Under the pieces are notes generated by a model that saw only the letters and a program-made list of their open reading frames with translations, was not told the DNA's origin and did no database searches. DNA of 64,000 nucleotides, from positions 1 through 64,000 of the forward strand of contig JAHBTJ010000019.1 of NCBI GenBank assembly GCA_019638595.1, read 5' to 3'. A program made the position numbers and the translations under genes. The first letter of the stretch is position 1. Each line of letters opens with the position of its first letter. Shown here in pieces: positions 1-64,000 of this stretch. The DNA comes from Chitinophagaceae bacterium. GTDB taxonomy: Bacteria; Bacteroidota; Bacteroidia; Chitinophagales; Chitinophagaceae.

Positions 1-2276
1 CCGGGGGTAAAATTCACGAGCTGTAAGTCCATTTGGTCTGTCCATGCGGATATCTGGTTGTTGTACCATTCATAAGGCGGCAGGAAATAAGGAGCATCTT
101 CAGCACTGATGCCAAAGCGCTTCATGGCAAGGTAGCTGTCTTTCAGGTCGGCGCTGAATTCCTGCCGGGTTACCAGCAGACTGTCTCTTTTTATCCAGTC
201 GCAATACAATATATGCTTGTCGGAATGGCTGCCTAAATAATGACCATCTTCTTTCAACCTGGGAATCAGCGTGCTGAAAAGCGGATTGCGGTAAAAATTG
301 CCGGTCAGAAAAAAAGAGGCTTTTACCTGCCGTTCTTTCAGGGTCCGGGCAATTTTTTCTCCACCATCTCCCCATTCATCCCCGGTAAAAACAATGGCAA
401 TTTTTTTTTGAAGACTATCGCCTCTTATAATGCCCCCCATATTGTAGCTGAAAGATTTTTTGCCGGCTTGTTCATCTTTCTTAAGGACTAAAATTTTTGC
501 CGGTGCTGTGTTTTGTTCTCTATCTGCTGCATCTTCCTTGGCCGCCAGCAGGTAGATCAGGGAAGCCGTTCCGTCCATGGTGGGCTCGTTGGTGCTGTAA
601 TCACCGGAGTCATCGTGGTAAACCGCCAATGGGCTTTGGAATGGCGCGTATGCGTCGGGTTTAGTAAGCCGCAGGCCTATAAGACTTCCAAAGATGCTCC
701 CGTATACCGGCCCATCCACCAGTCCGCCGTTAACCGGGAAATTACCCACTTTTAAAAAGGAAGCATGCGGGTCGTTCGGGGTATCGCCCCAGGCAGGTAA
801 GCTATATACCATACTGGTGCCCCAGGGGTTACAGCCAAAAAGCCAGTCGAAGTTGGCCTGCTCCAGCGCTTTGTATGTATCATCACCGCTCATTTGCCTG
901 TACCAGTAACATTGTATCGTAAAGGCGGTAGTAAGATTATTGCTGCACCATATAAAAGGGATACCCCTGTAAAAGGCATTTTGCTTTGCCCTGTTCCAGA
1001 TTATTTCAATACCCTGTTTGTAAAAGCTTACCAGATCCTGCTTTTCTTTTCCACTCATTTTTTTTGACAGCTCGTAATGCCCGGCATTGATAAAAGGATA
1101 CCATTGATAGTGCGCCGCGGTATCGTCAACAAACCATTGAGTGACGGGTTCTTTTTGGGCAAGCTCAAAAGCATAACCCAGTTTGCTGCCGTCTTTAAGC
1201 ATTGCGGCGGCGAGTTCCATATCATCCATCCAGTTCTCTTCGCCGTATATATAGGGCGCTTTTACAGATGCGGTTTGCGTATAGCCCGGCTTTTTTAAAC
1301 CATAGGCAAAAGCCGATAATGCCTTTTGAGATAAGAGCGAAGCAAAAGCCGCGTCTTTTTGCCCGTATATTTCAGCGCCGATAGAAAAGGCGCTGCTGAA
1401 CTTTCCTGCAGTGGAGGATGTGCCTTGGGTGGTGTTAATATATTTTCCCCTGATCTGCGGTTCGCCGCTTACAAAATATACAGGGCGTTCAAAGCCTCGC
1501 CCATACAGTTGTTCCTTTTGCGGCAGCCTGAACCCGGTATGATCCCTGTCATCGCCCACCTGGTTAAACATCCAGTCATCCCGCGGATGCATTTTTAACA
1601 ACCAGTCCAAACCCCAGCGGGCTTCATCCAGCACATCAGGCGTTTGGTTAGCCCCTTCCAAACCGTTAGCCTCGTACTGGTCGCCAAACACCCCGGGAAA
1701 ATCACGGTAGGCGGCAAGCAACTGATACGTAGCATTAGCGGAAGTGGTAACGTATTGCAGGTAATCTGTGGCATCGTGCCAGCCGCCGGAAACATCAATA
1801 AAGATACTGTCGGGCATCGGGCCATACAGCGTGTAGCCGTCACTGGTATGGCAACTGTCATTAAGTGTAGGATTGAACTTACTGCGTTGCTGCCGCATAT
1901 AACGCAAACAAAAATCGGCAGCGCCCTTATATACCTCTTCGCCAATTTCAAATACAGGGGAGGTAGCATTACCCGCTTTCAGATAATATTTTCCTGGTTT
2001 TGAGAATGAAGAAAAATTTAAGCGGACAGTTTCCGTAAAAGGCCCATACGCTCCTGCTGATTTTCCGGTAGTGGCATTAAAAACAATTTTTCCTGAACCT
2101 TCATCAATAAGCTGCCATTTTTTATTGCTGACCTTTTCGCCTTTGGTGCACCATACCGCCACTTTCCCGCCTTTGGGTTGATAGCCAAGTTGGTTGATGC
2201 GGATCCAGCTTTGCTGGGCAAAAGCTTTATTAAAGAGCAGGAAAAATATAATAAGTAAGTAAGATAGCCTGTTCAT
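1..2276 (-). CDS. Secreted GH9 cellulase fused to a CE4-type polysaccharide deacetylase domain (3' end beyond window)
   Basis: The reading frame is open from an ATG at 2276 down to base 1 (758 codons visible). A signal peptide covers about residues 1-20 (hydrophobic core, then AFA/QQ). An Ig-like CelD_N domain follows (about 23-105), then a GH9 (alpha/alpha)6 domain (about 110-580). The GH9 Asp pair is visible as GGWHDATDY (D168, D171) and the general acid as DYSTNE (E564). After a linker, a NodB/CE4 domain begins near residue 628, with GDEW (D633, E634) at motif 1 and HSDKH (H684, H688) as the metal-binding motif 2. GH9 enzymes cleave beta-1,4-glucan or related glycans; CE4 enzymes remove N- or O-acetyl groups. 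The protein is probably exported to the periplasm or surface. The canonical DD of CE4 motif 1 is replaced by DE, so deacetylase activity is uncertain. Confidence 0.9.
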   Translation of the reverse strand, partial: MNRLSYLLIIFFLLFNKAFAQQSWIRINQLGYQPKGGKVAVWCTKGEKVSNKKWQLIDEGSGKIVFNATTGKSAGAYGPFTETVRLNFSSFSKPGKYYLKAGNATSPVFEIGEEVYKGAADFCLRYMRQQRSKFNPTLNDSCHTSDGYTLYGPMPDSIFIDVSGGWHDATDYLQYVTTSANATYQLLAAYRDFPGVFGDQYEANGLEGANQTPDVLDEARWGLDWLLKMHPRDDWMFNQVGDDRDHTGFRLPQKEQLYGRGFERPVYFVSGEPQIRGKYINTTQGTSSTAGKFSSAFSIGAEIYGQKDAAFASLLSQKALSAFAYGLKKPGYTQTASVKAPYIYGEENWMDDMELAAAMLKDGSKLGYAFELAQKEPVTQWFVDDTAAHYQWYPFINAGHYELSKKMSGKEKQDLVSFYKQGIEIIWNRAKQNAFYRGIPFIWCSNNLTTAFTIQCYWYRQMSGDDTYKALEQANFDWLFGCNPWGTSMVYSLPAWGDTPNDPHASFLKVGNFPVNGGLVDGPVYGSIFGSLIGLRLTKPDAYAPFQSPLAVYHDDSGDYSTNEPTMDGTASLIYLLAAKEDAADREQNTAPAKILVLKKDEQAGKKSFSYNMGGIIRGDSLQKKIAIVFTGDEWGDGGEKIARTLKERQVKASFFLTGNFYRNPLFSTLIPRLKEDGHYLGSHSDKHILYCDWIKRDSLLVTRQEFSADLKDSYLAMKRFGISAEDAPYFLPPYEWYNNQISAWTDQMDLQLVNFTP

Positions 2277-2310
2277 GAATAGGTTTTTTAATTAAATTTT
2301 TATCGCGCAT

Positions 2311-2359
2311 CTTAGTGTCTTTGTGGTTTTTGAACCACTAAGGCACAAGGGCACTAAGG
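2311..2359. repeat. Hairpin-forming intergenic repeat
   Basis: Nested arms are seen: CTTAGTG (2311-2317) pairs with CACTAAG (2352-2358), and GTGGTT (2323-2328) pairs with AACCAC (2333-2338). It sits 35 bp upstream of the GH9 gene start, so it could lie in that gene's promoter region or act as a transcript-end hairpin. Confidence 0.6.
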
Positions 2360-2488
2360 TTCATTATGCAATTCATAAGCAGCTTTTTGCTATAGGAATT
2401 GCTGCTGCGGCAGATCACTCCTTGCCAATGATGTATTCGGTTTTACAATCGCCGCCGAAACAAAATATCCAATTACTCAACCGCCTGG

Positions 2489-2659
2489 CGTCATTTCGAC
2501 CGAGCCAATATGAACACTATAATTAAATCACTCTCCCGCGAGGGAGAAATCCGTTTAGCTTTTGTACTATTGTTCAACATTAATACTGTTGCCCAACAGG
2601 TTTCTCAGGCACGCAACAGCTCGTTAATTCAAACAATCTGCGGTGCCATCGAAATGACG
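2489..2659. repeat. REP-like palindromic element, copy 1
   Basis: The ends are inverted: CGTCATTTCGAC at 2489-2500 and CATCGAAATGACG at 2648-2660. The left part (2489-2606) closely matches 10729-10846, sharing the phrases CGAGCCAA, GAGGGAGAAATC, TTTGTACTA and CCCAACAG, in the same order and with similar spacing. This is the kind of short dispersed palindrome common in Bacteroidota intergenic DNA. Confidence 0.75.
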
Positions 2660-2807
2660 GTTGCGGTTTCAGCTTGCGATCCCGTTTGTGCTGTTTCTCC
2701 CGCCATTACATCCGTTCAAATCAAACGCTCATGTAGGCGGGATCACGATGGGTAAAAGTGTTTGTACTTTACAATCAGCACTGCATTTAATTGCCTTCAA
2801 TTTAACA

Positions 2808-4055
2808 TCATTTATACTCCATTATAAACTCATCAAGCTTCGGTGTATACTTTCGCTCTCTTTTCAGCTCATATTCATATATAATACTCCCCACTTCCTT
2901 AAAAAAAGGATAACCAATCTCTTCATACTCATATTTATCATCATTCAATATCCCATCGCTGTTCACATAAATATTCCCGGTAAGCATAAATTCAACATTG
3001 TTTTTAAAATCCACGATGTAAGCAATATCTGTTAAAAAACCATAGCTCCAGCCTGTTTTATTAAATACCCGTATGTGTTCCGGTATTTTTTGCTTACCTG
3101 CTCTAAACCAAAAGAACTTGGTATAGCTGTCAAAAAATTCTGTGGTATCATATTTCGGGTATGCGCTTTCAAAGGGCAGCTCCGACATATACTGCAATAA
3201 AAAAGCATAATCTTCCCCGGTTAGCCCAAACCGTTGCTTTGCCGGAGTGTACTGATGAAACAATACCGATTGCATGATCTGCTGCAGGTCTTCTAAAGGT
3301 GCATTATTGTGCGTGGTAAAATCCATGGGCTCATGTATTAAATTTTCATCACGATCGTAATGCGCTTTACCCACCAATATTTTTTTACTGAAATCAAAAT
3401 TAATATCACTGTATGCTTCCGGCTGGCGGTAAATCAAATTGCCTGCATTGTCTGTAAACCGTATTGGATTGGTATGCCTGTTCTCTTCTTCCGTGGCCCT
3501 TACGAAACGGCGGGTGATACGAAAATCTTTATAGCCCATTTGCCAAAGGCGTGTGTTAATGGTTTTTTGTCCCACAAACTCATACAGCCTGTTATACGCG
3601 TCATTATCGCTCACCAAAAAAATTTTTCTTACATATTGGGCAACAGAAGGCATCCCGTTTTCGGCGGTACTGTCAGATAGAACAGCCGTTTGTCCATTGT
3701 ATGCGCTGTCGGTTAGCATGTTAGTATATTTATTTACACCGGTATTTTTCATTGCATTCAACTTTTCTAAAGCCAAAAAGGCCACGGGCATTTTTACGGT
3801 TGAGGCAGGATTGAAATACTGATCCCTGTCAACATGCAGGTAATACTGTTTGAATGAAGGCTTATTGTTTTTATCCCTGTTTATCTGCGTATATATAAGC
3901 TGGTAATGGAAAGTATCGGGGTTGTTTAAAATATGGGTAAGAAGCGGTGAGGCTTTGTCGCGCAATAACTTTTCCAACCATGCGTCATTTTTAACCTGTG
4001 CATTCATAATGGTATAAAAAAATAATGACAAACCTGTAAGGGCTAATTTAACCAT
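2808..4055 (-). CDS. Class A beta-lactamase-like serine hydrolase
   Basis: A 415-residue secreted protein with a signal peptide (about 1-19, ending MNA/Q). It has the active-site set of the beta-lactamase/DD-peptidase fold in order: S85-T-V-K88, S149-D-N151 and K333-T-G335. The spacing and length fit the 'beta-lactamase 2' family (PF13354) found widely in Bacteroidota, where it may act on peptidoglycan peptides or beta-lactams. The acyl ester is expected to form on S85 in the periplasm. I do not see an obvious ExxLN omega-loop motif between SDN and KTG, so true class A beta-lactamase activity is doubtful and a DD-peptidase-like role is as likely. It lies 69 bp downstream of the DUF4091 gene on the same strand. 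Confidence 0.85.
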   Translation of the reverse strand: MVKLALTGLSLFFYTIMNAQVKNDAWLEKLLRDKASPLLTHILNNPDTFHYQLIYTQINRDKNNKPSFKQYYLHVDRDQYFNPASTVKMPVAFLALEKLNAMKNTGVNKYTNMLTDSAYNGQTAVLSDSTAENGMPSVAQYVRKIFLVSDNDAYNRLYEFVGQKTINTRLWQMGYKDFRITRRFVRATEEENRHTNPIRFTDNAGNLIYRQPEAYSDINFDFSKKILVGKAHYDRDENLIHEPMDFTTHNNAPLEDLQQIMQSVLFHQYTPAKQRFGLTGEDYAFLLQYMSELPFESAYPKYDTTEFFDSYTKFFWFRAGKQKIPEHIRVFNKTGWSYGFLTDIAYIVDFKNNVEFMLTGNIYVNSDGILNDDKYEYEEIGYPFFKEVGSIIYEYELKRERKYTPKLDEFIMEYK

Positions 4056-4124
4056 GATGAAAAGATACGAAAACTCCAGCCGGTATTAACAGGAATAAAA
4101 CAACGGATCAGGGGATGTTCTCAA

Positions 4125-5963
4125 CTATTTTTTTACTTTCAGGATTTCATTCGCAATTTTTTCTCTGACAGTAAGAAAATCTTTATCTGTAGGTTTTGCC
4201 CACCAGTTGGGTACGATCGCAGCAATAATTTTTACCACAGCTTCCCGTCCGGCCAGTTGTTGGAGCAATGCAAAATATTCATAGTCTTCCATAGCGTCGC
4301 GTATGTTCTTCAACCGGATGGACGCGACCGGCCCATTTATACCACAGGGTTTACCGGGATACAGCAGATAACCTTCACCGCTAAAATGTTCTCCTCCCGC
4401 CGTAAATACCGGGAGAAACCAGGGGTCCATAACGCCCGTAACCGATTTGTCGGAATATACGGTTGTCCAGTAAAGCAAACCGGTAATATTATATTGCATA
4501 TTGATCCAGGTGGGCATTCTGTACGAAGTTAATGGCTGGTCTATAGCCCAATAGGGTGGGTCATAATTTTTTACTTCGTTATAATCAGAAGAATAGTCAG
4601 GCGCCCGCTGAGCCAATGCTGCATACGACCATACCTCATCTCCATTAGCCAGCTTTTCATTAATGGCTTTACGGTTGATAAAAGAAAACAGCGGGCACCA
4701 GATATCAACAGCGCTATCTATATCAGGCCATGAGGGGTTTTGTGCATATGGTTGTTCTACCACCAGGCGCCGTAATTGCGGAGCGGCTTCTTGTATAAGT
4801 TTGCCGAGCGCAATAACCTTTTCATAACTTTCTTTATTATTAGGCTCATCAAACATATACAGGTAGGCTCGTTTCTCTAACCCGTTATCTTTTAAGTACC
4901 GGTATAACTCTTTATAATAGCGGATTGCTTTTTCACGGTTTACAGTCAGCGTATCGTTAAGCAAAGCATCGGGAACCGGTAAGTCTGTTACGTGAAGATC
5001 CTGTAAAAATTTTTTTAATAACCGGGTGCGTTCATCAGTGACCCTTAACGAACCATCCTCGTTTATTTCCGGTAAAAGCCAGTCGGGTATTGGCGGGTTA
5101 ATACGGTTATCGGCCAACATTTTGCAATAGTTTAATTCTATTTCCCGGAATTCAGGCGAAGTTTGATCAAGGCCAAACGCCGCTGCTGCCCGGCGGTTTA
5201 CCTTCCCGAAATTATTACGGTGTGTTGGTCCATCGGGCAGTGTAAAATCCCAGGCAGTTAAAGAAACATCTACTGTATATATTGACTGCTTATCGTCGTT
5301 AACCACAGATTTTACAGGAAACATCACCCCGTCATTCTGCGGAATATCAATGATAGTATCATTGTAAATGTAAAGAGACAATGTTCCTTTGTATTCACCC
5401 GGCGATGCATTTTTAGGAACGGCTATATCAACCCAAAGCGGTTGGTTTTGCCCTGCCCAAACTTTAAAAGGTTGCGCATACATATCATAGCCTTTTGTAA
5501 TTACAGCGCCATCGGGCCCAACAGACTGGTTACGAGGTTCAATAGGTTTGCCGGTTTGAGGTTCAATGAAGGGTACGAGCGGATCGGGATATAACCCCGG
5601 CGGCAAAGTGGCTCTCGGAGTAGATAACCTTATCCTTGTAAATTCTTCACGAAACAATGCAATATTTTCCTTTTTAATTGTTCCCGCTTTACCTGTAAGG
5701 TCAGACATTTCAGTCTTAACTATTACAATATTGCGCCCCGCCGCATGAATGACCACCTGGAAAGACTCTACTTCATTTTTTGCCGCTTTTATTGCAGCGT
5801 TGGGCTGCCCGAAAAGAGCCTGATCCTGCCCGATTCGCTCCATACTGTTTAGTACGGTAAGTTTTACATGTTGCAGATTCTTTTTTTGCTGGGCTTTTAT
5901 GTTCGATACTAAAACGCCCGGCGCGATTATCATTAAGCTAACAATTAAATGAGCTTTTCTCAT
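4125..5963 (-). CDS. Secreted DUF4091 domain protein (glycosidase-like)
   Basis: About 612 residues from the ATG at 5963; an in-frame ATG three codons upstream (5972) is also possible. An N-terminal signal peptide ends near KAQQ. The middle and C-terminal part carry features typical of DUF4091 proteins: MFDEPNNK in a TIM-barrel-like domain, an acidic/aromatic run with WCPLF, and a C-terminal block LKNIRDAMEDYEYF. Such proteins are often encoded beside polysaccharide-utilisation genes and are thought to be glycoside hydrolases, but the substrate is unknown. The strand and proximity to the GH9 gene suggest a shared role in glycan breakdown. No active-site assignment is made beyond the conserved acidic DE in the MFDEP motif. 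Confidence 0.8.
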   Translation of the reverse strand: MRKAHLIVSLMIIAPGVLVSNIKAQQKKNLQHVKLTVLNSMERIGQDQALFGQPNAAIKAAKNEVESFQVVIHAAGRNIVIVKTEMSDLTGKAGTIKKENIALFREEFTRIRLSTPRATLPPGLYPDPLVPFIEPQTGKPIEPRNQSVGPDGAVITKGYDMYAQPFKVWAGQNQPLWVDIAVPKNASPGEYKGTLSLYIYNDTIIDIPQNDGVMFPVKSVVNDDKQSIYTVDVSLTAWDFTLPDGPTHRNNFGKVNRRAAAAFGLDQTSPEFREIELNYCKMLADNRINPPIPDWLLPEINEDGSLRVTDERTRLLKKFLQDLHVTDLPVPDALLNDTLTVNREKAIRYYKELYRYLKDNGLEKRAYLYMFDEPNNKESYEKVIALGKLIQEAAPQLRRLVVEQPYAQNPSWPDIDSAVDIWCPLFSFINRKAINEKLANGDEVWSYAALAQRAPDYSSDYNEVKNYDPPYWAIDQPLTSYRMPTWINMQYNITGLLYWTTVYSDKSVTGVMDPWFLPVFTAGGEHFSGEGYLLYPGKPCGINGPVASIRLKNIRDAMEDYEYFALLQQLAGREAVVKIIAAIVPNWWAKPTDKDFLTVREKIANEILKVKK

Positions 5964-6341
5964 TGCCGACAATTATTAATTACATATTTACCAACCTGAT
6001 AGTAGTATTATAAAGCAATTTTTTAAGGTATAAACAGCGTGTGTTTTGAATAAATGTGATTAAGCGAACTTATAAAATATATGTAATATCCCTCCTGATT
6101 TTATTATAACCAGATTAAAGCTGCCGGAGAGTTTGAGTGTCCGTACGCTGCAGGCAGCATTACTTTTTGATGCCACTCTCCATTTTAGCCAAAAGGAGGC
6201 TGGCTGATTTTTCGTACAATTACCAACCAAAGAAGGGCCATATGATCAGGAAAGTTTTTATAATAATTATTATGACTCTTTAAAAACATACCGTTGCAGC
6301 ATTGTAACATTCATTTATATTGCATATCAAATTTCCAATCA
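5964..6341. other. 378-bp divergent intergenic region
   Basis: It separates two divergently transcribed genes and should contain both promoters, but I find no clear TAnnTTTG element. Two overlapping inverted repeats are visible: GCTGCC (6120-6125) with GGCAGC (6153-6158), and GGAGAGT (6126-6132) with ACTCTCC (6175-6181). They could form alternative stems in a transcript, but nothing identifies a known riboswitch class. Confidence 0.5.
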
Positions 6342-7346
6342 ATGAAATTAGTTTCGTACCTCCGCGACGGGCAGGACCAACTGGCTTTACTGGTGAATGG
6401 CTTATTATACAATATGGATGAGCTGCACCCCAACCTGCCGGGCAGCATGGGAATGCTCCTTAACTACTGGGACGATGCCATTCCGCTGGTAAAAGACGCG
6501 GAAGATGCCATCCAAAAAGGGAGGTTTCTGCAAAACAGGGGAATACCCTATAACAGCGTTACATTATTATCGCCGGTTCCTTTTCCAACGTCCTGCCGCG
6601 ACGGGTACGCATTCCGCCGGCACATAGAAACCATCCGGAAGAACAGGGGCGCGTTAATGATACCGGAATATGACCGCTACCCGGTTTTCTTTTTTACCAA
6701 CCACCATAGCATTACGGGCCCGGGCGAGATCCGCTGCATGCCCGATCACCTGGAAAACCTGGATTTTGAGCTGGAAGCCGCGATAGTGATATGCCGGCAT
6801 GGAAGAAATATCAAAGCGGAACATGCGGATAGCTATATAGGCGGGTTGATGATCATGAACGACATCAGCGCCCGTACATTACAAATGGAAGAAATGCTGC
6901 TGAACCTGGGGCCGGCAAAAGGTAAAGACTTTGCAACGGCACTGGGGCCCGTGCTGGTTACCCTTGATGAGCTGGAAACCTTTGAAATACCCGCTAAGGA
7001 AAACCATACAGGCAAATGCTGGAACCTTGCCATGCATTGCAGTGTAAACGGCGTACAGGTAAGCAAAGGCAATATTGGCGATATGGACTGGACCTTTGCT
7101 GAAATAATAGAAAGGGCTTCATATGGGGTAGATCTTTATCCCGGCGATGTTATAGGCAGCGGAACGGTGGGTACCGGTTGTTTTTTGGAGCTGAATGGTA
7201 CCGCCAGGCTGAACAACCCTGCACACGAGGATCAATGGTTAAAGGCTGGCGACCTTATAGAAATGAAAATAAATGAGATCGGTGCCCTGCACAATACCAT
7301 TGTTGCGGAAGAGAGCGACTGGAGCATATTGAAGCAAAAAAAATAA
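6342..7346 (+). CDS. Fumarylacetoacetate hydrolase family protein
   Basis: About 334 residues. The ATG at 6342 (MKLVSYL) is preferred over one 16 codons upstream because the extension is not domain-like. The protein matches the FAH superfamily: an N-terminal domain, then a catalytic domain with the metal-ligand pattern LDFELEAAIVI, the block GGLMIMNDISAR, and a C-terminal DVIGSGTVGTG stretch. FAH-fold enzymes hydrolyse or decarboxylate acylpyruvates and related 2-oxo acids with Mg2+/Ca2+ in the cytosol. Bacteroidota members are often annotated as tyrosine-catabolism enzymes, but the exact substrate cannot be told from sequence, and no catabolic partners are adjacent. Confidence 0.85.
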   Translation: MKLVSYLRDGQDQLALLVNGLLYNMDELHPNLPGSMGMLLNYWDDAIPLVKDAEDAIQKGRFLQNRGIPYNSVTLLSPVPFPTSCRDGYAFRRHIETIRKNRGALMIPEYDRYPVFFFTNHHSITGPGEIRCMPDHLENLDFELEAAIVICRHGRNIKAEHADSYIGGLMIMNDISARTLQMEEMLLNLGPAKGKDFATALGPVLVTLDELETFEIPAKENHTGKCWNLAMHCSVNGVQVSKGNIGDMDWTFAEIIERASYGVDLYPGDVIGSGTVGTGCFLELNGTARLNNPAHEDQWLKAGDLIEMKINEIGALHNTIVAEESDWSILKQKK

Positions 7347-7427
7347 TGAAAATATTCTCCACAAGCGGTAAAGCAAATTGTTTTAAAAGCCGGAACTTGC
7401 ATTTGATTTACCGGTTAAATATAAAAT

Positions 7428-8213
7428 ATGAAGAAAATACTATTCGCGCTGTTTATTTGTTGTTCTTTCTTGTTAACGGCATGTCTTGACGCGGAGGAAA
7501 AGATCGTGATCAATAAAAATAACAGCGGCGTATATACCCTTACAATGGATATGAGCAAAATGCTGGCGCTGATGGAGCAAATGGGCGGCGCTCAAAAAGA
7601 TCCGGAAAAAGTAGCAGAAAAAAAGGATTCAACGGTATATTTTAAATCTTATGTTGATACCTCTGCAGCACTTACTGCGAAAGAAAAAGAGCTGATCCGG
7701 GACGGTAACCTGCGGATGAAGGTAGACGAAGCGGCCAACGAAATGAAGGTTATACTCAGTTTCCCCTTTAAAAATGTTTCGCAGTTACCCGATCTGAAAA
7801 AAACGTATGTAACAGCCATTGATAAGCTGGGCATTTCTAAAGCACTGAACAAGGGAGAAGATGACGCGGCCGATATGCCCGATGATCTTTCAGGGAGCAA
7901 AGGGCTGCTAACTCCGGGGCAGGAAGCATATTCATTTACAGCCGCTCCCGGAAAAATTGCCAATACGCTTGTAAATAAAGAGCTTTTCAACGATAAAGTA
8001 CTGCAGGACTCGTCGCTGCAAATGATGCAGCAATTATCGGTTATGATGGGCGATATGAACTATAAAACCATATTTGTTTTGCCCGGCAATGTAAAGAAAT
8101 ATAAAGGCAACAACGTGGAAGTTGCTCCCGATAAAAAAACAGTTACTTTTTTTACCACTTTAACAGATATGATCAATCGCCCGGAAGCGGCGGAATATAG
8201 CGTTGAGTATTAA
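7428..8213 (+). CDS. Lipoprotein of unknown function
   Basis: 261 residues with a lipoprotein signal peptide: KK at the N-terminus, a hydrophobic core, and lipobox LTAC with the lipidated Cys at residue 19. The mature part is lysine/aspartate rich with a long mixed region (DMSKMLALMEQMGG, later MMQQLSVMMGDMNY) and looks soluble and periplasm- or surface-facing. I do not recognise a characterised domain. A strong terminator-like hairpin follows the stop codon, so it is probably a single-gene unit separate from ispG. Confidence 0.8.
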   Translation: MKKILFALFICCSFLLTACLDAEEKIVINKNNSGVYTLTMDMSKMLALMEQMGGAQKDPEKVAEKKDSTVYFKSYVDTSAALTAKEKELIRDGNLRMKVDEAANEMKVILSFPFKNVSQLPDLKKTYVTAIDKLGISKALNKGEDDAADMPDDLSGSKGLLTPGQEAYSFTAAPGKIANTLVNKELFNDKVLQDSSLQMMQQLSVMMGDMNYKTIFVLPGNVKKYKGNNVEVAPDKKTVTFFTTLTDMINRPEAAEYSVEY

Positions 8214-8223
8214 GATTATTATT

Positions 8224-8280
8224 AAACCTATAAAGTTTGCAACACAGCAATTCAGCCCGGCAAACTTCATAGGTTTTCTG
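8224..8280 (+). terminator. Intrinsic terminator after the lipoprotein gene
   Basis: A 17-base stem with one mismatch: AAACCTATAAAGTTTGC (8224-8240) against GCAAACTTCATAGGTTT (8260-8276), with a 19-base loop and a short T run at the 3' side. It begins 10 bp after the stop codon. Confidence 0.8.
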
Positions 8281-8289
8281 CGCTTTGTT

Positions 8290-8297
8290 TACCTTTG
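8290..8297 (+). promoter_or_regulatory. -7 element (TACCTTTG) upstream of ispG
   Basis: It matches the Bacteroidota -7 consensus TAnnTTTG and lies 26 bp upstream of the ispG ATG. No clear -33 TTTG at ideal spacing was found. Confidence 0.5.
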
Positions 8298-8323
8298 CTG
8301 CTCAATTTTGATACGCTTATTGT

Positions 8324-10438
8324 ATGCAGTGGTATTGTGAATCTTTAACGGAATATAAAAGGCTAAAAACCAGGGAAGTAAATATAGGGGGTTTGCTTAT
8401 TGGCAATTGTAACCCTATACGTGTGCAAACCATGACTACCACTGACACGATGGATACCATCGCCACGGTGGAACAAAGCATCCGCTGCATTGAAGCCGGC
8501 GCAGAGCTGGTTCGTATAACGGCTCCCAGTAAAAAAGAAGCGGAAAACCTGCTGCACATAAAAAATGAGCTGCACAAAAGAGGATATAAAACACCGCTGA
8601 TCGCTGATATCCATTTCACTCCAAATGCTGCGGAAATTGCCGCAAGAATAATAGAAAAGGTTCGTGTTAACCCCGGCAACTATATTGATAAAAAGAAGTT
8701 TGAGTTTATTGAATATACCGATACGGAATATAATGCGGAGATAGAACGTATAAGAGACCGCTTTACGCCATTAGTTAAAATCTGTAAAGAATATGGTACG
8801 GCTATGCGCATCGGCACCAACCATGGCTCGCTGAGCGACAGGATCATGAGCCGCTATGGTGATACGCCCATGGGCATGGTAGAAAGCGCCATGGAGTTTT
8901 TGCGCATTGCCAGGGATGAGCATTATCACAATATTGTGCTGAGCATGAAATCGAGCAACCCGCAGGTAATGGTGCAGGCATACAGGTTACTGGTAAGGCA
9001 GATGACGGATGAGTTTGGCGAAAACTACCCTTTGCATCTCGGGGTAACTGAAGCCGGCGATGGCGAAGACGGGAGAATAAAATCAGCCATCGGTATAGGC
9101 ACGCTGCTGGAAGACGGCATCGGGGATACCATACGGGTGTCCCTGACCGAGGACCCGGAATTTGAAATACCGGTTTGTAAGGATATTGTGAAGAGGTATG
9201 AGGGGGGAAGCTATCAGCTATCAGCTATGGGTTATGAGCCATCAGCCATCAGCTATCAGCTATCAGCAACGGGGAGGAAAGAGGATGAAGGAAGGGAAAA
9301 CGAGATATTGCCTATTCCCCACAGCCCATCGCCCACAGCTCACAGCTCACAGCCCATCGCCCACAGCCCCTTCGAATACCAGCGCCGCGAAACCTTTCAT
9401 ATAGGCAATATCGGCGGGCATCATGTGCCGGTGGTAGTAGCCGACATGAGCAAAGCAGGTCAAATAACCCCTGCCGTTCTTCAACGTATTGGCTATACTT
9501 ATGATGAAGGATTAGACAAATGGAATATCGGTGATATGGCTGCCGATTATATTTATACTGAAAAAGACGAATTGCCTTTTGCTTTACCGGGCACGCTGAA
9601 AGTGATTGTTCCCGGATCGCAATGGGTTTCCTGTAACGACAGGGAAAAGTATTTTCCAATATTTTCTTTGGAAGATTTTATAGTGGCTTCTGCAAAAAGC
9701 AAAGTAATGAATTTTGTGATGCTGGATTGTAACGGCAATAGTATTGATGAAGCTGCTTTAGATACTCTGAAGAATGATAGTACTGTTATATTGTGTTTAA
9801 GCAGCGCCAACAAAAACGCGATGCAATCTGTGCGGAGCATGTTTACTTTGCTCGAAGAAAAGCATATTGACAATCCGGCTATACTGATAACCGACAGCGG
9901 CTGGCAAACGCCTGATGAGCACCTGGTACATTTTGCTACTGAAACGGGCGCTTTATTTTTGGATGGTTTTGGAGATGGCATTTGCTTGGGTATGAAGCAG
10001 GAAAGCTATGATCTGCTTTCTAACAATTATTCACAGTTAAATGCCAGCGGCAGAAACTACATCAATAACAAAAGTGTTGAGCAGTTCATTAATAATACGG
10101 CCTTCTCAATTTTACAGGCTACGCGTACCCGTATTTCCAAAACAGAATATATCTCCTGTCCATCCTGCGGCAGAACATTGTTTGACCTGCAGGAAACTAC
10201 GGCAAAAATTCGTGCAGTAACCAATCACCTGAAAGGGGTAAAAATCGCTATCATGGGTTGTATAGTAAACGGGCCCGGAGAAATGGCTGATGCCGATTTT
10301 GGTTATGTGGGCAGTGGTCCCGGAAAAATTACTTTATACAAAGGGAAGGAAGTGGTAAAAAGATCAGTAAATAGTGATATAGCCGTGGAAGAGCTGATCA
10401 ACCTGTTAAAAGAAAATGATGCGTGGGTGGAGCCGTAA
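8324..10438 (+). CDS. ispG: 4-hydroxy-3-methylbut-2-enyl diphosphate synthase with an in-frame repeat insertion
   Basis: 704 residues. IspG reduces 2-C-methylerythritol cyclodiphosphate to HMBPP in the MEP isoprenoid pathway, using a [4Fe-4S] cluster. The N-terminal TIM barrel starts with NCNPIRVQTMTTTDT. The C-terminal cluster domain has ligands C612 and C615 (CPSCGRT) and C646 (GCIVNGPGE). The long form with a central insert domain (about 350-590) is normal for Bacteroidota. Unusual: residues about 296-349 (bases 9208-9370) are encoded by repetitive 'word' DNA (AGCTATCAGC and CACAGCCCAT units) and are rich in Ser, Pro, His, Gln and Ala. They sit in the linker between the TIM barrel and the central domain. 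The frame stays open across the insertion, so the enzyme is probably functional with an enlarged linker. Confidence 0.95.
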   Translation: MQWYCESLTEYKRLKTREVNIGGLLIGNCNPIRVQTMTTTDTMDTIATVEQSIRCIEAGAELVRITAPSKKEAENLLHIKNELHKRGYKTPLIADIHFTPNAAEIAARIIEKVRVNPGNYIDKKKFEFIEYTDTEYNAEIERIRDRFTPLVKICKEYGTAMRIGTNHGSLSDRIMSRYGDTPMGMVESAMEFLRIARDEHYHNIVLSMKSSNPQVMVQAYRLLVRQMTDEFGENYPLHLGVTEAGDGEDGRIKSAIGIGTLLEDGIGDTIRVSLTEDPEFEIPVCKDIVKRYEGGSYQLSAMGYEPSAISYQLSATGRKEDEGRENEILPIPHSPSPTAHSSQPIAHSPFEYQRRETFHIGNIGGHHVPVVVADMSKAGQITPAVLQRIGYTYDEGLDKWNIGDMAADYIYTEKDELPFALPGTLKVIVPGSQWVSCNDREKYFPIFSLEDFIVASAKSKVMNFVMLDCNGNSIDEAALDTLKNDSTVILCLSSANKNAMQSVRSMFTLLEEKHIDNPAILITDSGWQTPDEHLVHFATETGALFLDGFGDGICLGMKQESYDLLSNNYSQLNASGRNYINNKSVEQFINNTAFSILQATRTRISKTEYISCPSCGRTLFDLQETTAKIRAVTNHLKGVKIAIMGCIVNGPGEMADADFGYVGSGPGKITLYKGKEVVKRSVNSDIAVEELINLLKENDAWVEP
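9208..9370. repeat. Mosaic word-repeat element inside ispG
   Basis: The left part repeats AGCTATCAGC-type words (about 9210-9270). A purine-rich middle (GGGGAGGAAAGAGG) follows, and the right part repeats CACAGCCCATCG words (about 9315-9369). The same words occur in intergenic copies at about 20310-20488 and 55370-55512. The length is about 162 bp, a multiple of three, with no stop codon in the ispG frame. Confidence 0.85.
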
Positions 10439-10444
10439 ACCAAG

Positions 10445-10581
10445 AGGGGCATTCCAAATTGTCGCGATCGTCATGCCGACTGTAAGGAGGCATCCCCTGA
10501 AAATAGTGGGAGATCCCTCGCTTTGCCCGGGATGACGTTCAACAAGTATATTTATTTCGTGCTACAATTTGGAATGCACCC
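10445..10581. mobile_element. MITE-like element with 18-bp inverted ends and 9-bp target duplication
   Basis: The left end AGGGGCATTCCAAATTGT (10445-10462) and the inverted right end (10564-10581) match at 16 of 18 positions. The element is flanked by perfect 9-bp direct repeats TAAACCAAG (10436-10444 and 10582-10590). The left copy contains the ispG stop codon. There is no room for a transposase. A REP-like palindrome lies inside (CGTCATGCCGA at 10469-10479; GGGATGACG at 10529-10537). Confidence 0.8.
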
Positions 10582-10734
10582 TAAACCAAGCGTATTCTCT
10601 TTTATATTATAGGTAGGTACAGAAATTGTTCCAACACCATGACATTCAAGGTGACAGTGCTTATACATGTCACATCCTATGATGGAGGCACCGCCTAATT
10701 GATTACTCGCAGTAACGGTTGCGGTTATCGTCAT
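10552..10734 (-). pseudogene. Possible remnant of a small cysteine-rich peptide gene
   Basis: A 60-codon frame whose middle (NQLGGASIIGCDMYKHC, then HLEC) looks protein-like, with a GG pair followed by three cysteines. Its first codons lie in the REP-like repeat (copy 2) and its last codons lie in the MITE end, so both termini appear to have been replaced. It may be a decayed peptide gene or a chance frame; no family is recognised. Confidence 0.25.
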
Positions 10735-10846
10735 TTCGATCGAGCCAACAGGGGCACGCTAGTTAAATCACTCTTTTGCGAGGGAGAAATCTGCCTTGCA
10801 TTTGTACTAATGTCCATCTTTTGCACTACTACCCAACAGATTTCTC
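10729..10846. repeat. REP-like palindromic element, copy 2
   Basis: It shares, in order, CGTCATTTCGA, CGAGCCAA, GTTAAATCACTC, GCGAGGGAGAAATC, TTTGTACTA, CCCAACAG and TTTCTC with 2489-2606. It ends about 60 bp before the amidohydrolase start. Confidence 0.75.
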
Positions 10847-10873
10847 CCCTTTCCCCTCCCGCAAATAATTTCT

Positions 10874-10881
10874 TATCTTTA
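10874..10881 (+). promoter_or_regulatory. -7 element (TATCTTTA) upstream of the amidohydrolase gene
   Basis: It fits TAnnTTTG with A in the last position and lies 26 bp upstream of the ATG at 10908, just outside the repeat element. Confidence 0.4.
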
Positions 10882-10907
10882 AGACATTCATCATAAATCA
10901 GCCGCAT

Positions 10908-12281
10908 ATGAAAAGTCTTTTTCTCCTGATGTTGATTATTGTGTTTGTCAACTGTAACACATCTACAAACAAAACGGCAGCGCCAGGTAAATATGTTGTA
11001 AAAAATGTGTCGGTAATTCCGATGGACAGTGATAAAGTACTGCTTCAGCAGGATGTATTTATTGCAGACGGAGTAATTACGTATGTTGGCAATGCCGGCA
11101 CACAGGAAGCTGATAAAGACGCGTTGGTTATTGATGGTACAGGAAAATATTTGATACCCGGTTTTGCAGAAATGCATGCGCATGTGCCGGGCACGGACGA
11201 TACCGCCTCAGCAAAAAAAGTATTGGAGCTGTATGTGCTGAATGGTGTTACTACCATAAGAGGAATGCTCGGCCACCCACAGCATTTAGTGTTGCGGGAT
11301 GAAATAAAAAATGGATCTTTTATTGGCCCAAGATTTTATGCAGGAGCTCCGGGCTTATCGGGCGGCTCGGTAAAATCAGTAAAAGATGCCGATAGCCTTG
11401 TAAGAAAGTATAAAAAAGACGGGTACGATTTTTTAAAGCTCTTACCCGGACTATCACTTGAAAATTTTAACGTGATAGCGAAAACAGCTAAAGAAACAGG
11501 TATACCCTTTGCAGGCCATGTATCGTCAGATGTGGGTGTATGGAATGCCATTGCAGCAGGTTACGCTTCTATTGATCATCTTGACGGATTTGTGGAAGCC
11601 ATCGTGCCCGGCATTGAAAAAATACCCGAGGATAAACGGGGGTTATTTGGATTGTATATCGCTGATAAGGCTGACCTTAAACTGGCCGACACGCTTCTGC
11701 AGTCCCTTCAGCAAAACAATATTTGGGTAGTGCCAACACAGGCTTTAGCAGAACGCTGGTTCACACCGGCAAAATCGGCAGAGGATTTTGCCAAAGAGCC
11801 GGAAATGGTATATATGGATGAAAAAACGCTCAACGGTTGGGTGCAGTCTAAAAAAAATATAATGGCCGCCCCCTTATACGATTCTGCTAAAGTGATGGCT
11901 TTAATTGAGTTGAGAAAAAAGCTGATCAAAGCCTGTATAGACAATAATGTAGCTATAGTGGCAGGCTCCGATGCGCCGCAGGTTTTTGATGTGCCGGGCT
12001 TTTCTCTTCACCAGGAGTTAAAATATATGGCTGATGCGGGGTTAACGCCATACCAGGTTTTACAAACGGCTACCGCAAATGTTGGTAAATATTTCAACGA
12101 CCCGGGTATGGGTGTAGTAAAGAAGGGTACTGTTGCTGATCTTGTATTGCTGAGCAGTAATCCGTTGGAAGACATTTCGCATACTACCGGTATAGCAGGT
12201 GTATTTTCCGGTACACACTGGCTAAGCAAACAGGCGATTGATGAAAGACTGGAACAACTGAAGGGAAAAATAAAGCAATAG
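10908..12281 (+). CDS. Amidohydrolase family lipoprotein
   Basis: 457 residues. The signal peptide has a lipobox-like FVNC (Cys near residue 17), so the protein is probably lipid-anchored in the envelope. The amidohydrolase fold shows the metal motif HAH (in PGFAEMHAHVPG), a candidate carboxylated lysine in DFLKLLPG, histidines in AGHVSSD and SIDHLDG, and the catalytic Asp in AGSDAPQ. The C-terminal MGVVKKGTVADLVLLSSNPLEDI strand is typical of imidazolonepropionase/prolidase-like amidohydrolases. Members hydrolyse C-N bonds in cyclic amides or dipeptides; the substrate is not predictable here. Confidence 0.9.
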   Translation: MKSLFLLMLIIVFVNCNTSTNKTAAPGKYVVKNVSVIPMDSDKVLLQQDVFIADGVITYVGNAGTQEADKDALVIDGTGKYLIPGFAEMHAHVPGTDDTASAKKVLELYVLNGVTTIRGMLGHPQHLVLRDEIKNGSFIGPRFYAGAPGLSGGSVKSVKDADSLVRKYKKDGYDFLKLLPGLSLENFNVIAKTAKETGIPFAGHVSSDVGVWNAIAAGYASIDHLDGFVEAIVPGIEKIPEDKRGLFGLYIADKADLKLADTLLQSLQQNNIWVVPTQALAERWFTPAKSAEDFAKEPEMVYMDEKTLNGWVQSKKNIMAAPLYDSAKVMALIELRKKLIKACIDNNVAIVAGSDAPQVFDVPGFSLHQELKYMADAGLTPYQVLQTATANVGKYFNDPGMGVVKKGTVADLVLLSSNPLEDISHTTGIAGVFSGTHWLSKQAIDERLEQLKGKIKQ

Positions 12282-12329
12282 AGAAGGTGTAAGATTAAAG
12301 GTGAAGGGTGGTGGTAAAAGTGCCGGAGT

Positions 12330-13202
12330 TTATTTTACAGGCTCAATTTTATAGCCCTTTTCTTTCAGTAAATTTAAAACGCCCTGCTCACCTGCCAGAT
12401 GGCCCGCTCCTACGGCAATAAACAAAGATTCATTTTTCATTGCAGATTCAATAACAGGGATCCAGTTCTTATTGCGGTTAAAAAGCAGCGCTTCCTCCGA
12501 TCCGGCAATATCGGGAGACGACATGATTTGCTTATACAAGGCGTCCAGGTCTTTATTTTTATACAGCTCTATCATCTCGGCAAAATCTTTTTTCTGCTGG
12601 GTAAATTCATTCACATAACGTAAAAGCATCTGCGCCTGAACGGAATCGGGCATGTCATCAAAAACCTTCATCTGATCTTCCACAGTTTCAAGCCCAAGCA
12701 CTTCCTTATTTTGCTCACGCGCCATTTTCACAAAGCTCATTTCGTACGACTCCTGTTGGGAACACGGGAGCGTTTTTAAAGTAAGGATACTGAATAATAC
12801 GAAGGGTTTCATCGCGTTGAGCATTGTTAACGGCATACCAATAGAATCCCTGAAAAAGCTGTTCATTTTGCTATAATCTTCCGGGCTGAAAAAGTCGCTC
12901 AGCTTCTTGCCCTGCAGCATGGAAAGCTGCAACATTTTCATATTCATCGCCGGGTCATCCATATCCACCTCCAGGTATACTTTATCTGCCGCATTAAAAC
13001 ATTGTTTCAGTACATCGCTTATTGAAAAGTCGGCGGCGCATATCATATGTATGGTTCCGTAAACATAGGAGGGCTTGTTGAGTTCGTTGCCCGAAATTTT
13101 CCAGAGCAAAGCATTGTTGCCGTTGCTTTGCGCATTCGAAGCATTGGAGTTACACAAATGCTGCATAAAAAAAGCAGCAAATAATATTGATAAATGTTTC
13201 AT
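12330..13202 (-). CDS. TraB/GumN family protein
   Basis: 290 residues with an N-terminal signal peptide (about 1-23). It has the family's hallmark GTIHM near the N-terminus and GAGHLAGEQGVL near the C-terminus, both containing conserved residues of the TraB/PrgY/GumN fold (related to Tiki metalloproteases). The family occurs in many Bacteroidota as secreted single-domain proteins; a protease or pheromone-control role is known only for some members. It follows the sigma factor/membrane protein pair on the same strand with a 9-bp gap and may be cotranscribed. The convergent amidohydrolase gene ends 48 bp away. Confidence 0.88.
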   Translation of the reverse strand: MKHLSILFAAFFMQHLCNSNASNAQSNGNNALLWKISGNELNKPSYVYGTIHMICAADFSISDVLKQCFNAADKVYLEVDMDDPAMNMKMLQLSMLQGKKLSDFFSPEDYSKMNSFFRDSIGMPLTMLNAMKPFVLFSILTLKTLPCSQQESYEMSFVKMAREQNKEVLGLETVEDQMKVFDDMPDSVQAQMLLRYVNEFTQQKKDFAEMIELYKNKDLDALYKQIMSSPDIAGSEEALLFNRNKNWIPVIESAMKNESLFIAVGAGHLAGEQGVLNLLKEKGYKIEPVK

Positions 13203-13211
13203 ACTTTTTAT

Positions 13212-13850
13212 TTATTCCGTTTCTTCCATTTCACTGATCAGTGATTTCAGTTTTTTTATGTGCCTGCCGTACAGAAGGTGGATATACCATTTGTTTACAA
13301 AATACATTACAACGGTGAAAATAACGGTAAACAACGTATAAAGTATTATAAACAGGTTTTCATCCGATTCCAGCTTAAATAATGCCAGTATTGCGGTTTT
13401 GTTGTAACCTAATACCAGGTAAAGCAGAATGTAAAGAATAATAGGGAAAAGCGCTATGCCGGTAACAAGGTAAAGCTTTACATATTTATCCAGCGTTTTT
13501 AATTGCAGCTCCAGGTTTCGCTTTACCCTGCACGCCGCGCATTGCATGGATTTAAGCAGTTTGTTTTTTTTGTAGTAGTACCATACAAATAATACCGCTA
13601 TTGCTATATACACCCAGCTTATTTCCTTTAGTTTGCCTTCAAAAGCGGTAAAATAATATAAGGCTACGGTAGTTACGGAAGCCAGCACCACTACCAGTTC
13701 AAAAAAAAGATTCCGGCGCATTTTTGCCAGCGGGCTTTTTGACCGTTCTCCCAGCATACTTAACAGCTCAGCGTCTGACCCGGGACCCATCCCGCGCTCC
13801 GCCCCCGACTGCTTCCATATTTTTTTTAACTCATCCAGTTCCATACGCAA
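13212..13850 (-). CDS. Membrane protein encoded directly after an ECF sigma factor
   Basis: 212 residues. A hydrophilic N-terminus (MELDELKKIWKQ; the ATG two codons after the first is equally plausible) is followed by about four membrane segments, two near residues 45-95 and two near 125-185. The arrangement sigma factor then membrane protein, with a 5-bp gap, suggests an anti-sigma or sigma-linked sensor role. No zinc-finger or FecR domain is visible. The cytoplasmic N-terminus would be the part able to contact the sigma factor. The assignment is by position only. Confidence 0.7.
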   Translation of the reverse strand: MRMELDELKKIWKQSGAERGMGPGSDAELLSMLGERSKSPLAKMRRNLFFELVVVLASVTTVALYYFTAFEGKLKEISWVYIAIAVLFVWYYYKKNKLLKSMQCAACRVKRNLELQLKTLDKYVKLYLVTGIALFPIILYILLYLVLGYNKTAILALFKLESDENLFIILYTLFTVIFTVVMYFVNKWYIHLLYGRHIKKLKSLISEMEETE

Positions 13851-13855
13851 TTGCT

Positions 13856-14380
13856 TTAAAGTCGTTCAATAGTTGTGCTTTTTTCAGGCGCCAGCTTTTT
13901 ACGCAGCTTATCTTTTATACGGCTCATTTTTACTCTCAGGTTTATTTGCGTCATCCCCAGTATGTCTTCCATTTCTTCATAGCTCTTGTCCTCAAGGTAT
14001 AACATCATCAATGCTTTTTCTATCTCGGTAAGATTTTCAATTGCCTGTTGCAGCAAAGCCCATTTTTCTTTTTCGGAGTTGTCGTCTGCATCCTGCAGAC
14101 CCGCGCCTGCTATTCCCTCCAATGTAACCGTACTGATCCTGCGGTTTTGCTTCCTGAGGTCCGAAATGGCAGTGTTCAATGCCACACGGTACATCCATGT
14201 GCTGATCTTGGATTGCTGCTTAAATCCCGGGTATGCTTTCCAGAGCTGGATAGTAATTTCCTGGAACAGGTCCTGCCGGTCTTCTTCGGTACGGCCATAC
14301 AGATGGCATACTTTATGAATAATGCCTTTGTTTTCGTGTATAAACTGCAGGAATTTTTTTTGTAGCTCTTTTGTTTCCAA
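13856..14380 (-). CDS. ECF-type RNA polymerase sigma factor
   Basis: 174 residues. Region 2 lies at about residues 20-95 (EDRQDLFQEITIQLWKAY, then STWMYRVALNTAISDLRK) and region 4 at about 110-165 (LMMLYLEDKSYEEMEDILGMTQINLRVKMSRIKDKL). The linker lacks a region 3, as in ECF factors. The start is a TTG at 14380; no ATG precedes it in frame near the promoter. A -7 element TATCTTTG lies only 16 bp upstream, implying a very short leader. It is likely cotranscribed with the membrane protein and perhaps the TraB/GumN gene. Confidence 0.9.
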   Translation of the reverse strand: METKELQKKFLQFIHENKGIIHKVCHLYGRTEEDRQDLFQEITIQLWKAYPGFKQQSKISTWMYRVALNTAISDLRKQNRRISTVTLEGIAGAGLQDADDNSEKEKWALLQQAIENLTEIEKALMMLYLEDKSYEEMEDILGMTQINLRVKMSRIKDKLRKKLAPEKSTTIERL

Positions 14381-14396
14381 ACGAATGTTATATCTG

Positions 14397-14404
14397 CAAA
14401 GATA
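14397..14404 (-). promoter_or_regulatory. -7 element (TATCTTTG) of the sigma factor gene
   Basis: A perfect match to TAnnTTTG on the minus strand, ending 16 bp before the TTG start codon. Transcription would begin within about 10 nt of the start codon. Confidence 0.5.
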
Positions 14405-14456
14405 TCAGTAGCCGGCTGTTTAAATTTGTTACATTTACCACACTAAAAAAGCAGGT

Positions 14457-14798
14457 TTGGGTAAAATTTATTTATACTTTGTTATAGTATGTTCTGGCTT
14501 TTTTACGAAGGCAAATGCCCAGCACAGCGCAACAGAATATCCTGTTAATGCGAAAGGAATTTCAATAAAGGCAATTAAAAATAAAACCGGCAACCCTTTA
14601 ACCAGGAAGCCTTTATTATATCCGGCAACTCCCTTAAAAAGCAATCGGGTGATATCGCAACCCTTGCAACCGGGTCATTATGTTACAACGCTCGGACTTA
14701 TGTGTAAGAAAGAATGGCAATTTGAAAAAGCAACTAAAGTTCCGTTACGTTTTCGCCTTGGCTCGCTTCAGTATTGCAATATGCTGGAAGGAAAATGA
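14457..14798 (+). CDS. Small secreted protein of a Bacteroidota-type family
   Basis: 113 residues starting at TTG (14457). The signal peptide is clear (IYLYFVIVCSGFFTKANA/Q). The C-terminal motif MCKKEWQFEKATKVPLRFRL, followed by GSLQYCNMLEGK, resembles a conserved tail I recognise from short uncharacterised Bacteroidota proteins. A weak -7 element TACATTTA (14430-14437) lies upstream, divergent from the sigma factor promoter. The function is unknown; it is probably periplasmic. Confidence 0.65.
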   Translation: MGKIYLYFVIVCSGFFTKANAQHSATEYPVNAKGISIKAIKNKTGNPLTRKPLLYPATPLKSNRVISQPLQPGHYVTTLGLMCKKEWQFEKATKVPLRFRLGSLQYCNMLEGK

Positions 14799-14915
14799 AT
14801 ACTCCTGCCTTTTTGCAACGCATGTACAGGCAGTATCAAATAAAAATGCATGTCGGTATACCGGCATGCAAAGGTTATATAAAGTAAGCTGGGTGAGGAA
14901 ATTCCTTTTCCCGGT

Positions 14916-15164
14916 TTAATTTTTATTGCAGATAAAAAAGAAAGGCTTCAGTTCCTGCTGGTGCATTATCTGAACAAGCGATTTCTGGTCCTGCAGGATC
15001 CTGTACCTGTTCATATCAACCAGCTCATTCGCCACACAAAAGTTCTCGGTAGATTCTGTATAGAACAACATCTCATTCAATTGCTCTACTTCATGCTCAA
15101 TGGCCTGGTTGCTCATAGATTCATCCTTCAGCAAAACAAGTAAATCACGATTAGAAGTTTTCAT
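14916..15164 (-). CDS. Small hypothetical protein
   Basis: 82 residues, no signal peptide or membrane segment. It is acidic and helical in appearance (a run of Glu, Gln and Asn between residues 20 and 45) with a hydrophobic C-terminus (PFFFICNKN). It has a good ATG start and lies 37 bp downstream of a tiny lipoprotein gene on the same strand. I do not recognise the family. Confidence 0.5.
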   Translation of the reverse strand: MKTSNRDLLVLLKDESMSNQAIEHEVEQLNEMLFYTESTENFCVANELVDMNRYRILQDQKSLVQIMHQQELKPFFFICNKN

Positions 15165-15201
15165 TTTATATAGGATTTGAATAATGACGGTGACATTTCA
15201 T

Positions 15202-15333
15202 CTAGTATCCAACCATTCCTTTTTTGCTCGGGCATCCGCATCCTTTCTGTCCACCTTTAAAAGCGCTGCATCCCGAAGCAAAAGCCACCAGTAAACATAA
15301 CATCAAAATAACAGTATAAGCTCTTTTCCTCAT
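15202..15333 (-). CDS. 43-residue cysteine-rich lipoprotein
   Basis: The ATG at 15333 opens a 43-codon frame ending in TAG. The N-terminus MRKR is followed by a hydrophobic stretch and lipobox FASGC (Cys at residue 22). The short mature tail has glycines and lysines plus a CGCP motif (KGCGCPSKKG). Very short lipoproteins with such tails are common in Bacteroidota and usually unannotated. A TAGATTTA -7-like element lies 12 bp upstream of the ATG (15346-15353). The function is unknown; the CxC could bind a metal. Confidence 0.7.
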   Translation of the reverse strand: MRKRAYTVILMLCLLVAFASGCSAFKGGQKGCGCPSKKGMVGY

Positions 15334-15447
15334 ATCATGTAAATCTAATAGCTGTAAATTTAAACTAATTTAATTCTAAATTATTGTTAGAAATTGAATG
15401 TTTTTGCAGAATATTAGCATTAGAAAACAACCTGAAAGGTACCGGGT

Positions 15448-16554
15448 ATGCGAAAACCTTCGATTTTAGTGGCGCCCCTTGATTGGGGATTAGGGCATGC
15501 GGCGAGATGCATTCCAATTGTAAATGAGCTGATTATACAGGGTTGGGAGGTATCACTAGCAGGTAGCGGTTCAAGCCTCTTCCTTCTTCAGCAACAGTTT
15601 CCCCATCTGCGTTGTTTCCCGCTTAAAGGATATGATGTTTTTTACCATTCAGCAACCGGGAACCTAAGCTTTACCATTGCCAGGCAGATACCTAAAATAT
15701 GGGCGGCAATACGCCACGAGCATCGCCGGCTCCGGCAAATTCTTACTACGCAGCATTTTGACGTGGTATTGAGCGATAACCGCTATGGCCTGTATGCAAA
15801 AAATGTACATACCGTTTTCATCACCCACCAACTGGCGATCCGTTCGGGGCTAAACAAACGGGTTGATCAACTGCTCCGGCGCTTTAATTACCGTTACATA
15901 CAAAAGTTCAATGAATGCTGGATACCCGACTTTGGAGGAGATACAAATATTGCGGGCGAGCTTTCCCACCCTGTCAGCCTTCCCCCCAATGCCCGGTATA
16001 TAGGGCCATTGTCCCGGTTGAGTATTGAACCACAGGAAAAAAGATATGATATAGCGATCCTACTGTCCGGACCAGAACCCAGCCGTACCTGTTGGGAGAA
16101 TAAGATACTGGATCAGCTCCTTCATTTCAGGGGAAAAGCTCTCCTTGTAAGGGGGGTGATGGACGATACTCCTGTTTTGCAGCAGCCCGGTATTCATGTA
16201 GAAAATATGCTGCCGGCTACGGAGCTTAACAAAGTTATCCAACAGTCGGAATGGATTATTTGCAGGAGTGGTTATACGTCTGTTATGGACCTTCTCCGGC
16301 TTCAGAAAAAAGCTATTCTTGTGCCAACACCCGGCCAGCCGGAACAGGAATACCTTGCACATTATTTGCAAAGCCGGGGTGTTTTTTATACGGTTGCGGA
16401 AAACCGGTTTTCCCTGGAGTTGTGCCTGGCAGAAGCCGCCCTGTTTCCCTATAATTTTAAACAGTTTGGCACACCTGGAAGCCCGTACAGGGAACATATA
16501 GCGATGCTTACAAAAACCGTAAAAGAAAAGATAGGGGAAGCAGAAAGATTATAA
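15448..16554 (+). CDS. GT28-like glycosyltransferase family protein
   Basis: 368 residues. The N-terminal Rossmann half begins ILVAPLDWGLGHAARC, a variant of the GxGH(A/T) motif of MurG-type GT28 enzymes. The C-terminal half has a nucleotide-sugar region with CRSGYTSVMDLL and VPTPGQPEQEYLA, the expected UDP-sugar binding signature. It is probably cytosolic and acts on a lipid or soluble acceptor. The gene overlaps the convergent kdsB gene by 6 bp at their 3' ends. The substrate is not known. Confidence 0.8.
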   Translation: MRKPSILVAPLDWGLGHAARCIPIVNELIIQGWEVSLAGSGSSLFLLQQQFPHLRCFPLKGYDVFYHSATGNLSFTIARQIPKIWAAIRHEHRRLRQILTTQHFDVVLSDNRYGLYAKNVHTVFITHQLAIRSGLNKRVDQLLRRFNYRYIQKFNECWIPDFGGDTNIAGELSHPVSLPPNARYIGPLSRLSIEPQEKRYDIAILLSGPEPSRTCWENKILDQLLHFRGKALLVRGVMDDTPVLQQPGIHVENMLPATELNKVIQQSEWIICRSGYTSVMDLLRLQKKAILVPTPGQPEQEYLAHYLQSRGVFYTVAENRFSLELCLAEAALFPYNFKQFGTPGSPYREHIAMLTKTVKEKIGEAERL

Positions 16555-17265
16555 TAATTCAACTGCCCTTTTTAAGTCTTCGGGCGTATCTATACCCACT
16601 CCCTGGTAATCCACTGCCGTCATGCGCAGCGGTATACCATGCTCCAGAAAGCGGAGACATTCAATTTTTTCGGCATCTTCCAGCGGGGTTACCGGCCATT
16701 TGGTAAAATTGAGCAGCGCCTTTTTGGTAAAAGCGTAAATGCCGATATGCTCGTGGTGCATAATATTAATTTGCGTATTGCGGGGATAGGGGATTACACT
16801 CCTGCTGAAAAGAAGGGAATCCATGTTTTTGTTTACCACTACTTTTACAAGGTTCGGATTTTCGATCAGTTCCTTTTCTTTTAAGGGGCGCATCATGGAA
16901 GCTACCTGTACGAAACTGTCCTTAAAAAGATCAATTAACTGTTTTAACGCTTCTTTTTGTACAAAGGGGGTATCGCCCTGAACATTTACAATAATATCAA
17001 CATCCATATTTTCTACCGCCTCGGCAATGCGGTCGCTGCCGCTTTCATGCTCCTTTACGCTCATTTTGGCATGACCGCCATGCGAACTGATTTCCTTGTA
17101 AATAACATCGCTGTCGGTTACCACCCACACTTCATCAAATAAGCCTGTAGCCAGTGTATTATCGTGCGTATGCAGAATTACACTTTTATTGCCCAGCGTT
17201 TTCATCAGCTTGCCCGGAAAACGCGATGCGGCATAGCGGGCTGGAATCATGGCAACTACATTCAT
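16549..17265 (-). CDS. kdsB: 3-deoxy-manno-octulosonate cytidylyltransferase
   Basis: 238 residues. It activates Kdo with CTP to give CMP-Kdo for the lipid A/Kdo inner core. Recognised by the N-terminal IPARYAASRFPGKLM nucleotide-binding signature, SGSDRIAEA, VNVQGDTPF (metal-binding Asp) and SRSVIPYPR. The length is normal for the family. It is the last gene of a same-strand run dnaN, DUF2007 protein, desaturase-like protein, kdsB, with a 30-bp gap before it. Confidence 0.95.
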   Translation of the reverse strand: MNVVAMIPARYAASRFPGKLMKTLGNKSVILHTHDNTLATGLFDEVWVVTDSDVIYKEISSHGGHAKMSVKEHESGSDRIAEAVENMDVDIIVNVQGDTPFVQKEALKQLIDLFKDSFVQVASMMRPLKEKELIENPNLVKVVVNKNMDSLLFSRSVIPYPRNTQINIMHHEHIGIYAFTKKALLNFTKWPVTPLEDAEKIECLRFLEHGIPLRMTAVDYQGVGIDTPEDLKRAVELL

Positions 17266-17295
17266 GGCAATTTTTTTTCAAAGATAGGACGAGGA

Positions 17296-18114
17296 TCAAT
17301 AATCTGTCTTTATCGTTTTATCAAAAGGTAATTTAAACTGGTAGGCAATATCTTCATCATTTTTTCCTTCCAGCACATCCAGCCCGTATTTCAGCTTCCT
17401 GGGATCTTCGTAAGCATAGGTGCCAAACAGCCTGTCCCACAGCGAAAATATATTGGCAAAATTGGTATCGGTCAACGGGCGCTCAAAATGATGATGCACT
17501 TTGTGCATATTGGGCGATACAAAGATCCAGCTTATTGGCTTATCGAGCCACAGTGGCATTCGTATATTGGCATGATTGAAATGCGTGAACAGGCCCGATA
17601 CGCTGCGGTACAGGAAATAGTAGGCTATCGGAATGCCCAGTATCAGTACGCCCAGTACGGTAAAGGTTTCGCGGAACAACCATTCCCCCGGATGGTGGCG
17701 TGTTCCGGTAGTAACATCCACTTTTGTATCGCTATGATGGATCATATGGAACTTCCACATCCATTTTACCTTATGCATCAGGTAATGCGGGGCATATTGT
17801 CCGAAGAAATCAAGTAATAATAATGTTACAATGATCTTTACCCAAACAGGCATGTTAATAAGATAAAGCAGTCCGAAATGATTCTGTTCTACCCAGGCGC
17901 AAATTTTAATGGTGGTATATCCGAAAATAACGTTGAGCACTAAGGTGCATGCAAGGAACACGAGATTAACGCCGGCATGTTTATAACGTTTAAACGAAAA
18001 CCGGAAAAGCGGGTAATACCCTTCCAGCAACCAGAAAAAAACCATTCCTCCCATCAGGATCAATACCCGGTGAGCGCTGGAGATGTGCTCCCAATATTGA
18101 ATGAATGAGCTCAT
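17296..18114 (-). CDS. Sterol desaturase / fatty acid hydroxylase family membrane protein
   Basis: About 272 residues from the ATG at 18114 (MSSFIQ); an in-frame ATG ten codons upstream is less likely. Four to five membrane segments are present, with the histidine boxes of the di-iron hydroxylase fold: HYLMHK, HMIHHSD, HFNHAN and MHKVHHHFE. Family members hydroxylate or desaturate sterols, carotenoids or acyl chains using O2. In Bacteroidota they often act on membrane lipids; the substrate here is unknown. Confidence 0.88.
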   Translation of the reverse strand: MSSFIQYWEHISSAHRVLILMGGMVFFWLLEGYYPLFRFSFKRYKHAGVNLVFLACTLVLNVIFGYTTIKICAWVEQNHFGLLYLINMPVWVKIIVTLLLLDFFGQYAPHYLMHKVKWMWKFHMIHHSDTKVDVTTGTRHHPGEWLFRETFTVLGVLILGIPIAYYFLYRSVSGLFTHFNHANIRMPLWLDKPISWIFVSPNMHKVHHHFERPLTDTNFANIFSLWDRLFGTYAYEDPRKLKYGLDVLEGKNDEDIAYQFKLPFDKTIKTDY

Positions 18115-18172
18115 TTGGAAACGGTTTGAATGTAAAAGATACAAAGATTTTTTTCAGGATGGTAAGTTATTC

Positions 18173-18583
18173 TTACTCGGGTGCATTCTTCAAATCTTCA
18201 AAATCGCGGCCACAATTGAAACAATGGTAGGTTTTTTCAATGCTTACCGCATAGCTGCTCACAAAAAAAGATACCAGGGCGCTCAGCCAGTTTCCCGACC
18301 GGGTAGGGTTGCTGATATATTCCACATTGTGCGAGCTACAAAACGGGCATTCGAGCAAAGCGCGCTTTTCTGCAGCAAATACCTGCATCAGCCGGCGCGC
18401 TTCTTCTGCATCCTGCTCCATTACCGTGAGCTTAATTCCCCCTATGGCATTGGTTAAAATGGGATCAATGGTTACTGTATATTCATCCTTCAGGAATGCC
18501 TCAATTCCTTCATTCTGTAGTTTGCCCAGTACGATATTCGCTTCTATATAGTTATCAAAACTGGCAACAGTAACAAAGTTCAT
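18173..18583 (-). CDS. DUF2007 protein with a zinc-ribbon-like C-terminus
   Basis: 136 residues. The N-terminal DUF2007 part (VTVASFDNYIEANIVLGKLQNEGIEAFL) is a small ferredoxin-like 'putative signal transducing' domain. Two CxxC pairs follow (CPFCSSHN and CFNCGRDF) that could hold one zinc ion, separated by a hydrophobic stretch (LSALVSFFVSSY). It starts 7 bp after dnaN, so it is very probably cotranscribed with it. Its role is unknown. Confidence 0.8.
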   Translation of the reverse strand: MNFVTVASFDNYIEANIVLGKLQNEGIEAFLKDEYTVTIDPILTNAIGGIKLTVMEQDAEEARRLMQVFAAEKRALLECPFCSSHNVEYISNPTRSGNWLSALVSFFVSSYAVSIEKTYHCFNCGRDFEDLKNAPE

Positions 18584-18590
18584 TTCACTG

Positions 18591-19706
18591 CTATTGATTC
18601 AGCATTAGCGGCATAGCCAGCATCAGGAGCTCTTCGCTCTCTTCCTTTTCCACCGGAAGAATAATACCGGCTTTGGTAGGCGTAGAAAGCTCCATCACCA
18701 CTTCCGGGCTGGAAGTTGCGCTCAGCAATTCTATAAGGAATTTAGCATTAAAAGCTATTTGTATGTCTTCGCCTTCGTAGCGGCAGTTCATTCTTTCATT
18801 TCCTTCAAAGCTAAAGTCAACATCCTGGGCGGCTAACTGCAACTCGGCGCCGGTAATAGTTAAAGCCACCTGGTTGGTGCTTTTGTTGCTGAAAACGCTT
18901 ACACGCCTTAACGCGTTTTGGAAATCGGTACGGCTTACCGTCATTTTATACGGATTCTCAGCAGGAATTACCACTTTGTAATCAGGAAACCGGGCGTCTA
19001 TCAACCGGCAAACCAGCTCGGTTTTGCCATGGTCTATAAACAGGTGGTTGTCGTTGTAAGAGATCTTCAGCTCGTCTTCATTGTCGGGCAAGGCCGTTTT
19101 AAGCAGGTTCAATGGCTTTTTAGGCACTATGAACGAATGCTTTTCGGGGCAGCTTACATCGGTTTTGCGATAGCGTACCAGGCGGTGCGCATCGGTTGCC
19201 ACAAACGTGATGGATTTTTTATCCAGCTCAAAAAATACTCCTGTCATGGCGGGGCGCAGGTCGTCGTTACTTACGGCAAACAGCGTTTTGTTAATGGCTG
19301 TTACCAGCGTGGAAGATGTAAGCGTGAACTGGTTGGCGTCCTTAGCCGCAGGTTCTTTAGGAAAATTATCAGGGTTTTCACCCATTACCTTGTATTTTCC
19401 ATTATCGCTGGTAATTTCTACGCCAAAGCTTTTGTCGATCGTAAAAGTTAGCGGCTGGTCGGGCAGGTTCTTCAGGGAATCTATAAGGATCTTAGCCGGG
19501 ATACAGATCCTTCCGCTATCCCGTGCTTCTATATCCAGGTGGATCTTCATTACCGTTTCCAGATCGGTGGCTACCACCGTAAGCTTGTTCTTTTCAATTT
19601 CAAATAAAAAATCTTCAAGAATAGGCAATACTGTATTAGCGCTGATCACTCCGCTGATATGTTGCAACTGTTTTAGTAATGCTGACGATGAAACGATAAA
19701 TTTCAT
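18591..19706 (-). CDS. dnaN: DNA polymerase III sliding clamp (beta subunit)
   Basis: 371 residues from the ATG at 19706 (MKFIVSS); this start was chosen over one ten codons upstream because the beta clamp begins with this motif. The three-domain ring protein shows the usual landmarks: PILEDFLFEI, VVATDLETVM, SFIVPKKPL and a C-terminal ending in the normal LMLAMPLMLN motif. It tethers the replicative polymerase to DNA. A TATATTTG -7 element lies about 28 bp upstream. It is followed closely by the DUF2007 gene. Confidence 0.95.
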   Translation of the reverse strand: MKFIVSSSALLKQLQHISGVISANTVLPILEDFLFEIEKNKLTVVATDLETVMKIHLDIEARDSGRICIPAKILIDSLKNLPDQPLTFTIDKSFGVEITSDNGKYKVMGENPDNFPKEPAAKDANQFTLTSSTLVTAINKTLFAVSNDDLRPAMTGVFFELDKKSITFVATDAHRLVRYRKTDVSCPEKHSFIVPKKPLNLLKTALPDNEDELKISYNDNHLFIDHGKTELVCRLIDARFPDYKVVIPAENPYKMTVSRTDFQNALRRVSVFSNKSTNQVALTITGAELQLAAQDVDFSFEGNERMNCRYEGEDIQIAFNAKFLIELLSATSSPEVVMELSTPTKAGIILPVEKEESEELLMLAMPLMLNQ

Positions 19707-19733
19707 AATACCGGTAAATGTTTTGAATTTGGG

Positions 19734-19741
19734 CAAATATA
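19734..19741 (-). promoter_or_regulatory. -7 element (TATATTTG) of dnaN
   Basis: A perfect TAnnTTTG on the minus strand, 27 bp upstream of the preferred dnaN ATG. It also lies within the alternative longer reading frame, which supports the shorter start. Confidence 0.5.
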
Positions 19742-19830
19742 GAATAAGGGCCTAAATCTACCCCTATTTTTTTAAACGATATCAACTACTAATCCACTAA
19801 CTTTCCGCACGTGGAGCTTATAGAATTGTT

Positions 19831-20319
19831 ATGATACAAAACAGGCATGTAACAAAAGAGCAGGCGCTGCAAAAACTAAAGCATTACTGTGCTTACCAGG
19901 AAAGAAGCCACCTGGAGGTAAAAGAGAAGCTGTATTCGTTGGGGCAGTGGAAGCAGGACGTGGAAAACATAATAGCCCAACTGATAGAAGAAGGGTATTT
20001 AAATGAAGAACGTTTTGCCATTCAGTTTGCCGGCGGGAAATTCAGGATGAAGCATTGGGGAAAGAAAAAAATAGAACAGGCCTTAAAGGAAAAACAGGTA
20101 AGCGCCTACTGTATTAAAAAAGCGCTGAAGGAAATACCCGAAGCCGATTACCTGCTAACGCTTGCTAAACAAGCCACCACAAAATGGCAGGACCTAAAAG
20201 GCGAGAAAAATATCTTTATAAAGAAAAGAAAGCTACAGGACTACCTGATCCGGAAAGGCTTTGAATATGATTTGATAAGAGAGCAGATAGGGGAGTGCAG
20301 CAGGATAGGTGAAAGGTAA
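19831..20319 (+). CDS. recX: Regulatory protein RecX
   Basis: 162 residues made of three-helix repeats. It begins with the family's ALQKLKHYCAYQERSHLEVKEKL block, then LIEEGYLNEERFA and GKKKIEQALKEK. RecX binds RecA filaments and limits their extension. The last codons (GECSRIGER) and the stop lie at the edge of a downstream word-repeat element, so the native C-terminus may have been altered slightly. It is transcribed divergently from dnaN. Confidence 0.92.
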   Translation: MIQNRHVTKEQALQKLKHYCAYQERSHLEVKEKLYSLGQWKQDVENIIAQLIEEGYLNEERFAIQFAGGKFRMKHWGKKKIEQALKEKQVSAYCIKKALKEIPEADYLLTLAKQATTKWQDLKGEKNIFIKKRKLQDYLIRKGFEYDLIREQIGECSRIGER

Positions 20320-20488
20320 AAGGTGGAGGGTGGAAGGTAGAGGGTATAGGGCGATGATGGAATTGATGGCTGTTGCAGGTTTCGGGTTTGTTGTTTATAG
20401 TTTGTGGTTTCAACTACAAACAAAAAACCATAAATTGCTGATTGCCGATGGCTGATGGCTCACAGCCCATAGCCCAAGGCTCATAGCA
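20308..20488. repeat. Mosaic word-repeat element between recX and an L,D-transpeptidase gene
   Basis: Three word blocks are seen in order: GGTGAAAGG/GGTGGAGGG words (20308-20340); an A/T block with inverted TTTATAGTTTGTGGTTT and AAACCATAAA arms (about 20390-20434); and GCTGATGGCTCACAGCCCATAGC words (about 20437-20488). A 29-base stretch (20406-20434) is identical to 55391-55419. Confidence 0.85.
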
Positions 20489-20503
20489 AAAAAAGGAACC
20501 CTT

Positions 20504-21142
20504 CTATTCATAAATCCACAGCACAACCGGTTTTTCAGAAGCATCCATTATTTGCTGCAGCTTTTTAAGAAAAGAGGGCGAAACGGTTGGGCAACCGTCG
20601 CTCTGGCAAATAGGAAAAGGCTGCGTTTCCTTATCGGGAACGCAGTTGTGGGAATGCAATACCACATAGCGCCTGAATGCGTTGCTGTTGCTGGAATCGA
20701 GCCCGTGAAGCTTATACGCCAGCCCAAACCGCCCCTGGTAGGAAGCTCCTATTTTGTACCTGCCGAGCGAAGTGCAGCCACTGCCTGGTTTATTGCTGTA
20801 TTTGCGGCCATTCAGCCAGTCTTCGTTGCACCTGCCATGCGTTACCAGCCCCGCATCTATTACAGAATCTTTTTCGAGGTTCATTATAAAAAACCTGTTT
20901 TCTCCCGAAGGCAGGCTCATGTCTACCAGGAAGCCCGTTCGCGTATTGTATTTTTTTAAAGCGGCATATTCTGATAGCCCGGCGCTGAAGGTTACCAGCT
21001 TCCGGAAAGCCGCGCTGTCCTTAGCTGAATTCAGGGGCTGTACAGTTAAAAGCGGCTCGCGAAACCTGGAATAGTACCAGGTTGCTCCTGTTATAAGCAG
21101 GAATGCGGTTAGTGAAGCAACGGTAAATAACAGCTTTCTCAT
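20504..21142 (-). CDS. Murein L,D-transpeptidase catalytic domain protein
   Basis: 212 residues with an N-terminal signal/anchor helix (LLFTVASLTAFLLITGATW). The region around VVLHSHNCVPDK and the SDGCPTVSP motif, with the candidate nucleophile Cys, matches the PF13645 'L,D-transpeptidase catalytic domain-like' family. It likely acts on peptidoglycan stem peptides in the periplasm. Nearby features (GRCNEDWLNGRK, SGCTSLGRYKIG) fit the family. It is convergent with recX across the repeat. Confidence 0.85.
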   Translation of the reverse strand: MRKLLFTVASLTAFLLITGATWYYSRFREPLLTVQPLNSAKDSAAFRKLVTFSAGLSEYAALKKYNTRTGFLVDMSLPSGENRFFIMNLEKDSVIDAGLVTHGRCNEDWLNGRKYSNKPGSGCTSLGRYKIGASYQGRFGLAYKLHGLDSSNSNAFRRYVVLHSHNCVPDKETQPFPICQSDGCPTVSPSFLKKLQQIMDASEKPVVLWIYE

Positions 21143-21225
21143 GGCGCTTTAGATGCTATGAAAACCGTATTCCACACTTCTTATTGTAAACAGTTTTGTT
21201 AAATAAAATGCAATTGCCCAACCGG

Positions 21226-23070
21226 TTAAATCATTTTTTTGATCTCTTCTACCAGTTCGGTTTTGGTTATAGGCACACCCATAATTTTGTTATATCCTTT
21301 GGCATCCACTAAAAATTTTTCCCGGATGATTTTGATGAGCTGCCCGTTATTGATTTCGGGTACCAGTACCTGCTCAAAATTTTTAATGATATCGCCCAGG
21401 TTTTGGGGGAACGGGCGCACGTAACGCAGGTGTGCATGTGAAATTGTATGCCCCTGTGCCTGCAGCTCGGCTACAGCGCTCTTAATTACACCATAGGTTG
21501 AGCCCCAGCCCAGCACCAGCAGTTTGCCCGTGTCGGGACCGCTGTCAAGCCGTTGTTCCGGTATATGATCGGCTATTTTTTCTACTTTCTCCTCGCGTAG
21601 CTTCACCATTAGCTGGTGATTTTCGGGATCGTAGCTTACACTTCCTGTAATGTTTTGCTTTTCAATGCCCCCGATACGATGCTCCAGCCCGGGTGTGCCA
21701 GGCACAGCCCAGGGACGCACCAGCCGCTCGTCGCGCAGGTAGGGTTGAAAAGTGTGCTCACCATGTCCCAGCTCTTTTTTAAAATCCACTTTTACCGGAG
21801 GAAGATCTTCGCTCTGCGGGAATTTCCAGGGCTCAGCGCCATTGGCAATATATCCATCGCTGAGAAAAATAACGGGGGTCATATGTTGCACGGAAATACG
21901 GCAGGCTTCATACACCGCGTTAAAACAATCGCTGGGCGTACAGGCCGCGATTACCGGCATAGGGCATTCGCCGTTTCTGCCATAATAAGCCTGCAGCAGA
22001 TCGCTCTGCTCGGTTTTGGTAGGCAAGCCTGTAGAAGGTCCTCCTCTTTGAACATCAATAATGATCAATGGAATTTCGAGCATAACCGCCAATCCCATAG
22101 CCTCGGTTTTTAAAGCCATGCCCGGTCCGGATGTGGTAGTAACCCCCAGGCTGCCGCCGTAAGAAGCGCCGATGGCTGACGTAATAGCCGCTATCTCATC
22201 TTCGGCCTGGAAGGTGCGCACACCGAATGCTTTTTGCCGGCTGAGCTCATGTAAAATATCGGAAGCAGGCGTTATTGGGTATGAACCCAAAAAAAGAGGC
22301 AACCCGCTTTTTTGGGAAAACGCTACCAGCCCGTAAGAAAGCGCCTGGTTACCCATAATGGAACGGTATGTTCCGCTTTCCATCCTGGCTTTGGCAACCG
22401 TATAGGTAACGCCTGAAACCTCAATGGTATCTCCATAATTAAACCCGGCCTGTAACGCCCGTATATTACTTTCAAGTATGCCGGCATCCTTCCCGAATTT
22501 TTCCTTCAAAAACGCAACTGTGCTCAACATATCGCGGTTGTACATCCAGTACAAAAACCCAAGCACGAACATATTCTTCGCCCTGTCTTTTTCTTTCGTA
22601 CCCAACGAAATATCCTTCAATGCTTCACGGGTCATCCTCGTTACATCCATTTTAATCACTTCGTAGTTACCCAGGCTATTATCTTCCAACGGATTAATTC
22701 CCTCGGGATAATTTGCCAGGCGAAGATTTTTGGCATCAAACCCATCGGTATTTACAATGATCTTCCCGCCTTTTTTCAGTGTTTTGAGGTTCACTTTAAG
22801 AGCCGCTGCGTTCATAGCAACCAGCACATCACATTCATCGCCGGGGGTATACACCATATTGCTCGAAAACCGTAACTGGTAACCGCTCACTCCCGGCAGG
22901 GTTCCGTGGGGCGCGCGGATTTCCGCAGGAAAGTCCGGGAACGTAGCGAGATCATTGCCCAGCAGTGCTGTATTATTGGTGAACTGGCTGCCGGTGAGCT
23001 GCATGCCATCTCCGCTGTCGCCAGCGAACTTAATCACCACTTCCTGTAAAACTTCCGTACGGGTAGCCAT
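21226..23070 (-). CDS. korA: 2-oxoacid:ferredoxin oxidoreductase, alpha subunit (KorA-like)
   Basis: 614 residues. It is a fusion of the gamma-type domain (about 10-190, starting VVIKFAGDSGDGMQLTG) and the alpha-type pyrimidine/TPP-partner domain (about 215-610, with GSYPITPASDILH, FQAEDEIAAI and TTSGPGMALKTE), as in the two-subunit 2-oxoglutarate:ferredoxin oxidoreductases. With KorB it converts a 2-oxo acid to the acyl-CoA using ferredoxin. No korB is adjacent: the next gene downstream on the strand is a transpeptidase. A TAAATTTG -7 element (23093-23100) lies 22 bp upstream. Confidence 0.92.
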   Translation of the reverse strand: MATRTEVLQEVVIKFAGDSGDGMQLTGSQFTNNTALLGNDLATFPDFPAEIRAPHGTLPGVSGYQLRFSSNMVYTPGDECDVLVAMNAAALKVNLKTLKKGGKIIVNTDGFDAKNLRLANYPEGINPLEDNSLGNYEVIKMDVTRMTREALKDISLGTKEKDRAKNMFVLGFLYWMYNRDMLSTVAFLKEKFGKDAGILESNIRALQAGFNYGDTIEVSGVTYTVAKARMESGTYRSIMGNQALSYGLVAFSQKSGLPLFLGSYPITPASDILHELSRQKAFGVRTFQAEDEIAAITSAIGASYGGSLGVTTTSGPGMALKTEAMGLAVMLEIPLIIIDVQRGGPSTGLPTKTEQSDLLQAYYGRNGECPMPVIAACTPSDCFNAVYEACRISVQHMTPVIFLSDGYIANGAEPWKFPQSEDLPPVKVDFKKELGHGEHTFQPYLRDERLVRPWAVPGTPGLEHRIGGIEKQNITGSVSYDPENHQLMVKLREEKVEKIADHIPEQRLDSGPDTGKLLVLGWGSTYGVIKSAVAELQAQGHTISHAHLRYVRPFPQNLGDIIKNFEQVLVPEINNGQLIKIIREKFLVDAKGYNKIMGVPITKTELVEEIKKMI

Positions 23071-23092
23071 CGTTATTGCAATTAAAATTGTG

Positions 23093-23100
23093 CAAATTTA
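23093..23100 (-). promoter_or_regulatory. -7 element (TAAATTTG) of korA
   Basis: It matches TAnnTTTG on the minus strand, 22 bp before the ATG. Confidence 0.4.
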
Positions 23101-23207
23101 GCACAACAAGCCTGTACAAATTAAAAATTGAATAAGAAGATATAAAGAGGCTCGGTTATCACATGAAAATTAACTTTATTCAGCCTCCCGGGGCTGTAAA
23201 AATTAAT

Positions 23208-23215
23208 TATCTTTA
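23208..23215 (+). promoter_or_regulatory. -7-like element (TATCTTTA) upstream of the Bax inhibitor-1 gene
   Basis: One mismatch to TAnnTTTG, 17 bp before the ATG at 23233. Confidence 0.35.
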
Positions 23216-23232
23216 CCCTTAAAACATCAACT

Positions 23233-23988
23233 ATGGAATTATTTAAATCCGGAAATCCTACCCTCACAGAAAAAATGTTTCAATCTACTCTTACGGCCGA
23301 CCGTGAGCATGTAATGACTGTAAGGGGAACGCTGAATAAATTCGGTTTCCTGTTTTTGATGGTAATGGCTTCCGCATTCTTTACATGGTATAGCTTTAAT
23401 AAAGGCGTGGATGTATCACCTTATATGTGGACCGGTGCTATAGGGGGACTGGTGGTAGCCCTGGTGATTGTATTTAAAAAAACATGGGCAGGTTACCTGG
23501 CTCCCGCTTATGCATTACTGGAGGGTTTATTTGTTGGCGCTATTTCCGCTTATTATAATTTCGCATTCGCTGAAAAAGCTCCCTTTATTATAGTGCAGGC
23601 CGTAGGCTTGACTTTTGGAGTTGCCATTGCCATGTTTTTATTATACAACATGCGTATTATACGTGCAACAGAAACTTTTAAGTCGGTAATTATTACAGCC
23701 ACCGCCGGTATAGCGATATTTTACCTGATTACCATTGTGCTCAGGTTTTTTAGTATAGATATTCCTTTTGTACACCAGGGTTCTACTTTTGGCATTATCT
23801 TTTCGCTGATAGTAGTAGGTATTGCCGCGTTGAACCTGATCCTTGATTTTGACATGATAGAAAAAGGTTCCGATGCCGGCGCTCCCAAATATATGGAGTG
23901 GTATGGCGCGTTCGGGTTGCTGGTTACTATTGTTTGGCTGTATCTTGAAATACTGAGATTACTGGCTAAACTGAACAGCAGGAAGTAA
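23233..23988 (+). CDS. Bax inhibitor-1 / YccA family membrane protein
   Basis: 251 residues with about seven membrane helices and little soluble sequence. The pattern NKFGFLFLMVMASAFFTWY, PAYALLEGLFVGAIS, and near the end ILDFDMIEKGSDAGAPKYMEWYGAFGLLVTIVWLYLEILRLL is characteristic of the family. The paired Asp residues near the C-terminus form the known pH-sensing diacid site in BsYetJ-type proteins. It is probably a pH-gated ion leak channel in the inner membrane. A bidirectional-looking hairpin follows. Confidence 0.9.
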   Translation: MELFKSGNPTLTEKMFQSTLTADREHVMTVRGTLNKFGFLFLMVMASAFFTWYSFNKGVDVSPYMWTGAIGGLVVALVIVFKKTWAGYLAPAYALLEGLFVGAISAYYNFAFAEKAPFIIVQAVGLTFGVAIAMFLLYNMRIIRATETFKSVIITATAGIAIFYLITIVLRFFSIDIPFVHQGSTFGIIFSLIVVGIAALNLILDFDMIEKGSDAGAPKYMEWYGAFGLLVTIVWLYLEILRLLAKLNSRK

Positions 23989-24059
23989 GCAGGAATAAAA
24001 ACAGCCCTGCTGCTTTGTTGCCGCTGTTTTTGCTAAAATATTTTTAATACAGGACTTAA

Positions 24060-24096
24060 AGCTGGAAGAAGTGAATCATCTTCCGGCTTTTCTTTT
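24060..24096 (+). terminator. Terminator hairpin after the Bax inhibitor-1 gene
   Basis: AGCTGGAAGA (24060-24069) pairs with TCTTCCGGCT (24079-24088) and is followed by TTTCTTTT. A second smaller stem (AAAAACAGC/GCTGTTTTT, 23997-24032) lies before it. The convergent EPS operon ends at 24095, so the hairpin may serve both strands. Confidence 0.7.
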
Positions 24097-24838
24097 ATAG
24101 CTGGCTGTTCAGTAAGGGAAGTGTGGTGGCGATTTCGCTCACCTTTTGGTGCAGGAATGGATTGTTAAGATTGGTCATATGCCTTTCGTGGTGAAGATCG
24201 GAACCCAGAAGGTCAATATATTTCATTTTATACAGGCGTTCGGCAGCCGCAGCAATGCTTTTGCCATAGTAACCTATTAAAGAAAGCAGGTTTACCTGTA
24301 GCAGGCAGCCTGCATTTCGCAGCTCCTCGTATACATCAAACTTTTGGTGCAGGTAGGCGTACCGTTCAGGGTGTGCCAGAACAGGCTTATATCCTTTCAT
24401 CTGGATATTAAAGATCTTTTGTTTATAATCGAGCGGCATACTGGCGAAAGAAAACTCCACCAATACGAGATTATCCCTGATGGTAAGCAGGGGTTCTTTT
24501 TTTTCAAGCAGGCTGTCAAAATGATCGTCTAAAAAATATTCCGCAGCCGCAGTAACGGGAATATTAATATTTCTTTTATCCAGCTCTTTCATCAACTTTT
24601 CATACCCACCCATGATCGTACTGCGATTGTTCGGGTACAGGTCTATCATCAGGTGGGGAGTGGTAATGATTTTTTTGTAGCCGAGCTTTATCATTCCTTC
24701 TATCAGGGCTACAGAAGTGTCTACATCGGGCGAGCCGTCATCAATACCCGGGATCAGATGCGAGTGCATATCACATTCCAATACGCTCAGATCTCCCGGT
24801 TCGGGTATAGGTTTCTTTTTTTTAAAGAGTGAAAACAT
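24095..24838 (-). CDS. CpsB/CapC-type tyrosine-protein phosphatase (PHP domain)
   Basis: 247 residues. PHP-fold metal-binding motifs in order: DMHSHLIPGIDDGS, TTPHLM, LAHPERY and GSDLHHERHM. This family dephosphorylates the tyrosine-rich tail of capsule autokinases of the Wzc/CpsD type, and sometimes also affects sugar synthesis. As the last gene of the EPS operon it most likely acts on the Wzc-type protein encoded at 48843-51233. The N-terminus is basic (FSLFKKKKP) with no signal peptide, so it is cytosolic. Confidence 0.88.
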   Translation of the reverse strand: MFSLFKKKKPIPEPGDLSVLECDMHSHLIPGIDDGSPDVDTSVALIEGMIKLGYKKIITTPHLMIDLYPNNRSTIMGGYEKLMKELDKRNINIPVTAAAEYFLDDHFDSLLEKKEPLLTIRDNLVLVEFSFASMPLDYKQKIFNIQMKGYKPVLAHPERYAYLHQKFDVYEELRNAGCLLQVNLLSLIGYYGKSIAAAAERLYKMKYIDLLGSDLHHERHMTNLNNPFLHQKVSEIATTLPLLNSQL

Positions 24839-24919
24839 ATCGTTCAGAGATAAGCTGATTTAGCATAAAGCTAAATGAAAATCCTTTGTAAAAATTCTTT
24901 GGATATAGATTTATCCTGT

Positions 24920-26035
24920 TTATTCATACTGATTTTTTATCCCGAAGCCGTTATTCATCAGCAGCTTTTCCCTGCGGAAAAGCTCAATATCGCCTGCTAC
25001 CATTTCTTTTACCAGTGCAGGTAAATCATATGTAGGTTTCCATCCCAGTTGCCTGTGAGCTTTCGAAGGGTCGCCTACTAACAGATCCACTTCTGCAGGG
25101 CGGTAATATTGGGGATCTACCGCTATAACCTCCTTACCTGCCGGTACCTGAAAGTCGGGGTTAGAGCAGGAAACAACCACCCCTTTTTCTTTATCATTTT
25201 TTCCTTTAAAGTCTATTTCCATCCCTGCTTCAGCAAAAGCCATACGTACAAGTTCACGTATAGAAGTGGTGATACCTGTTGCGATCACGTAATCTTCCGC
25301 CTTATCCTGCTGCAGGATCAGCCACATAGCTTCCACATAATCCTTTGCATGCCCCCAGTCGCGCTGTGCATTCAAATTGCCAATGTAAATTTTGTCCTGC
25401 AGTCCCAAAGCAATTTTAGCAACTCCGCGTGTTATTTTACGGCTGACAAAAGTTTCACCCCTCAATGGCGATTCGTGGTTAAATAAAATACCATTGGCTG
25501 CAAACATGCCATAGGCTTCGCGGTAGTTTACGGTGATCCAGTAGGCATACAGCTTAGCAACCCCATATGGCGAACGCGGATAAAACGGTGTGGTTTCTGA
25601 TTGAGGTACCGCCTGCGCCAGCCCATACAGCTCAGAGGAAGAAGCCTGGTATATTTTTGTTTTTTTCGTAAGCCCTAATAGCCTTACCGCCTCCAGTATA
25701 CGCAACATACCGATACCATCCGCATTGGCGGTATATTCAGGTATTTCAAAGCTCACATGCACATGGCTCATGGCAGCAAGATTGTATATTTCGTCGGGCT
25801 GCACTTCCTGGATGATACGAATAAGGTTGGTGGAATCCGTAAGATCGCCATAATGCAGTTTCATCCGCACATCTGTTTCATGCGGATCCTGGTACAAATG
25901 ATCTATCCTTTCGGTATTGAACAAAGAGCTCCGGCGCTTAATGCCGTGCACAATATATCCTTTCGATAATAATAATTCAGCAAGATAGGCGCCATCCTGC
26001 CCGGTAATACCGGTGATGAGAGCGGTTTTTGGCAT
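24920..26035 (-). CDS. gmd: GDP-mannose 4,6-dehydratase
   Basis: 371 residues. An extended short-chain dehydrogenase: [12 protein letters not shown] (NADP binding), SSSELYG and YGVAK (active-site Tyr/Lys), and the family's [17 protein letters not shown] segment. It converts GDP-mannose to GDP-4-keto-6-deoxymannose, the precursor of fucose, rhamnose, perosamine and related sugars. No GDP-fucose synthase (fcl) or GDP-6-deoxy-lyxo-hexulose reductase is adjacent, so the next step is encoded elsewhere or uses another enzyme. It is part of the EPS operon. Confidence 0.95.
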
Positions 26036-26065
26036 AATTAAATTTGCTTGGCAGTACAGATCTAT

Positions 26066-26812
26066 TCATCTTTTCAGGAACTGGCCGAGCTTCCTGACCG
26101 GCTTCAGGTAAAGAGTAAAAAAATAAGGATGTAAGCCATTTACTTTCCAGGCCAACCTGTCTTTTTGATTTGCTTTTAACCTGTTTGCTAACGACCCTGT
26201 GCTTACTCCACCTATCCGCATTTTAATGATGACACGATTGATATATTTTGCCGGGGTGCTATGCTTCAACAAAATACGAAGCATTAACTCGTAATCGGCC
26301 GCCGAGCCAAGATCCGGGTTAAACAAACCAACCTTTTCATACACTTCTTTTCTCACAAAAAATGTAGGATGAGGTGGCATCCAGCCAAAATAGAAGCTTT
26401 TTTTCGAGTACGTGCCGGCCTTCCATTTGCGTACTACATTATTAAGATCATCTCTTGAAACAAATTCAAGATCGGCATATAAAGCCAATATTGCAGGATC
26501 TGCAAACTCTTTTGCAATCAAAGAAAGCACATCATTGGAAGCATATACATCATCTGAATTTAAAATACCGATTACATCGCCTGTTGCCAGTTGAATACCC
26601 TTATTCATGGCATCATAAATACCATTGTCTTTTTCGGAGACGACCTTAGCGATGTGCGTAAAGCCTCTTATAATATCCAGTGTGTTATCAGTTGATCCGC
26701 CATCAATTATTATATGCTCTATACTGGTATAATCCTGTTGGCTTACACAATCAAGCGTGTCATATAATGTTGCCGCACTATTATATGTGGCAGTAATGAT
26801 GGAGAGCTTCAT
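26066..26812 (-). CDS. Family 2 glycosyltransferase
   Basis: 248 residues of GT-A fold. Begins LSIITATYNSAATLYDTL, has IIIDGGSTDNT and the catalytic/metal region GILNSDDVYAS (DxD equivalent SDD), then the acceptor-side GSAADYELMLRIL. Similar to capsule GT2 enzymes of the WcaA type; probably adds one sugar to the lipid-linked repeat unit at the cytoplasmic face. Three bases separate it from the carbamoyltransferase gene, indicating cotranscription. Confidence 0.88.
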   Translation of the reverse strand: MKLSIITATYNSAATLYDTLDCVSQQDYTSIEHIIIDGGSTDNTLDIIRGFTHIAKVVSEKDNGIYDAMNKGIQLATGDVIGILNSDDVYASNDVLSLIAKEFADPAILALYADLEFVSRDDLNNVVRKWKAGTYSKKSFYFGWMPPHPTFFVRKEVYEKVGLFNPDLGSAADYELMLRILLKHSTPAKYINRVIIKMRIGGVSTGSLANRLKANQKDRLAWKVNGLHPYFFTLYLKPVRKLGQFLKR

Positions 26813-26815
26813 GAT

Positions 26816-28543
26816 TCAACTCCTGGTAATCACACAATTTTCCAGCACCAGCATATCCATTTTTGTTCTTAAAAAACAATCCAATGCTTCAGCAGGTGTG
26901 TTTACAATTGGCTCGTTTTCATTGAAGGAAGTGTTAAGTAAAACAGGAATTCCTGTTTTTCTTCTGAAAGCATCTATTAAACCATAATATCGTGGAGAAA
27001 TATTTTTATCTACCGTTTGTAGCCTTCCTGTACCATCAACATGTGTTACAGCCGGAATTAAATCGTGCTTTTCTTTTTTTATCGGAAACACTTTTTCCAT
27101 GAAAGGCACTTCGTCATTTTTTGTGAAAAATTCCCCTGTGTATTCTTTCAATATAGAAGGAGCGAAGGGCCTGAAGCTTTCCCGCCTTTTTATTTTCAGG
27201 TTAAGCAAGTCCTTTGCTTTGGGATTCCTGGGGTCGGCAATTATAGAGCGGGCTCCTAGTGCCCGGGGACCAAATTCCGCTCTTCCGTTAAACCAGCCCA
27301 CCACACCCGGTTCAATCAATTTTTCCGTAACAATATCAAACAACTCGTCATCGGGCAGTTTCCTGTAACTAATATTCCTTGTTTGGAGAAAAGCTTCTAT
27401 TTCATCGTTTGAGAACCTGCTGCCAGTACAGGCAGACCAAATGGGCTGTGCCCTCGGTTGCTCAAGAATATGGTTATAGAGATACAGCGCAGAGCCCATT
27501 GAAATACCGGCATCGTGCCCGGCTGAGGGTATATACACATTTTTAAACCCGGTAGCTTCCGCTACCTTTCCGTTGGCTACAGAATTTTGTGCCACACCGC
27601 CGGCAATACAAACATTTTCCAAACCGGTCCGATCCTTCAATTTCCTCAGAATATGAAAAATTAATTCTTCTGTAACCCGCTGTACGGAGGTTGCAATATC
27701 TTTATGATATTGAGTCAGCTCTTCTTCTTTTTTACGGGGCTCTCCAAAAACCTCTACAAATTTTTCCGAAAAAAGATTACCAACAAAAGGTATATTGTTT
27801 TCATATTTAAACCCGGCCCTGGTTGGGGGAACAAAATATTCCGGCTTCCATGTATATAAACCGTCAGGAAGGAATGTAAGCACTTCTTTTACCTTATCAA
27901 CATATTTCGGTTCACCATAGGGCGCCAATCCCATTACTTTATATTCATCTCCATAATGTGGGAACCCGAGAAATTGTGTAAAGGCAGTATAAAATAACCC
28001 ACAGGAAACCGGGAAGTCCACACTGTTCAATACCTCAATTTTATTATTCCTGCCTATACCAATCATGGTAGTAGTAAAGTCGCCGGACCCATCAATAGAA
28101 AGCAATGCAGCTTCTTTAAATGGAGAAGCAAAAAAAGCGGAAGCTAAATGACTGCGGTGATGTTCAATATTTTTTATTTTCTTTTTAAGCGATTTGTAAT
28201 CAACGGACGGGTCAATTTTTTTAAACTCTTCTTCAAGACTGGTAACATCTCTTGCGTTCTGGTATCTTTTGATAGCCCCGCCTACAAGGGATGGATTACT
28301 TAAAAGATACCCTACTTTTTTCATAAGCTTAGCATTGGTATCCCTTCCTATAGTTATATAATCTACTTTGTTTAAGCTGATCCCCGCTTCTTTTAAACAA
28401 AACTGAACAGCCTGTGCAGGAAATCCTGCCCAATGCTTAATGCGGGTAAAGCGTTCTTCTTCTGTTGCAACGATCATTTTACCGTCTTTAAAAATAGCTG
28501 CAGACGAATCAGCATGATACGCGTTTATTCCTAAAATATACAT
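26816..28543 (-). CDS. NodU/CmcH-type carbamoyltransferase
   Basis: 575 residues. The N-terminal Kae1-like half starts ILGINAYHADSSAAIF, with HHRSHLASAFFASPF (metal-binding His pairs) and SIDGSGDFT. The C-terminal YrdC-like half has NGRAEFGPRALGARSI. These enzymes form carbamoyl-AMP from carbamoyl phosphate and ATP, then transfer the carbamoyl group to a sugar or other hydroxyl. In this EPS locus it probably carbamoylates a sugar of the repeat unit, as NodU does to Nod factors. It directly precedes the GT2 gene. Confidence 0.92.
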   Translation of the reverse strand: MYILGINAYHADSSAAIFKDGKMIVATEEERFTRIKHWAGFPAQAVQFCLKEAGISLNKVDYITIGRDTNAKLMKKVGYLLSNPSLVGGAIKRYQNARDVTSLEEEFKKIDPSVDYKSLKKKIKNIEHHRSHLASAFFASPFKEAALLSIDGSGDFTTTMIGIGRNNKIEVLNSVDFPVSCGLFYTAFTQFLGFPHYGDEYKVMGLAPYGEPKYVDKVKEVLTFLPDGLYTWKPEYFVPPTRAGFKYENNIPFVGNLFSEKFVEVFGEPRKKEEELTQYHKDIATSVQRVTEELIFHILRKLKDRTGLENVCIAGGVAQNSVANGKVAEATGFKNVYIPSAGHDAGISMGSALYLYNHILEQPRAQPIWSACTGSRFSNDEIEAFLQTRNISYRKLPDDELFDIVTEKLIEPGVVGWFNGRAEFGPRALGARSIIADPRNPKAKDLLNLKIKRRESFRPFAPSILKEYTGEFFTKNDEVPFMEKVFPIKKEKHDLIPAVTHVDGTGRLQTVDKNISPRYYGLIDAFRRKTGIPVLLNTSFNENEPIVNTPAEALDCFLRTKMDMLVLENCVITRS

Positions 28544-28544
28544 C

Positions 28545-29714
28545 CTAACTAAACAATTTTAAATACTGATCCTTAAGATCAGATTTGTTGATATAATCAT
28601 TTGCCAGTTGCCATGCCCCCTTGCTCCAGACCTGGAATGTTCCATCATCCATTTCCCCGATATCGTTTAAAGCATCAACAAATGCTGAAGCAGTGCTTAA
28701 CGGGAGATCCCAGCCTGCTTTTACATCCGGCAGATTCCTCCAGGGTGTCTGGTCGCTTATTAAAACGGGCCGGCCAGCCGAAAGCGCCTCGAAAATAGCA
28801 TGTCCAAAGTTCTCACCCAAAGTTGGAAGAACAAAAATGTGATGTTGATTGAGAATATCATGAACTTCATTATTATTTATTGGGCCTTTATAATTTACTA
28901 CAATGTTTGGAGGCAACTGAGAAATTGCATTTTTACATTGCTCCCAATACTCCTCGTCTTCCACATTACCAATAACGGTTAAATGGAAATTAACAGAAGA
29001 CTTAATTTCTTTAAGTAACAACAGCAGAAACAACAGGTTTTTTTTGGGAGATACCCTTGAAATAAACGCTGCGTGCAGTATATTCTTTTCTTTATTTACC
29101 GGCAACGGCTCCGCCTTTGGGATTGATGAAAAATTGGATAGGATAACTACATCCCGAATGCCTGGTAAATGTTTATAAATATCATTTTTCTCCTGCTCGT
29201 CGGTTGCATGCCCCACTATGCGCCGGGGAATAGAAAGCAACGAAAAGAGTTTGAGGAAAAGTTTCTTTTTGGCGGGCTTGAATTGTAATGCCCCGCTTTG
29301 CAGCATTCCGCGAGGAGCTAAAATAACCTTAGCAGCTGTTATATTTAACCTCTTTATCAATAACGGATAAATAGCATAATATTTAGCGTACATCCCGTTA
29401 AGGTAAATAAAATCAGGAGCCACTGATTTTATTTGGCTTGAAATAGCGCTCCAGCTTAAGCTTTTGGGAGATGCATAAAATATGCAGGCATTATTTGCGC
29501 TGGTCCAAACATCCGCAGTAATGTTTTTATACGGCATGGTTTCCCCTAAATCCCGGTTGCTGGTAAAAATGAAAAACTCATATCTGTCATGCAGGTTGTA
29601 TACAATATTTGCTACCGAACGTATGGGCCCTCCTCCTTTGAAACCCGGTTCATACCAGTCTACAAAAATCAAAATCCTCTTTAGCTTTCTATTATTCAAT
29701 TCCATTTTTCTCAA
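28545..29714 (-). CDS. Family 4 glycosyltransferase
   Basis: 389 residues of GT-B fold. The N-terminus contains WYEPGFKGGGPIRSV (acceptor domain), with a linker and donor half AFISRVSPKKNL and LGENFGHAIFEALSAG (EX7E motif). The start overlaps the end of asnB by 23 bp (or 14 bp if the second Met is used), suggesting translational coupling. It probably adds a sugar to the EPS repeat unit. Substrate not predictable. Confidence 0.9.
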   Translation of the reverse strand: MRKMELNNRKLKRILIFVDWYEPGFKGGGPIRSVANIVYNLHDRYEFFIFTSNRDLGETMPYKNITADVWTSANNACIFYASPKSLSWSAISSQIKSVAPDFIYLNGMYAKYYAIYPLLIKRLNITAAKVILAPRGMLQSGALQFKPAKKKLFLKLFSLLSIPRRIVGHATDEQEKNDIYKHLPGIRDVVILSNFSSIPKAEPLPVNKEKNILHAAFISRVSPKKNLLFLLLLLKEIKSSVNFHLTVIGNVEDEEYWEQCKNAISQLPPNIVVNYKGPINNNEVHDILNQHHIFVLPTLGENFGHAIFEALSAGRPVLISDQTPWRNLPDVKAGWDLPLSTASAFVDALNDIGEMDDGTFQVWSKGAWQLANDYINKSDLKDQYLKLFS

Positions 29715-31554
29715 GCCAATATTCTAACACTATAAATACCCATATATCCATCCAGCGAATTGAATCATCACCCTTAAGAAACCGCTCCCAGTAATTAATC
29801 AATGATTTGCTTTTAATAAACCCTCTTTGAGCTAACCTGTTCAGGTGAACTGAGCAAAATGTTCTGAGCTCGTTCCTCATCCATTTTTTCCAGGGAAAAA
29901 CAAACCCCTGCTTTTTCCTGAATACTATTTCATCCGGAAGAAGCGGCTTTACAGATTCTACCAGCAGGCTTTTAGGATAAACAGGTTGCTTATACTGATC
30001 GGGAATGCCCAATACGTATTGTACCAGGTCCGTATCAAAAAAGGGTTCCCGCACTTCAAGCGCTACAGCCATGCTCATCTGGTCTGTATCTTTTAGCAGG
30101 GTATGCTGGGTATAACCCATATATTCCGCGGCAGACACCTGGCTTAATACAGGCAGCTTATGCAACTGGCCGCTGTACTTTTTCAGATTGTCAGATAATG
30201 CTGTGCCTCCCGTAATATGTAAGGCAGTGATCTCTTTTACCTGTTCAGGCGTTATAAGTTGTCTTAACAACGGATAAATATATTCGATATCTGCTTTGGG
30301 CGTTCTGAGCATTTGCCGGATCCTTGATTGCCTGTTGGATAACCTGCCCGGAATGCATGAAGCGACCAGGTTGCGCATATGTGCCGAATGATTCCAGACA
30401 CGCGTTAGCGCATGAACTTTTTTGAATTGCCCGAAAATAGGGTAGCCCGCAAATAATTCATCACCACCCACCCCGGACAATGCAACCGTAATACCTGCAT
30501 TCTTTATAGCTTTGGATACAACATAGGTGTTTACTCCGTCTCCGGATGGTGTATCCAATGCAGATAAAGCGTCTTCCAAATCATGCAGCATAACGTCGGG
30601 GGAAAGTTGAATGCGCGTATGATCGGTATTAAATTTTTTAGCTACCATTTCCGCATATACGGATTCATCAAACTCCTTTTCACCAAAAGAGATATTAAAT
30701 GTTGAAGGACGAATACCTCCCATTTCGGCCATTAATCCCACAACAACGCTGGAGTCAATACCGCCGGAAAGAAATGCGCCAACAGGCACATCACTGACTA
30801 ATCTTCTCTGAACAGATTGACCAAGCAAATCGCGAATTTCATTTTTGATAGACCTCGCATCTGTATAGTCATGCTTATCTTCAGTATCCCAACAATTCCA
30901 GTATTTTTCTATTTGTATTTTTCCATCCTTCACTTTCATCCAGGCGCCGGCATCCAGTTGAAGAACATTTTCCACTATTGAACCTGGAAAGCTTACGGAC
31001 TGATAAGAAAGATATTCATATACTGCCTTTTGGTTAAGCTTTTGTGGAACCAATCCTGTTGACAGTATAGTACGGATTTCCGATGCAAAGATCAGCTTTT
31101 CATCATCTATATAATAATAGAGCGGTTTAACACCCATCCGGTCCCGCACAAGAAAAAGTTCTTTTGTTTGCCTGTCCCAAATGGCAAAAGCGAACATTCC
31201 CTTTAAGGATGACACGCAGCTTACACCCCATTGGGCATAAGCTGCAACCAGGGTTTCTGTATCGCCCGATGTTTTAAAGGAGTAGCTTTCAATTTGTTGC
31301 TTTATTGTTTGATAATTATAAACTTCTCCATTAAACACTATAACATACCTGTTGCTATTGTCAAAATAGGGCTGGTTGGCAGAAACAGAAAGATCAATAA
31401 CGGATAGCCTTCGGTGACATAAGCCTATTTGCCCTTCACAGTAAATACCTTCAGCATCAGGCCCCCGATGTGCCATAACACTGTTCATTTTTTTTAGTAT
31501 CGGCTGCTCTGCTATCTTATCGTTGAAATATAGAATTCCGGCTATACCGCACAT
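29692..31554 (-). CDS. asnB: Asparagine synthase (glutamine-hydrolysing), EPS-locus type
   Basis: 620 residues. The N-terminal glutaminase domain is intact, with the catalytic Cys2 (MCGIAGIL) and RLSVIDLS. The synthetase domain has the PP-loop FLSGGIDSSVV and SGVGGDELFAGY. It normally amidates aspartate, but AsnB homologues inside polysaccharide loci are believed to amidate uronic acids or aminoacyl groups of the sugar chain. It is flanked by a transglutaminase-like gene plus a short coupled ORF upstream and by a glycosyltransferase that overlaps its 3' end. Confidence 0.92.
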   Translation of the reverse strand: MCGIAGILYFNDKIAEQPILKKMNSVMAHRGPDAEGIYCEGQIGLCHRRLSVIDLSVSANQPYFDNSNRYVIVFNGEVYNYQTIKQQIESYSFKTSGDTETLVAAYAQWGVSCVSSLKGMFAFAIWDRQTKELFLVRDRMGVKPLYYYIDDEKLIFASEIRTILSTGLVPQKLNQKAVYEYLSYQSVSFPGSIVENVLQLDAGAWMKVKDGKIQIEKYWNCWDTEDKHDYTDARSIKNEIRDLLGQSVQRRLVSDVPVGAFLSGGIDSSVVVGLMAEMGGIRPSTFNISFGEKEFDESVYAEMVAKKFNTDHTRIQLSPDVMLHDLEDALSALDTPSGDGVNTYVVSKAIKNAGITVALSGVGGDELFAGYPIFGQFKKVHALTRVWNHSAHMRNLVASCIPGRLSNRQSRIRQMLRTPKADIEYIYPLLRQLITPEQVKEITALHITGGTALSDNLKKYSGQLHKLPVLSQVSAAEYMGYTQHTLLKDTDQMSMAVALEVREPFFDTDLVQYVLGIPDQYKQPVYPKSLLVESVKPLLPDEIVFRKKQGFVFPWKKWMRNELRTFCSVHLNRLAQRGFIKSKSLINYWERFLKGDDSIRWMDIWVFIVLEYWLEKNGIE

Positions 31555-31777
31555 GTATATTAAAATATAAACAAAAAAATACCCAGGCTAAACGGTTTGC
31601 TTATTATACCCGGAACCCTGTTTGTACTCTTTCATATTGAAGAAGAGGAGGTTGTAGGTGCAGATCTTATTATTGTGACTTTACCAGATAATCCCTTGTC
31701 TTCCTGCCCCGGCTCACCTGCAGGCATAGACTTTATGAATGTCTTATTTTTTTTCCTTATCAGGTAACCCGTATACA
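31555..31777 (-). other. Gap between asnB and the transglutaminase-like gene, mostly filled by a short coupled ORF
   Basis: The only frame of note is the 48-codon ORF starting at 31778. The remaining bases are A/T-rich with no repeat or hairpin that I can support. Confidence 0.4.
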
Positions 31778-31778
31778 T
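31632..31778 (-). CDS. 48-residue ORF, start/stop coupled to the transglutaminase-like gene
   Basis: The ATG overlaps the upstream stop codon by one base (TAATG, 31776-31780), a typical translational-coupling junction. The product has a basic N-terminal part (YLIRKKNKTFIK), a Gly/Glu middle (PAGEPGQEDKG) and a Thr/Ser-rich end (APTTSSSSI). There is no signal peptide or transmembrane segment. It lies between a transglutaminase-like and an AsnB-like gene, the arrangement seen in some lasso-peptide clusters, but the sequence does not match a precursor motif I know. It may be a chance ORF. Confidence 0.3.
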   Translation of the reverse strand: MYTGYLIRKKNKTFIKSMPAGEPGQEDKGLSGKVTIIRSAPTTSSSSI

Positions 31779-32545
31779 TAATAATAAAAAAACATTCCCA
31801 GCAAGACATTGTAAAAAACATTTAACTTTCGCAGCATGAGAAACCTTATCGAAACTTCATCTGCACGTTGCTTTCCTATAACCAAATCCAATGTTTTTTT
31901 TAGTGCTGGCATCAATACCGGGATTTTATCCCAATTGGTATATCGCACGTCTTCGTAGCTATAAGACATATCATAACCTGCGGGCAATTGCTGCTTATAA
32001 TACTCCCAGTTAGACTGTACATCTTTAAAAGAAGCCAGGGAACCATCGGGCTTTATAAAGTATACATTGTACAACGGGTCCACCACTACCCAGGTATTAT
32101 TATAGGATGCTTCAATTATATGATGCCCGCCAAATGTATCTCCTACCTTCATTTGGGCAATACGGGCATTAAATCCTAACTCTTTTACTAACCTGGCCAT
32201 AACCAACGCATAGCTTCCACAGGCTCCCTGCCCCGTCATTAGATCTACTGTTACAGGCTGAAGCACTTCCGCTTTAAACCCTTTAATATCGTTAAAAAAC
32301 TCGTGTCTTGACTTAATGGCATTATGGACCACATGCAGGCTATTTAAAAGAAGCGCTGAGCTGTCATTGCTATTTTTTGAATTTTGGGAAACATTCCTGG
32401 ATAACGCAGAAAACAGGTTGCGCTCATAATTATCCTCCGTTTTAAAATAAAAAAGAAGACCTATCATTATGCCCATCAAAAAGAACATACAATAGATACG
32501 ATCAACAGACCGGTAACAGGATTTAAGCGGCTTTAACAATTTCAA
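31778..32545 (-). CDS. Transglutaminase-like (papain-fold) protein with N-terminal membrane anchor
   Basis: 255 residues. One membrane segment at about 19-34 (FFLMGIMIGLLFYF) anchors the protein. The transglutaminase-like catalytic set appears as Cys (GQGACGSYALVMARL), His (GGHHIIEASY) and Asp (WVVVDPLY). Proteins of this type are common in EPS/asparagine synthase clusters and also include the lasso-peptide B2 proteases. It may cleave or cross-link peptide or amide groups; the target is unknown. It precedes a coupled short ORF and asnB. Confidence 0.8.
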   Translation of the reverse strand: MKLLKPLKSCYRSVDRIYCMFFLMGIMIGLLFYFKTEDNYERNLFSALSRNVSQNSKNSNDSSALLLNSLHVVHNAIKSRHEFFNDIKGFKAEVLQPVTVDLMTGQGACGSYALVMARLVKELGFNARIAQMKVGDTFGGHHIIEASYNNTWVVVDPLYNVYFIKPDGSLASFKDVQSNWEYYKQQLPAGYDMSYSYEDVRYTNWDKIPVLMPALKKTLDLVIGKQRADEVSIRFLMLRKLNVFYNVLLGMFFYY

Positions 32546-32628
32546 AATAAAGCTTTAGAATAAAAATACAAATAAATCAAATCCCGGAAACAGGTAATTG
32601 AATATATAACTTAAGATAAAAACGCTGT

Positions 32629-33621
32629 TCACCCGGATGCTATTTTCTTATATAAAGCCAGGTATTGACCGGCAATAGCATCTGCATTAAATCGCCTGCA
32701 ATTTTCGAGTCCCTTTTGAATAAGCCCTTCCCTATAAGATTCATTGTTGATTACCTTTAATACCCCGTTCCGTATATCAGTTATATTAAAAGGATCAACT
32801 AAACACGCTCCGTCTCCGGCAACTTCCGGCATACTTGACAAATTACCCGCTATAACGGGTCTTCCTACAGCCTGCGCTTCAACTATGGGCATCCCAAACC
32901 CTTCATAAGTTGAAGCAAAACATAACAGGTCACATTTTTTATATAGCTCCACTAAATCATCCAGGGGTATATTATTGTAATTTGTATATGGAATGCCGCT
33001 TTTCTGTAATTCTTCTAAAAGTGCGTCGTCTATTCCGCCAACCAGTATTAACTCACAGGGTATATCTTTTAGCGCCCGTACTACCTGTAGGGCATTTTTG
33101 TTGGGAGTGGTACAGTATTGTAAAACAGTGGGTCTTTCTGCATTAAAACAACGAGGTGTATATACAAATTTGCCGGAAATGGGAACAGGAATAACATGAA
33201 TGTTCTTCTCAGGATAATTAACATATTTCAACAGTTCGTTTCTTGTGGTGTGTGAAACTACTGTTATGCAACAACATTTACGAAGAGGGAGGGTAAACCA
33301 AAAAAACTGCAGCACCATTCGTTTAATCCCTTTCGTTTGTGTCAGCATTCCACAATCATGGATGGTTAGAATGGTTTTTTTCTTTTTTAGAAGAATAGCG
33401 GCAAAATGTATATCGCCTGTAACGTGGTTGATATCGCCCTGATTCCTATACGCTTCATAGATAATTTTCAGTCGGCTTATTATTCCTTTGCTATAAAATG
33501 AAAAAATCTTTTTTGCAGGATCAACTTGCCCTGTAAGCCTTTGTCTTATGTCTTCAAAAATAAACTCAATGCTTTTGTGAATTGCTAAGGGCTTTCGTTG
33601 GAAAAAGACAACAGTAATCAT
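32629..33621 (-). CDS. Family 4 glycosyltransferase
   Basis: 330 residues of GT-B fold. N-terminus VVFFQRKPLAIHKSIE, then HFAAILLKKKKTILTIHDCGML. The donor site contains STYEGFGMPIVEAQAVGRPV (EX7E). No signal or membrane segment; likely associates peripherally with the inner membrane. It is upstream of the transglutaminase-like gene (83-bp gap) and 15 bp after the preceding glycosyltransferase gene. Confidence 0.88.
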   Translation of the reverse strand: MITVVFFQRKPLAIHKSIEFIFEDIRQRLTGQVDPAKKIFSFYSKGIISRLKIIYEAYRNQGDINHVTGDIHFAAILLKKKKTILTIHDCGMLTQTKGIKRMVLQFFWFTLPLRKCCCITVVSHTTRNELLKYVNYPEKNIHVIPVPISGKFVYTPRCFNAERPTVLQYCTTPNKNALQVVRALKDIPCELILVGGIDDALLEELQKSGIPYTNYNNIPLDDLVELYKKCDLLCFASTYEGFGMPIVEAQAVGRPVIAGNLSSMPEVAGDGACLVDPFNITDIRNGVLKVINNESYREGLIQKGLENCRRFNADAIAGQYLALYKKIASG

Positions 33622-33636
33622 TATTCTTCTGAAATT

Positions 33637-34701
33637 TTACTTGTTGACCCTATTGTAGAGGTTAAGCAATCTTTCCAACCGATCTTTATAGGTATGAAAA
33701 GAGGATTGTACCCGATTATATCCGTTCTCTGCAACCTGCTTTCGCTTTCCTGGATCACTTAATAAAAGTTCCACCTTCAAAACAAGTTCGCTAAAATCGT
33801 CGCTGTTAAAAAATACAGCCTCCTCGTCTTCAATATAGAAAGAAGTGTGTCTTTTCGTTCTTTCGGCCAGCAAAGTACCCTTGCATGCCGGTACTTCAAA
33901 ACTTCGTTGTGTATAATCATCCCTATTTTCTCTGCACAAAAAACCCAGCGAGATATCTGCATAGTAGATTGCATTTCGCATCTCATCTGCGTTAAGCGAT
34001 CTTTTCTGTATATACTTCCAAAGTGGTGAATGACGATTCAGTTTCCGATCCCAGTTTGGCCCATATATTTTCAGATCAATGGGCTGTTTTATATGACTCA
34101 CTAAGTACTCCAGTTGTTGGGTACGCAATGGATAAATATTGCCGATAAAAACAACCTGCGATTTCCATTGTTGCCGATCTTGCTCGTTAAACGCTGGAGG
34201 ATAGTGAACTTTTGGATAGTACGCAAATAAGAACATTTCTGTATTCACGTTAAGCTTTTTTATTTCGCCTACGTTTACTTCTTTGGTACAAAAAACGTAG
34301 TTATATTCGGGAACAGCTTTAATTAATGAATTACTTGTATTATACGGAAACTGACTATAAAAATCGTCATGATTAATAAGTACAGTCCAACACCCCATCA
34401 TCTTTAGTTGCCTTATAACCTGAGCTTCAATCATTAAACCTTTCAATACAATTACAATCTCGGGGCCAAATTCTTGCGCTTTACGCAAAAAAGACTGACC
34501 ATGGTCCCAAACGTGTGTGTTTAGTAATCTGCCTTTTCTTAATTTCCTTATTAACTTAAGGGGCAAAGAAGCATCATACAAAGCCAACAAAGGAGTTGGA
34601 CTAAAAGAAGCGACTTCGTGCCCCATATCTCTCAATGTCTCGGCATAACACCAGGCACCAGAGCCGTAATCCTCACATTCACCGTAAAGCAAGATTTTCA
34701 T
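33637..34701 (-). CDS. CgeB-like glycosyltransferase
   Basis: 354 residues. The N-terminus MKILLYGECEDYGSGAW lies in a Rossmann domain. The C-terminal half has RSFEVPACKGTLLAER and DDFSELVLKVELLLSD, typical of the Glyco_trans_1_2 (CgeB/SpsA-like) group that uses nucleotide sugars. The gene start overlaps the end of the polymerase gene by 23 bp. It probably adds a sugar to the EPS unit. Confidence 0.8.
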   Translation of the reverse strand: MKILLYGECEDYGSGAWCYAETLRDMGHEVASFSPTPLLALYDASLPLKLIRKLRKGRLLNTHVWDHGQSFLRKAQEFGPEIVIVLKGLMIEAQVIRQLKMMGCWTVLINHDDFYSQFPYNTSNSLIKAVPEYNYVFCTKEVNVGEIKKLNVNTEMFLFAYYPKVHYPPAFNEQDRQQWKSQVVFIGNIYPLRTQQLEYLVSHIKQPIDLKIYGPNWDRKLNRHSPLWKYIQKRSLNADEMRNAIYYADISLGFLCRENRDDYTQRSFEVPACKGTLLAERTKRHTSFYIEDEEAVFFNSDDFSELVLKVELLLSDPGKRKQVAENGYNRVQSSFHTYKDRLERLLNLYNRVNK

Positions 34702-35989
34702 GAGACGGATGTCTTTTCTTCAATAACAAATTGATGGTTTTTATTATGATAAATATCCACAGGAAATAAGTTGCTGCATTTACTATGTTCACTGTACTAA
34801 GCACCTGAAAAAACAAAGCAAACTGAAGCATAGCTCTCAACTCAATAGATAGCTCCATTTTTGAGGGCAATGAATCAAACCACCTTAATATCATCCAGTA
34901 CAACATAAAAAAAATGGGGAGAAAGCGAAGCGGAAAATTAAATAAGAACTCAGCAAAATAATTCACCCCCCAACTGGTATGTCTGTCAAATTTACTACTC
35001 AGTCCTATTTTTCGCGGCAAAACAAATCCTGTATAATAGTTATAAGAAGGCTTATCGGGCCAAAGGACACGCGGTATCAACTGGAGAAACATTTCCTGGT
35101 ACGTTTCTCCATACCGGTAGTCAATATACTTTCGGTCAATGCCTCTTACTACATAAGCTGATTCTCTTCCATAATTCAACCGGTATGCCACAAAATTCAG
35201 GGCCATATCAAACGGATTTGTTCTACTGTTAAGCGAGATTAAAAATGCATCTGTATAACTCTCATCTTCCTTTATCTTACCTGCTTTTTTGAGATTTTGA
35301 AAAGGAAGAATAAACAATAGGAAGAAAGGTCCTGCCAAAAGACCAAGCCAAAAAAAACGTTTATTTCGCAAGACGAGTCCTGCGCCTATCGAAAATAAAA
35401 AGACCAATAATTCGGATCGCCATTGTGAAATAAATGCATTTATTCCAACTAATAAAAAACCTAAGCAAACCAAGAAAATAGAAGCCTTGTCTTTAATAGT
35501 TGCTTTCCAGATAAGCAATACCAGGGTTGGAAATAGCAAATTTTTTAATACCACAAAAATAGTACCTATGCCACTTTTTGCTGCTTCGGTTTTTGCAAAG
35601 AAATATCCTATAATTGCAAGAAAGAGCATTACTCCTGTTAGAATGTTGATATCTGCCTGTCTTGCATCCTTCCATTTTTGAAATGAGAAAAAAGTATTTG
35701 ATTTCTTTTGCCGAATCAGAAATAACAAAGTAATTGAAGTATAGCTAATAAGTATTGTCCACTGAACCATATTAAGGTAAACAGGGATGGTTTGCATAAT
35801 ATACCGATCCCATTGTATTTTGGCAAAGCCATTTGCGAGAGGTCCTAAACCGTAAAAAACGAGTAAGTTCACGTGCAGGCCTCCCTGGGCACTCATAAAA
35901 TTATTTTTTTTTATGAGTAGCCAAATATTGAAAATACCAACTAAAATAACACCTATGGATACAAGGTTTGTTTCTTCTACAATGCTCAC
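34679..35989 (-). CDS. Wzy-like oligosaccharide repeat-unit polymerase
   Basis: 436 residues with about ten to twelve membrane segments and one larger periplasmic loop (about residues 240-330, including DRKYIDYRYGETYQ and LIPRVLWPDKPSYNYYTG). The architecture matches O-antigen/capsule polymerases, which have little sequence conservation. The arginine-rich loop is typical of such polymerases. It would join flipped repeat units in the periplasm. It starts at the last base of the preceding glycosyltransferase ORF and overlaps the next gene by 23 bp. Confidence 0.75.
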   Translation of the reverse strand: MSIVEETNLVSIGVILVGIFNIWLLIKKNNFMSAQGGLHVNLLVFYGLGPLANGFAKIQWDRYIMQTIPVYLNMVQWTILISYTSITLLFLIRQKKSNTFFSFQKWKDARQADINILTGVMLFLAIIGYFFAKTEAAKSGIGTIFVVLKNLLFPTLVLLIWKATIKDKASIFLVCLGFLLVGINAFISQWRSELLVFLFSIGAGLVLRNKRFFWLGLLAGPFFLLFILPFQNLKKAGKIKEDESYTDAFLISLNSRTNPFDMALNFVAYRLNYGRESAYVVRGIDRKYIDYRYGETYQEMFLQLIPRVLWPDKPSYNYYTGFVLPRKIGLSSKFDRHTSWGVNYFAEFLFNFPLRFLPIFFMLYWMILRWFDSLPSKMELSIELRAMLQFALFFQVLSTVNIVNAATYFLWIFIIIKTINLLLKKRHPSHENLALR

Positions 35990-36978
35990 TAACCTAGATT
36001 TACTTTTTTTAATAGCTTGTACAAATTATTAATCTCGTTTTTATAGGCAGGAATTAACGGCCTTATAAAGCAGAACATCATCCGCACTCTTTTAAACGGA
36101 CTAAATGTGAGTTGCCTTAACACATACACGCCTTCTCTCAACCTTGCATAGCTTCCGTGCTTTAGCAATACGGCCATCGTCCTAAATGCCTCTTTCCCCA
36201 GTCTATCAAAAAGGTTCTTTACAGGAAATTTATCTTTCAATAAAGGATATTTCTCTGAATACAATAAATAATATTTGAACAGGATTGTTGTATTCAGGCA
36301 GAAGATTTTCCAATGTGGCAGATAATAAGGGTGTTCTTTTTCCCGCGGTGTTAAATCAATCAAAGCCTCATTTACATAACACACTTTGCCATTGAGGCCT
36401 AGCCTGAGCCACATTTCAACATCACTAATAAACCCATAGGAGCCATCAAATAAGCCCAGTTGATCATATGCTTTTTTTCGTGCCATCACAGTTCCCCAGG
36501 GTGCCGAGCTAAGTGTTTGCAAAAAATATTCCATTAAAACTATACCATCATTTACTTCACTCAAATGGTGATCGTATTTAAATTTAAAGCGGCCATTTTC
36601 ATCAAGCCAGTTGTACTGATTAAACACAAACAATGCATCAGGATGGGCGCATAAAGTTGTGTGCCATTTTTCTATAAGGTCTGCCCTGTAAACATCTCCA
36701 TCATGCAGGTTGGCGATATATTCTCCGCTTGCTTTTGAAATTGCATTGTTAAGATTACCGGGCATTTTAAGATTCACCGCATTGCGGTAATATTTTACCC
36801 GTTTATCTTTTCTGCAATATTCTTCACATATTTTTTGTGTATCGTCCTGCGAATTATCATCGCTGATAATTAATTCAAAATCAGTATAGGTCTGCCGGAG
36901 GATGCTATCTATGGTATGCGAAAGCGTAGCGGCCCTATTATAGGTAGTTACACAAATACTTATGAAACACATCAACAA
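35989..36978 (-). CDS. Family 2 glycosyltransferase
   Basis: 329 residues of GT-A fold. Begins CFISICVTTYNRAATLSHTI, with ISDDNSQDDT and the sugar-nucleotide region YIANLHDGDVYRADL (DGD in place of DxD). The C-terminal region is helical and basic. The start may be the ATG two codons later. It lies just downstream of the IS982 element (15 bp from its end), so its transcription depends on read-through of the IS or on a promoter inside it. Confidence 0.88.
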   Translation of the reverse strand: MLMCFISICVTTYNRAATLSHTIDSILRQTYTDFELIISDDNSQDDTQKICEEYCRKDKRVKYYRNAVNLKMPGNLNNAISKASGEYIANLHDGDVYRADLIEKWHTTLCAHPDALFVFNQYNWLDENGRFKFKYDHHLSEVNDGIVLMEYFLQTLSSAPWGTVMARKKAYDQLGLFDGSYGFISDVEMWLRLGLNGKVCYVNEALIDLTPREKEHPYYLPHWKIFCLNTTILFKYYLLYSEKYPLLKDKFPVKNLFDRLGKEAFRTMAVLLKHGSYARLREGVYVLRQLTFSPFKRVRMMFCFIRPLIPAYKNEINNLYKLLKKVNLG

Positions 36979-36993
36979 TTATATTAATTAATT

Positions 36994-37915
36994 CAAGTTG
37001 CTAGTTAATTGGTGATTTTATCCAAGGTGAAAGCAAGAATAAACAACACCAGTTTTATTAGGAACCCTTTAAAGGTTACTGCATGTATTTTTCTGAGAAA
37101 CAAAGCTTTTATTTGACTGAAAGCTGTTTCTATTCCTTTTCGCATATAATCTTTGATGAACCTTATCCAGGGTTCATCTGGTCTTTTGGAATTACTTTTG
37201 CGGCAAATCATTAAATCAATCAATTCTGCCTGCTTCATATCATCCTCTGCCAGGTAATCAGTATATGCCGAATCTCCATATATTTTACTTTCCGGAGCTA
37301 CCGCCATTGGTAACTTTTTCAATGCTTGTACGTCACTTTCGCACCCGGGCACAAAGCCAAACTCAACCGGTATACCCTGAGCATTTATCATCATCTGAAC
37401 TTTCACGCCATAAAAATACCGGCGCATGCTACTTTGTTTACCACGCCATTGCTTACCTTTGAGCAGCTTGCAGCGACTGATACGGATATTGTCGCATACG
37501 GCTACCGGGAATGAATCAATTACGTATTCCGATGCACCAGCCATGCTTTTTAAGCTATTACCCAACTGCCAGAACATAGAAAAAACCAGATCACCAACTG
37601 AATGAAGCCGACAATTAAACGGCTTTTGTCAAGCATCTGCGGAACCATTTTTGTCATTTTTCATAAAACCCCGGGCATTATCCAAATGACCACCAAAATA
37701 AAGAGCTGATACCAGTGCCGTAGTTATTATCTCACTGTCACTTACCTTGCGGCGCTCATCTTCTCTGTGACCTATCCCTTTTAAAATGTCATCTATAATA
37801 CAGTAAATACCTATAATTTTATCCTCTGTGAGCATTGATAATCGAATTTTAAGTGTGGTAACTCAAAATTATGTTTTAGCAATGCTCATTTTCTTACTTT
37901 TTAACTAGCAACTTG
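36994..37915 (-). mobile_element. IS982-family insertion sequence (defective)
   Basis: 922 bp with perfect 15-bp terminal inverted repeats: CAAGTTGCTAGTTAA at 36994-37008 and its inverse at 37901-37915. The single transposase gene lies on the minus strand. The right end lies 2 bp from the stop codon of the epimerase gene. A clear target duplication is not visible; only an imperfect AT-rich 8-mer can be argued. Confidence 0.88.
37005..37835 (-). pseudogene. IS982-family DDE transposase, interrupted by an in-frame stop between two compensating indels
   Basis: The two pieces (37835-37629 and 37577-37005) are in the same frame. Landmarks: N-terminal DSEIITTALVSALYFGGH, DSFPVAVCDNIR (first catalytic Asp), YGDSAYTDY (second Asp) and RKGIETAFSQIKALF (Glu). 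Between the pieces the same-frame reading hits TGA. A +1 frame from an A5 run to a TT/TTT tract reads MVPQMLDKSR, the family's expected sequence, and then the original frame resumes. So one base was probably gained near 37654 and one lost near 37617. The transposase should be inactive unless frameshifting occurs. Confidence 0.85.
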
Positions 37916-37917
37916 GG

Positions 37918-38934
37918 TTAGTTAATTGCCAAGCGCGCTGCCCAGCTTGGAGGCAAAAGCTCGAAAATCTCAATGGGAGAAGGACATTCGGTGATCTGGG
38001 GAATTGGCTCTTTTTTTACACTGTCCGCCATCATCTTCAATCCTTCCTTAATTGAAACGCTTTTATTGTAAATAGCAGAAAAAACTCTTTTTGCCTTGTC
38101 GTGGGTGCAATGTGCATGCGCCACCTCTTTACGATAAGAAAGCCATTCAATATTTAAGGGAATGCTGAATGCTTCGGAAATTTGTTCTGCCAATTCTTTT
38201 ACCGTCATAGATTCATCTCCACCTATATTAAATGTTTGATTAACCGCATCCTCATTAAACGGTGCCTCTGCAATGCTTTCTGCCACAACATTTATAAAGG
38301 AAAAACTGCGGGTTTGGCTGCCGTCTCCAAAAATGGGCATGGGTAACCCTTGCATCGCTTTTGCCATAAAAATTCCTACTACATTCCTGTAAGGGTCTGA
38401 AATATTTTGATTAGGACCAAAAACATTATGCGGTCGGAATATTGTATACTTCATTGCTCCAAAATAATCAACAAAAGCACGTATGTGGTGTTCACAGGCA
38501 AGCTTAGCTGTTCCATAAGGATCGCAGGGTATACAATAGGAACTTTCATCAAAAATTTCGTTGTTGTGAGGATGACCGTAAGCTGCTATAGACGAGGTAA
38601 AAACAAAATGTTTTGCCCCGGCATGATAAGCAGAATTCAAAACATTAATTGTGCCTAATACATTATTCTGATAATTAAAGGAGGGAATATGGTGTGACAA
38701 CCCTTCTGCCGCGTATGCAGCCAAATGATACACAAAATCCGGCTTAAAATTTTTAAATGCGTTAAGAAGGTCATCATTAATCGAAGCCTTAAGAAAGATA
38801 GCACCCTTAGGAATATTAGATTCATTTCCACCTGACAAATCATCTAAAGCAAGTACTGTATGTCCCTTTTGTATCAAGTCCTTTGCGACATGAGAGCCTA
38901 TAAACCCTGCAGCTCCGGTTACAATAACATTCAT
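37918..38934 (-). CDS. NAD-dependent epimerase/dehydratase
   Basis: 338 residues of the extended SDR family: VTGAAGFIGSHV, YHLAAYAAEG, TSSIAAYG and YGTAK (catalytic Tyr/Lys). Resembles UDP-glucose/UDP-N-acetylglucosamine 4-epimerases of EPS loci. It probably makes one of the nucleotide sugars for the repeat unit. Its stop codon abuts the IS982 element, so the gene is intact but the IS lies between it and the next gene of the operon. Confidence 0.9.
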   Translation of the reverse strand: MNVIVTGAAGFIGSHVAKDLIQKGHTVLALDDLSGGNESNIPKGAIFLKASINDDLLNAFKNFKPDFVYHLAAYAAEGLSHHIPSFNYQNNVLGTINVLNSAYHAGAKHFVFTSSIAAYGHPHNNEIFDESSYCIPCDPYGTAKLACEHHIRAFVDYFGAMKYTIFRPHNVFGPNQNISDPYRNVVGIFMAKAMQGLPMPIFGDGSQTRSFSFINVVAESIAEAPFNEDAVNQTFNIGGDESMTVKELAEQISEAFSIPLNIEWLSYRKEVAHAHCTHDKAKRVFSAIYNKSVSIKEGLKMMADSVKKEPIPQITECPSPIEIFELLPPSWAARLAIN

Positions 38935-38946
38935 ATAGCTAATAGT

Positions 38947-39957
38947 TTAAATAATAATCGAAACACAAGATAAAACCATGTCAATTTCTGATATGTGTGG
39001 GTTCCCTGATAAGATCTTTTTCCACTTTTCTGGATATTTTTTTTTATAGTCAAAAGCTTCATTGCTAAGCACCCACAAAAGATATTTTGGAGTTCCAAAT
39101 ATTCTATATAATGCATGCATGTATTCACTGTACATAGCAAAATTTGTTAACCCTAACTCAAGCCATGATTTTTCACCCTTTTTGTAAATTTCAGTATTGC
39201 GAGGATGACTTTTGTAAAACTCGAAATATTCTTTGTTATTTAAAAGAATATGATCAAACCCATGTTCTATACCTAATTCTCCAGCAATATGATCTCCAGA
39301 ATAGCTATACCACATTGGCCCCCACATGCTTGCAAAAGCTCCTCTCGGCTTCAAAAAAAACTTCAACTTTTCCAAACTATTATCCATTTCTTTCAGGTGC
39401 TCAAGCACTGCACAGGAAATCAACAAATCCGCTTTCGGTATTTCATTAGGAATCGAATTTCTTAAATCGATTTGATAAAATAATACCTTACATCCATATC
39501 TTTTTTTTATGTGATCAGTCACTTCTTCCCAAGATTTCCCATAATTAAAATAATCACAACCGATTATCAATTTTGGCTTTATATATTTAGCTGTAAGTAT
39601 AAGTTCACTCCCAAGCCCACAGCCAAAATGCAAAACAATGTTGGCGCTCTCTATTTTTTTTCTAAGCGATAGATAAAAAACATCGATGCCTGCGCCTCTT
39701 TGTCCTAAGGTAATGGTATCTGGTAATTTTAAATTGCCAGCCTTTATGCTACCCGAATTTACTAACGACAAGTTTTTTTTGTAAAAAAGAGAATTAATAA
39801 AAGGATACAGTTTTTGACCAATATAAATTTTGGTTCTTTTAAAAAGGGAAGGGAAAAGAATGCTTTTATAATTCAGTGGACTGTTGTCTGTTGCTGTTTG
39901 CAAGGAAACATCGGTTTCGGCTGATAAATCATTTAAAGGATGGTTATAATACTTCAT
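38947..39957 (-). CDS. Class I SAM-dependent methyltransferase
   Basis: 336 residues. The SAM motif is VLHFGCGLGSEL, followed by IIGCDYFNYG and LISCAVLEHLKEMDN. About 100 N-terminal residues lack an obvious domain. It likely methylates a sugar or is an EPS-associated enzyme of unknown substrate. A 12-bp gap separates it from the epimerase gene. Base composition is distinctly A/T-rich compared with the flanking housekeeping genes. Confidence 0.8.
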   Translation of the reverse strand: MKYYNHPLNDLSAETDVSLQTATDNSPLNYKSILFPSLFKRTKIYIGQKLYPFINSLFYKKNLSLVNSGSIKAGNLKLPDTITLGQRGAGIDVFYLSLRKKIESANIVLHFGCGLGSELILTAKYIKPKLIIGCDYFNYGKSWEEVTDHIKKRYGCKVLFYQIDLRNSIPNEIPKADLLISCAVLEHLKEMDNSLEKLKFFLKPRGAFASMWGPMWYSYSGDHIAGELGIEHGFDHILLNNKEYFEFYKSHPRNTEIYKKGEKSWLELGLTNFAMYSEYMHALYRIFGTPKYLLWVLSNEAFDYKKKYPEKWKKILSGNPHISEIDMVLSCVSIII

Positions 39958-39987
39958 AAGATTAGTTGCGTTGTTAGTATTTTATGA

Positions 39988-40668
39988 CTACCCACCGACT
40001 GTTCCCGATTTACTGTATACAAGAACCGTTTGCATTGAAAAGAGATTTGGGAATCGCGATCCAATGAATTTGTCAAGTTTCTTACTTAGCTCGGGTATTA
40101 TTACACGAATTGGCCACAGAGGAATTGAAAGTTGTCCGGGAATTTTTCGCATAAGCTTGAATTCATTTCCATTATAGAGTTCATCAGCAGTAAAAAAACT
40201 AAAAAAATGCAAATGTGTCTTATCAAATGGTCCTGATTCTTCCATTGTCCAATTGCCTTTCAACAATCTCATTCTTAATTTATAAAAAGCCATATTTGGA
40301 ATGGCAACTATTAAAACACCTTTAGGCGAAAGATTTAAGCTAAGTCTTTCTATAACCTTGTGAGGGTTAATAAGATGCTCGCAAATATGAGACATCAATA
40401 TGCAGTCGAACTTCCCTTCGATACTAATTTCTGAACTTTCTATATCGCATTCGATAATTTCATCACAAATACCTCTTGCTATCATTGCTTCAGAAGAAGA
40501 AATGGTTACTCCCACTACGTACTTTCCCCATTCTTTTAGCACCCTTGCATTGTCTCCTGCACCACAACCTATATCAAGTATTCTATTTGCCTCACGAGGC
40601 ACACAAGATAACACTTCCGGATTTCCAAGATTAGTATATATTTTCTTTGAATAAATATTTTCAGACAT
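39988..40668 (-). CDS. Class I SAM-dependent methyltransferase
   Basis: 226 residues. SAM-binding ILDIGCGAGDNARVL, then ILMSHICEHLINPHKVIERL and KGVLIVAIPN, typical of Methyltransf_11/12-type enzymes. The last part (PGQLSIPLWPIRVIIP) is hydrophobic. The start overlaps the end of the preceding glycosyltransferase gene by 8 bp. Probably modifies a sugar or a lipid-linked intermediate. Confidence 0.82.
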   Translation of the reverse strand: MSENIYSKKIYTNLGNPEVLSCVPREANRILDIGCGAGDNARVLKEWGKYVVGVTISSSEAMIARGICDEIIECDIESSEISIEGKFDCILMSHICEHLINPHKVIERLSLNLSPKGVLIVAIPNMAFYKLRMRLLKGNWTMEESGPFDKTHLHFFSFFTADELYNGNEFKLMRKIPGQLSIPLWPIRVIIPELSKKLDKFIGSRFPNLFSMQTVLVYSKSGTVGG

Positions 40669-41866
40669 TTTCTCCAGATATTACTTTTCTTATACTTTCA
40701 AACTGAAATTCCCAATTATACTCTTTTTCAAAAGCTTCTCTTGCATTATTTGCATACGATTTCCTTCGGTCAATGTTTTCTATAATCTGCCAGGTTCTAA
40801 TTATTTCATTTTCCAAATCAGTTGTATCTGCAACAAGAAAACAATCGATTTTTTTGTATATAATATCCATTCTTGGATCATTATATGTCAAAATTGGTAA
40901 GCCTGCAGCCAGATACTGATAGAGGCGGTTGTTCGATAGAGAAGAGTTAAGACTGAATACATTTTCCATGTGTAAATTATCTATCGGGCTAATGTGAATA
41001 AGATGTCCCCAATCAGCTCCATGAAGAGCCTTTTTCCAGATTTCATCAGTGGGCTGAACCCACAAAAATGCTCTCTTCTCAAGTTTCTTCTTACAAATAA
41101 TGTCTTTAATAAACATTTCGTATTCTCTTTCCGGTCTTCCCATCATTAAGAAAACAAAACTTTCTGGCAAGCGTGTCATAGCCTGCAAAGTTTCCTCTAT
41201 CCCACAAAATCGCCCAATTGCGCCTGCACGGATCAAAATCAAGCCAGTATCAGTACTAATTGGTGCCCCTGATTTTATTAATTCACTACGTAACCAAGTG
41301 TCACGCGGCAAAATTTTTTCCTTATACTCTTCTAATCCAGGACAATTATTTATCACAAAGGGCAGGTCTTCAAGTTTTGCAATTCTCTTAACTATTTCAG
41401 CCTTTAATATATCACTTGCCCACACAATCTGAATCTGTTTTAATTTATTCAAAGCCCTTTTAATTATCAATCCGTCCAGCTTTCCAGACCCGTTACTTGT
41501 TGGTATATCAAGTACTCCACAGTAAACCGTGTATGAGTTTTTTAATGGAATTGCAGCAAGCGGATGGAACATTATAGAAATCACGATCTCAGGTGAATGA
41601 AGCCTAATTGCGGCTCTTATCCTGATACAATAATACCACCACTTCAAGAGTTTAACCATTTTGGCAATTTTATTAAACATGCTAAAGTCGTAGATATTGA
41701 TAAAGATTATCCCTTTTGTAAGGTCCGAGCTATATTTAACAGAAGAAGCTTGTTGAAAAAAAACAATCTTGTATCCAAGCTTTTCCAAGCTTTTAACAAC
41801 ATTTCTGGTGGGGGGATCTGTGATCAGATAATGAGATGCGATCAGGGCTACTCTACTATTTTTCAT
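40661..41866 (-). CDS. Glycosyltransferase, GT-B type
   Basis: About 401 residues from the ATG at 41866 (MKNSRVALIASH); the annotated frame opens seven codons earlier. N-terminal Rossmann domain, then IRAGAIGRFCGIEETLQAM and NRLYQYLAAGLPILTYNDPR, a degenerate donor-site motif of GT4-type enzymes. Probably adds a sugar to the repeat unit. The start overlaps the preceding FkbM gene by about 11 bp. Confidence 0.75.
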   Translation of the reverse strand: MKNSRVALIASHYLITDPPTRNVVKSLEKLGYKIVFFQQASSVKYSSDLTKGIIFINIYDFSMFNKIAKMVKLLKWWYYCIRIRAAIRLHSPEIVISIMFHPLAAIPLKNSYTVYCGVLDIPTSNGSGKLDGLIIKRALNKLKQIQIVWASDILKAEIVKRIAKLEDLPFVINNCPGLEEYKEKILPRDTWLRSELIKSGAPISTDTGLILIRAGAIGRFCGIEETLQAMTRLPESFVFLMMGRPEREYEMFIKDIICKKKLEKRAFLWVQPTDEIWKKALHGADWGHLIHISPIDNLHMENVFSLNSSLSNNRLYQYLAAGLPILTYNDPRMDIIYKKIDCFLVADTTDLENEIIRTWQIIENIDRRKSYANNAREAFEKEYNWEFQFESIRKVISGENV

Positions 41867-42533
41867 TGAGAAGAAATGTGTAGTCAAGCATCCTCTTATG
41901 AATTATTCTATATGAGTGCTGTTTTAGAAGCTTTAATATTCTATCGGTTTTTTTCTTCGGAATAAACGAAAAAAAATGATGAAACTCCACGCAAATTTGA
42001 CGAACAATGATGTCTGATTTTAAAATACTTTCGAGTACCTCATATTCGAATCCCTCGATATCGATTTTTAATAAATCAATCTCCCTATGATTGAATTCTT
42101 GTACAAGGGAGGGCACGCTTTTGCATTCAAAATAAATATTTTTCTCCCCTATCTCTTCACTGGTTACACAGATTCTGTAAGATCCTTCACTTATTGTTTC
42201 GGGTAAACTAAATTTTTTTATGCCATTTTGCTCACTCAATCCAATCGGGAAAAACTGAATCAAAGGATGCCTGTTTTCCTCTTTCCTCATCGTAGAAATT
42301 CCCGTTTCAGAAGGATCAAACAAATAAATACTACATTCAAAAGCATTGGCAATTTCTAGTTCAAACGTGATGTCATTTCCTACTCCACCTGAATATACAA
42401 TTGACTCTTTATTCAGCCCTTTTGTGTCTATAAACCATGTACATTTCTTACCAAATTCTTTTTTGTATCCGGTATTCTTACAATAAAAGGAGTCGACGAT
42501 TTTTCTACCTCTTTTCCTCAATTCATTGAACAT
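41856..42533 (-). CDS. FkbM-family methyltransferase (first of two)
   Basis: 225 residues. The FkbM signature is LLKIDIEGFEYEVLESI with the preceding sugar/SAM region FELEIANAFECSIYLFDPS. FkbM enzymes O-methylate polyketides or sugars; in EPS loci they are assumed to methylate sugar hydroxyls. The gene lies beside another FkbM gene of different sequence. Confidence 0.85.
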   Translation of the reverse strand: MFNELRKRGRKIVDSFYCKNTGYKKEFGKKCTWFIDTKGLNKESIVYSGGVGNDITFELEIANAFECSIYLFDPSETGISTMRKEENRHPLIQFFPIGLSEQNGIKKFSLPETISEGSYRICVTSEEIGEKNIYFECKSVPSLVQEFNHREIDLLKIDIEGFEYEVLESILKSDIIVRQICVEFHHFFSFIPKKKTDRILKLLKQHSYRIIHKRMLDYTFLLNEK

Positions 42534-42586
42534 ATAACAGTATAATTAAATCATTTTGTTTTCTATCACTTGAATGCTTGAATTTT

Positions 42587-43405
42587 CTACTCTCTATAAA
42601 TATAGAAAAGCAGGCATACATCATCCGCATCGAATGTAACCAGCTTATAATTATATGCGCTCACTGTCTTTTTTAAATCTTGCAAATACATTTTGTGATG
42701 ATGCAATTCTCCTACAATAAACAATTGTTTTGACTTTAAATTACTAAGTAATTCAGGTATTACCTCTACTTCGGCACCTTCAATATCGAGCTTTATAAGC
42801 ACTTTATTAAAAGAATATTCCTTCAATCGCTCCTGAAGGCTAAATGATTTGACAAACAATACTTCTGTATAAGGATCTTTAGGATCAAATGAAGATGTAT
42901 TGGCGTGTCTTACATAAAAGGGCAATTCGCCTTCGCTGTTGGTAATTATTCCATTATAGGGAACACATTTTCCACCATTAATCTTCAAATGCTCCTCAAT
43001 TATTCTCATATTCGACACCAAAGGCTCAAATAACAATATTGGAATATCAGGATAAAATTTGTTTGCAAGTATCGTAAAAAGACCCGTATTCCCACCACCA
43101 TCAATAATTATATCCGGTTGAAATGCTACAGGCATTTTGTAACAATTAAACAATACAAGTTCACTCAGACTTTGATAATCGCTTTCAAAATGCTCACGTC
43201 TGACTAAAACCTCTATGGAATCATTCGATTTACTCGGAATTTTTAATTTAAGCTTCATTTGCCCCTCAATATATTGAGCTTCAATAAAAGGTCCTGTTAG
43301 CCAGCGCGACCCAGATCGACTGGTGTATGCAGCTAAAGCCAGTAACTTAAGTTTATTCTTTATTCCCCATCCAGATTTTGAGGAGCGAATTGCCTTTTCG
43401 AACAT
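42587..43405 (-). CDS. FkbM-family methyltransferase (second of two)
   Basis: 272 residues. PDIIIDGGGNTGLFTILANK (SAM motif I), LFEPLVSN, VLIKLDIEGAEVEVI and a C-terminal EL-H-H segment. Longer N-terminus than the first FkbM protein. Probably methylates a different hydroxyl of the EPS sugar. A 53-bp gap separates the two FkbM genes. Confidence 0.88.
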   Translation of the reverse strand: MFEKAIRSSKSGWGIKNKLKLLALAAYTSRSGSRWLTGPFIEAQYIEGQMKLKLKIPSKSNDSIEVLVRREHFESDYQSLSELVLFNCYKMPVAFQPDIIIDGGGNTGLFTILANKFYPDIPILLFEPLVSNMRIIEEHLKINGGKCVPYNGIITNSEGELPFYVRHANTSSFDPKDPYTEVLFVKSFSLQERLKEYSFNKVLIKLDIEGAEVEVIPELLSNLKSKQLFIVGELHHHKMYLQDLKKTVSAYNYKLVTFDADDVCLLFYIYRE

Positions 43406-43410
43406 ACAAT

Positions 43411-44589
43411 TTATTCTTTCAGCTTTTGTTTGGAATGTATCTCTTGGGGATTAATAATTTTTTTGTACAATGCATTAGCCCTTTCGCCATAAGATTGCCA
43501 AGTAAACCCGGAATGTATCTTTTTATACGCATTTATACCGTGCTCGTTTGCAATATCCATCCTGTTAGAATAAAATGAAATTCGTTCTTTCAAAGCCTCA
43601 ACATTCTTTATTGGAATTACAAAGCCTTCCTTCCCATTCTCAATCAAATCGTCGCCTCCTGTATTTGTTGTACAAATCAATGGAATACCGCAAGCCATCG
43701 CTTGTGGCTGCACCATTGCCATTCCTTCCTCTATAGAGCATATCACAAATACATCGCACTGATTGTAAAAAGCCGATAATTCATGTTGAGGAACCGGATC
43801 AAAGAGCTTTACTTGCTGGGAATGATATTTATTGATAAATGGCTTTATTTCTTCTTCGGTTTTCCCAACCAACCACAACTCTGTTTCGGGAATTGATAGT
43901 TCATAAAATGCCTGTAAAAGATAATGAACCCCCTTTCTTATACTAAGTGTACCTGTGTAAATAAAGCGAAAGGGGCTATGTTTTACCGGTGCATATTGAA
44001 AGGCTTTTAAATCGGCCCCAAAATGATTTACAAATAGCTTTTGTTCACTAAATCCATATTTTAAAAAACTTCTCTTTACAAACGACGAAGGAATACTTAC
44101 AACATCAGCGAGGTCATATTCTAACAATTCCCTTTCCATTCGTTGTTCAGAAAAACTCTTCTCGAGATGACCCGTATCAAGACCCAAAGAACGGTATTCG
44201 TCTAATAATATTTCCTTTTGCTCCGAGGCATGCGCACTGCCTCTTTCCAACACTACCTTTATACCCAAAGACTTTGTCCTTTCCAAAATGGGCAGCGCCT
44301 GGATTCCCCATGTCACAATAACCTCTTCATCTTTAATTTGAGAAGCGACCCATCTACCAAAGCGATCGTCGTTTTCAAAACTATGATCATTTAACACATA
44401 GGTACGAAAAGCATTGAAAAAATTTGTTTTAATATTTTTCGGATTAATATTGTATCCGCTACTATTGTCTCTTCCTAAAATGCTGCCGTAAAATGCTGTG
44501 TATAGCTTATGTAGGCACTTATGAATTTCTAATTGTTGCGCTAGTTGAAAACCGTGAAATTTTTGTCGGACAGCTACGGAAACTTTCAT
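43411..44589 (-). CDS. Family 4 glycosyltransferase (EGMAMVQPQ type)
   Basis: 392 residues of GT-B fold. Donor domain: FIYTGTLSIRKGVHYLL and CSIEEGMAMVQPQAMACGIPLI, in which Gln takes the place of the second Glu in EX7E, a recurring variant in bacterial GT4 enzymes. The N-terminus (VAVRQKFHGFQLAQQLE) is acceptor-side. Probably builds the EPS unit. A 5-bp gap separates it from the FkbM gene. Confidence 0.88.
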   Translation of the reverse strand: MKVSVAVRQKFHGFQLAQQLEIHKCLHKLYTAFYGSILGRDNSSGYNINPKNIKTNFFNAFRTYVLNDHSFENDDRFGRWVASQIKDEEVIVTWGIQALPILERTKSLGIKVVLERGSAHASEQKEILLDEYRSLGLDTGHLEKSFSEQRMERELLEYDLADVVSIPSSFVKRSFLKYGFSEQKLFVNHFGADLKAFQYAPVKHSPFRFIYTGTLSIRKGVHYLLQAFYELSIPETELWLVGKTEEEIKPFINKYHSQQVKLFDPVPQHELSAFYNQCDVFVICSIEEGMAMVQPQAMACGIPLICTTNTGGDDLIENGKEGFVIPIKNVEALKERISFYSNRMDIANEHGINAYKKIHSGFTWQSYGERANALYKKIINPQEIHSKQKLKE

Positions 44590-44600
44590 TATATCCAGTT

Positions 44601-45722
44601 TTATATTTCATCAAAAACTTTCAACCATTTTTTTTCTTCCTGGTCAATTGAATAGTTTTTCAGTACATGTTGAAATGCATTTTCAGAAAGCCTTTTTGCC
44701 AGGGATCTGTTTTTCAATATTGTTTCAATGGCTTCCGCCAAAGCTTTTTCATTTTTTACTGGAACGAGCAAGCCGGTTTGTCCATTTATTATGAGTTCGT
44801 TATTACCAGGTATGTCCGTAGCAATAGCAGGAATACCTGCAGCCATTGCTTCAATTAGCGCACCTGGTAAACCTTCAGACAAGCTTGGCAAAACAAATAC
44901 ATCGCTGGTAGCCAACCATTTTAAAGGGTTTTGCTCGAAACCCTTGAAATAAACATTTTCAAGTTCTAAACGCTCTATAAATCGTTTTAACTCCTGTTCC
45001 ATCTCCCCCTCTCCCAAAAGCAATAAACTCACTTTTATACTTTTGTCTATTAGAGAAATTGCCTTTATAAGTGTCTTTTGATCTTTTTGTGGGGTTAACC
45101 TGCCGATGCAAATAACCACTTTCTCACTTTTTTCATCATCCTTACCAGAAGCATTTCTTATCGTTTTACTTTGCTCAGCAATTTTCAAAACAGGTCTTGA
45201 GTTGGGAATAATGAAACAATTGCTGGCTTTAAAAAAAGTCTTATAGTTCTCTGCCTGGGAAAATCCGCAAAGTATTGTTTGGTAAGCCCTGCTCACTACA
45301 AACTTCTTAATGATTGCTGTAAGTCTGCTTTTGGAAAAATCATCTTTCGACGTGGGAATCAATCTTTCTGCAATGATGAATTTTGATCTTGTAAATGCCA
45401 GCCATAGCTGTAGCCATCTGTTACTATCAAGATGATGGCACCAAATTACATATATACCTTTATATTTTCTAGTAACTCTGAAAGCCTTTGCTATTCCCTT
45501 AAAAAAATGTGGAAAGCTATTGGGAACGACATAATGGTGGAAAGGAAAATGATTTTCTTCAATAAATGTTTTTACTTTCTTAACAGCCTGATGGTGAATC
45601 AGAAATTTAATATCATACTGATTCTTTAGATAGCTTACGGTTCTGCACAAACTTATTTCTGCTCCGCCATATTCGGGCCCAGGGCTATCTGTACAAAATA
45701 CCAACACATTATTTTTCCGCAA
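44601..45722 (-). CDS. Family 4 glycosyltransferase
   Basis: 373 residues. N-terminus VLVFCTDSPGPEYGGAEISLCRTV; donor domain VVICIGRLTPQKDQKTLIKA and LSEGLPGALIEAMAAGIPAI (EX7E). The first codons overlap the preceding methyltransferase gene by 14 bp. A typical sugar-nucleotide-dependent transferase of the EPS assembly line. Confidence 0.92.
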   Translation of the reverse strand: MRKNNVLVFCTDSPGPEYGGAEISLCRTVSYLKNQYDIKFLIHHQAVKKVKTFIEENHFPFHHYVVPNSFPHFFKGIAKAFRVTRKYKGIYVIWCHHLDSNRWLQLWLAFTRSKFIIAERLIPTSKDDFSKSRLTAIIKKFVVSRAYQTILCGFSQAENYKTFFKASNCFIIPNSRPVLKIAEQSKTIRNASGKDDEKSEKVVICIGRLTPQKDQKTLIKAISLIDKSIKVSLLLLGEGEMEQELKRFIERLELENVYFKGFEQNPLKWLATSDVFVLPSLSEGLPGALIEAMAAGIPAIATDIPGNNELIINGQTGLLVPVKNEKALAEAIETILKNRSLAKRLSENAFQHVLKNYSIDQEEKKWLKVFDEI

Positions 45723-46524
45723 CTACTAATACATTTGGTGAGTACAAATGAAATCTTTTACAAATGAAGTTAATTGTATTTCCCAAAGCAATTATTATAG
45801 GGAGAAACATACGAACCAACCACTTAAAACGACCATTGTATGGTTGTTTGAAATAATAAACCGGCACTACATCCTGGATATATAAATAGCGGATATCACG
45901 GACCTTAAAGCCTGTTTCCACAAAACCGTTTTTTATCTGTCCTTTGGAAAAACCATGATAATGGCCAGTAAAAAAATCCCAAAAATGCAAAACAAACTTC
46001 GTTTTGTATTTTTCTGACCCCATAAGCCCCCGTAAATATTCGTATAGTGTTTTTACACTTGTTTTTCTCCGATACACAGCAAGTAAAATAAATATTGACC
46101 AAAAATAGGTAGTAGTAGTAAGAAACATTACTCCCCCTGGCTTTAGAACTTCATATGCGTTACGCAGAAATTTTCTATAATCCTGAACATGTTCTATCAC
46201 TTCAATAGAAAAAACCATGTCAAAATGATTAAGAGGCAATACAATATCTTTTCCCAAATCAAACTTATGTAAGGAGTCATAATGATGCTTTGAGGAAGAA
46301 AGCTGAATTGCATCTGAATAGTCTACACCCGAAAGTTGCTCTGCTTGTGATTTAAGAAAAGCTCCATGGAATCCATTGCCGCAACCAAAATCTAAAATTG
46401 CATTTGTAGGGTAGGTTTTTTTTATTTTTGAAAACGCTGCTTGAATATGAAGAATACTGGCTTTATGAAATCCGCCTATGCCTTCATCATAATAATTATT
46501 GTCGTAATTAAAAGTTCGCTCCAT
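45709..46524 (-). CDS. Class I SAM-dependent methyltransferase
   Basis: 271 residues. SAM motif ILDFGCGNGFHGAFL, then FSIEVIEHVQDYRKFL and LKPGGVMFLTTTTYFW. The C-terminal region is hydrophobic with TM-like stretches (WLVRMFLPIIIALG), so it may bind membranes. Probably part of sugar or lipid modification. Confidence 0.82.
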   Translation of the reverse strand: MERTFNYDNNYYDEGIGGFHKASILHIQAAFSKIKKTYPTNAILDFGCGNGFHGAFLKSQAEQLSGVDYSDAIQLSSSKHHYDSLHKFDLGKDIVLPLNHFDMVFSIEVIEHVQDYRKFLRNAYEVLKPGGVMFLTTTTYFWSIFILLAVYRRKTSVKTLYEYLRGLMGSEKYKTKFVLHFWDFFTGHYHGFSKGQIKNGFVETGFKVRDIRYLYIQDVVPVYYFKQPYNGRFKWLVRMFLPIIIALGNTINFICKRFHLYSPNVLVVAEK

Positions 46525-46540
46525 TATAAATTATTCAACT

Positions 46541-47263
46541 TTACTTAAAACCATCATTTTTTTTCTTTGCTAGCATTTGCCAACCAAGCGAAATAACGGC
46601 CGGATTTTTCTTTCTGAACGTATCCAGAGTTAATAAAACACAGGTAAAAGGAAAACAAATCCAATATATAATATCACTAAACGGTCGCCTGGAAATAAGT
46701 TGCCCTAATGCGATATAGACAGAGGCAATCAACACGGAAAAAACATTTCCCCTATCGTCTATCCATTCTATAGTAAGCTTATTATCTGATGCTAATCTGG
46801 CCATCCCATAGTAGGTCTGTCGTCTCATGTCATATGGCACTTCATGATGCTCAATAAACATTGGAGCTGTAATAAATGCACACCCACCGGGCTTGAGCAC
46901 CCTGCTTATTTCTTGCATCAGAATGTTTGGATCTAAACAATGTTCTAGAACTTCTGTACATAAAATGCTGTCAAAACTTTCGTCAGCAAAGGGTAAATAT
47001 CGTCCATCGAAAACTACGTCAAACACAGCACTTTCATGCGGAGAGGTAGCAACATCTACTCCAATATATTCTTCGCACTTCAATAGGGTTTTATAAGGTT
47101 TACTTCCACATCCAACATCCAACAATCTACCTTTTAAAAAAGGAATAGTTTTTAGGACGGATCGCAGAATCCTTTTCCTGTGCAGGTAAAGTACAACAGT
47201 CCAGGGTCCAAATTTTGGGTTTAAAAAGTTTTTTCCGGCAGAATAGTCGGGCGGGGAAAACAT
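46541..47263 (-). CDS. Class I SAM-dependent methyltransferase
   Basis: 240 residues. SAM motif LLDVGCGSKPYKTLL, DVVFDGRYLPFADESFD, CTEVLEHCLDPNILMQEISR and LKPGGCAFI. The C-terminal third has a membrane-like hydrophobic segment (VLIASVYIALGQLI). The spacing to the flippase gene is 7 bp, so it is cotranscribed. Confidence 0.82.
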   Translation of the reverse strand: MFSPPDYSAGKNFLNPKFGPWTVVLYLHRKRILRSVLKTIPFLKGRLLDVGCGSKPYKTLLKCEEYIGVDVATSPHESAVFDVVFDGRYLPFADESFDSILCTEVLEHCLDPNILMQEISRVLKPGGCAFITAPMFIEHHEVPYDMRRQTYYGMARLASDNKLTIEWIDDRGNVFSVLIASVYIALGQLISRRPFSDIIYWICFPFTCVLLTLDTFRKKNPAVISLGWQMLAKKKNDGFK

Positions 47264-47270
47264 AGTGTCT

Positions 47271-48782
47271 TTATTTTTTCAGCAGCCTGAAGCCGATGAC
47301 ATTTTGAAAACCAAATGACCAGACACAAAATGCCCAGATAGCAGCAATTGCCACAGCAGTACAAAATATTTTCAACAGAAAATAAACAAGGTCAGTTTCC
47401 ACAGTTTGTACATACAAGGCCGAAGAACAAATAAGCGTTGCAATAACCAACCAGCAAATAAGTTTAAATGAAAGTATTTTTTCTTTCAATAGAAAAATTC
47501 CCAAAATACTCACTTGCATGGAAGCTGCAATAATGGAAGCAATAAAAAGCCCAGTTAAAGAAAAATTTGAAACCAATATTATTGCAGCTATTATTTTAAT
47601 GATGGCTTGCACCCAAGATAGCCTGGTAGTAATTTTTACCTTTCCGATAGCAATCAGGTACATACCCAAGCAGTTGCCAATAATCCTTAAGTATACCAGC
47701 AGCCCCATCAGCCTGCTTAAATGGACTGAGTCAACATATTGGTATTCGACCTTATCTATCCATATTTTGATAAAAGATGGCAGCCAAACCGAAATTCCTG
47801 CAAAAACGATTAATCCACCTCCACAAGCGATTAAAAAAACTTTTAAAAAAAGTTGAGCGCTCTCACGAGGCGATCTGCCATGTGCTAAAGCAAACCCGGG
47901 TGTAGCACTTGTTGTAAACCGTGCTACTAAGTCAAATAACATTTGCGGAAACCGCCACCAGATAACATAAATGCCTACCAGATGTAACATGCCCGCCGAA
48001 TTTAAGACGATAACATCGCTGGTTGCTTCAATTGTCCAGGCAAGTCCGCCAAGGGTTGTAGCAACAGAATACCGGATTGTTTTTTTTTCAAGTTCCGGGT
48101 TAGATGCTATTGGCCTCTCATCAATCCAGTTACATTTTTTTTTTACATGCCTGCGTAAAAATATAAAATTGCACAAACCCCAAAAGATGAGGGCCATAGG
48201 CATTGCGTACACACCTGCCCCGTATGTCAGCAACACATAGGCCAACACTGTCGAAAGAATACTGACAGCTACATTACTCAAGTTAGCCACATACTGCTGA
48301 TTTGATCCGATTAGCGCAGCAACTTCCGGAACAATACTGAAAGTATTGACTTGCGTAAGTCCAAATAATAAAACAAGGAGTAATGCCGTAAGAGGTGTGT
48401 AGTCTTTGGTTAGTCCAATCCCATAAAAAAAGAGAAACCCTGTAATTAATACAAAGATGACAACAAGAAGGACAATAGTTCTATTGAATTTACGAATAAA
48501 CCAATAAGAATAATTGGCTGACTGAGGTTCTCTTTTCCCAAGACTCAATGATATTTCTCTGGAAGTTGCAAAGTCCAAACCCAATTGAAGAATAGCAAAA
48601 TAACTTACCACCTGAAACACAAAGGCATAAAGAGAGAACTCAGATGTTGTTACCTTGTTTGTAAGCTCCTTTACAAAAAATAACTGTGTAAGCAAGCCGG
48701 AAATAATTCCAATAATGCTTGTTAAATAGGCTTTTGCTACAGCCGATCCGGCAATTCTTTTTATAACGGAACTCACCAACAA
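47271..48782 (-). CDS. Wzx-like polysaccharide flippase
   Basis: 503 residues with about 12-14 membrane segments; begins AVAKAYLTSIIGIISGLL. The overall layout matches MATE/Wzx-type exporters that flip undecaprenyl-linked repeat units from the cytoplasm to the periplasm. It lies between the Wzc gene and the transferase/methyltransferase block, as is usual in Wzx/Wzy-dependent loci. Confidence 0.82.
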   Translation of the reverse strand: MLVSSVIKRIAGSAVAKAYLTSIIGIISGLLTQLFFVKELTNKVTTSEFSLYAFVFQVVSYFAILQLGLDFATSREISLSLGKREPQSANYSYWFIRKFNRTIVLLVVIFVLITGFLFFYGIGLTKDYTPLTALLLVLLFGLTQVNTFSIVPEVAALIGSNQQYVANLSNVAVSILSTVLAYVLLTYGAGVYAMPMALIFWGLCNFIFLRRHVKKKCNWIDERPIASNPELEKKTIRYSVATTLGGLAWTIEATSDVIVLNSAGMLHLVGIYVIWWRFPQMLFDLVARFTTSATPGFALAHGRSPRESAQLFLKVFLIACGGGLIVFAGISVWLPSFIKIWIDKVEYQYVDSVHLSRLMGLLVYLRIIGNCLGMYLIAIGKVKITTRLSWVQAIIKIIAAIILVSNFSLTGLFIASIIAASMQVSILGIFLLKEKILSFKLICWLVIATLICSSALYVQTVETDLVYFLLKIFCTAVAIAAIWAFCVWSFGFQNVIGFRLLKK

Positions 48783-48842
48783 AAATTTAAAATATTCGTT
48801 CGCATTTGTTCAGGATGCAGATATGAATGGAGAACGAACACG

Positions 48843-51233
48843 TCAAATCTTAGCCCTTATTTTTTGCCAGAAATTTTGTTTCTTGTTAGAGCCTGAATCA
48901 AAATAATTTTCACCATAACCATAGCCATAACCATAGCCATAACCATATGAATAGCCATAACCGTAGCTTCCGGTAGCACTTACATCATTAATGATTACCG
49001 CAAGATTAGGCAGTTTTTTATTCACATACAATTGATCTAGCAATTGAATTTGTTTTTTGTGAGTATAGTTATGTCTGGTAATATAAATTGTTGCATCGGC
49101 ATATTTGCCAAGCGTATCTGCATCGCTCACCAACCCAATTGGTGCTGTATCAACAATAACCAGATCGAACTTTTTTCTCAAAACAGTAAACATTTCCTCC
49201 ACTTTTGGATCCAGTAACAATTCTCCCGGATTAGGGGGAACGGGACCGCAAGGAATAGCATACAGATTTTCCGCCTGTTCAACCTTATAAATTACCTCCT
49301 CCAGTTGTTTGTCGCCGATGATATAGTTGGTAATTCCTTTTTTTTCTACAAGTCCTAAACCTTTTGCAACTTTCGGTTTCCTGATATCGAATTCAAGTAT
49401 AATTGTTTTTTTTCCTGACAAGGCTAACACCGCAGCCAAATTGGTACAAATAAAAGATTTACCCTCGCCGCTGAATGATGAAGTAACCATTATTACGGCC
49501 TGTTCGTTTTTATTTAAAACATATTGCAGGTTCGATCTTATCATTCTAAACTGTTCAGCTATAAACTGTCGGCTATTCTTGGTAACTACAAGAGAAGCTG
49601 AACCTTCCGAATGACCCACCTCAGCAATTATAGGTGCATTGGTCAGTTGCTCTATATCTGAACGGGAGCTTATTTTATCATTCAAAAACTCCTTTAACGT
49701 AATAATTCCAAGCGGTATCCCTAATCCTATAATTGCGGCAATAATGTAAAGCGCCTTGTGATTGGGCGATACCGGAAAATCGGTAGACCGCGCAGGCTCC
49801 AAAACCTTGATATTTGAGATAGTAGATGCAGAAGAAATGGAGGTCTCTAATTTCTTTTGTAAAAGAAAAGAGTATAATTCCTGCAGAATATTCTGTTGAC
49901 GCGTAACTTCCAGCAATTGCTTTTCTTTGCCGGGAATAGACACTAATTGCTGATCCACCGTTTTACGTTTACGGGCTAAATCCTGCTGAATCACCAGATA
50001 CGTTCTCCGGATATTTTGAAGATTTTCCAGGATATCTTCGCGGATTTTTTCTATCGCTGTCTCATAATTCACGATAACGGGGTTGGCCTCTGTTGTCGTT
50101 TTCAGAGATGTTTCTCTTTCAACCTGTAATTTATTGTAGTCACTCACCTGCTGCAATAGCGAAGGTTCCTCGATACCAAGTGTGGAAGAAACCTTCCTGT
50201 GTGGGTTCCGTTTATCCGTAATATAAGCAATCAAATAATCTATCACCTTTAACTTTACCCCCTGTTGCGCCAGTTCTCTTTCCGAATTTGATAACTCTTC
50301 AAAAAACATTTGTGACTGTTGTTCGGAATTAAAAATCCGGTTAATTTCCCTGTTTTTCTGCAAGTTCCTTTCTACACCCCCAAGTTCCTGCCTTACCGTA
50401 TCGAGCTGTTCGTCAATAAAAGCGAGCATGCTTTCCGATTGCAGCACTTTATCTTCCCTGCTCGATTTCATGTACTCCTGCATGTAGCCATCAACAATAG
50501 ATATGCCCATTCGCGGATTGGGTGATTGATAAGAAATATTCAGCACATTTGTAAAATCGCCGGCTTGTTCTACTTTGAGCGTTTTACTTAAGCTGCTGGC
50601 TAACGTTTCGATCGGTTGCCACGATACTGTAAACACATTGCTTGGAAATGATGACAACCTGTTAACAGAAGCGTTTAATTGAAAATGCACTTTGGGGAGC
50701 GCGATTATTTGACCAAACCTAAATGTCTCTTTGTTATCGTTAATTCTGAAGGTGTTTTCATTCAACAAAGTAATAGTCATTCCAAAGGATGCTGCAGAAT
50801 CTTCAAGAGATAATATTTCGAATACGAAGGGGATATCTTTAGGATGTATTTCAGAAACCCTGATGTTTCCTTTGTTTCCAAAATTAAGTTGAAAGCTAAG
50901 TGAATTAATCACCCGGGCAGCCATTGTTCTTGCTTTGAGAATTTCAATTTCGTCGTTCATGTTACTGCTGGCGCCCTGCATTAAAAAAATGTCTTCAAAT
51001 TTTTCATTTCCACCACCAGACCGGTTGTCTTTCTTTACCAGTATTTTACCAGCTATTTCGTAAATGGGGGTTGAGTATCTTAATTTCAGATATGCAAAGG
51101 TCAATGTTATTACTACAGATAGCATTACCCAGGGCCAATATCTTATGTACTTCAGTAAAAACTCCTTGGGGCTCACCTGCAGGTGTTTTTTGATAGTAAA
51201 ATCAATTTGATTATTTCTTTTTTCTTCCGGCAT
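48843..51233 (-). CDS. Wzc-type polysaccharide co-polymerase and tyrosine autokinase
   Basis: 796 residues. The N-terminal Wzz domain has a membrane segment near 34-50, a long periplasmic coiled coil (about 260-470) and a second segment near 500-525. The C-terminal BY-kinase has Walker A TSSFSGEGKSFICTNLA, Walker A' ILEFDIRKPKV and Walker B LVIVDTAPIG. The tail is a Gly-Tyr repeat with about ten Tyr (SYGYGYSYGYGYGYGYGYG), the phosphorylation cluster. It is expected to control chain length and export in cycles of phosphorylation, reversed by the CpsB-type phosphatase. The coding DNA of the tail is a hexanucleotide array. Confidence 0.95.
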   Translation of the reverse strand: MPEEKRNNQIDFTIKKHLQVSPKEFLLKYIRYWPWVMLSVVITLTFAYLKLRYSTPIYEIAGKILVKKDNRSGGGNEKFEDIFLMQGASSNMNDEIEILKARTMAARVINSLSFQLNFGNKGNIRVSEIHPKDIPFVFEILSLEDSAASFGMTITLLNENTFRINDNKETFRFGQIIALPKVHFQLNASVNRLSSFPSNVFTVSWQPIETLASSLSKTLKVEQAGDFTNVLNISYQSPNPRMGISIVDGYMQEYMKSSREDKVLQSESMLAFIDEQLDTVRQELGGVERNLQKNREINRIFNSEQQSQMFFEELSNSERELAQQGVKLKVIDYLIAYITDKRNPHRKVSSTLGIEEPSLLQQVSDYNKLQVERETSLKTTTEANPVIVNYETAIEKIREDILENLQNIRRTYLVIQQDLARKRKTVDQQLVSIPGKEKQLLEVTRQQNILQELYSFLLQKKLETSISSASTISNIKVLEPARSTDFPVSPNHKALYIIAAIIGLGIPLGIITLKEFLNDKISSRSDIEQLTNAPIIAEVGHSEGSASLVVTKNSRQFIAEQFRMIRSNLQYVLNKNEQAVIMVTSSFSGEGKSFICTNLAAVLALSGKKTIILEFDIRKPKVAKGLGLVEKKGITNYIIGDKQLEEVIYKVEQAENLYAIPCGPVPPNPGELLLDPKVEEMFTVLRKKFDLVIVDTAPIGLVSDADTLGKYADATIYITRHNYTHKKQIQLLDQLYVNKKLPNLAVIINDVSATGSYGYGYSYGYGYGYGYGYGENYFDSGSNKKQNFWQKIRAKI
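48911..48968. repeat. Hexanucleotide-type array in the wzc tail
   Basis: Repeats of CCATAA/CCATAG units on the plus strand encode the Gly-Tyr run. Such arrays can gain or lose units by slippage, always in frame. Confidence 0.7.
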
Positions 51234-51280
51234 TGATCTGTTTTATAAATTTTTTCGGGGCTAATTTTAAGTTTAGAATC

Positions 51281-52135
51281 TTATCTCAAAATAATATTCA
51301 ATAAAACAGATATTGATGTAACGATTGTAGCAACGGTGGCAACAAAAGCAAGATTGCGCGTAGTTGCCTGATCAGATACCGTAGGCTTTTTGGAACTGGC
51401 TTTTACAATGATAATATCATTTTGATGAAGATTATAATAGGGAGACAAAAGGGATTGCGGATTGCTTACATCCAGGTTGCCAAATGTTCGACGACCATTT
51501 ATTTCGCGAACCACCATAATACTATCTTTCAATCCATACATAGTTATATCACCCGCCATACCTAATGCTTCCAAAACGTTGATCCGTTCGGATGCTACTG
51601 AATACACCCCCTGCCGTGTAACCTCACCAAGTATTGTAATCTTATAGTTTAAAAACCTGATATTACAATAGGGGTTTTTTAAATATTTCGAAAGTTTTTC
51701 TTTTAAAATTTCTGCCAGTTCAGCCTTTGTTAGCCCTTCTACCTGAACAGAACCAATTGCCTGAAATTGTATATTTCCTTTTAAATCTACCAAATATCCT
51801 GGCATACTTTGCGACCCTGCTCCAATGGTACTTGCAATCGCTGCGGTAGCATTTAAAGAATTTTCAGGCAACGATGTTGTCTTCTGCTGATTGTAAATTG
51901 CAGTCGCCGAAGGATTATCACTATACACAGTTATCCCAATAAGATCTCCTTTCTGAATTACAGGTTCAGGAATATTGATCTGGCTCAGCGCTGCTGTGTC
52001 AAAAGTCCCGTGCAGATACTGCACCGGCTTTTGAGTGCGGCAGGAGGTGAAGAGTAAAAAAAGAAAAGGAAAAATACCAATGCTAGCCCGGAGAAAATGG
52101 CTATGTGGCAAGAAACAGTGAAGTTGGTTTCTCAT
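51281..52135 (-). CDS. Wza-like polysaccharide export lipoprotein
   Basis: 284 residues. A long signal peptide with lipobox FTSC (Cys near residue 32). The PES (Poly_export) domain starts near PVIQKGDLIGITVYSDNPSA, and an SLBB-like domain follows (KITILGEVTRQGVYSVASERINVLEALGMAG). One C-terminal TM helix (FVATVATIVTSISVLLNIIL) is the expected outer-membrane helix. It forms the export channel with Wzc. Confidence 0.93.
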   Translation of the reverse strand: MRNQLHCFLPHSHFLRASIGIFPFLFLLFTSCRTQKPVQYLHGTFDTAALSQINIPEPVIQKGDLIGITVYSDNPSATAIYNQQKTTSLPENSLNATAAIASTIGAGSQSMPGYLVDLKGNIQFQAIGSVQVEGLTKAELAEILKEKLSKYLKNPYCNIRFLNYKITILGEVTRQGVYSVASERINVLEALGMAGDITMYGLKDSIMVVREINGRRTFGNLDVSNPQSLLSPYYNLHQNDIIIVKASSKKPTVSDQATTRNLAFVATVATIVTSISVLLNIILR

Positions 52136-52187
52136 GAATATGTTGGTTGGTTTGGTTCATATGAAGGTTGTAGTAAAAAGCGTTTCT

Positions 52188-52685
52188 TTAAATCACCTGT
52201 ATTTCATTCCTGCCCAGGCTGGCAGTTAGCCTGTACCCCAGGCTTTCGAGCATTATTTGTACTTTGTTCTTTTCTGAGCGTATCACCACTCCTTCTTCGT
52301 TCATTAACACACCGCTCATGATCCTGATCCGTTGGTTGGGTATCAAACACACAGGCTCAGCCACCACAAATTCATATTCATTCAAAAACTTCCTGATGAT
52401 GCTAATTTCCTGTTCGGGAATTACAGCCGGCTTGCCGTTCCAGTACACATAATTCACAACGCCGGGAATCATCCGCACTTTTTTCATCTCGTCTTTATTT
52501 ACGTGCACGAACACGTACGACTTAAACAGCGGTTCATGTATAATCTTATACCTGTCGCTCCATTTGCGGCGCACTTTGTTCAGCGGGCAATACGCAATCA
52601 ACCCTCTTTCCTCCAGCAAGGCAAACACTTTTTTTTCCCATCGCGGTTTGGTATACACCGCATGCCATCTTTTTATTTCGCTCAT
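52188..52685 (-). CDS. UpxY-family transcription antiterminator (NusG-like)
   Basis: 165 residues. NusG N-terminal domain WHAVYTKPRWEKKVFALL and SYVFVHV, then a KOW-like domain (about 120-160). UpxY proteins bind RNA polymerase at the 5' leader of capsule operons and prevent premature termination. It is the first gene of the 28-kb run. An ATG at 52685 is preceded by AAGGC and by a stem (TCAATTTT/AAAATTGA) that ends about 27 bp upstream. Confidence 0.92.
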   Translation of the reverse strand: MSEIKRWHAVYTKPRWEKKVFALLEERGLIAYCPLNKVRRKWSDRYKIIHEPLFKSYVFVHVNKDEMKKVRMIPGVVNYVYWNGKPAVIPEQEISIIRKFLNEYEFVVAEPVCLIPNQRIRIMSGVLMNEEGVVIRSEKNKVQIMLESLGYRLTASLGRNEIQVI

Positions 52686-52718
52686 GCCTTGTAAAAGTTT
52701 CTATAATGCCTTTCAATT

Positions 52719-52814
52719 TTAAAAATTGAGTTTACCGCACGGCTTCGCCCTCTCAGTCACATACCTTGTCCGCAACTGTTTAAAAAACGAAGTTTGAGGT
52801 TGCCCGTACTGCAT
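52719..52814 (-). CDS. 31-residue leader ORF upstream of upxY
   Basis: ATG at 52814 to TAA at 52719. The product is basic and polar (MQYGQPQTSFF, QLRTRYVTERAKPCGKLNF). Its stop codon lies inside the A/T hairpin before upxY, a geometry that would allow ribosome position to influence the stem. It is not recognised as a known leader peptide and could be a remnant. Confidence 0.35.
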   Translation of the reverse strand: MQYGQPQTSFFKQLRTRYVTERAKPCGKLNF

Positions 52815-52939
52815 GGCCAGGTATTACCGGGGCGCCGGTAATCCGGGGTATTTTATAATAGCCGTTTTGTGCAGTATGGATAAGAACTCAAACAAACTCA
52901 AGCGTTTATATGAACGCAGGAGTATAATTTTTCGTATGT

Positions 52940-52947
52940 CAAATATA
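52940..52947 (-). promoter_or_regulatory. -7 element (TATATTTG) of the EPS operon
   Basis: A perfect TAnnTTTG on the minus strand, 254 bp upstream of the upxY start. A TTG lies about 23 bp further upstream, somewhat farther than ideal. Confidence 0.5.
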
Positions 52948-53025
52948 GATTTAAATAGTATTCATCTGATCAATTCAAGCCGAAAGATAATCCGGGAGGG
53001 GCCTGGAAGTGGCTGGCTTTATAAC

Positions 53026-54042
53026 TTAAGGTTTATAAAACTGGTATACCTGCTCTATCAGCCGAACGGTGTTTAACCCGTCAACCGCGGTTGCCGCTAC
53101 ACCTGGCCGCTGCTGCAGCATGGCTATTACATCCTCAAAAAAGTAATGATGGTTGCTGAGTTGAGAAGACGGCAGATCGTATCCATCCAAATCATACCTG
53201 GCTGGTACAACCGGCTCATATCCTTTAATATGGCAATACCCGATATTTTCCATGTACTGGCCCTCTACCTCTACCGAGCCATTTTCCGCAACGATCGTTA
53301 TACGGCTACCCAGGTTGCGATCCCAACAGGAAGTGGTATATTGAAAGCATCCGGCGCCCCCGTTTTCCAAATCAAACAAAAAGGTTCCCGAGTCTTCAGA
53401 TTCCGTCAGGCGACTATGATTGAAATCTGCAAACCGGGCATATATATTATTTACATTACCAAAAAGCCAAAGAATAGTATCTATAAAATGCGAAAACTGG
53501 GTAAACAGGGGGCCTCCATCCATATGTTTGGATCCATGCCATCCGCCCGACTTATAATATTTATCATCCCGGTTCCAATAGCAGGAAATGTTTGCCATGT
53601 ATATTTTGCCCGGTACATTTGTGTCAATCAGCTTTTTTAGCCAGCGGGATGCGCCGGCATACCGGTTCTGCATTACACAAAATACCCGGCGCTTTTGCCG
53701 GGCGGCCAAATCAATGATCTTCCGGCATCCGCTTACAGAAAGTGCCATTGGTTTTTCTATCACCACATGCTTCCCGGCCTCCAGCGCCAGTAAAGCGTGC
53801 CGCTCATGCAGCCCGTTTGGGGTAGCTATACTTAATACATCAAAATCAACAGAACTGCTTAGCAGCGACTCAACAGAGCTGAAAAAATGGCCGACACCCC
53901 TGTCTTTGAACTCTCTGAGAGAAAGATTTTCATCGCAAACGGCCACCAGCTCCGCCTGCCTGTGTTGTGAAAGTATGGTGGCGTGCAGCCTTCCTATATG
54001 ACCCAGCCCAATCACGGCAAACCTGATCTTTTCAGCGGCCAT
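53026..54042 (-). CDS. Gfo/Idh/MocA-family oxidoreductase (WlbA-like)
   Basis: 338 residues. Rossmann motif [19 protein letters not shown] and the conserved VIEKPMAL. In its position next to a WlbB/WbpD-like acetyltransferase it resembles WlbA/WbpB, which oxidises UDP-N-acetylglucosaminuronate at C3 during synthesis of 2,3-diacetamido sugars. A dehydrogenase (WbpA) and an aminotransferase (WbpE) needed for the full route are not in this window. It overlaps the acetyltransferase gene by 11 bp. Confidence 0.8.
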
Positions 54043-54613
54043 GATCCAGCTTTTTTATAGTATTGTCCTCAAGCATATACTGCTGCCCGCTTTCGTCACA
54101 GGTAGCCAGTCCCTCTTTATTAAAAACCAGTTTACAGCCGTTTTCGCTGATCCACCCCGTTTGCCGGCCAGGATTTCCAACTACCAAAGCATACGCCGGT
54201 ACAGATCCGGTAACCACCGCTCCTGCACCCACAAAAGCATACGTCCCGATTTCTATTCCACATATAATAGTAGCATTAGCTCCTATTGTAGCGCCTCTTT
54301 TTACTATTGTATTCTTGTATTGCCCCTTCCTGGTAACCGCACTACGTGGATTTATGATATTAGTAAATACCATTGACGGTCCTAAAAAAACATCATCCTC
54401 GCAAACCACACCTTCATAAACAGATACATTGTTTTGCACTTTCACATTATTGCCGAGAACTACCCCCGGGGCAATAAAAACGTTCTGCCCTATATTGCAA
54501 TTTTTCCCTATAATGCAATGCCGCATTAAATGTGTAAAATGCCATATTTTAGTACCGTCCCCAATTTGACAGGGCTCGTCTATAACAGCCGAGGGATGTG
54601 CGAAATAGTTCAT
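54032..54613 (-). CDS. WlbB/WbpD-like N-acetyltransferase (left-handed beta-helix)
   Basis: 193 residues. The left-handed beta-helix is shown by hexapeptide units ([39 protein letters not shown]) with the family's [14 protein letters not shown] and [17 protein letters not shown]. It probably acetylates the 3-amino group of a UDP-2-acetamido-3-amino uronic acid. It starts the minus-strand pair that leads into the EPS locus. Confidence 0.85.
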
Positions 54614-54687
54614 ATTACCCAGGCGAAGGTATTGCTATAATCTTATTCTTTTTTATCCTAATTTTAATATCCACCATCACAACCAGT

Positions 54688-55047
54688 ATGTATACCGATT
54701 TCAGTGAATTTTTGAAGAAGAACAAAACCCTGCTTAAAGAATATATTGAAGTGAGGCTGGAGCTTTTCCGGTTGCAGGGAGCTAAGCTGCTGTCTAAATC
54801 GCTGAGCCTGTTCATCTGGATCACTATTGTACTTTTCCTCGTTTTTTTCATTTTGCTTTTTCTCGGAGTTTTGTTTGCCTTGTGGATAGCCGAGATCAGT
54901 AACAGCCATATTATTGGCTTTGCCAGTGCCGCGGGAGTATTTGTACTATTGCTGGGCATAGTAATTATTTTCAGAAAAAAAATGTTCCAGGAACCTGTCA
55001 GCCGGCTGATCATCCGGGAAACGCTGGACCAGGAGGATGAAGAATAA
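54688..55047 (+). CDS. Phage holin-like (DUF1469) membrane protein
   Basis: 119 residues from the ATG at 54688 (MYTDFSEFLKK); a longer frame opens 30 codons earlier but overlaps the divergent promoter. An N-terminal amphipathic region (EYIEVRLELFRLQGAKLL) and two membrane helices (about 40-65 and 75-95) match the Phage_holin_3_6 / DUF1469 type. It is not necessarily of phage origin; homologues are common chromosomal proteins. It forms a run with the next two small genes. Confidence 0.75.
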   Translation: MYTDFSEFLKKNKTLLKEYIEVRLELFRLQGAKLLSKSLSLFIWITIVLFLVFFILLFLGVLFALWIAEISNSHIIGFASAAGVFVLLLGIVIIFRKKMFQEPVSRLIIRETLDQEDEE

Positions 55048-55058
55048 AAAAATGAACC

Positions 55059-55370
55059 ATGACAACCAATAAGCCCAATATTTACAACATGAGCTCGCTC
55101 GACGCCGAAATAAGGCGGCTAAAAGCCCGCTGCCGGGAACTGGAGGCGGAGCTGGATAATAATATGGATGCATTAAAAGAAAATTATGGCCCGATGGCGT
55201 TTAACAGTATTATTGGCAACCGGCTTAAAAGTCTCCCCTTGCTGGGGTCTGTAGCCGGGGCGCTGCTGGGAAATCCCAAAACCCAGGCTGTTATCCAGGC
55301 TTTTTTTGAAAAAATATTCAGCAGGGGATCTGGTATAGTGGAAAAATGGATCAGCAGGGTTTTCAGGTAA
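55059..55370 (+). CDS. Small hypothetical protein
   Basis: 103 residues. The N-terminal half is coiled-coil-like (LDAEIRRLKARCRELEAELDNNMDAL), the middle has a glycine-rich hydrophobic segment (LKSLPLLGSVAGALLGNP) and the C-terminus is basic. It starts 11 bp after the holin-like gene, so they are probably cotranscribed. Function unknown. The stop lies just before a word-repeat element. Confidence 0.65.
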   Translation: MTTNKPNIYNMSSLDAEIRRLKARCRELEAELDNNMDALKENYGPMAFNSIIGNRLKSLPLLGSVAGALLGNPKTQAVIQAFFEKIFSRGSGIVEKWISRVFR

Positions 55371-55512
55371 TTGGTTGTTTTATAGTTTATGGTTTCAACT
55401 ACAAACAAAAAACCATAAACTATAAATTAATTGTTGGGCTTAGATAGCTGTTGCTGTATTGCTCATGGCCCATGGCCCATTGCTGATAGCTCACAGCCCA
55501 TTGCTGACAGCC
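55370..55512. repeat. Mosaic word-repeat element
   Basis: An A/T hairpin block (TATAGTTTATGG, then CCATAAACTATA; about 55380-55426) followed by GCTCATGGCCCATGGCCCATTGCTGATAGC-type words (about 55449-55511). The 29 bases 55391-55419 are identical to 20406-20434. Confidence 0.85.
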
Positions 55513-55570
55513 ACATTTTCACATTTCCATAGGCTTACTCCCGCCGGAAATGGTTACCTTTAACCCCGAC

Positions 55571-55825
55571 ATGGATATGCTAAAATTCATTTTCTACATA
55601 TTACTGGGCTATGTTTTGTACCGCTTTATTACCGGGTTTGTAATTCCTGTTTTTAAAGCGGGAAAGCAGATCAAAAAGCAGTTTAACCAGATGCAGCAAC
55701 ACATGCACGATCAGATGCAGCAGCAAAATACCCATACTTCTAACCATTCTTCCCCCGCTAATTCCCAAAAATCGGCATATAAAGCCGATGAAGGAGAATA
55801 TATTGATTTTGAAGAAGTGAAATAG
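55571..55825 (+). CDS. DUF4834 family protein
   Basis: About 84 residues from the ATG at 55571 (MDMLKFIFY). One N-terminal membrane helix (about 5-25, FIFYILLGYVLYRFITGFVI), then a basic, glutamine-rich cytosolic or periplasmic tail (QIKKQFNQMQQHMHDQMQQQ) ending in DEGEYIDFEEVK. The last motif is typical of DUF4834, found throughout Bacteroidota. Function unknown. Confidence 0.75.
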   Translation: MDMLKFIFYILLGYVLYRFITGFVIPVFKAGKQIKKQFNQMQQHMHDQMQQQNTHTSNHSSPANSQKSAYKADEGEYIDFEEVK

Positions 55826-55867
55826 TGTAAATTCGCTCTCCTTTTTCACCTCATATAATAAAAAAAT

Positions 55868-57280
55868 ATGGCTGATCAATCATTTGATTTCGGATTAATA
55901 GGATTGGGCGTTATGGGCCGCAACTTTCTTTTGAATATGGCCGACCACGGCTTTGCTGTTATCGGTTACAACAGGAGCCCGCAAAGAGTTACCGACCTGG
56001 AGAACGAAATTGTACCAGGTACTACTATTAAAGGAACTTCAGATCTCTCTTTATTTGTAAAAGAGCTGAAATCGCCCAGGAAAATTATGATGCTGGTACA
56101 GGCAGGTAAAGCCGTTGATGCTGTGCTGGAAGAGCTGATCCCCCTGTTAGACAAAGGCGATATTGTAATAGACGGCGGTAATTCCCACTATACAGATACT
56201 GTAAGACGGGTAAAATATATGGAAGAAAAGGGCTTTAAGTTCTTTGGAATGGGCGTTTCGGGTGGCGAAGAAGGCGCAAGAAGGGGTCCAAGCATCATGC
56301 CCGGCGGTGATCCGGACGCATACCCTTACATCAGGCCCATGCTGGAGGCAGTTTCCGCTAAAGTAAACGGAGAGCCCTGCGTGGCTCATTTGGGTAAAGG
56401 TGCGGCGGGCCACTACGTAAAAATGGTGCACAATGGCATTGAATATGGCATTATGCAACTGATCAGCGAGGTATATGATGTATTACACCGTGGTTACGGG
56501 CTAACCAACGATGAGCTGCATAAAGTATTCAAAGACTGGAACGATGGTGAGCTGCAGTCCTTCCTGGTGGAAATTACCCGGGATATTTTCCTGAAAAATG
56601 ACGATAAAACCGGTAAAAGACTGGTAGATGTTATACTGGACAAGGCAGGATCGAAAGGCACGGGCAAATGGACCAGCCAGGACGCTATGGATCTGGGCAT
56701 TGCTATCCCCACTATAGATGTAGCCGTAAGCATGCGTAACCTTTCGGCGCTAAAGCAGGAACGGGTAGAGGCCTCGAAAGTGTATCCCTCCAACATTAAA
56801 ATTTCCGGTGTTTCCAAAGAAGATATTATTCAGCAGGCAAGGGAAGCGCTTTTCTTTGGCACCATGATCAGCTACGCCCAGGGACTGGCATTGCTGTACG
56901 TTGCTTCTAAAGAGTACGATATGGAAATTCCGTTACCACAGGTTGTAAAGATCTGGAGAGGCGGATGTATCATTCGTTCTACATTACTGGAAGCGTTCTA
57001 CCAGGCGTATGTTTCCAATCCGGCTTTACCTAACATATTGCTCGACAATAATATAGCCGCGTTGCTGAAAGCGAGAGAGGCTAATACACGTAAGCTTATT
57101 GCCACTGCTGTACAGGCGGGTATCCCCGTATCAGCCGTTAGCGTATCACTTGGTTATTTTGACGCGTACCGCAGCGAAACAATGCCAACCAACCTCATAC
57201 AGGCACAGCGCGACTTTTTTGGCGCGCATACCTTCCAGCGGGTAGATGAAGAAGGCGTATTTCATGCTCACTGGCAATAA
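55868..57280 (+). CDS. gnd: 6-phosphogluconate dehydrogenase (decarboxylating)
   Basis: 470 residues. Converts 6-phosphogluconate to ribulose 5-phosphate with NADP+. Landmarks: GLIGLGVMGRNFLLNMADHG, IVIDGGNSHYTDT, GVSGGEEGARRGPSIMPGG, GAAGHYVKMVHNGIEYGIMQL and a C-terminal FFGAHTFQRVDEEGVFHAHW. It is the first gene of the oxidative pentose-phosphate run gnd-zwf-pgl, with 47 bp to zwf. Confidence 0.97.
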   Translation: MADQSFDFGLIGLGVMGRNFLLNMADHGFAVIGYNRSPQRVTDLENEIVPGTTIKGTSDLSLFVKELKSPRKIMMLVQAGKAVDAVLEELIPLLDKGDIVIDGGNSHYTDTVRRVKYMEEKGFKFFGMGVSGGEEGARRGPSIMPGGDPDAYPYIRPMLEAVSAKVNGEPCVAHLGKGAAGHYVKMVHNGIEYGIMQLISEVYDVLHRGYGLTNDELHKVFKDWNDGELQSFLVEITRDIFLKNDDKTGKRLVDVILDKAGSKGTGKWTSQDAMDLGIAIPTIDVAVSMRNLSALKQERVEASKVYPSNIKISGVSKEDIIQQAREALFFGTMISYAQGLALLYVASKEYDMEIPLPQVVKIWRGGCIIRSTLLEAFYQAYVSNPALPNILLDNNIAALLKAREANTRKLIATAVQAGIPVSAVSVSLGYFDAYRSETMPTNLIQAQRDFFGAHTFQRVDEEGVFHAHWQ

Positions 57281-57327
57281 CATGATGCTGAATAAAATAA
57301 TATTTCAACGATTTCGAACTTTCAGAT

Positions 57328-58842
57328 ATGCAACAACATAAACGTCCGCCATCTTCATTGATCTTTATTTTCGGCGGAAGCGGAGATCTTAATCTCCGTA
57401 AGCTAAGTCCTGCTTTATATAATCTGTTCCTGGACGAATGGATGCCGGAAAAGTTTGGTATAGTGGGTATAGGGCGCAGTGAATATTCAAACGAAAACTA
57501 CCGCGAACGCCTCCTGGATGGCATAAAAAAATTTTCGCGGCGCAAAGATGAGCACAATGGTAAATGGGCAGAGTTTTCCGGGCATGTTTCCTACCTGCAA
57601 ATGGATGCCGAAAACGCCGACGCTTATTCCGCTATTGCCGACATTGTAAAGCAAAAAGAACAGGAGTTTGGCGAACATCCCAATGTAATTTTTTACCTGG
57701 CGGTGGCGCCTCAACTGGTGCCCGATATTGCCAGCAAGCTTGGTCCGCTGAATATTTGCGCCGACACCAAATGTACGCGCATTGTAGTGGAAAAGCCTTT
57801 CGGGCACGATTTGAAAAGCGCACAGGAGCTCAATCATTTGCTGAGCACCATGTTCGATGAAAACCAGATATTCCGCATTGACCACTACCTGGGTAAGGAA
57901 ACCGTGCAGAACATCCTGGCCTTACGTTTTGCCAATGCCTTATTTGAGCCTATCTGGAACAGGAATTATATTGAAAATGTGCAGATCACCGCTTCGGAAA
58001 CGGTTGGTTCGGAAAGCCGTGGAGGCTATTATGAAAAATCGGGCGCCCTGCGCGACATGGTACAAAACCATATACTGCAACTGGTTTGCATGGTAGCTAT
58101 GGAAGCACCGGTATCGTTCGATGCCAATGAAATACGGAATAAAAAGGTAGATGTGCTGAATGCTATCCGTAAAATAAAACACGAAGAAGTGCAGGATTAC
58201 GCGGTACGCGGGCAATATTCCGAAGGCTGGATGGAAGGTCAGAAAGTACCCGGCTATCGCCAGGAAAAGAATGTAGACCCTCAATCGCCTGTTGACACGT
58301 TTGCCGCTGTTAAGTTTTATATAGATAACTGGCGCTGGCAGGATGTTCCGTTCTATGTGCGTACCGGGAAACGCATGCATACCAAGAGTACGATCATTAC
58401 CATACAGTTCCGTCCGGCGCCAAACTATGCTTTCCCGCCCGAAGCGGCCGACACCTGGCGTCCTAACAGGCTTACCATCAGCATTCAACCCGAAATGGAC
58501 ATCCGGTTGCGCTTCCAGGCAAAACGCCCTGGTCAAAACCTGGTATTAAGCCCCGTAGATATGATATTTAAGTACGATGACGCATACGACGAACATGAAC
58601 CGGAAGCATACGAAACCTTACTGCTGGATGTGATGGAAGGGAACGCCACCCTGTTTATGCGTGCCGACCAGGTGGAAGCGGCATGGAAGATCATTATGCC
58701 TATACAGGAAACCTGGGAAAGTCGCACCCCGGTTGATTTCCCTAATTATGCGCCTAACTCCTGGGGGCCGGAAGACGCAGAGGCTTTAATTGCAAGGGAT
58801 GGCTTTAACTGGATAACATTACCTGCACCGCATGGAGAATAG
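57328..58842 (+). CDS. zwf: Glucose-6-phosphate dehydrogenase
   Basis: 504 residues. Begins [25 protein letters not shown] (the GxSGDL nucleotide motif), with the active-site [15 protein letters not shown] and the substrate-binding YFWP-like region replaced by [15 protein letters not shown]. It oxidises glucose 6-phosphate to 6-phosphogluconolactone. It is placed between gnd and pgl, giving the complete oxidative branch in one run. Confidence 0.97.
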
Positions 58843-58972
58843 TGGGGCAAATGGGGGAATTTGAAAATGAGGAGAATACGGATGTGGAAATAGAAACAAA
58901 GCCCGCCGGCCGAAAAACCGGAAGGCAACCGGTATTCCTTATACCTTTGACCTTACCTCTTAAAAAAAGCTT

Positions 58973-59701
58973 ATGTTCCTTCATATACAAAAAGACGCTG
59001 AAGCCGTTAGCCTTGAACTGGCTGAATGGATAACGTCAGCCATTGAATCCGCTTTAAAAAAACAGGGCAGGTTTACGCTTGTTTTAACCGGCGGAAACTC
59101 GCCAAAGCGTTTATATGATTTGCTGTCAACGGCACCTTATAAAGATCGCATTGACTGGAGCCGGCTGCACATATTCTGGGGAGATGAAAGAGCTGTTCCG
59201 TTTGAAGACGATCGTAACAATGCTAAAATGACCTATGAGCATTTATTGAGTAAAGTGCCTGTGGTGCCGGAGCAGGTTCATGTAATGCGTACAGATATTG
59301 AGCCGCATGAAGCTGCCATGGAATATGAAAAAATCCTCAGAACCTATTTTGCGGAGGATGGCCCCAGCTTCGACCTGGTTTTATCGGGTATGGGCGACGA
59401 CGGGCATACATTATCTTTATTTCCCGGTACCCCTGTCATTCATGAAAAAAAGGCATGGGTTACCTCTTTTTATCTTAAGCCGCAGTTGATGTTCCGCATT
59501 ACGCTTACAGCTCCCGTTGTAAACCGCGCCGCAAAAGTCGCTTTTCTTACTTTCGGGCAGGGTAAGGCAAAGGCATTAAAAGAAGTGCTGGAAGGAGCCC
59601 CCAATGCAGATATGTATCCTTCCCAGGTAATTCAACCTGTTTCTAAAGAGCTGCACTGGTTTGTTGACAGTGCCGCCGCCTCGCTGCTGGAAAACAAATA
59701 A
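58973..59701 (+). CDS. pgl: 6-phosphogluconolactonase
   Basis: 242 residues of the NagB-like fold: FTLVLTGGNSPKRLYDLL, FWGDERAVPF and LVLSGMGDDGHTLSLFPG. Hydrolyses 6-phosphogluconolactone between Zwf and Gnd. A 130-bp gap from zwf contains no promoter that I can support. Confidence 0.95.
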   Translation: MFLHIQKDAEAVSLELAEWITSAIESALKKQGRFTLVLTGGNSPKRLYDLLSTAPYKDRIDWSRLHIFWGDERAVPFEDDRNNAKMTYEHLLSKVPVVPEQVHVMRTDIEPHEAAMEYEKILRTYFAEDGPSFDLVLSGMGDDGHTLSLFPGTPVIHEKKAWVTSFYLKPQLMFRITLTAPVVNRAAKVAFLTFGQGKAKALKEVLEGAPNADMYPSQVIQPVSKELHWFVDSAAASLLENK

Positions 59702-59707
59702 GTTTTA

Positions 59708-59753
59708 TATGCTTATTTTCCCGCCGCCGTGCGGGGTGCAGGGCAAAAGCATA
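59708..59753. terminator. Hairpin between the convergent pgl and lysozyme genes
   Basis: TATGCTT (59708-59714) pairs with AAGCATA (59747-59753), with an inner CCCGC/GCGGG stem. It lies 7 bp after the pgl stop and about 23 bp from the end of the lysozyme gene. T runs are short, so it is a plausible but not certain bidirectional terminator. Confidence 0.5.
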
Positions 59754-59775
59754 CATGTTCGCGCTTTAAAAGAGC

Positions 59776-60561
59776 CTATTCATCCGAAACACCCAGTAAT
59801 AATTTCCTGAATGCCAGCGAATCGCCGTTAAACACATTGAAATCTACTTTGTTGATAATACCATTGACCCGGCCGGTTTCGCTGTGCTGCCAAAACATCC
59901 AGGGGCGTTTAATACGGGGCTTGTGCGGTTGCAGGTAATGCGCCACCCATAAAGGATAGCTGTCAAACTCCTGCCCCAGATATTGTTCATAAAAATCAAC
60001 ATTCGTATATATAATGGGCTTCACTTTATAATACGCTTCAATAAACTGGAGCCACTCCTTTACCCTGAGCCTGAGATCTTTGGGTTTGGCTCCATACAAC
60101 TGCTCAACATCCAGCACCGGGGGCATGTCGCCGGGCTCCAGCGTTACATGCGCTATAAAATTATCCGCTTGTTTTTTCCCGCTTTTGGTAGCAATAAAAA
60201 AGTGATAGGCCCCTCTCGTCATCCCTTCATCCCGTGCCTTATACCAGTTTCGTTTAAATAACTTATCCACGTTGGACACGCCCTCGGTAGCTTTTATGAA
60301 TGCAAAGTCAAGCCGAAGATTTTCTATATTCATTTTTCTTACCTCGCTCCAGTCAATCACATCCTGGTGATGCGACACATCAATGCCATGTATACCATAA
60401 TTAACGGGAATTTCTATTCCAAATGCGTTATACCGCACAAAGCTCACACGATATTCTTTCCATTTAATGTACCCATATACCGCGGCAGCGCCGAGCAACA
60501 GCAGCACGGTAATTGTCAGTAAAGCTTTCCATCGCTCAGAAGTATTCTTTTTCCTCGCCAT
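59776..60561 (-). CDS. GH25 lysozyme family protein
   Basis: 261 residues. An N-terminal basic anchor and hydrophobic segment (LLTITVLLLLGAAAVYGYI). The GH25 domain begins GIHGIDVSHHQDVIDW and shows FAFIKATEGVSN, FFIATKSG and PPVLDVEQLYG, with the Asp of the first motif and Glu/Asp at the later motifs forming the active site. Cleaves the peptidoglycan glycan strand; probably periplasmic or exported. It may take part in wall turnover. Confidence 0.9.
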   Translation of the reverse strand: MARKKNTSERWKALLTITVLLLLGAAAVYGYIKWKEYRVSFVRYNAFGIEIPVNYGIHGIDVSHHQDVIDWSEVRKMNIENLRLDFAFIKATEGVSNVDKLFKRNWYKARDEGMTRGAYHFFIATKSGKKQADNFIAHVTLEPGDMPPVLDVEQLYGAKPKDLRLRVKEWLQFIEAYYKVKPIIYTNVDFYEQYLGQEFDSYPLWVAHYLQPHKPRIKRPWMFWQHSETGRVNGIINKVDFNVFNGDSLAFRKLLLGVSDE

Positions 60562-60696
60562 AATTCTAAAACGTCCGCTATCTTTCTTTATTAAGTAATC
60601 AGTTTACTTAATCCAGTTTTTAAAAGTTAACCCGGCATTCAATACTCCGATCCGGGTACATTCCAAAATCCTGTATCAGCAATCATATACCAGCAA

Positions 60697-61638
60697 TCAA
60701 ACCTCCCGCACTTTTCTGTATTTTGCCAGGTTTACCAGCAATACCCCCGCCAGTATCACGGCCAATCCTCCCACCTGGATGGAGGTTATTGTTTCATTGG
60801 CAAAGAAAACGCCCAATAAAACAGCTACCACCGGGTTTACATACGCGTGGGTGCTTACCTGGGCGGCGGGCCGAACCTTTAACAACCAAACAAAAGAGCT
60901 ATAACCCACCAACGAACCCATAGTAACCAGGTAAATAATAGAAAGCCAGCCTCCCACAGAAACCTCCTGTAGCCGGAAGGACCTCCAGTCGTTGCGTATG
61001 GTTGCGGTGATAGCAAAAGCAATTCCCGCTCCCAGCATTTGCCAGCCCGAATTTAACGCGCCCGAAAATGCGCTGGACCTGTATTTACTGTATAAAGAAC
61101 CCGCGGCCCACGATATGGAACCTATTGTTAATGCCCCAAACGCAAGTATTTCCCATTTGTCTGCGGCTCCTGTGGAATAAAATATATCGGTCATATTGCG
61201 GCCGAAAAGCAAAAGAATGCCAATAAACCCCAGCAATATCCCTGTAATGGTACTACGACTGGAAAAGTTGACTTTCCATTGTGTATAATCCAGCAAAACA
61301 AACCACATGGGCGAGGAGGCAATAAAAACCGCTACAAGCGAGCTCGCAATAAACTGCTCCGACCAGGCAACGGCTCCGTTACCAACGAACAGCAACAATA
61401 AGCCGGTAAAGAAAGCAGGCAACATGTCTTTTTTCCGGAATAATTTTTCTTTCTGTAAAGCGCACCAGCCCAGCATTAAAGCGCCGGCTATCAGGAAACG
61501 AAGTGCTCCCATTACGGTAACCGGCATTTCCTCTATCGCCAGCCTGATAAAGAAATAAGTAGAACCCCAAACAATATATACAACCGCGAACGCCGCTATT
61601 ATTTTTGTGGTAGAAGCCTGTGATGATTCGCCCTGCAT
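60697..61638 (-). CDS. EamA/DMT-family transporter
   Basis: 313 residues with about ten membrane helices in two EamA repeats (AFAVVYIVWGSTYFFIRLAI in the first, WAAGSLYSKYRSSAFSGALN and the final GLAVILAGVLLVNLAKY in the second). Probably exports or imports a small metabolite; the substrate is unknown. A TAGGTTTG -7 element (61679-61686) lies 40 bp upstream. The start codon immediately follows GAGAGGAG. Confidence 0.88.
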   Translation of the reverse strand: MQGESSQASTTKIIAAFAVVYIVWGSTYFFIRLAIEEMPVTVMGALRFLIAGALMLGWCALQKEKLFRKKDMLPAFFTGLLLLFVGNGAVAWSEQFIASSLVAVFIASSPMWFVLLDYTQWKVNFSSRSTITGILLGFIGILLLFGRNMTDIFYSTGAADKWEILAFGALTIGSISWAAGSLYSKYRSSAFSGALNSGWQMLGAGIAFAITATIRNDWRSFRLQEVSVGGWLSIIYLVTMGSLVGYSSFVWLLKVRPAAQVSTHAYVNPVVAVLLGVFFANETITSIQVGGLAVILAGVLLVNLAKYRKVREV

Positions 61639-61678
61639 CTCCTCTCTTTTATTCGCTTTTAACTGTTCTTTTGCGCGG

Positions 61679-61686
61679 CAAACCTA
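61679..61686 (-). promoter_or_regulatory. -7 element (TAGGTTTG) of the EamA transporter gene
   Basis: A perfect TAnnTTTG on the minus strand, just downstream of the DsbA-like gene end. Confidence 0.45.
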
Positions 61687-61693
61687 TATTAAA

Positions 61694-62359
61694 TTATTGA
61701 TTATTATTGGTGATTTGTGCTGCCAATAATACTTCCAGCCGCTGCTGAATAACCCTGTATTCCGTATACCCGTTGGCAAGGGCATAGATCTTGTTCTCAC
61801 TTACCTGCAGGAAAAGCGCCGGAAATCCCTTTACTTTTAATTGCCGGCACAGCTCAAACTCTTCGTACGCTCTTTCTTTATATTCATTACTATCCAGCTT
61901 TTCATAAAATGCGGCTGCGGGTATATGGTATTTTTCCAGCAGGTGCCGGTATGCCTCATTATCGCAAAGATCCCTGCCTTCGTAATGAAGGGCATACTGC
62001 AGGTCGCAGGCAAATTGTACAGACAGGCTGGGATGGAACTCCTTAAAAACACATAACGCAATGGCAGGCTTTTTTGAATCGGGAAACCAATCGCTGAGCG
62101 AGGGATTACGGATATGCCATAAATAATCCTCGCCAAAGCTAACGCCCGTTAACTGCTCTACCTTTGGATACCATTCCTGTATGTAAGCGGCAGTAACGCC
62201 GATATGCCTGGGTGCTGCCGGCAAAATCATTCCCCCTGACAGTACCTCAAAATCCAGTTTGGAGCGGTATTCGTATTCCAGCTTTTTTACTACACTGCTA
62301 AAGCCATAACACCAGCCACAGTAAGCGTCATAACAATAAATAATAAGAGGCGTTGTCAT
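61694..62359 (-). CDS. DsbA-family (FrnE-like) thiol oxidoreductase
   Basis: 221 residues from the ATG at 62359 (MTTPLIIYCYDAYCGWCYGF). The CGWC active site is unlike the usual DsbA CPHC and resembles the FrnE/DsbA-like group. A cis-Pro region is present (GFPALFLQ). No signal peptide in this start, so it is probably cytosolic. The longer frame (start at 62416) has an added ACC motif but is less likely. Confidence 0.85.
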   Translation of the reverse strand: MTTPLIIYCYDAYCGWCYGFSSVVKKLEYEYRSKLDFEVLSGGMILPAAPRHIGVTAAYIQEWYPKVEQLTGVSFGEDYLWHIRNPSLSDWFPDSKKPAIALCVFKEFHPSLSVQFACDLQYALHYEGRDLCDNEAYRHLLEKYHIPAAAFYEKLDSNEYKERAYEEFELCRQLKVKGFPALFLQVSENKIYALANGYTEYRVIQQRLEVLLAAQITNNNQ

Positions 62360-62543
62360 AAACAGGGCAAAGGTAAGCCCCTGACTGATAGGTTTGTTAC
62401 AGCATGCGCCGGTCAATACAGTTGTTCAACGTCCTGCAAAAAACTTAATAGAGAGGTTGCTGCAGCAAGATCAGCGAGCTTGTGTCCGTTATCCATTGTT
62501 CGCCAGCAGCTTACGAATGTCTCCGGTTCACGCCTGCACGGGC

Positions 62544-62616
62544 AATTTATGGTTTATGGTTTTTTGTTTATGGTTGAAAACAACAAACCCTGCCCCCGAA
62601 ACTTGTAACCTGTAAT
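62544..62616. repeat. Mosaic word-repeat element (reverse orientation)
   Basis: TTTATGGTTTATGG words, then a GTTGAAAACAACAAAC hairpin, then CCCGAAACTTGTAACCTG. The reverse complement shares AAACAAAAAACCATAAA with the copies at 20.4 and 55.4 kb. Confidence 0.8.
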
Positions 62617-62665
62617 ATCTTCAATAATCTTTTGTTATTAATGTAAATAATTCATTACAATACCT

Positions 62666-62673
62666 TATCTTTG
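62666..62673 (+). promoter_or_regulatory. -7 element (TATCTTTG) of the RRM gene
   Basis: A perfect TAnnTTTG. It predicts a leader of about 130 nt to the ATG at 62807, long for Bacteroidota and typical for RNA-binding-protein genes that autoregulate. Confidence 0.5.
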
Positions 62674-62806
62674 CGGCGTCAAATTTGAGTTTCTACAGTC
62701 CCGGCAAGTGAAATGATTCAATCTGCTACGCATCTTCTGCTAATAGTTCAGTCTTCTTTACTTCCCTGTTTTCTCAGATTTTCATTTTTTAATTTAACCA
62801 GTTAGT

Positions 62807-63115
62807 ATGAACATTTATGTTTCTAATTTAAGCTTCAATGTAGTTGATGAAGACTTAAAAGCTTTTTTTGAAGAATACGGTGAAGTATCTTCTGCCAGAG
62901 TTATTACCGACAAATTTACCGGCCGCAGCCGTGGATTTGGTTTTGTTGAAATGCCCGATGATGAAGCCGCTAAAAAGGCCATCACGGAATTAGACAAAGG
63001 CGTGGTAGAAGGCAGAGCAATTACTGTTACTGAGGCCAAACCCCGCGAAGAACGCAGCAACAACGGCGGTGGTAACAGGCGCTCTTTTGCAGGCAGCAGC
63101 CGTAGCCGTTACTAA
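62807..63115 (+). CDS. RRM-domain RNA-binding protein
   Basis: 102 residues. One RRM: RNP2 MNIYVSNLSF and RNP1 RGFGFVEM, then a basic, glycine/serine-rich tail (GGGNRRSFAGSSRSRY). Single-RRM proteins replace Hfq/ProQ-type global RNA binders in many Bacteroidota. Probably binds single-stranded RNA and affects many transcripts; its own leader may be a target. Confidence 0.93.
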   Translation: MNIYVSNLSFNVVDEDLKAFFEEYGEVSSARVITDKFTGRSRGFGFVEMPDDEAAKKAITELDKGVVEGRAITVTEAKPREERSNNGGGNRRSFAGSSRSRY

Positions 63116-63160
63116 AAAAGGCAAAAACTCTTTGTTGCGTAAAGCAATATAGTTTTAAGA

Positions 63161-63210
63161 AAGAGAACAGGTATTATACGAATTGTATAATGTTGTTCTC
63201 TTTTCTTTTA
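63161..63210 (+). terminator. Terminator hairpin after the RRM gene
   Basis: AAGAGAACAGGTATTATAC (63161-63179) pairs with GTATAATGTTGTTCTCTT (63185-63202), followed by TTTCTTTTA. The stem is about 17 bp with one bulge. Confidence 0.8.
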
Positions 63211-63306
63211 TGGTTTATGGCTGTTTGAAGTTGTGTAGACCATAAACTATAAACCACAAACCCAAAATTTGTAACCTGCAACCTGGATAGCTGATAGCCC
63301 AAAGCT
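63207..63306. repeat. Mosaic word-repeat element
   Basis: TTATGGTTTATGG words, CCATAAACTATAAACC, TTGTAACCTGCAACCTGG and GCTGATAGCCC words, in that order. It lies between the RRM terminator and the 3' end of the oxidoreductase gene. Confidence 0.8.
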
Positions 63307-64000
63307 CTACACAACCGGGATCCTGTACCCGTTATGATAAGGTTTGGCAAGGTATTCCTTATTGATCGCATCGTCGGTAAACTTACCGGCAGCTTTGTTC
63401 CAAACAACCCGCTTGCCGCTCCGGAAGGCAATATTGCCCATTTGCGCTACAATAGCAACATCTGCCCCAACCTGTATGGGAGCCGTGAGTTGATCGTATT
63501 GCCCCGAACGAATAGCGGATACAAAATTGTCCGTATGTTTATCGAGCCCGCTTTCGGAAGGTTTAACATGCGGTTTACCTACCTTGTTCTTGGAGTTCTT
63601 TTCTTCAATTATTTCCCAGCCGCCCCTGTCGAGCACCAGGGTTCCATTGTTACCAACAAAGGCTATTCCATGGTCCCTCCCGTATTGCCCATTGTCTATG
63701 CCCATGGCATGATCCCATACCAGGTTAAACTTGTCAAACTCATAAAGGGTAGTGAGCGTATCCGGGGTTTCCTGGGCCAGTTCGGGATAGGCGAATTTGC
63801 CGCCCAGGGCAACCACTGTTTTAGGTACATCTGCTTTCATGCCAAATAAAGCGTAGTCCAGCAAGTGCACGCCCCAATCTGTCATAAGGCCTCCGGCATA
63901 GTCCCAAAACCAGCGAAAGTTAAAGTGAAAGCGGCTGGCGTTAAATGGCTTTTTAGGAGCAGGTCCCAACCAGCCGGCATAATCAACGCCGGGGGGAGGC
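63307..64000 (-). CDS. Gfo/Idh/MocA-family oxidoreductase (C-terminal part; continues beyond window)
   Basis: 231 residues visible; the frame runs off the window edge upstream (the visible part begins PPPGVDYAGWLGPAPKKP). The C-terminal half of the family is recognised by FRWFWDYAGGLMTDWGVHLLDYALFG, then GTLVLDRGGWEI and HTDNFVSAIRSG. The N-terminal Rossmann domain and any signal peptide are outside the window. Probably oxidises a sugar or inositol derivative with NAD(P)+; many such proteins in this phylum are secreted. Confidence 0.85.
   Translation of the reverse strand, partial: PPPGVDYAGWLGPAPKKPFNASRFHFNFRWFWDYAGGLMTDWGVHLLDYALFGMKADVPKTVVALGGKFAYPELAQETPDTLTTLYEFDKFNLVWDHAMGIDNGQYGRDHGIAFVGNNGTLVLDRGGWEIIEEKNSKNKVGKPHVKPSESGLDKHTDNFVSAIRSGQYDQLTAPIQVGADVAIVAQMGNIAFRSGKRVVWNKAAGKFTDDAINKEYLAKPYHNGYRIPVV

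Follow-up and report, generated by a model that had tools for sequence, protein, structure and literature searches.

The window, the whole stretch of 64,000 nucleotides (64 kb) that was analysed, carries on its forward strand an open reading frame identified by profile searches as IspG/GcpE (PF04551, E 2.6e-122; TIGR00612 above its cut-off), of which a search of the source genome gives a single full-length match. Throughout, G000 is the source genome, G-numbers are genomes, L-numbers are loci, and F1 to F4 are labels coined in this analysis for families of words. A match to HMG-CoA reductase is absent from G000 (5 of 14 control genomes do have a match to this family), and so MEP is probably the only isoprenoid route of this organism and ispG probably essential; in the available part of one survey all MEP-using species possess IspG (PMC10663253). 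Residues of about 296 to 349 of the G000 protein, in the linker that joins the TIM barrel to the A* domain, are written by two tandem arrays of a 7-nt unit and the purine-rich sequence between them (Table 1). The words of the right array (ACAGCCC, ATCGCCC, ACAGCTC) are the reverse complements of GGGCTGT, GGGCGAT and GAGCTGT, variants found in forward F1 arrays elsewhere. With at most 2 mismatches allowed, the window has 7 matches to TATCAGCTATCAGC, of which 5 lie within the ispG linker, against 0.34 expected, and none of 100 shuffles reaches 7.

Table 1. Features of the window that bear on the ispG insert (strand as assigned, "." where none is assigned)
Feature	Position	Strand	Remarks
ispG (gcpE)	8324..10438	+	three-domain IspG, 704 aa, single copy; ORF open
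Heptamer array, family F1, CAGCTAT words, translated SYQLSA...	9209..9267	+	TRF: AGCTATC, period 7, 8.4 copies, 84% matches
Purine-rich spacer between the ispG arrays	9268..9317	+	by eye, recognisable in congener G004, not in G003, G005 or G008
Heptamer array CCCACAG/ACAGCCC, F1 family in opposite orientation	9318..9369	-	TRF: CCCACAG, period 7, 7.4 copies
Intergenic heptamer mosaic (GGTGAAA-type, F3 inverted pair, F1)	20296..20492	.	
Intergenic F3 (TTTATGG / CCATAAA) inverted pair	55378..55438	.	
Intergenic F1-family array	55450..55511	-	TRF
Intergenic F3 (TTTATGG) array, not of the ispG word family	62545..62589	.	TRF
Intergenic mosaic of F3, F2 and F1 words	63236..63307	.	

The linker is predicted to be disordered, with a pLDDT of about 31. 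In the AlphaFold2 model (32 sequences, mean pLDDT 76.7) the first ~290 residues resemble solved IspG structures, residues 295-342 fall below a pLDDT of 50 and have no secondary structure, lying between a helix at 278-290 and a strand at 370-374, and the C-terminal region 600-660 is modelled at low confidence. The RNA fold of the insert is ordinary (z -0.05), and at ispG there is no support for spread in the form of an RNA hairpin made by the insert. A 7-nt unit has the property that all three frames of one strand encode the same heptapeptide; by the genetic code, perfect AGCTATC repeats are stop-free in all forward frames and meet a stop in each frame of the reverse complement, and perfect F3 repeats contain stops whichever way round they lie. 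Among 31 F1-like arrays of at least 42 nt, those of ispG excluded, a mean of 1.16 of the 6 frames is open, and we infer that most F1-like landings in genes would therefore break them, the survivors being a filtered remainder.

That a dispersed word-repeat sits inside an unbroken ispG frame, as the first-pass annotation had it, is confirmed by the two period-7 arrays, the 704 open codons and the copies dispersed between genes, and its further reading of the linker as replaced or extended by repeat of intergenic type is upheld in both senses, the ancestral linker of about 17-20 residues having been replaced as well as lengthened. Because of that double change the insert has no clean element edge, and the length said to be a multiple of three fails for the coordinates stated, the span 9208..9370 being 163 nt. 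The frame is indeed stop-free, although this says less than it seems to, since a perfect array of the AGCTATC word is so in every forward frame. Of the four intergenic places said to hold the same word families, those at 20.4 and 55.45 kb do hold the ispG family and the mosaic at 63.2 kb ends in it, but the array at 62.5 kb belongs to the TTTATGG family. The window also has a 6/12/18-nt tandem repeat (ACCATA) at 48912-48962, probably a coding repeat.

Such arrays are a feature of the genome at large. Self-matching at fixed lags over 1.304 Mb of the 7.06-Mb G000 genome (18.5%) gives 52 arrays at lag 7 under a strict threshold, against 0-2 at each lag from 4 to 21 that is not a multiple of 7, with 21 at lag 14 and 10 at lag 21. 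ORFs cover less than 20% of the array in 88% of the 52 and more than 80% in 6%, in a sequence of which the ORF set used (greedy longest ORFs, with no gene caller) spans 90.6%. G000 thus has tandem direct repeats of a 7-nt unit, chiefly intergenic and in many sets, in the manner of the heptanucleotide repeats known elsewhere. At a slightly looser threshold the arrays within ORFs are two in ispG, one in an ORF of 2066 aa, which we take to resemble alpha-2-macroglobulin, and one in an ORF of 113 aa. Genome-wide, an artificial SYQLSA-type peptide query finds F1 words in long open frames of a presumably Rhs-like ORF and of a helicase, as well as matches free of stops within open frames 373 aa and 390 aa long.

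Four word groups dominate in the part of G000 scanned: F1, AAACTAT/AAACCAT (F3), AACCTGT (F2) and AAATCTC (F4). F3 arrays pair in inverted fashion across a short gap, with one polarity in 31 of 32 opposite-strand neighbours; F1+ beside F3- is the commonest neighbour pair (24), followed by F3+ beside F2+ (15, strand-symmetric) and F2+ beside F4+ (11), other orders being rarer, and so the preferred order reads F1+ / F3- loop F3+ / F2+ / F4+. The intergenic arrays therefore resemble elements built of modules, and the ispG insert contains F1 modules only. Polarity and module order of this kind could mean that the arrays are selected for a function, as protein- or RNA-binding or other regulatory motifs or in DNA uptake, nucleoid organisation or termination, with the ispG copy kept for that or for tuning the enzyme. 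Such a reading also draws on the placement of arrays in convergent spacers, which take 28 of the 108 spacer-placed arrays (26%) and make up 14% of spacer bases, and on TAACTGA heptamers elsewhere having been proposed as post-transcriptional sites, in the part of that account available (PMC4679880). We nevertheless consider it quite improbable, given the ordinary RNA fold of the ispG insert, the differing words that lineages carry at one and the same site, and the spacers at 20.3, 55.4, 62.4 and 63.2 kb, at which the mosaics of G000 and its congener G004 are unlike in all four orthologous comparisons. Unlike mosaics between such close species would rather fit an active turnover of the arrays.

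Comparison of ispG across 12 genomes of the genus finds F1 words in G000, G003, G004, G005 and G008, in linkers of 27-55 residues, and TCACCAT-type words in the linkers of G002 and G006; no 7-nt periodicity of this kind is seen in the linkers of G001, G007, G009, G010 and G011. In all 7 repeat-bearing congeners, G000 included, the ispG frame is open, a comparison between species that bears on phase-variable contingency repeats, in which the host gene's frame is switched by altered numbers of units. The four F1-bearing relatives of G000 carry its words at the corresponding site, in stretches of differing length, and so the entry of F1 words into ispG is older than the species, an event unique to this isolate is rejected, and the insertion cannot be called peculiar to this genome as had been supposed. 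Nor do all close relatives share one linker, the other seven congeners having other words or none. With five congeners in agreement, errors in the assembly of the arrays are unlikely. The five form a single clade on the ispG tree, and therefore one entry followed by local change would suffice to account for them. The earlier picture of an actively spreading repeat tolerated as a linker is kept in so far as a repeat of intergenic type is translated in a single-copy ispG, the G000 and G004 mosaics fit turnover and the linker is predicted to be disordered, and gives way in so far as the insertion is not confined to G000. The larger result is that the linker has been filled repeatedly, with words that differ by lineage, and that arrays have also entered a few other conserved enzymes.

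For the wider family ispG loci were taken from a search matching 46 genomes (30 loci) and from the best 80 of 570 of another, 110 in all, of which 96 are left after setting aside four with no motif match (L042, L049, L053, L106), three same-genome duplicates and seven with less than 45 nt between the motif bounds; some bounds are misplaced, for example in L059, L070, L094 and L097. At lag 7, z reaches 3.5 in 16 of the 96 linkers and in 3 of 960 control segments of equal length taken around the same genes, although in 6 of the 16 it is just 3.6-5.3; 17 linkers pass z>=3.0, and at other lags only 0-2 pass either threshold, lag 14 excepted (13 and 16). The other lags and the control segments rule out chance or codon-driven periodicity. 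On a quick ispG tree, in which the seven short linkers are counted as 'other', the lag-7 signal requires at least nine changes, and nine is also the minimum forced by the starred branches. Median length is 31.5 residues for linkers that show the signal (n=16) and 19 for those lacking it (n=79, after removal of three duplicates and eight rows with odd bounds). Some long linkers with no 7-nt period (L060, also L025 and L059) seem to hold other repeats; that of L060, from genome G058, is different and palindromic-looking, and is matched 22 times in that genome, the linker's own copy counted, and once in all in nine other genomes. The IspG of L112, on a contig titled Beijerinckiaceae, groups with Chitinophaga in the tree, the bin being probably mislabelled or contaminated.

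Disordered linkers are often low in complexity, and so the insert might in principle be ordinary low-complexity coding DNA, selected as protein, with its likeness to intergenic DNA a by-product. We hold this to be highly improbable, since the likeness lies in the DNA, at a period of 7 nt that is no codon multiple, and one word family is read in both orientations side by side to give unrelated peptides. The excess of periodic linkers over control segments also speaks against it, as does the presence of intergenic copies, with most arrays lying outside ORFs.

How far the word in a linker is that of its own genome was followed in three cases, with counts that include the linker itself and are all lower bounds. 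The G000 linker has at least 42, 44, 44, 23 and 10 matches in G000, G004, G005, G008 and G003 (40 of 193 first-look candidates scored in G000), and at most 8 are listed in each of the other 14 genomes. The G024 linker has at least 61 in G024 and 48 in G032, with 0-5 listed in each of 11 others, and the G006 linker at least 20 in G006, 25 in its sister G002 and 46 in G032, with 0-9 listed in each of 11 others. Words differ between lineages, and the three linkers match best their own or sister genomes, yet not exclusively. Against a simple rule of own words, G032 has two of the word families in numbers and yet its ispG linker is plain. Over 70 kb of G008 there are 8 occurrences of CGTGAAA words and 4 of TCACCAT words, and CAGCTAT turns up in ispG itself alone, with at least 23 F1 matches genome-wide. 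In stretches of 11-220 kb looked at per lineage, G060 has one further site with a clear copy of its linker word and G062 a few with loose copies, and in G061 the word does not recur in the 10.8 kb looked at. Of 20 match places of the G000 linker inspected, 14 overlap no ORF of at least 100 aa (two of the 20 overlap one another and one is ispG itself). Among the matches scored in G000 there is no recent single donor copy, the best-scoring other match having 82% identity over 62 nt and a shorter one 91% over 43 nt.

Opposite-strand pairing recurs in other genomes. The CGTGAAA family of G024 and G032 pairs across opposite strands with the same polarity in 15 of 15 cases, and also has one same-strand pair, as judged from 60 of the 61 G024 rows (the linker itself omitted) and all 48 of G032. 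Very long CGTGAAA/CGTGAAT arrays in inverted pairs, one of 317 bp, are seen at G024:C98:56604-57783. At G024:C110:18385-18480 all three frames are scored as open over more than 1100 aa at the array, an oddity that could be artefactual.

Heptamer arrays recur at the same loop in three proteins, IspG, a ligase-associated DEXH helicase and MurF-Alr. In the helicase (TIGR04121) the loop lies between DEWHELL and WGISATIGN, and holds F1 words in G000 (z7 10.1) and G004 (12.4) and TCACCAT words in G006 (5.1). Thirteen helicase loci were tried and 11 read, G036 and the distant G042 failing the pattern and G001, G009, G010 and G011 matching weakly in the search; the other eight read show no lag-7 signal, G002 having an apparent short remnant. 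In all three positives the helicase word is the ispG word of the same genome. At the MurF-Alr (NF008897) loop the words are of TCACCTC type in G002 and G006, and in G003 and G005 they are GGTGGAA words, which neither of these two genomes has as its ispG word. Loops were read in 15 of 16 MurF-Alr loci (all except G024), and 11 others show no lag-7 signal, two of them on overlong pieces; for G006, G010 and G020 the pieces are far too long and the z values say little. GGTGGAA words occur once each in the stretches examined of G000 and G004. An RsmB/F-like methyltransferase of G002 (PF01189) has two in-frame heptamer arrays in stretches picked by eye.

A purely local origin, in which freely varying linkers grew their own repeats by replication slippage and resemble intergenic arrays through a shared mutational bias to 7-nt units and certain words, would go well with the dominance of period 7 in the genomes examined, with the 14 residues, or 6 units, by which the helicase loops of G000 and G004 differ, and with the GGTGGAA word of MurF-Alr, of which no other copy is found in 30 kb of G003 or 40 kb of G005. 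It seems unlikely all the same, because slippage alone cannot move a word between genes and two unrelated genes share one word per genome, CAGCTAT being common to ispG and the helicase in G000 and G004, and TCACCAT to the two genes in G006. Moreover, the words of the three tested linkers find far more matches in their own or sister genomes than in most others.

It is instead fairly probable that elements made of heptamer arrays spread mainly between genes and that, within genes, stop-free in-frame copies persist in disordered loops, most often in the TIM-A* linker of ispG. G000, like some of its Chitinophagaceae relatives, has several families of degenerate 7-nt arrays that form polar, modular and often inverted intergenic elements, and these would multiply and turn over faster than genes. 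Copies landing in genes would survive only where they keep the frame, are free of stops and lie in surface loops of dispensable sequence. The IspG linker would on this reading have been overwritten repeatedly, usually with words common in the genome concerned, and its peptide is most likely a passive, disordered tether; we infer both its neutrality and its expression as read. The copying itself may proceed by ectopic recombination or conversion between arrays, together with slippage.

Known systems offer partial parallels, drawn here from the available parts of the accounts cited. Rickettsia palindromic elements (RPEs) are dispersed between genes and in frame inside conserved protein genes, and a guanylate kinase that carries an RPE is both translated and active, its substrate affinity being altered (PMC2229807, PMC10969869). 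The heptamer arrays share with RPEs, as these are described, the presence between genes and in frame in conserved protein genes. RPEs are, however, units of ~150 bp with terminal inverted repeats in Rickettsia, whereas here there is a 7-nt tandem word of variable array length in another phylum, the ispG insert makes no unusually stable hairpin and the same loop takes different words by lineage. Closer in form are TAACTGA direct repeats in Beggiatoaceae, cyanobacteria and five Bacteroidetes, and further intergenic heptamers such as the heptanucleotide repeats of cyanobacteria and the GGGAATC-type of Xanthomonas and Nostoc (PMC4679880, PMC4692102). These too are tandem direct repeats of 7 nt, enriched between genes and with several words mixed in some genomes, and some sets lie within or overlap ORFs, one of them close to where a gene for SAICAR synthase ends, but the repeated in-frame filling of one core-enzyme loop by different words is not described in the portions available (PMC4679880, PMC4692102). 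Rotated and reverse-complemented, the F1 word differs from TAACTGA by one base, and so is not TAACTGA itself, and the words here are degenerate. MITE-like elements are likewise small, dispersed and able to fuse in frame (PMC10969869), and the palindromic-looking repeat of L060 recalls them or REP-like palindromes. Terminal inverted repeats, target-site duplications and a related transposase are the hallmarks of MITEs, to which the heptamer arrays are likened by dispersal and in-frame fusion alone. In-frame repeat entry into core enzymes is, in the same partial sources, described for MITE-like elements and, most of all, for Rickettsia (PMC2229807, PMC10969869). Within the open-access literature heptamer repeats and RPEs are known, and we found no account of heptamer arrays filling core-enzyme loops.

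In the present case in-frame entry is seen repeatedly within one large bacterial family, each time at the same loop of IspG, of MurF-Alr or of the DEXH helicase and with words that differ by lineage, and whether spreading repeats supply protein linkers can be tested by comparison of many genomes. For annotators and structure modellers there is the warning that such loops are not conserved protein sequence. More tentatively, and with somewhat less than even confidence, the arrays could be a distinct class of dispersed bacterial element, made wholly of 7-nt arrays in a preferred module order (as in G000, with polar inverted pairs in G024 and G032), copied in 7-nt steps, its words drifting into lineage dialects and written into core-enzyme loops; if so, loop words would date and trace the spread. 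The relatedness of words between lineages is a lead only, the words being hand-chosen: 11 such words together with TAACTGA from the literature have a mean minimum distance of 2.51, against 3.03 +/- 0.11 for letter-shuffled words, a value reached in 0 of 1000 shuffles.
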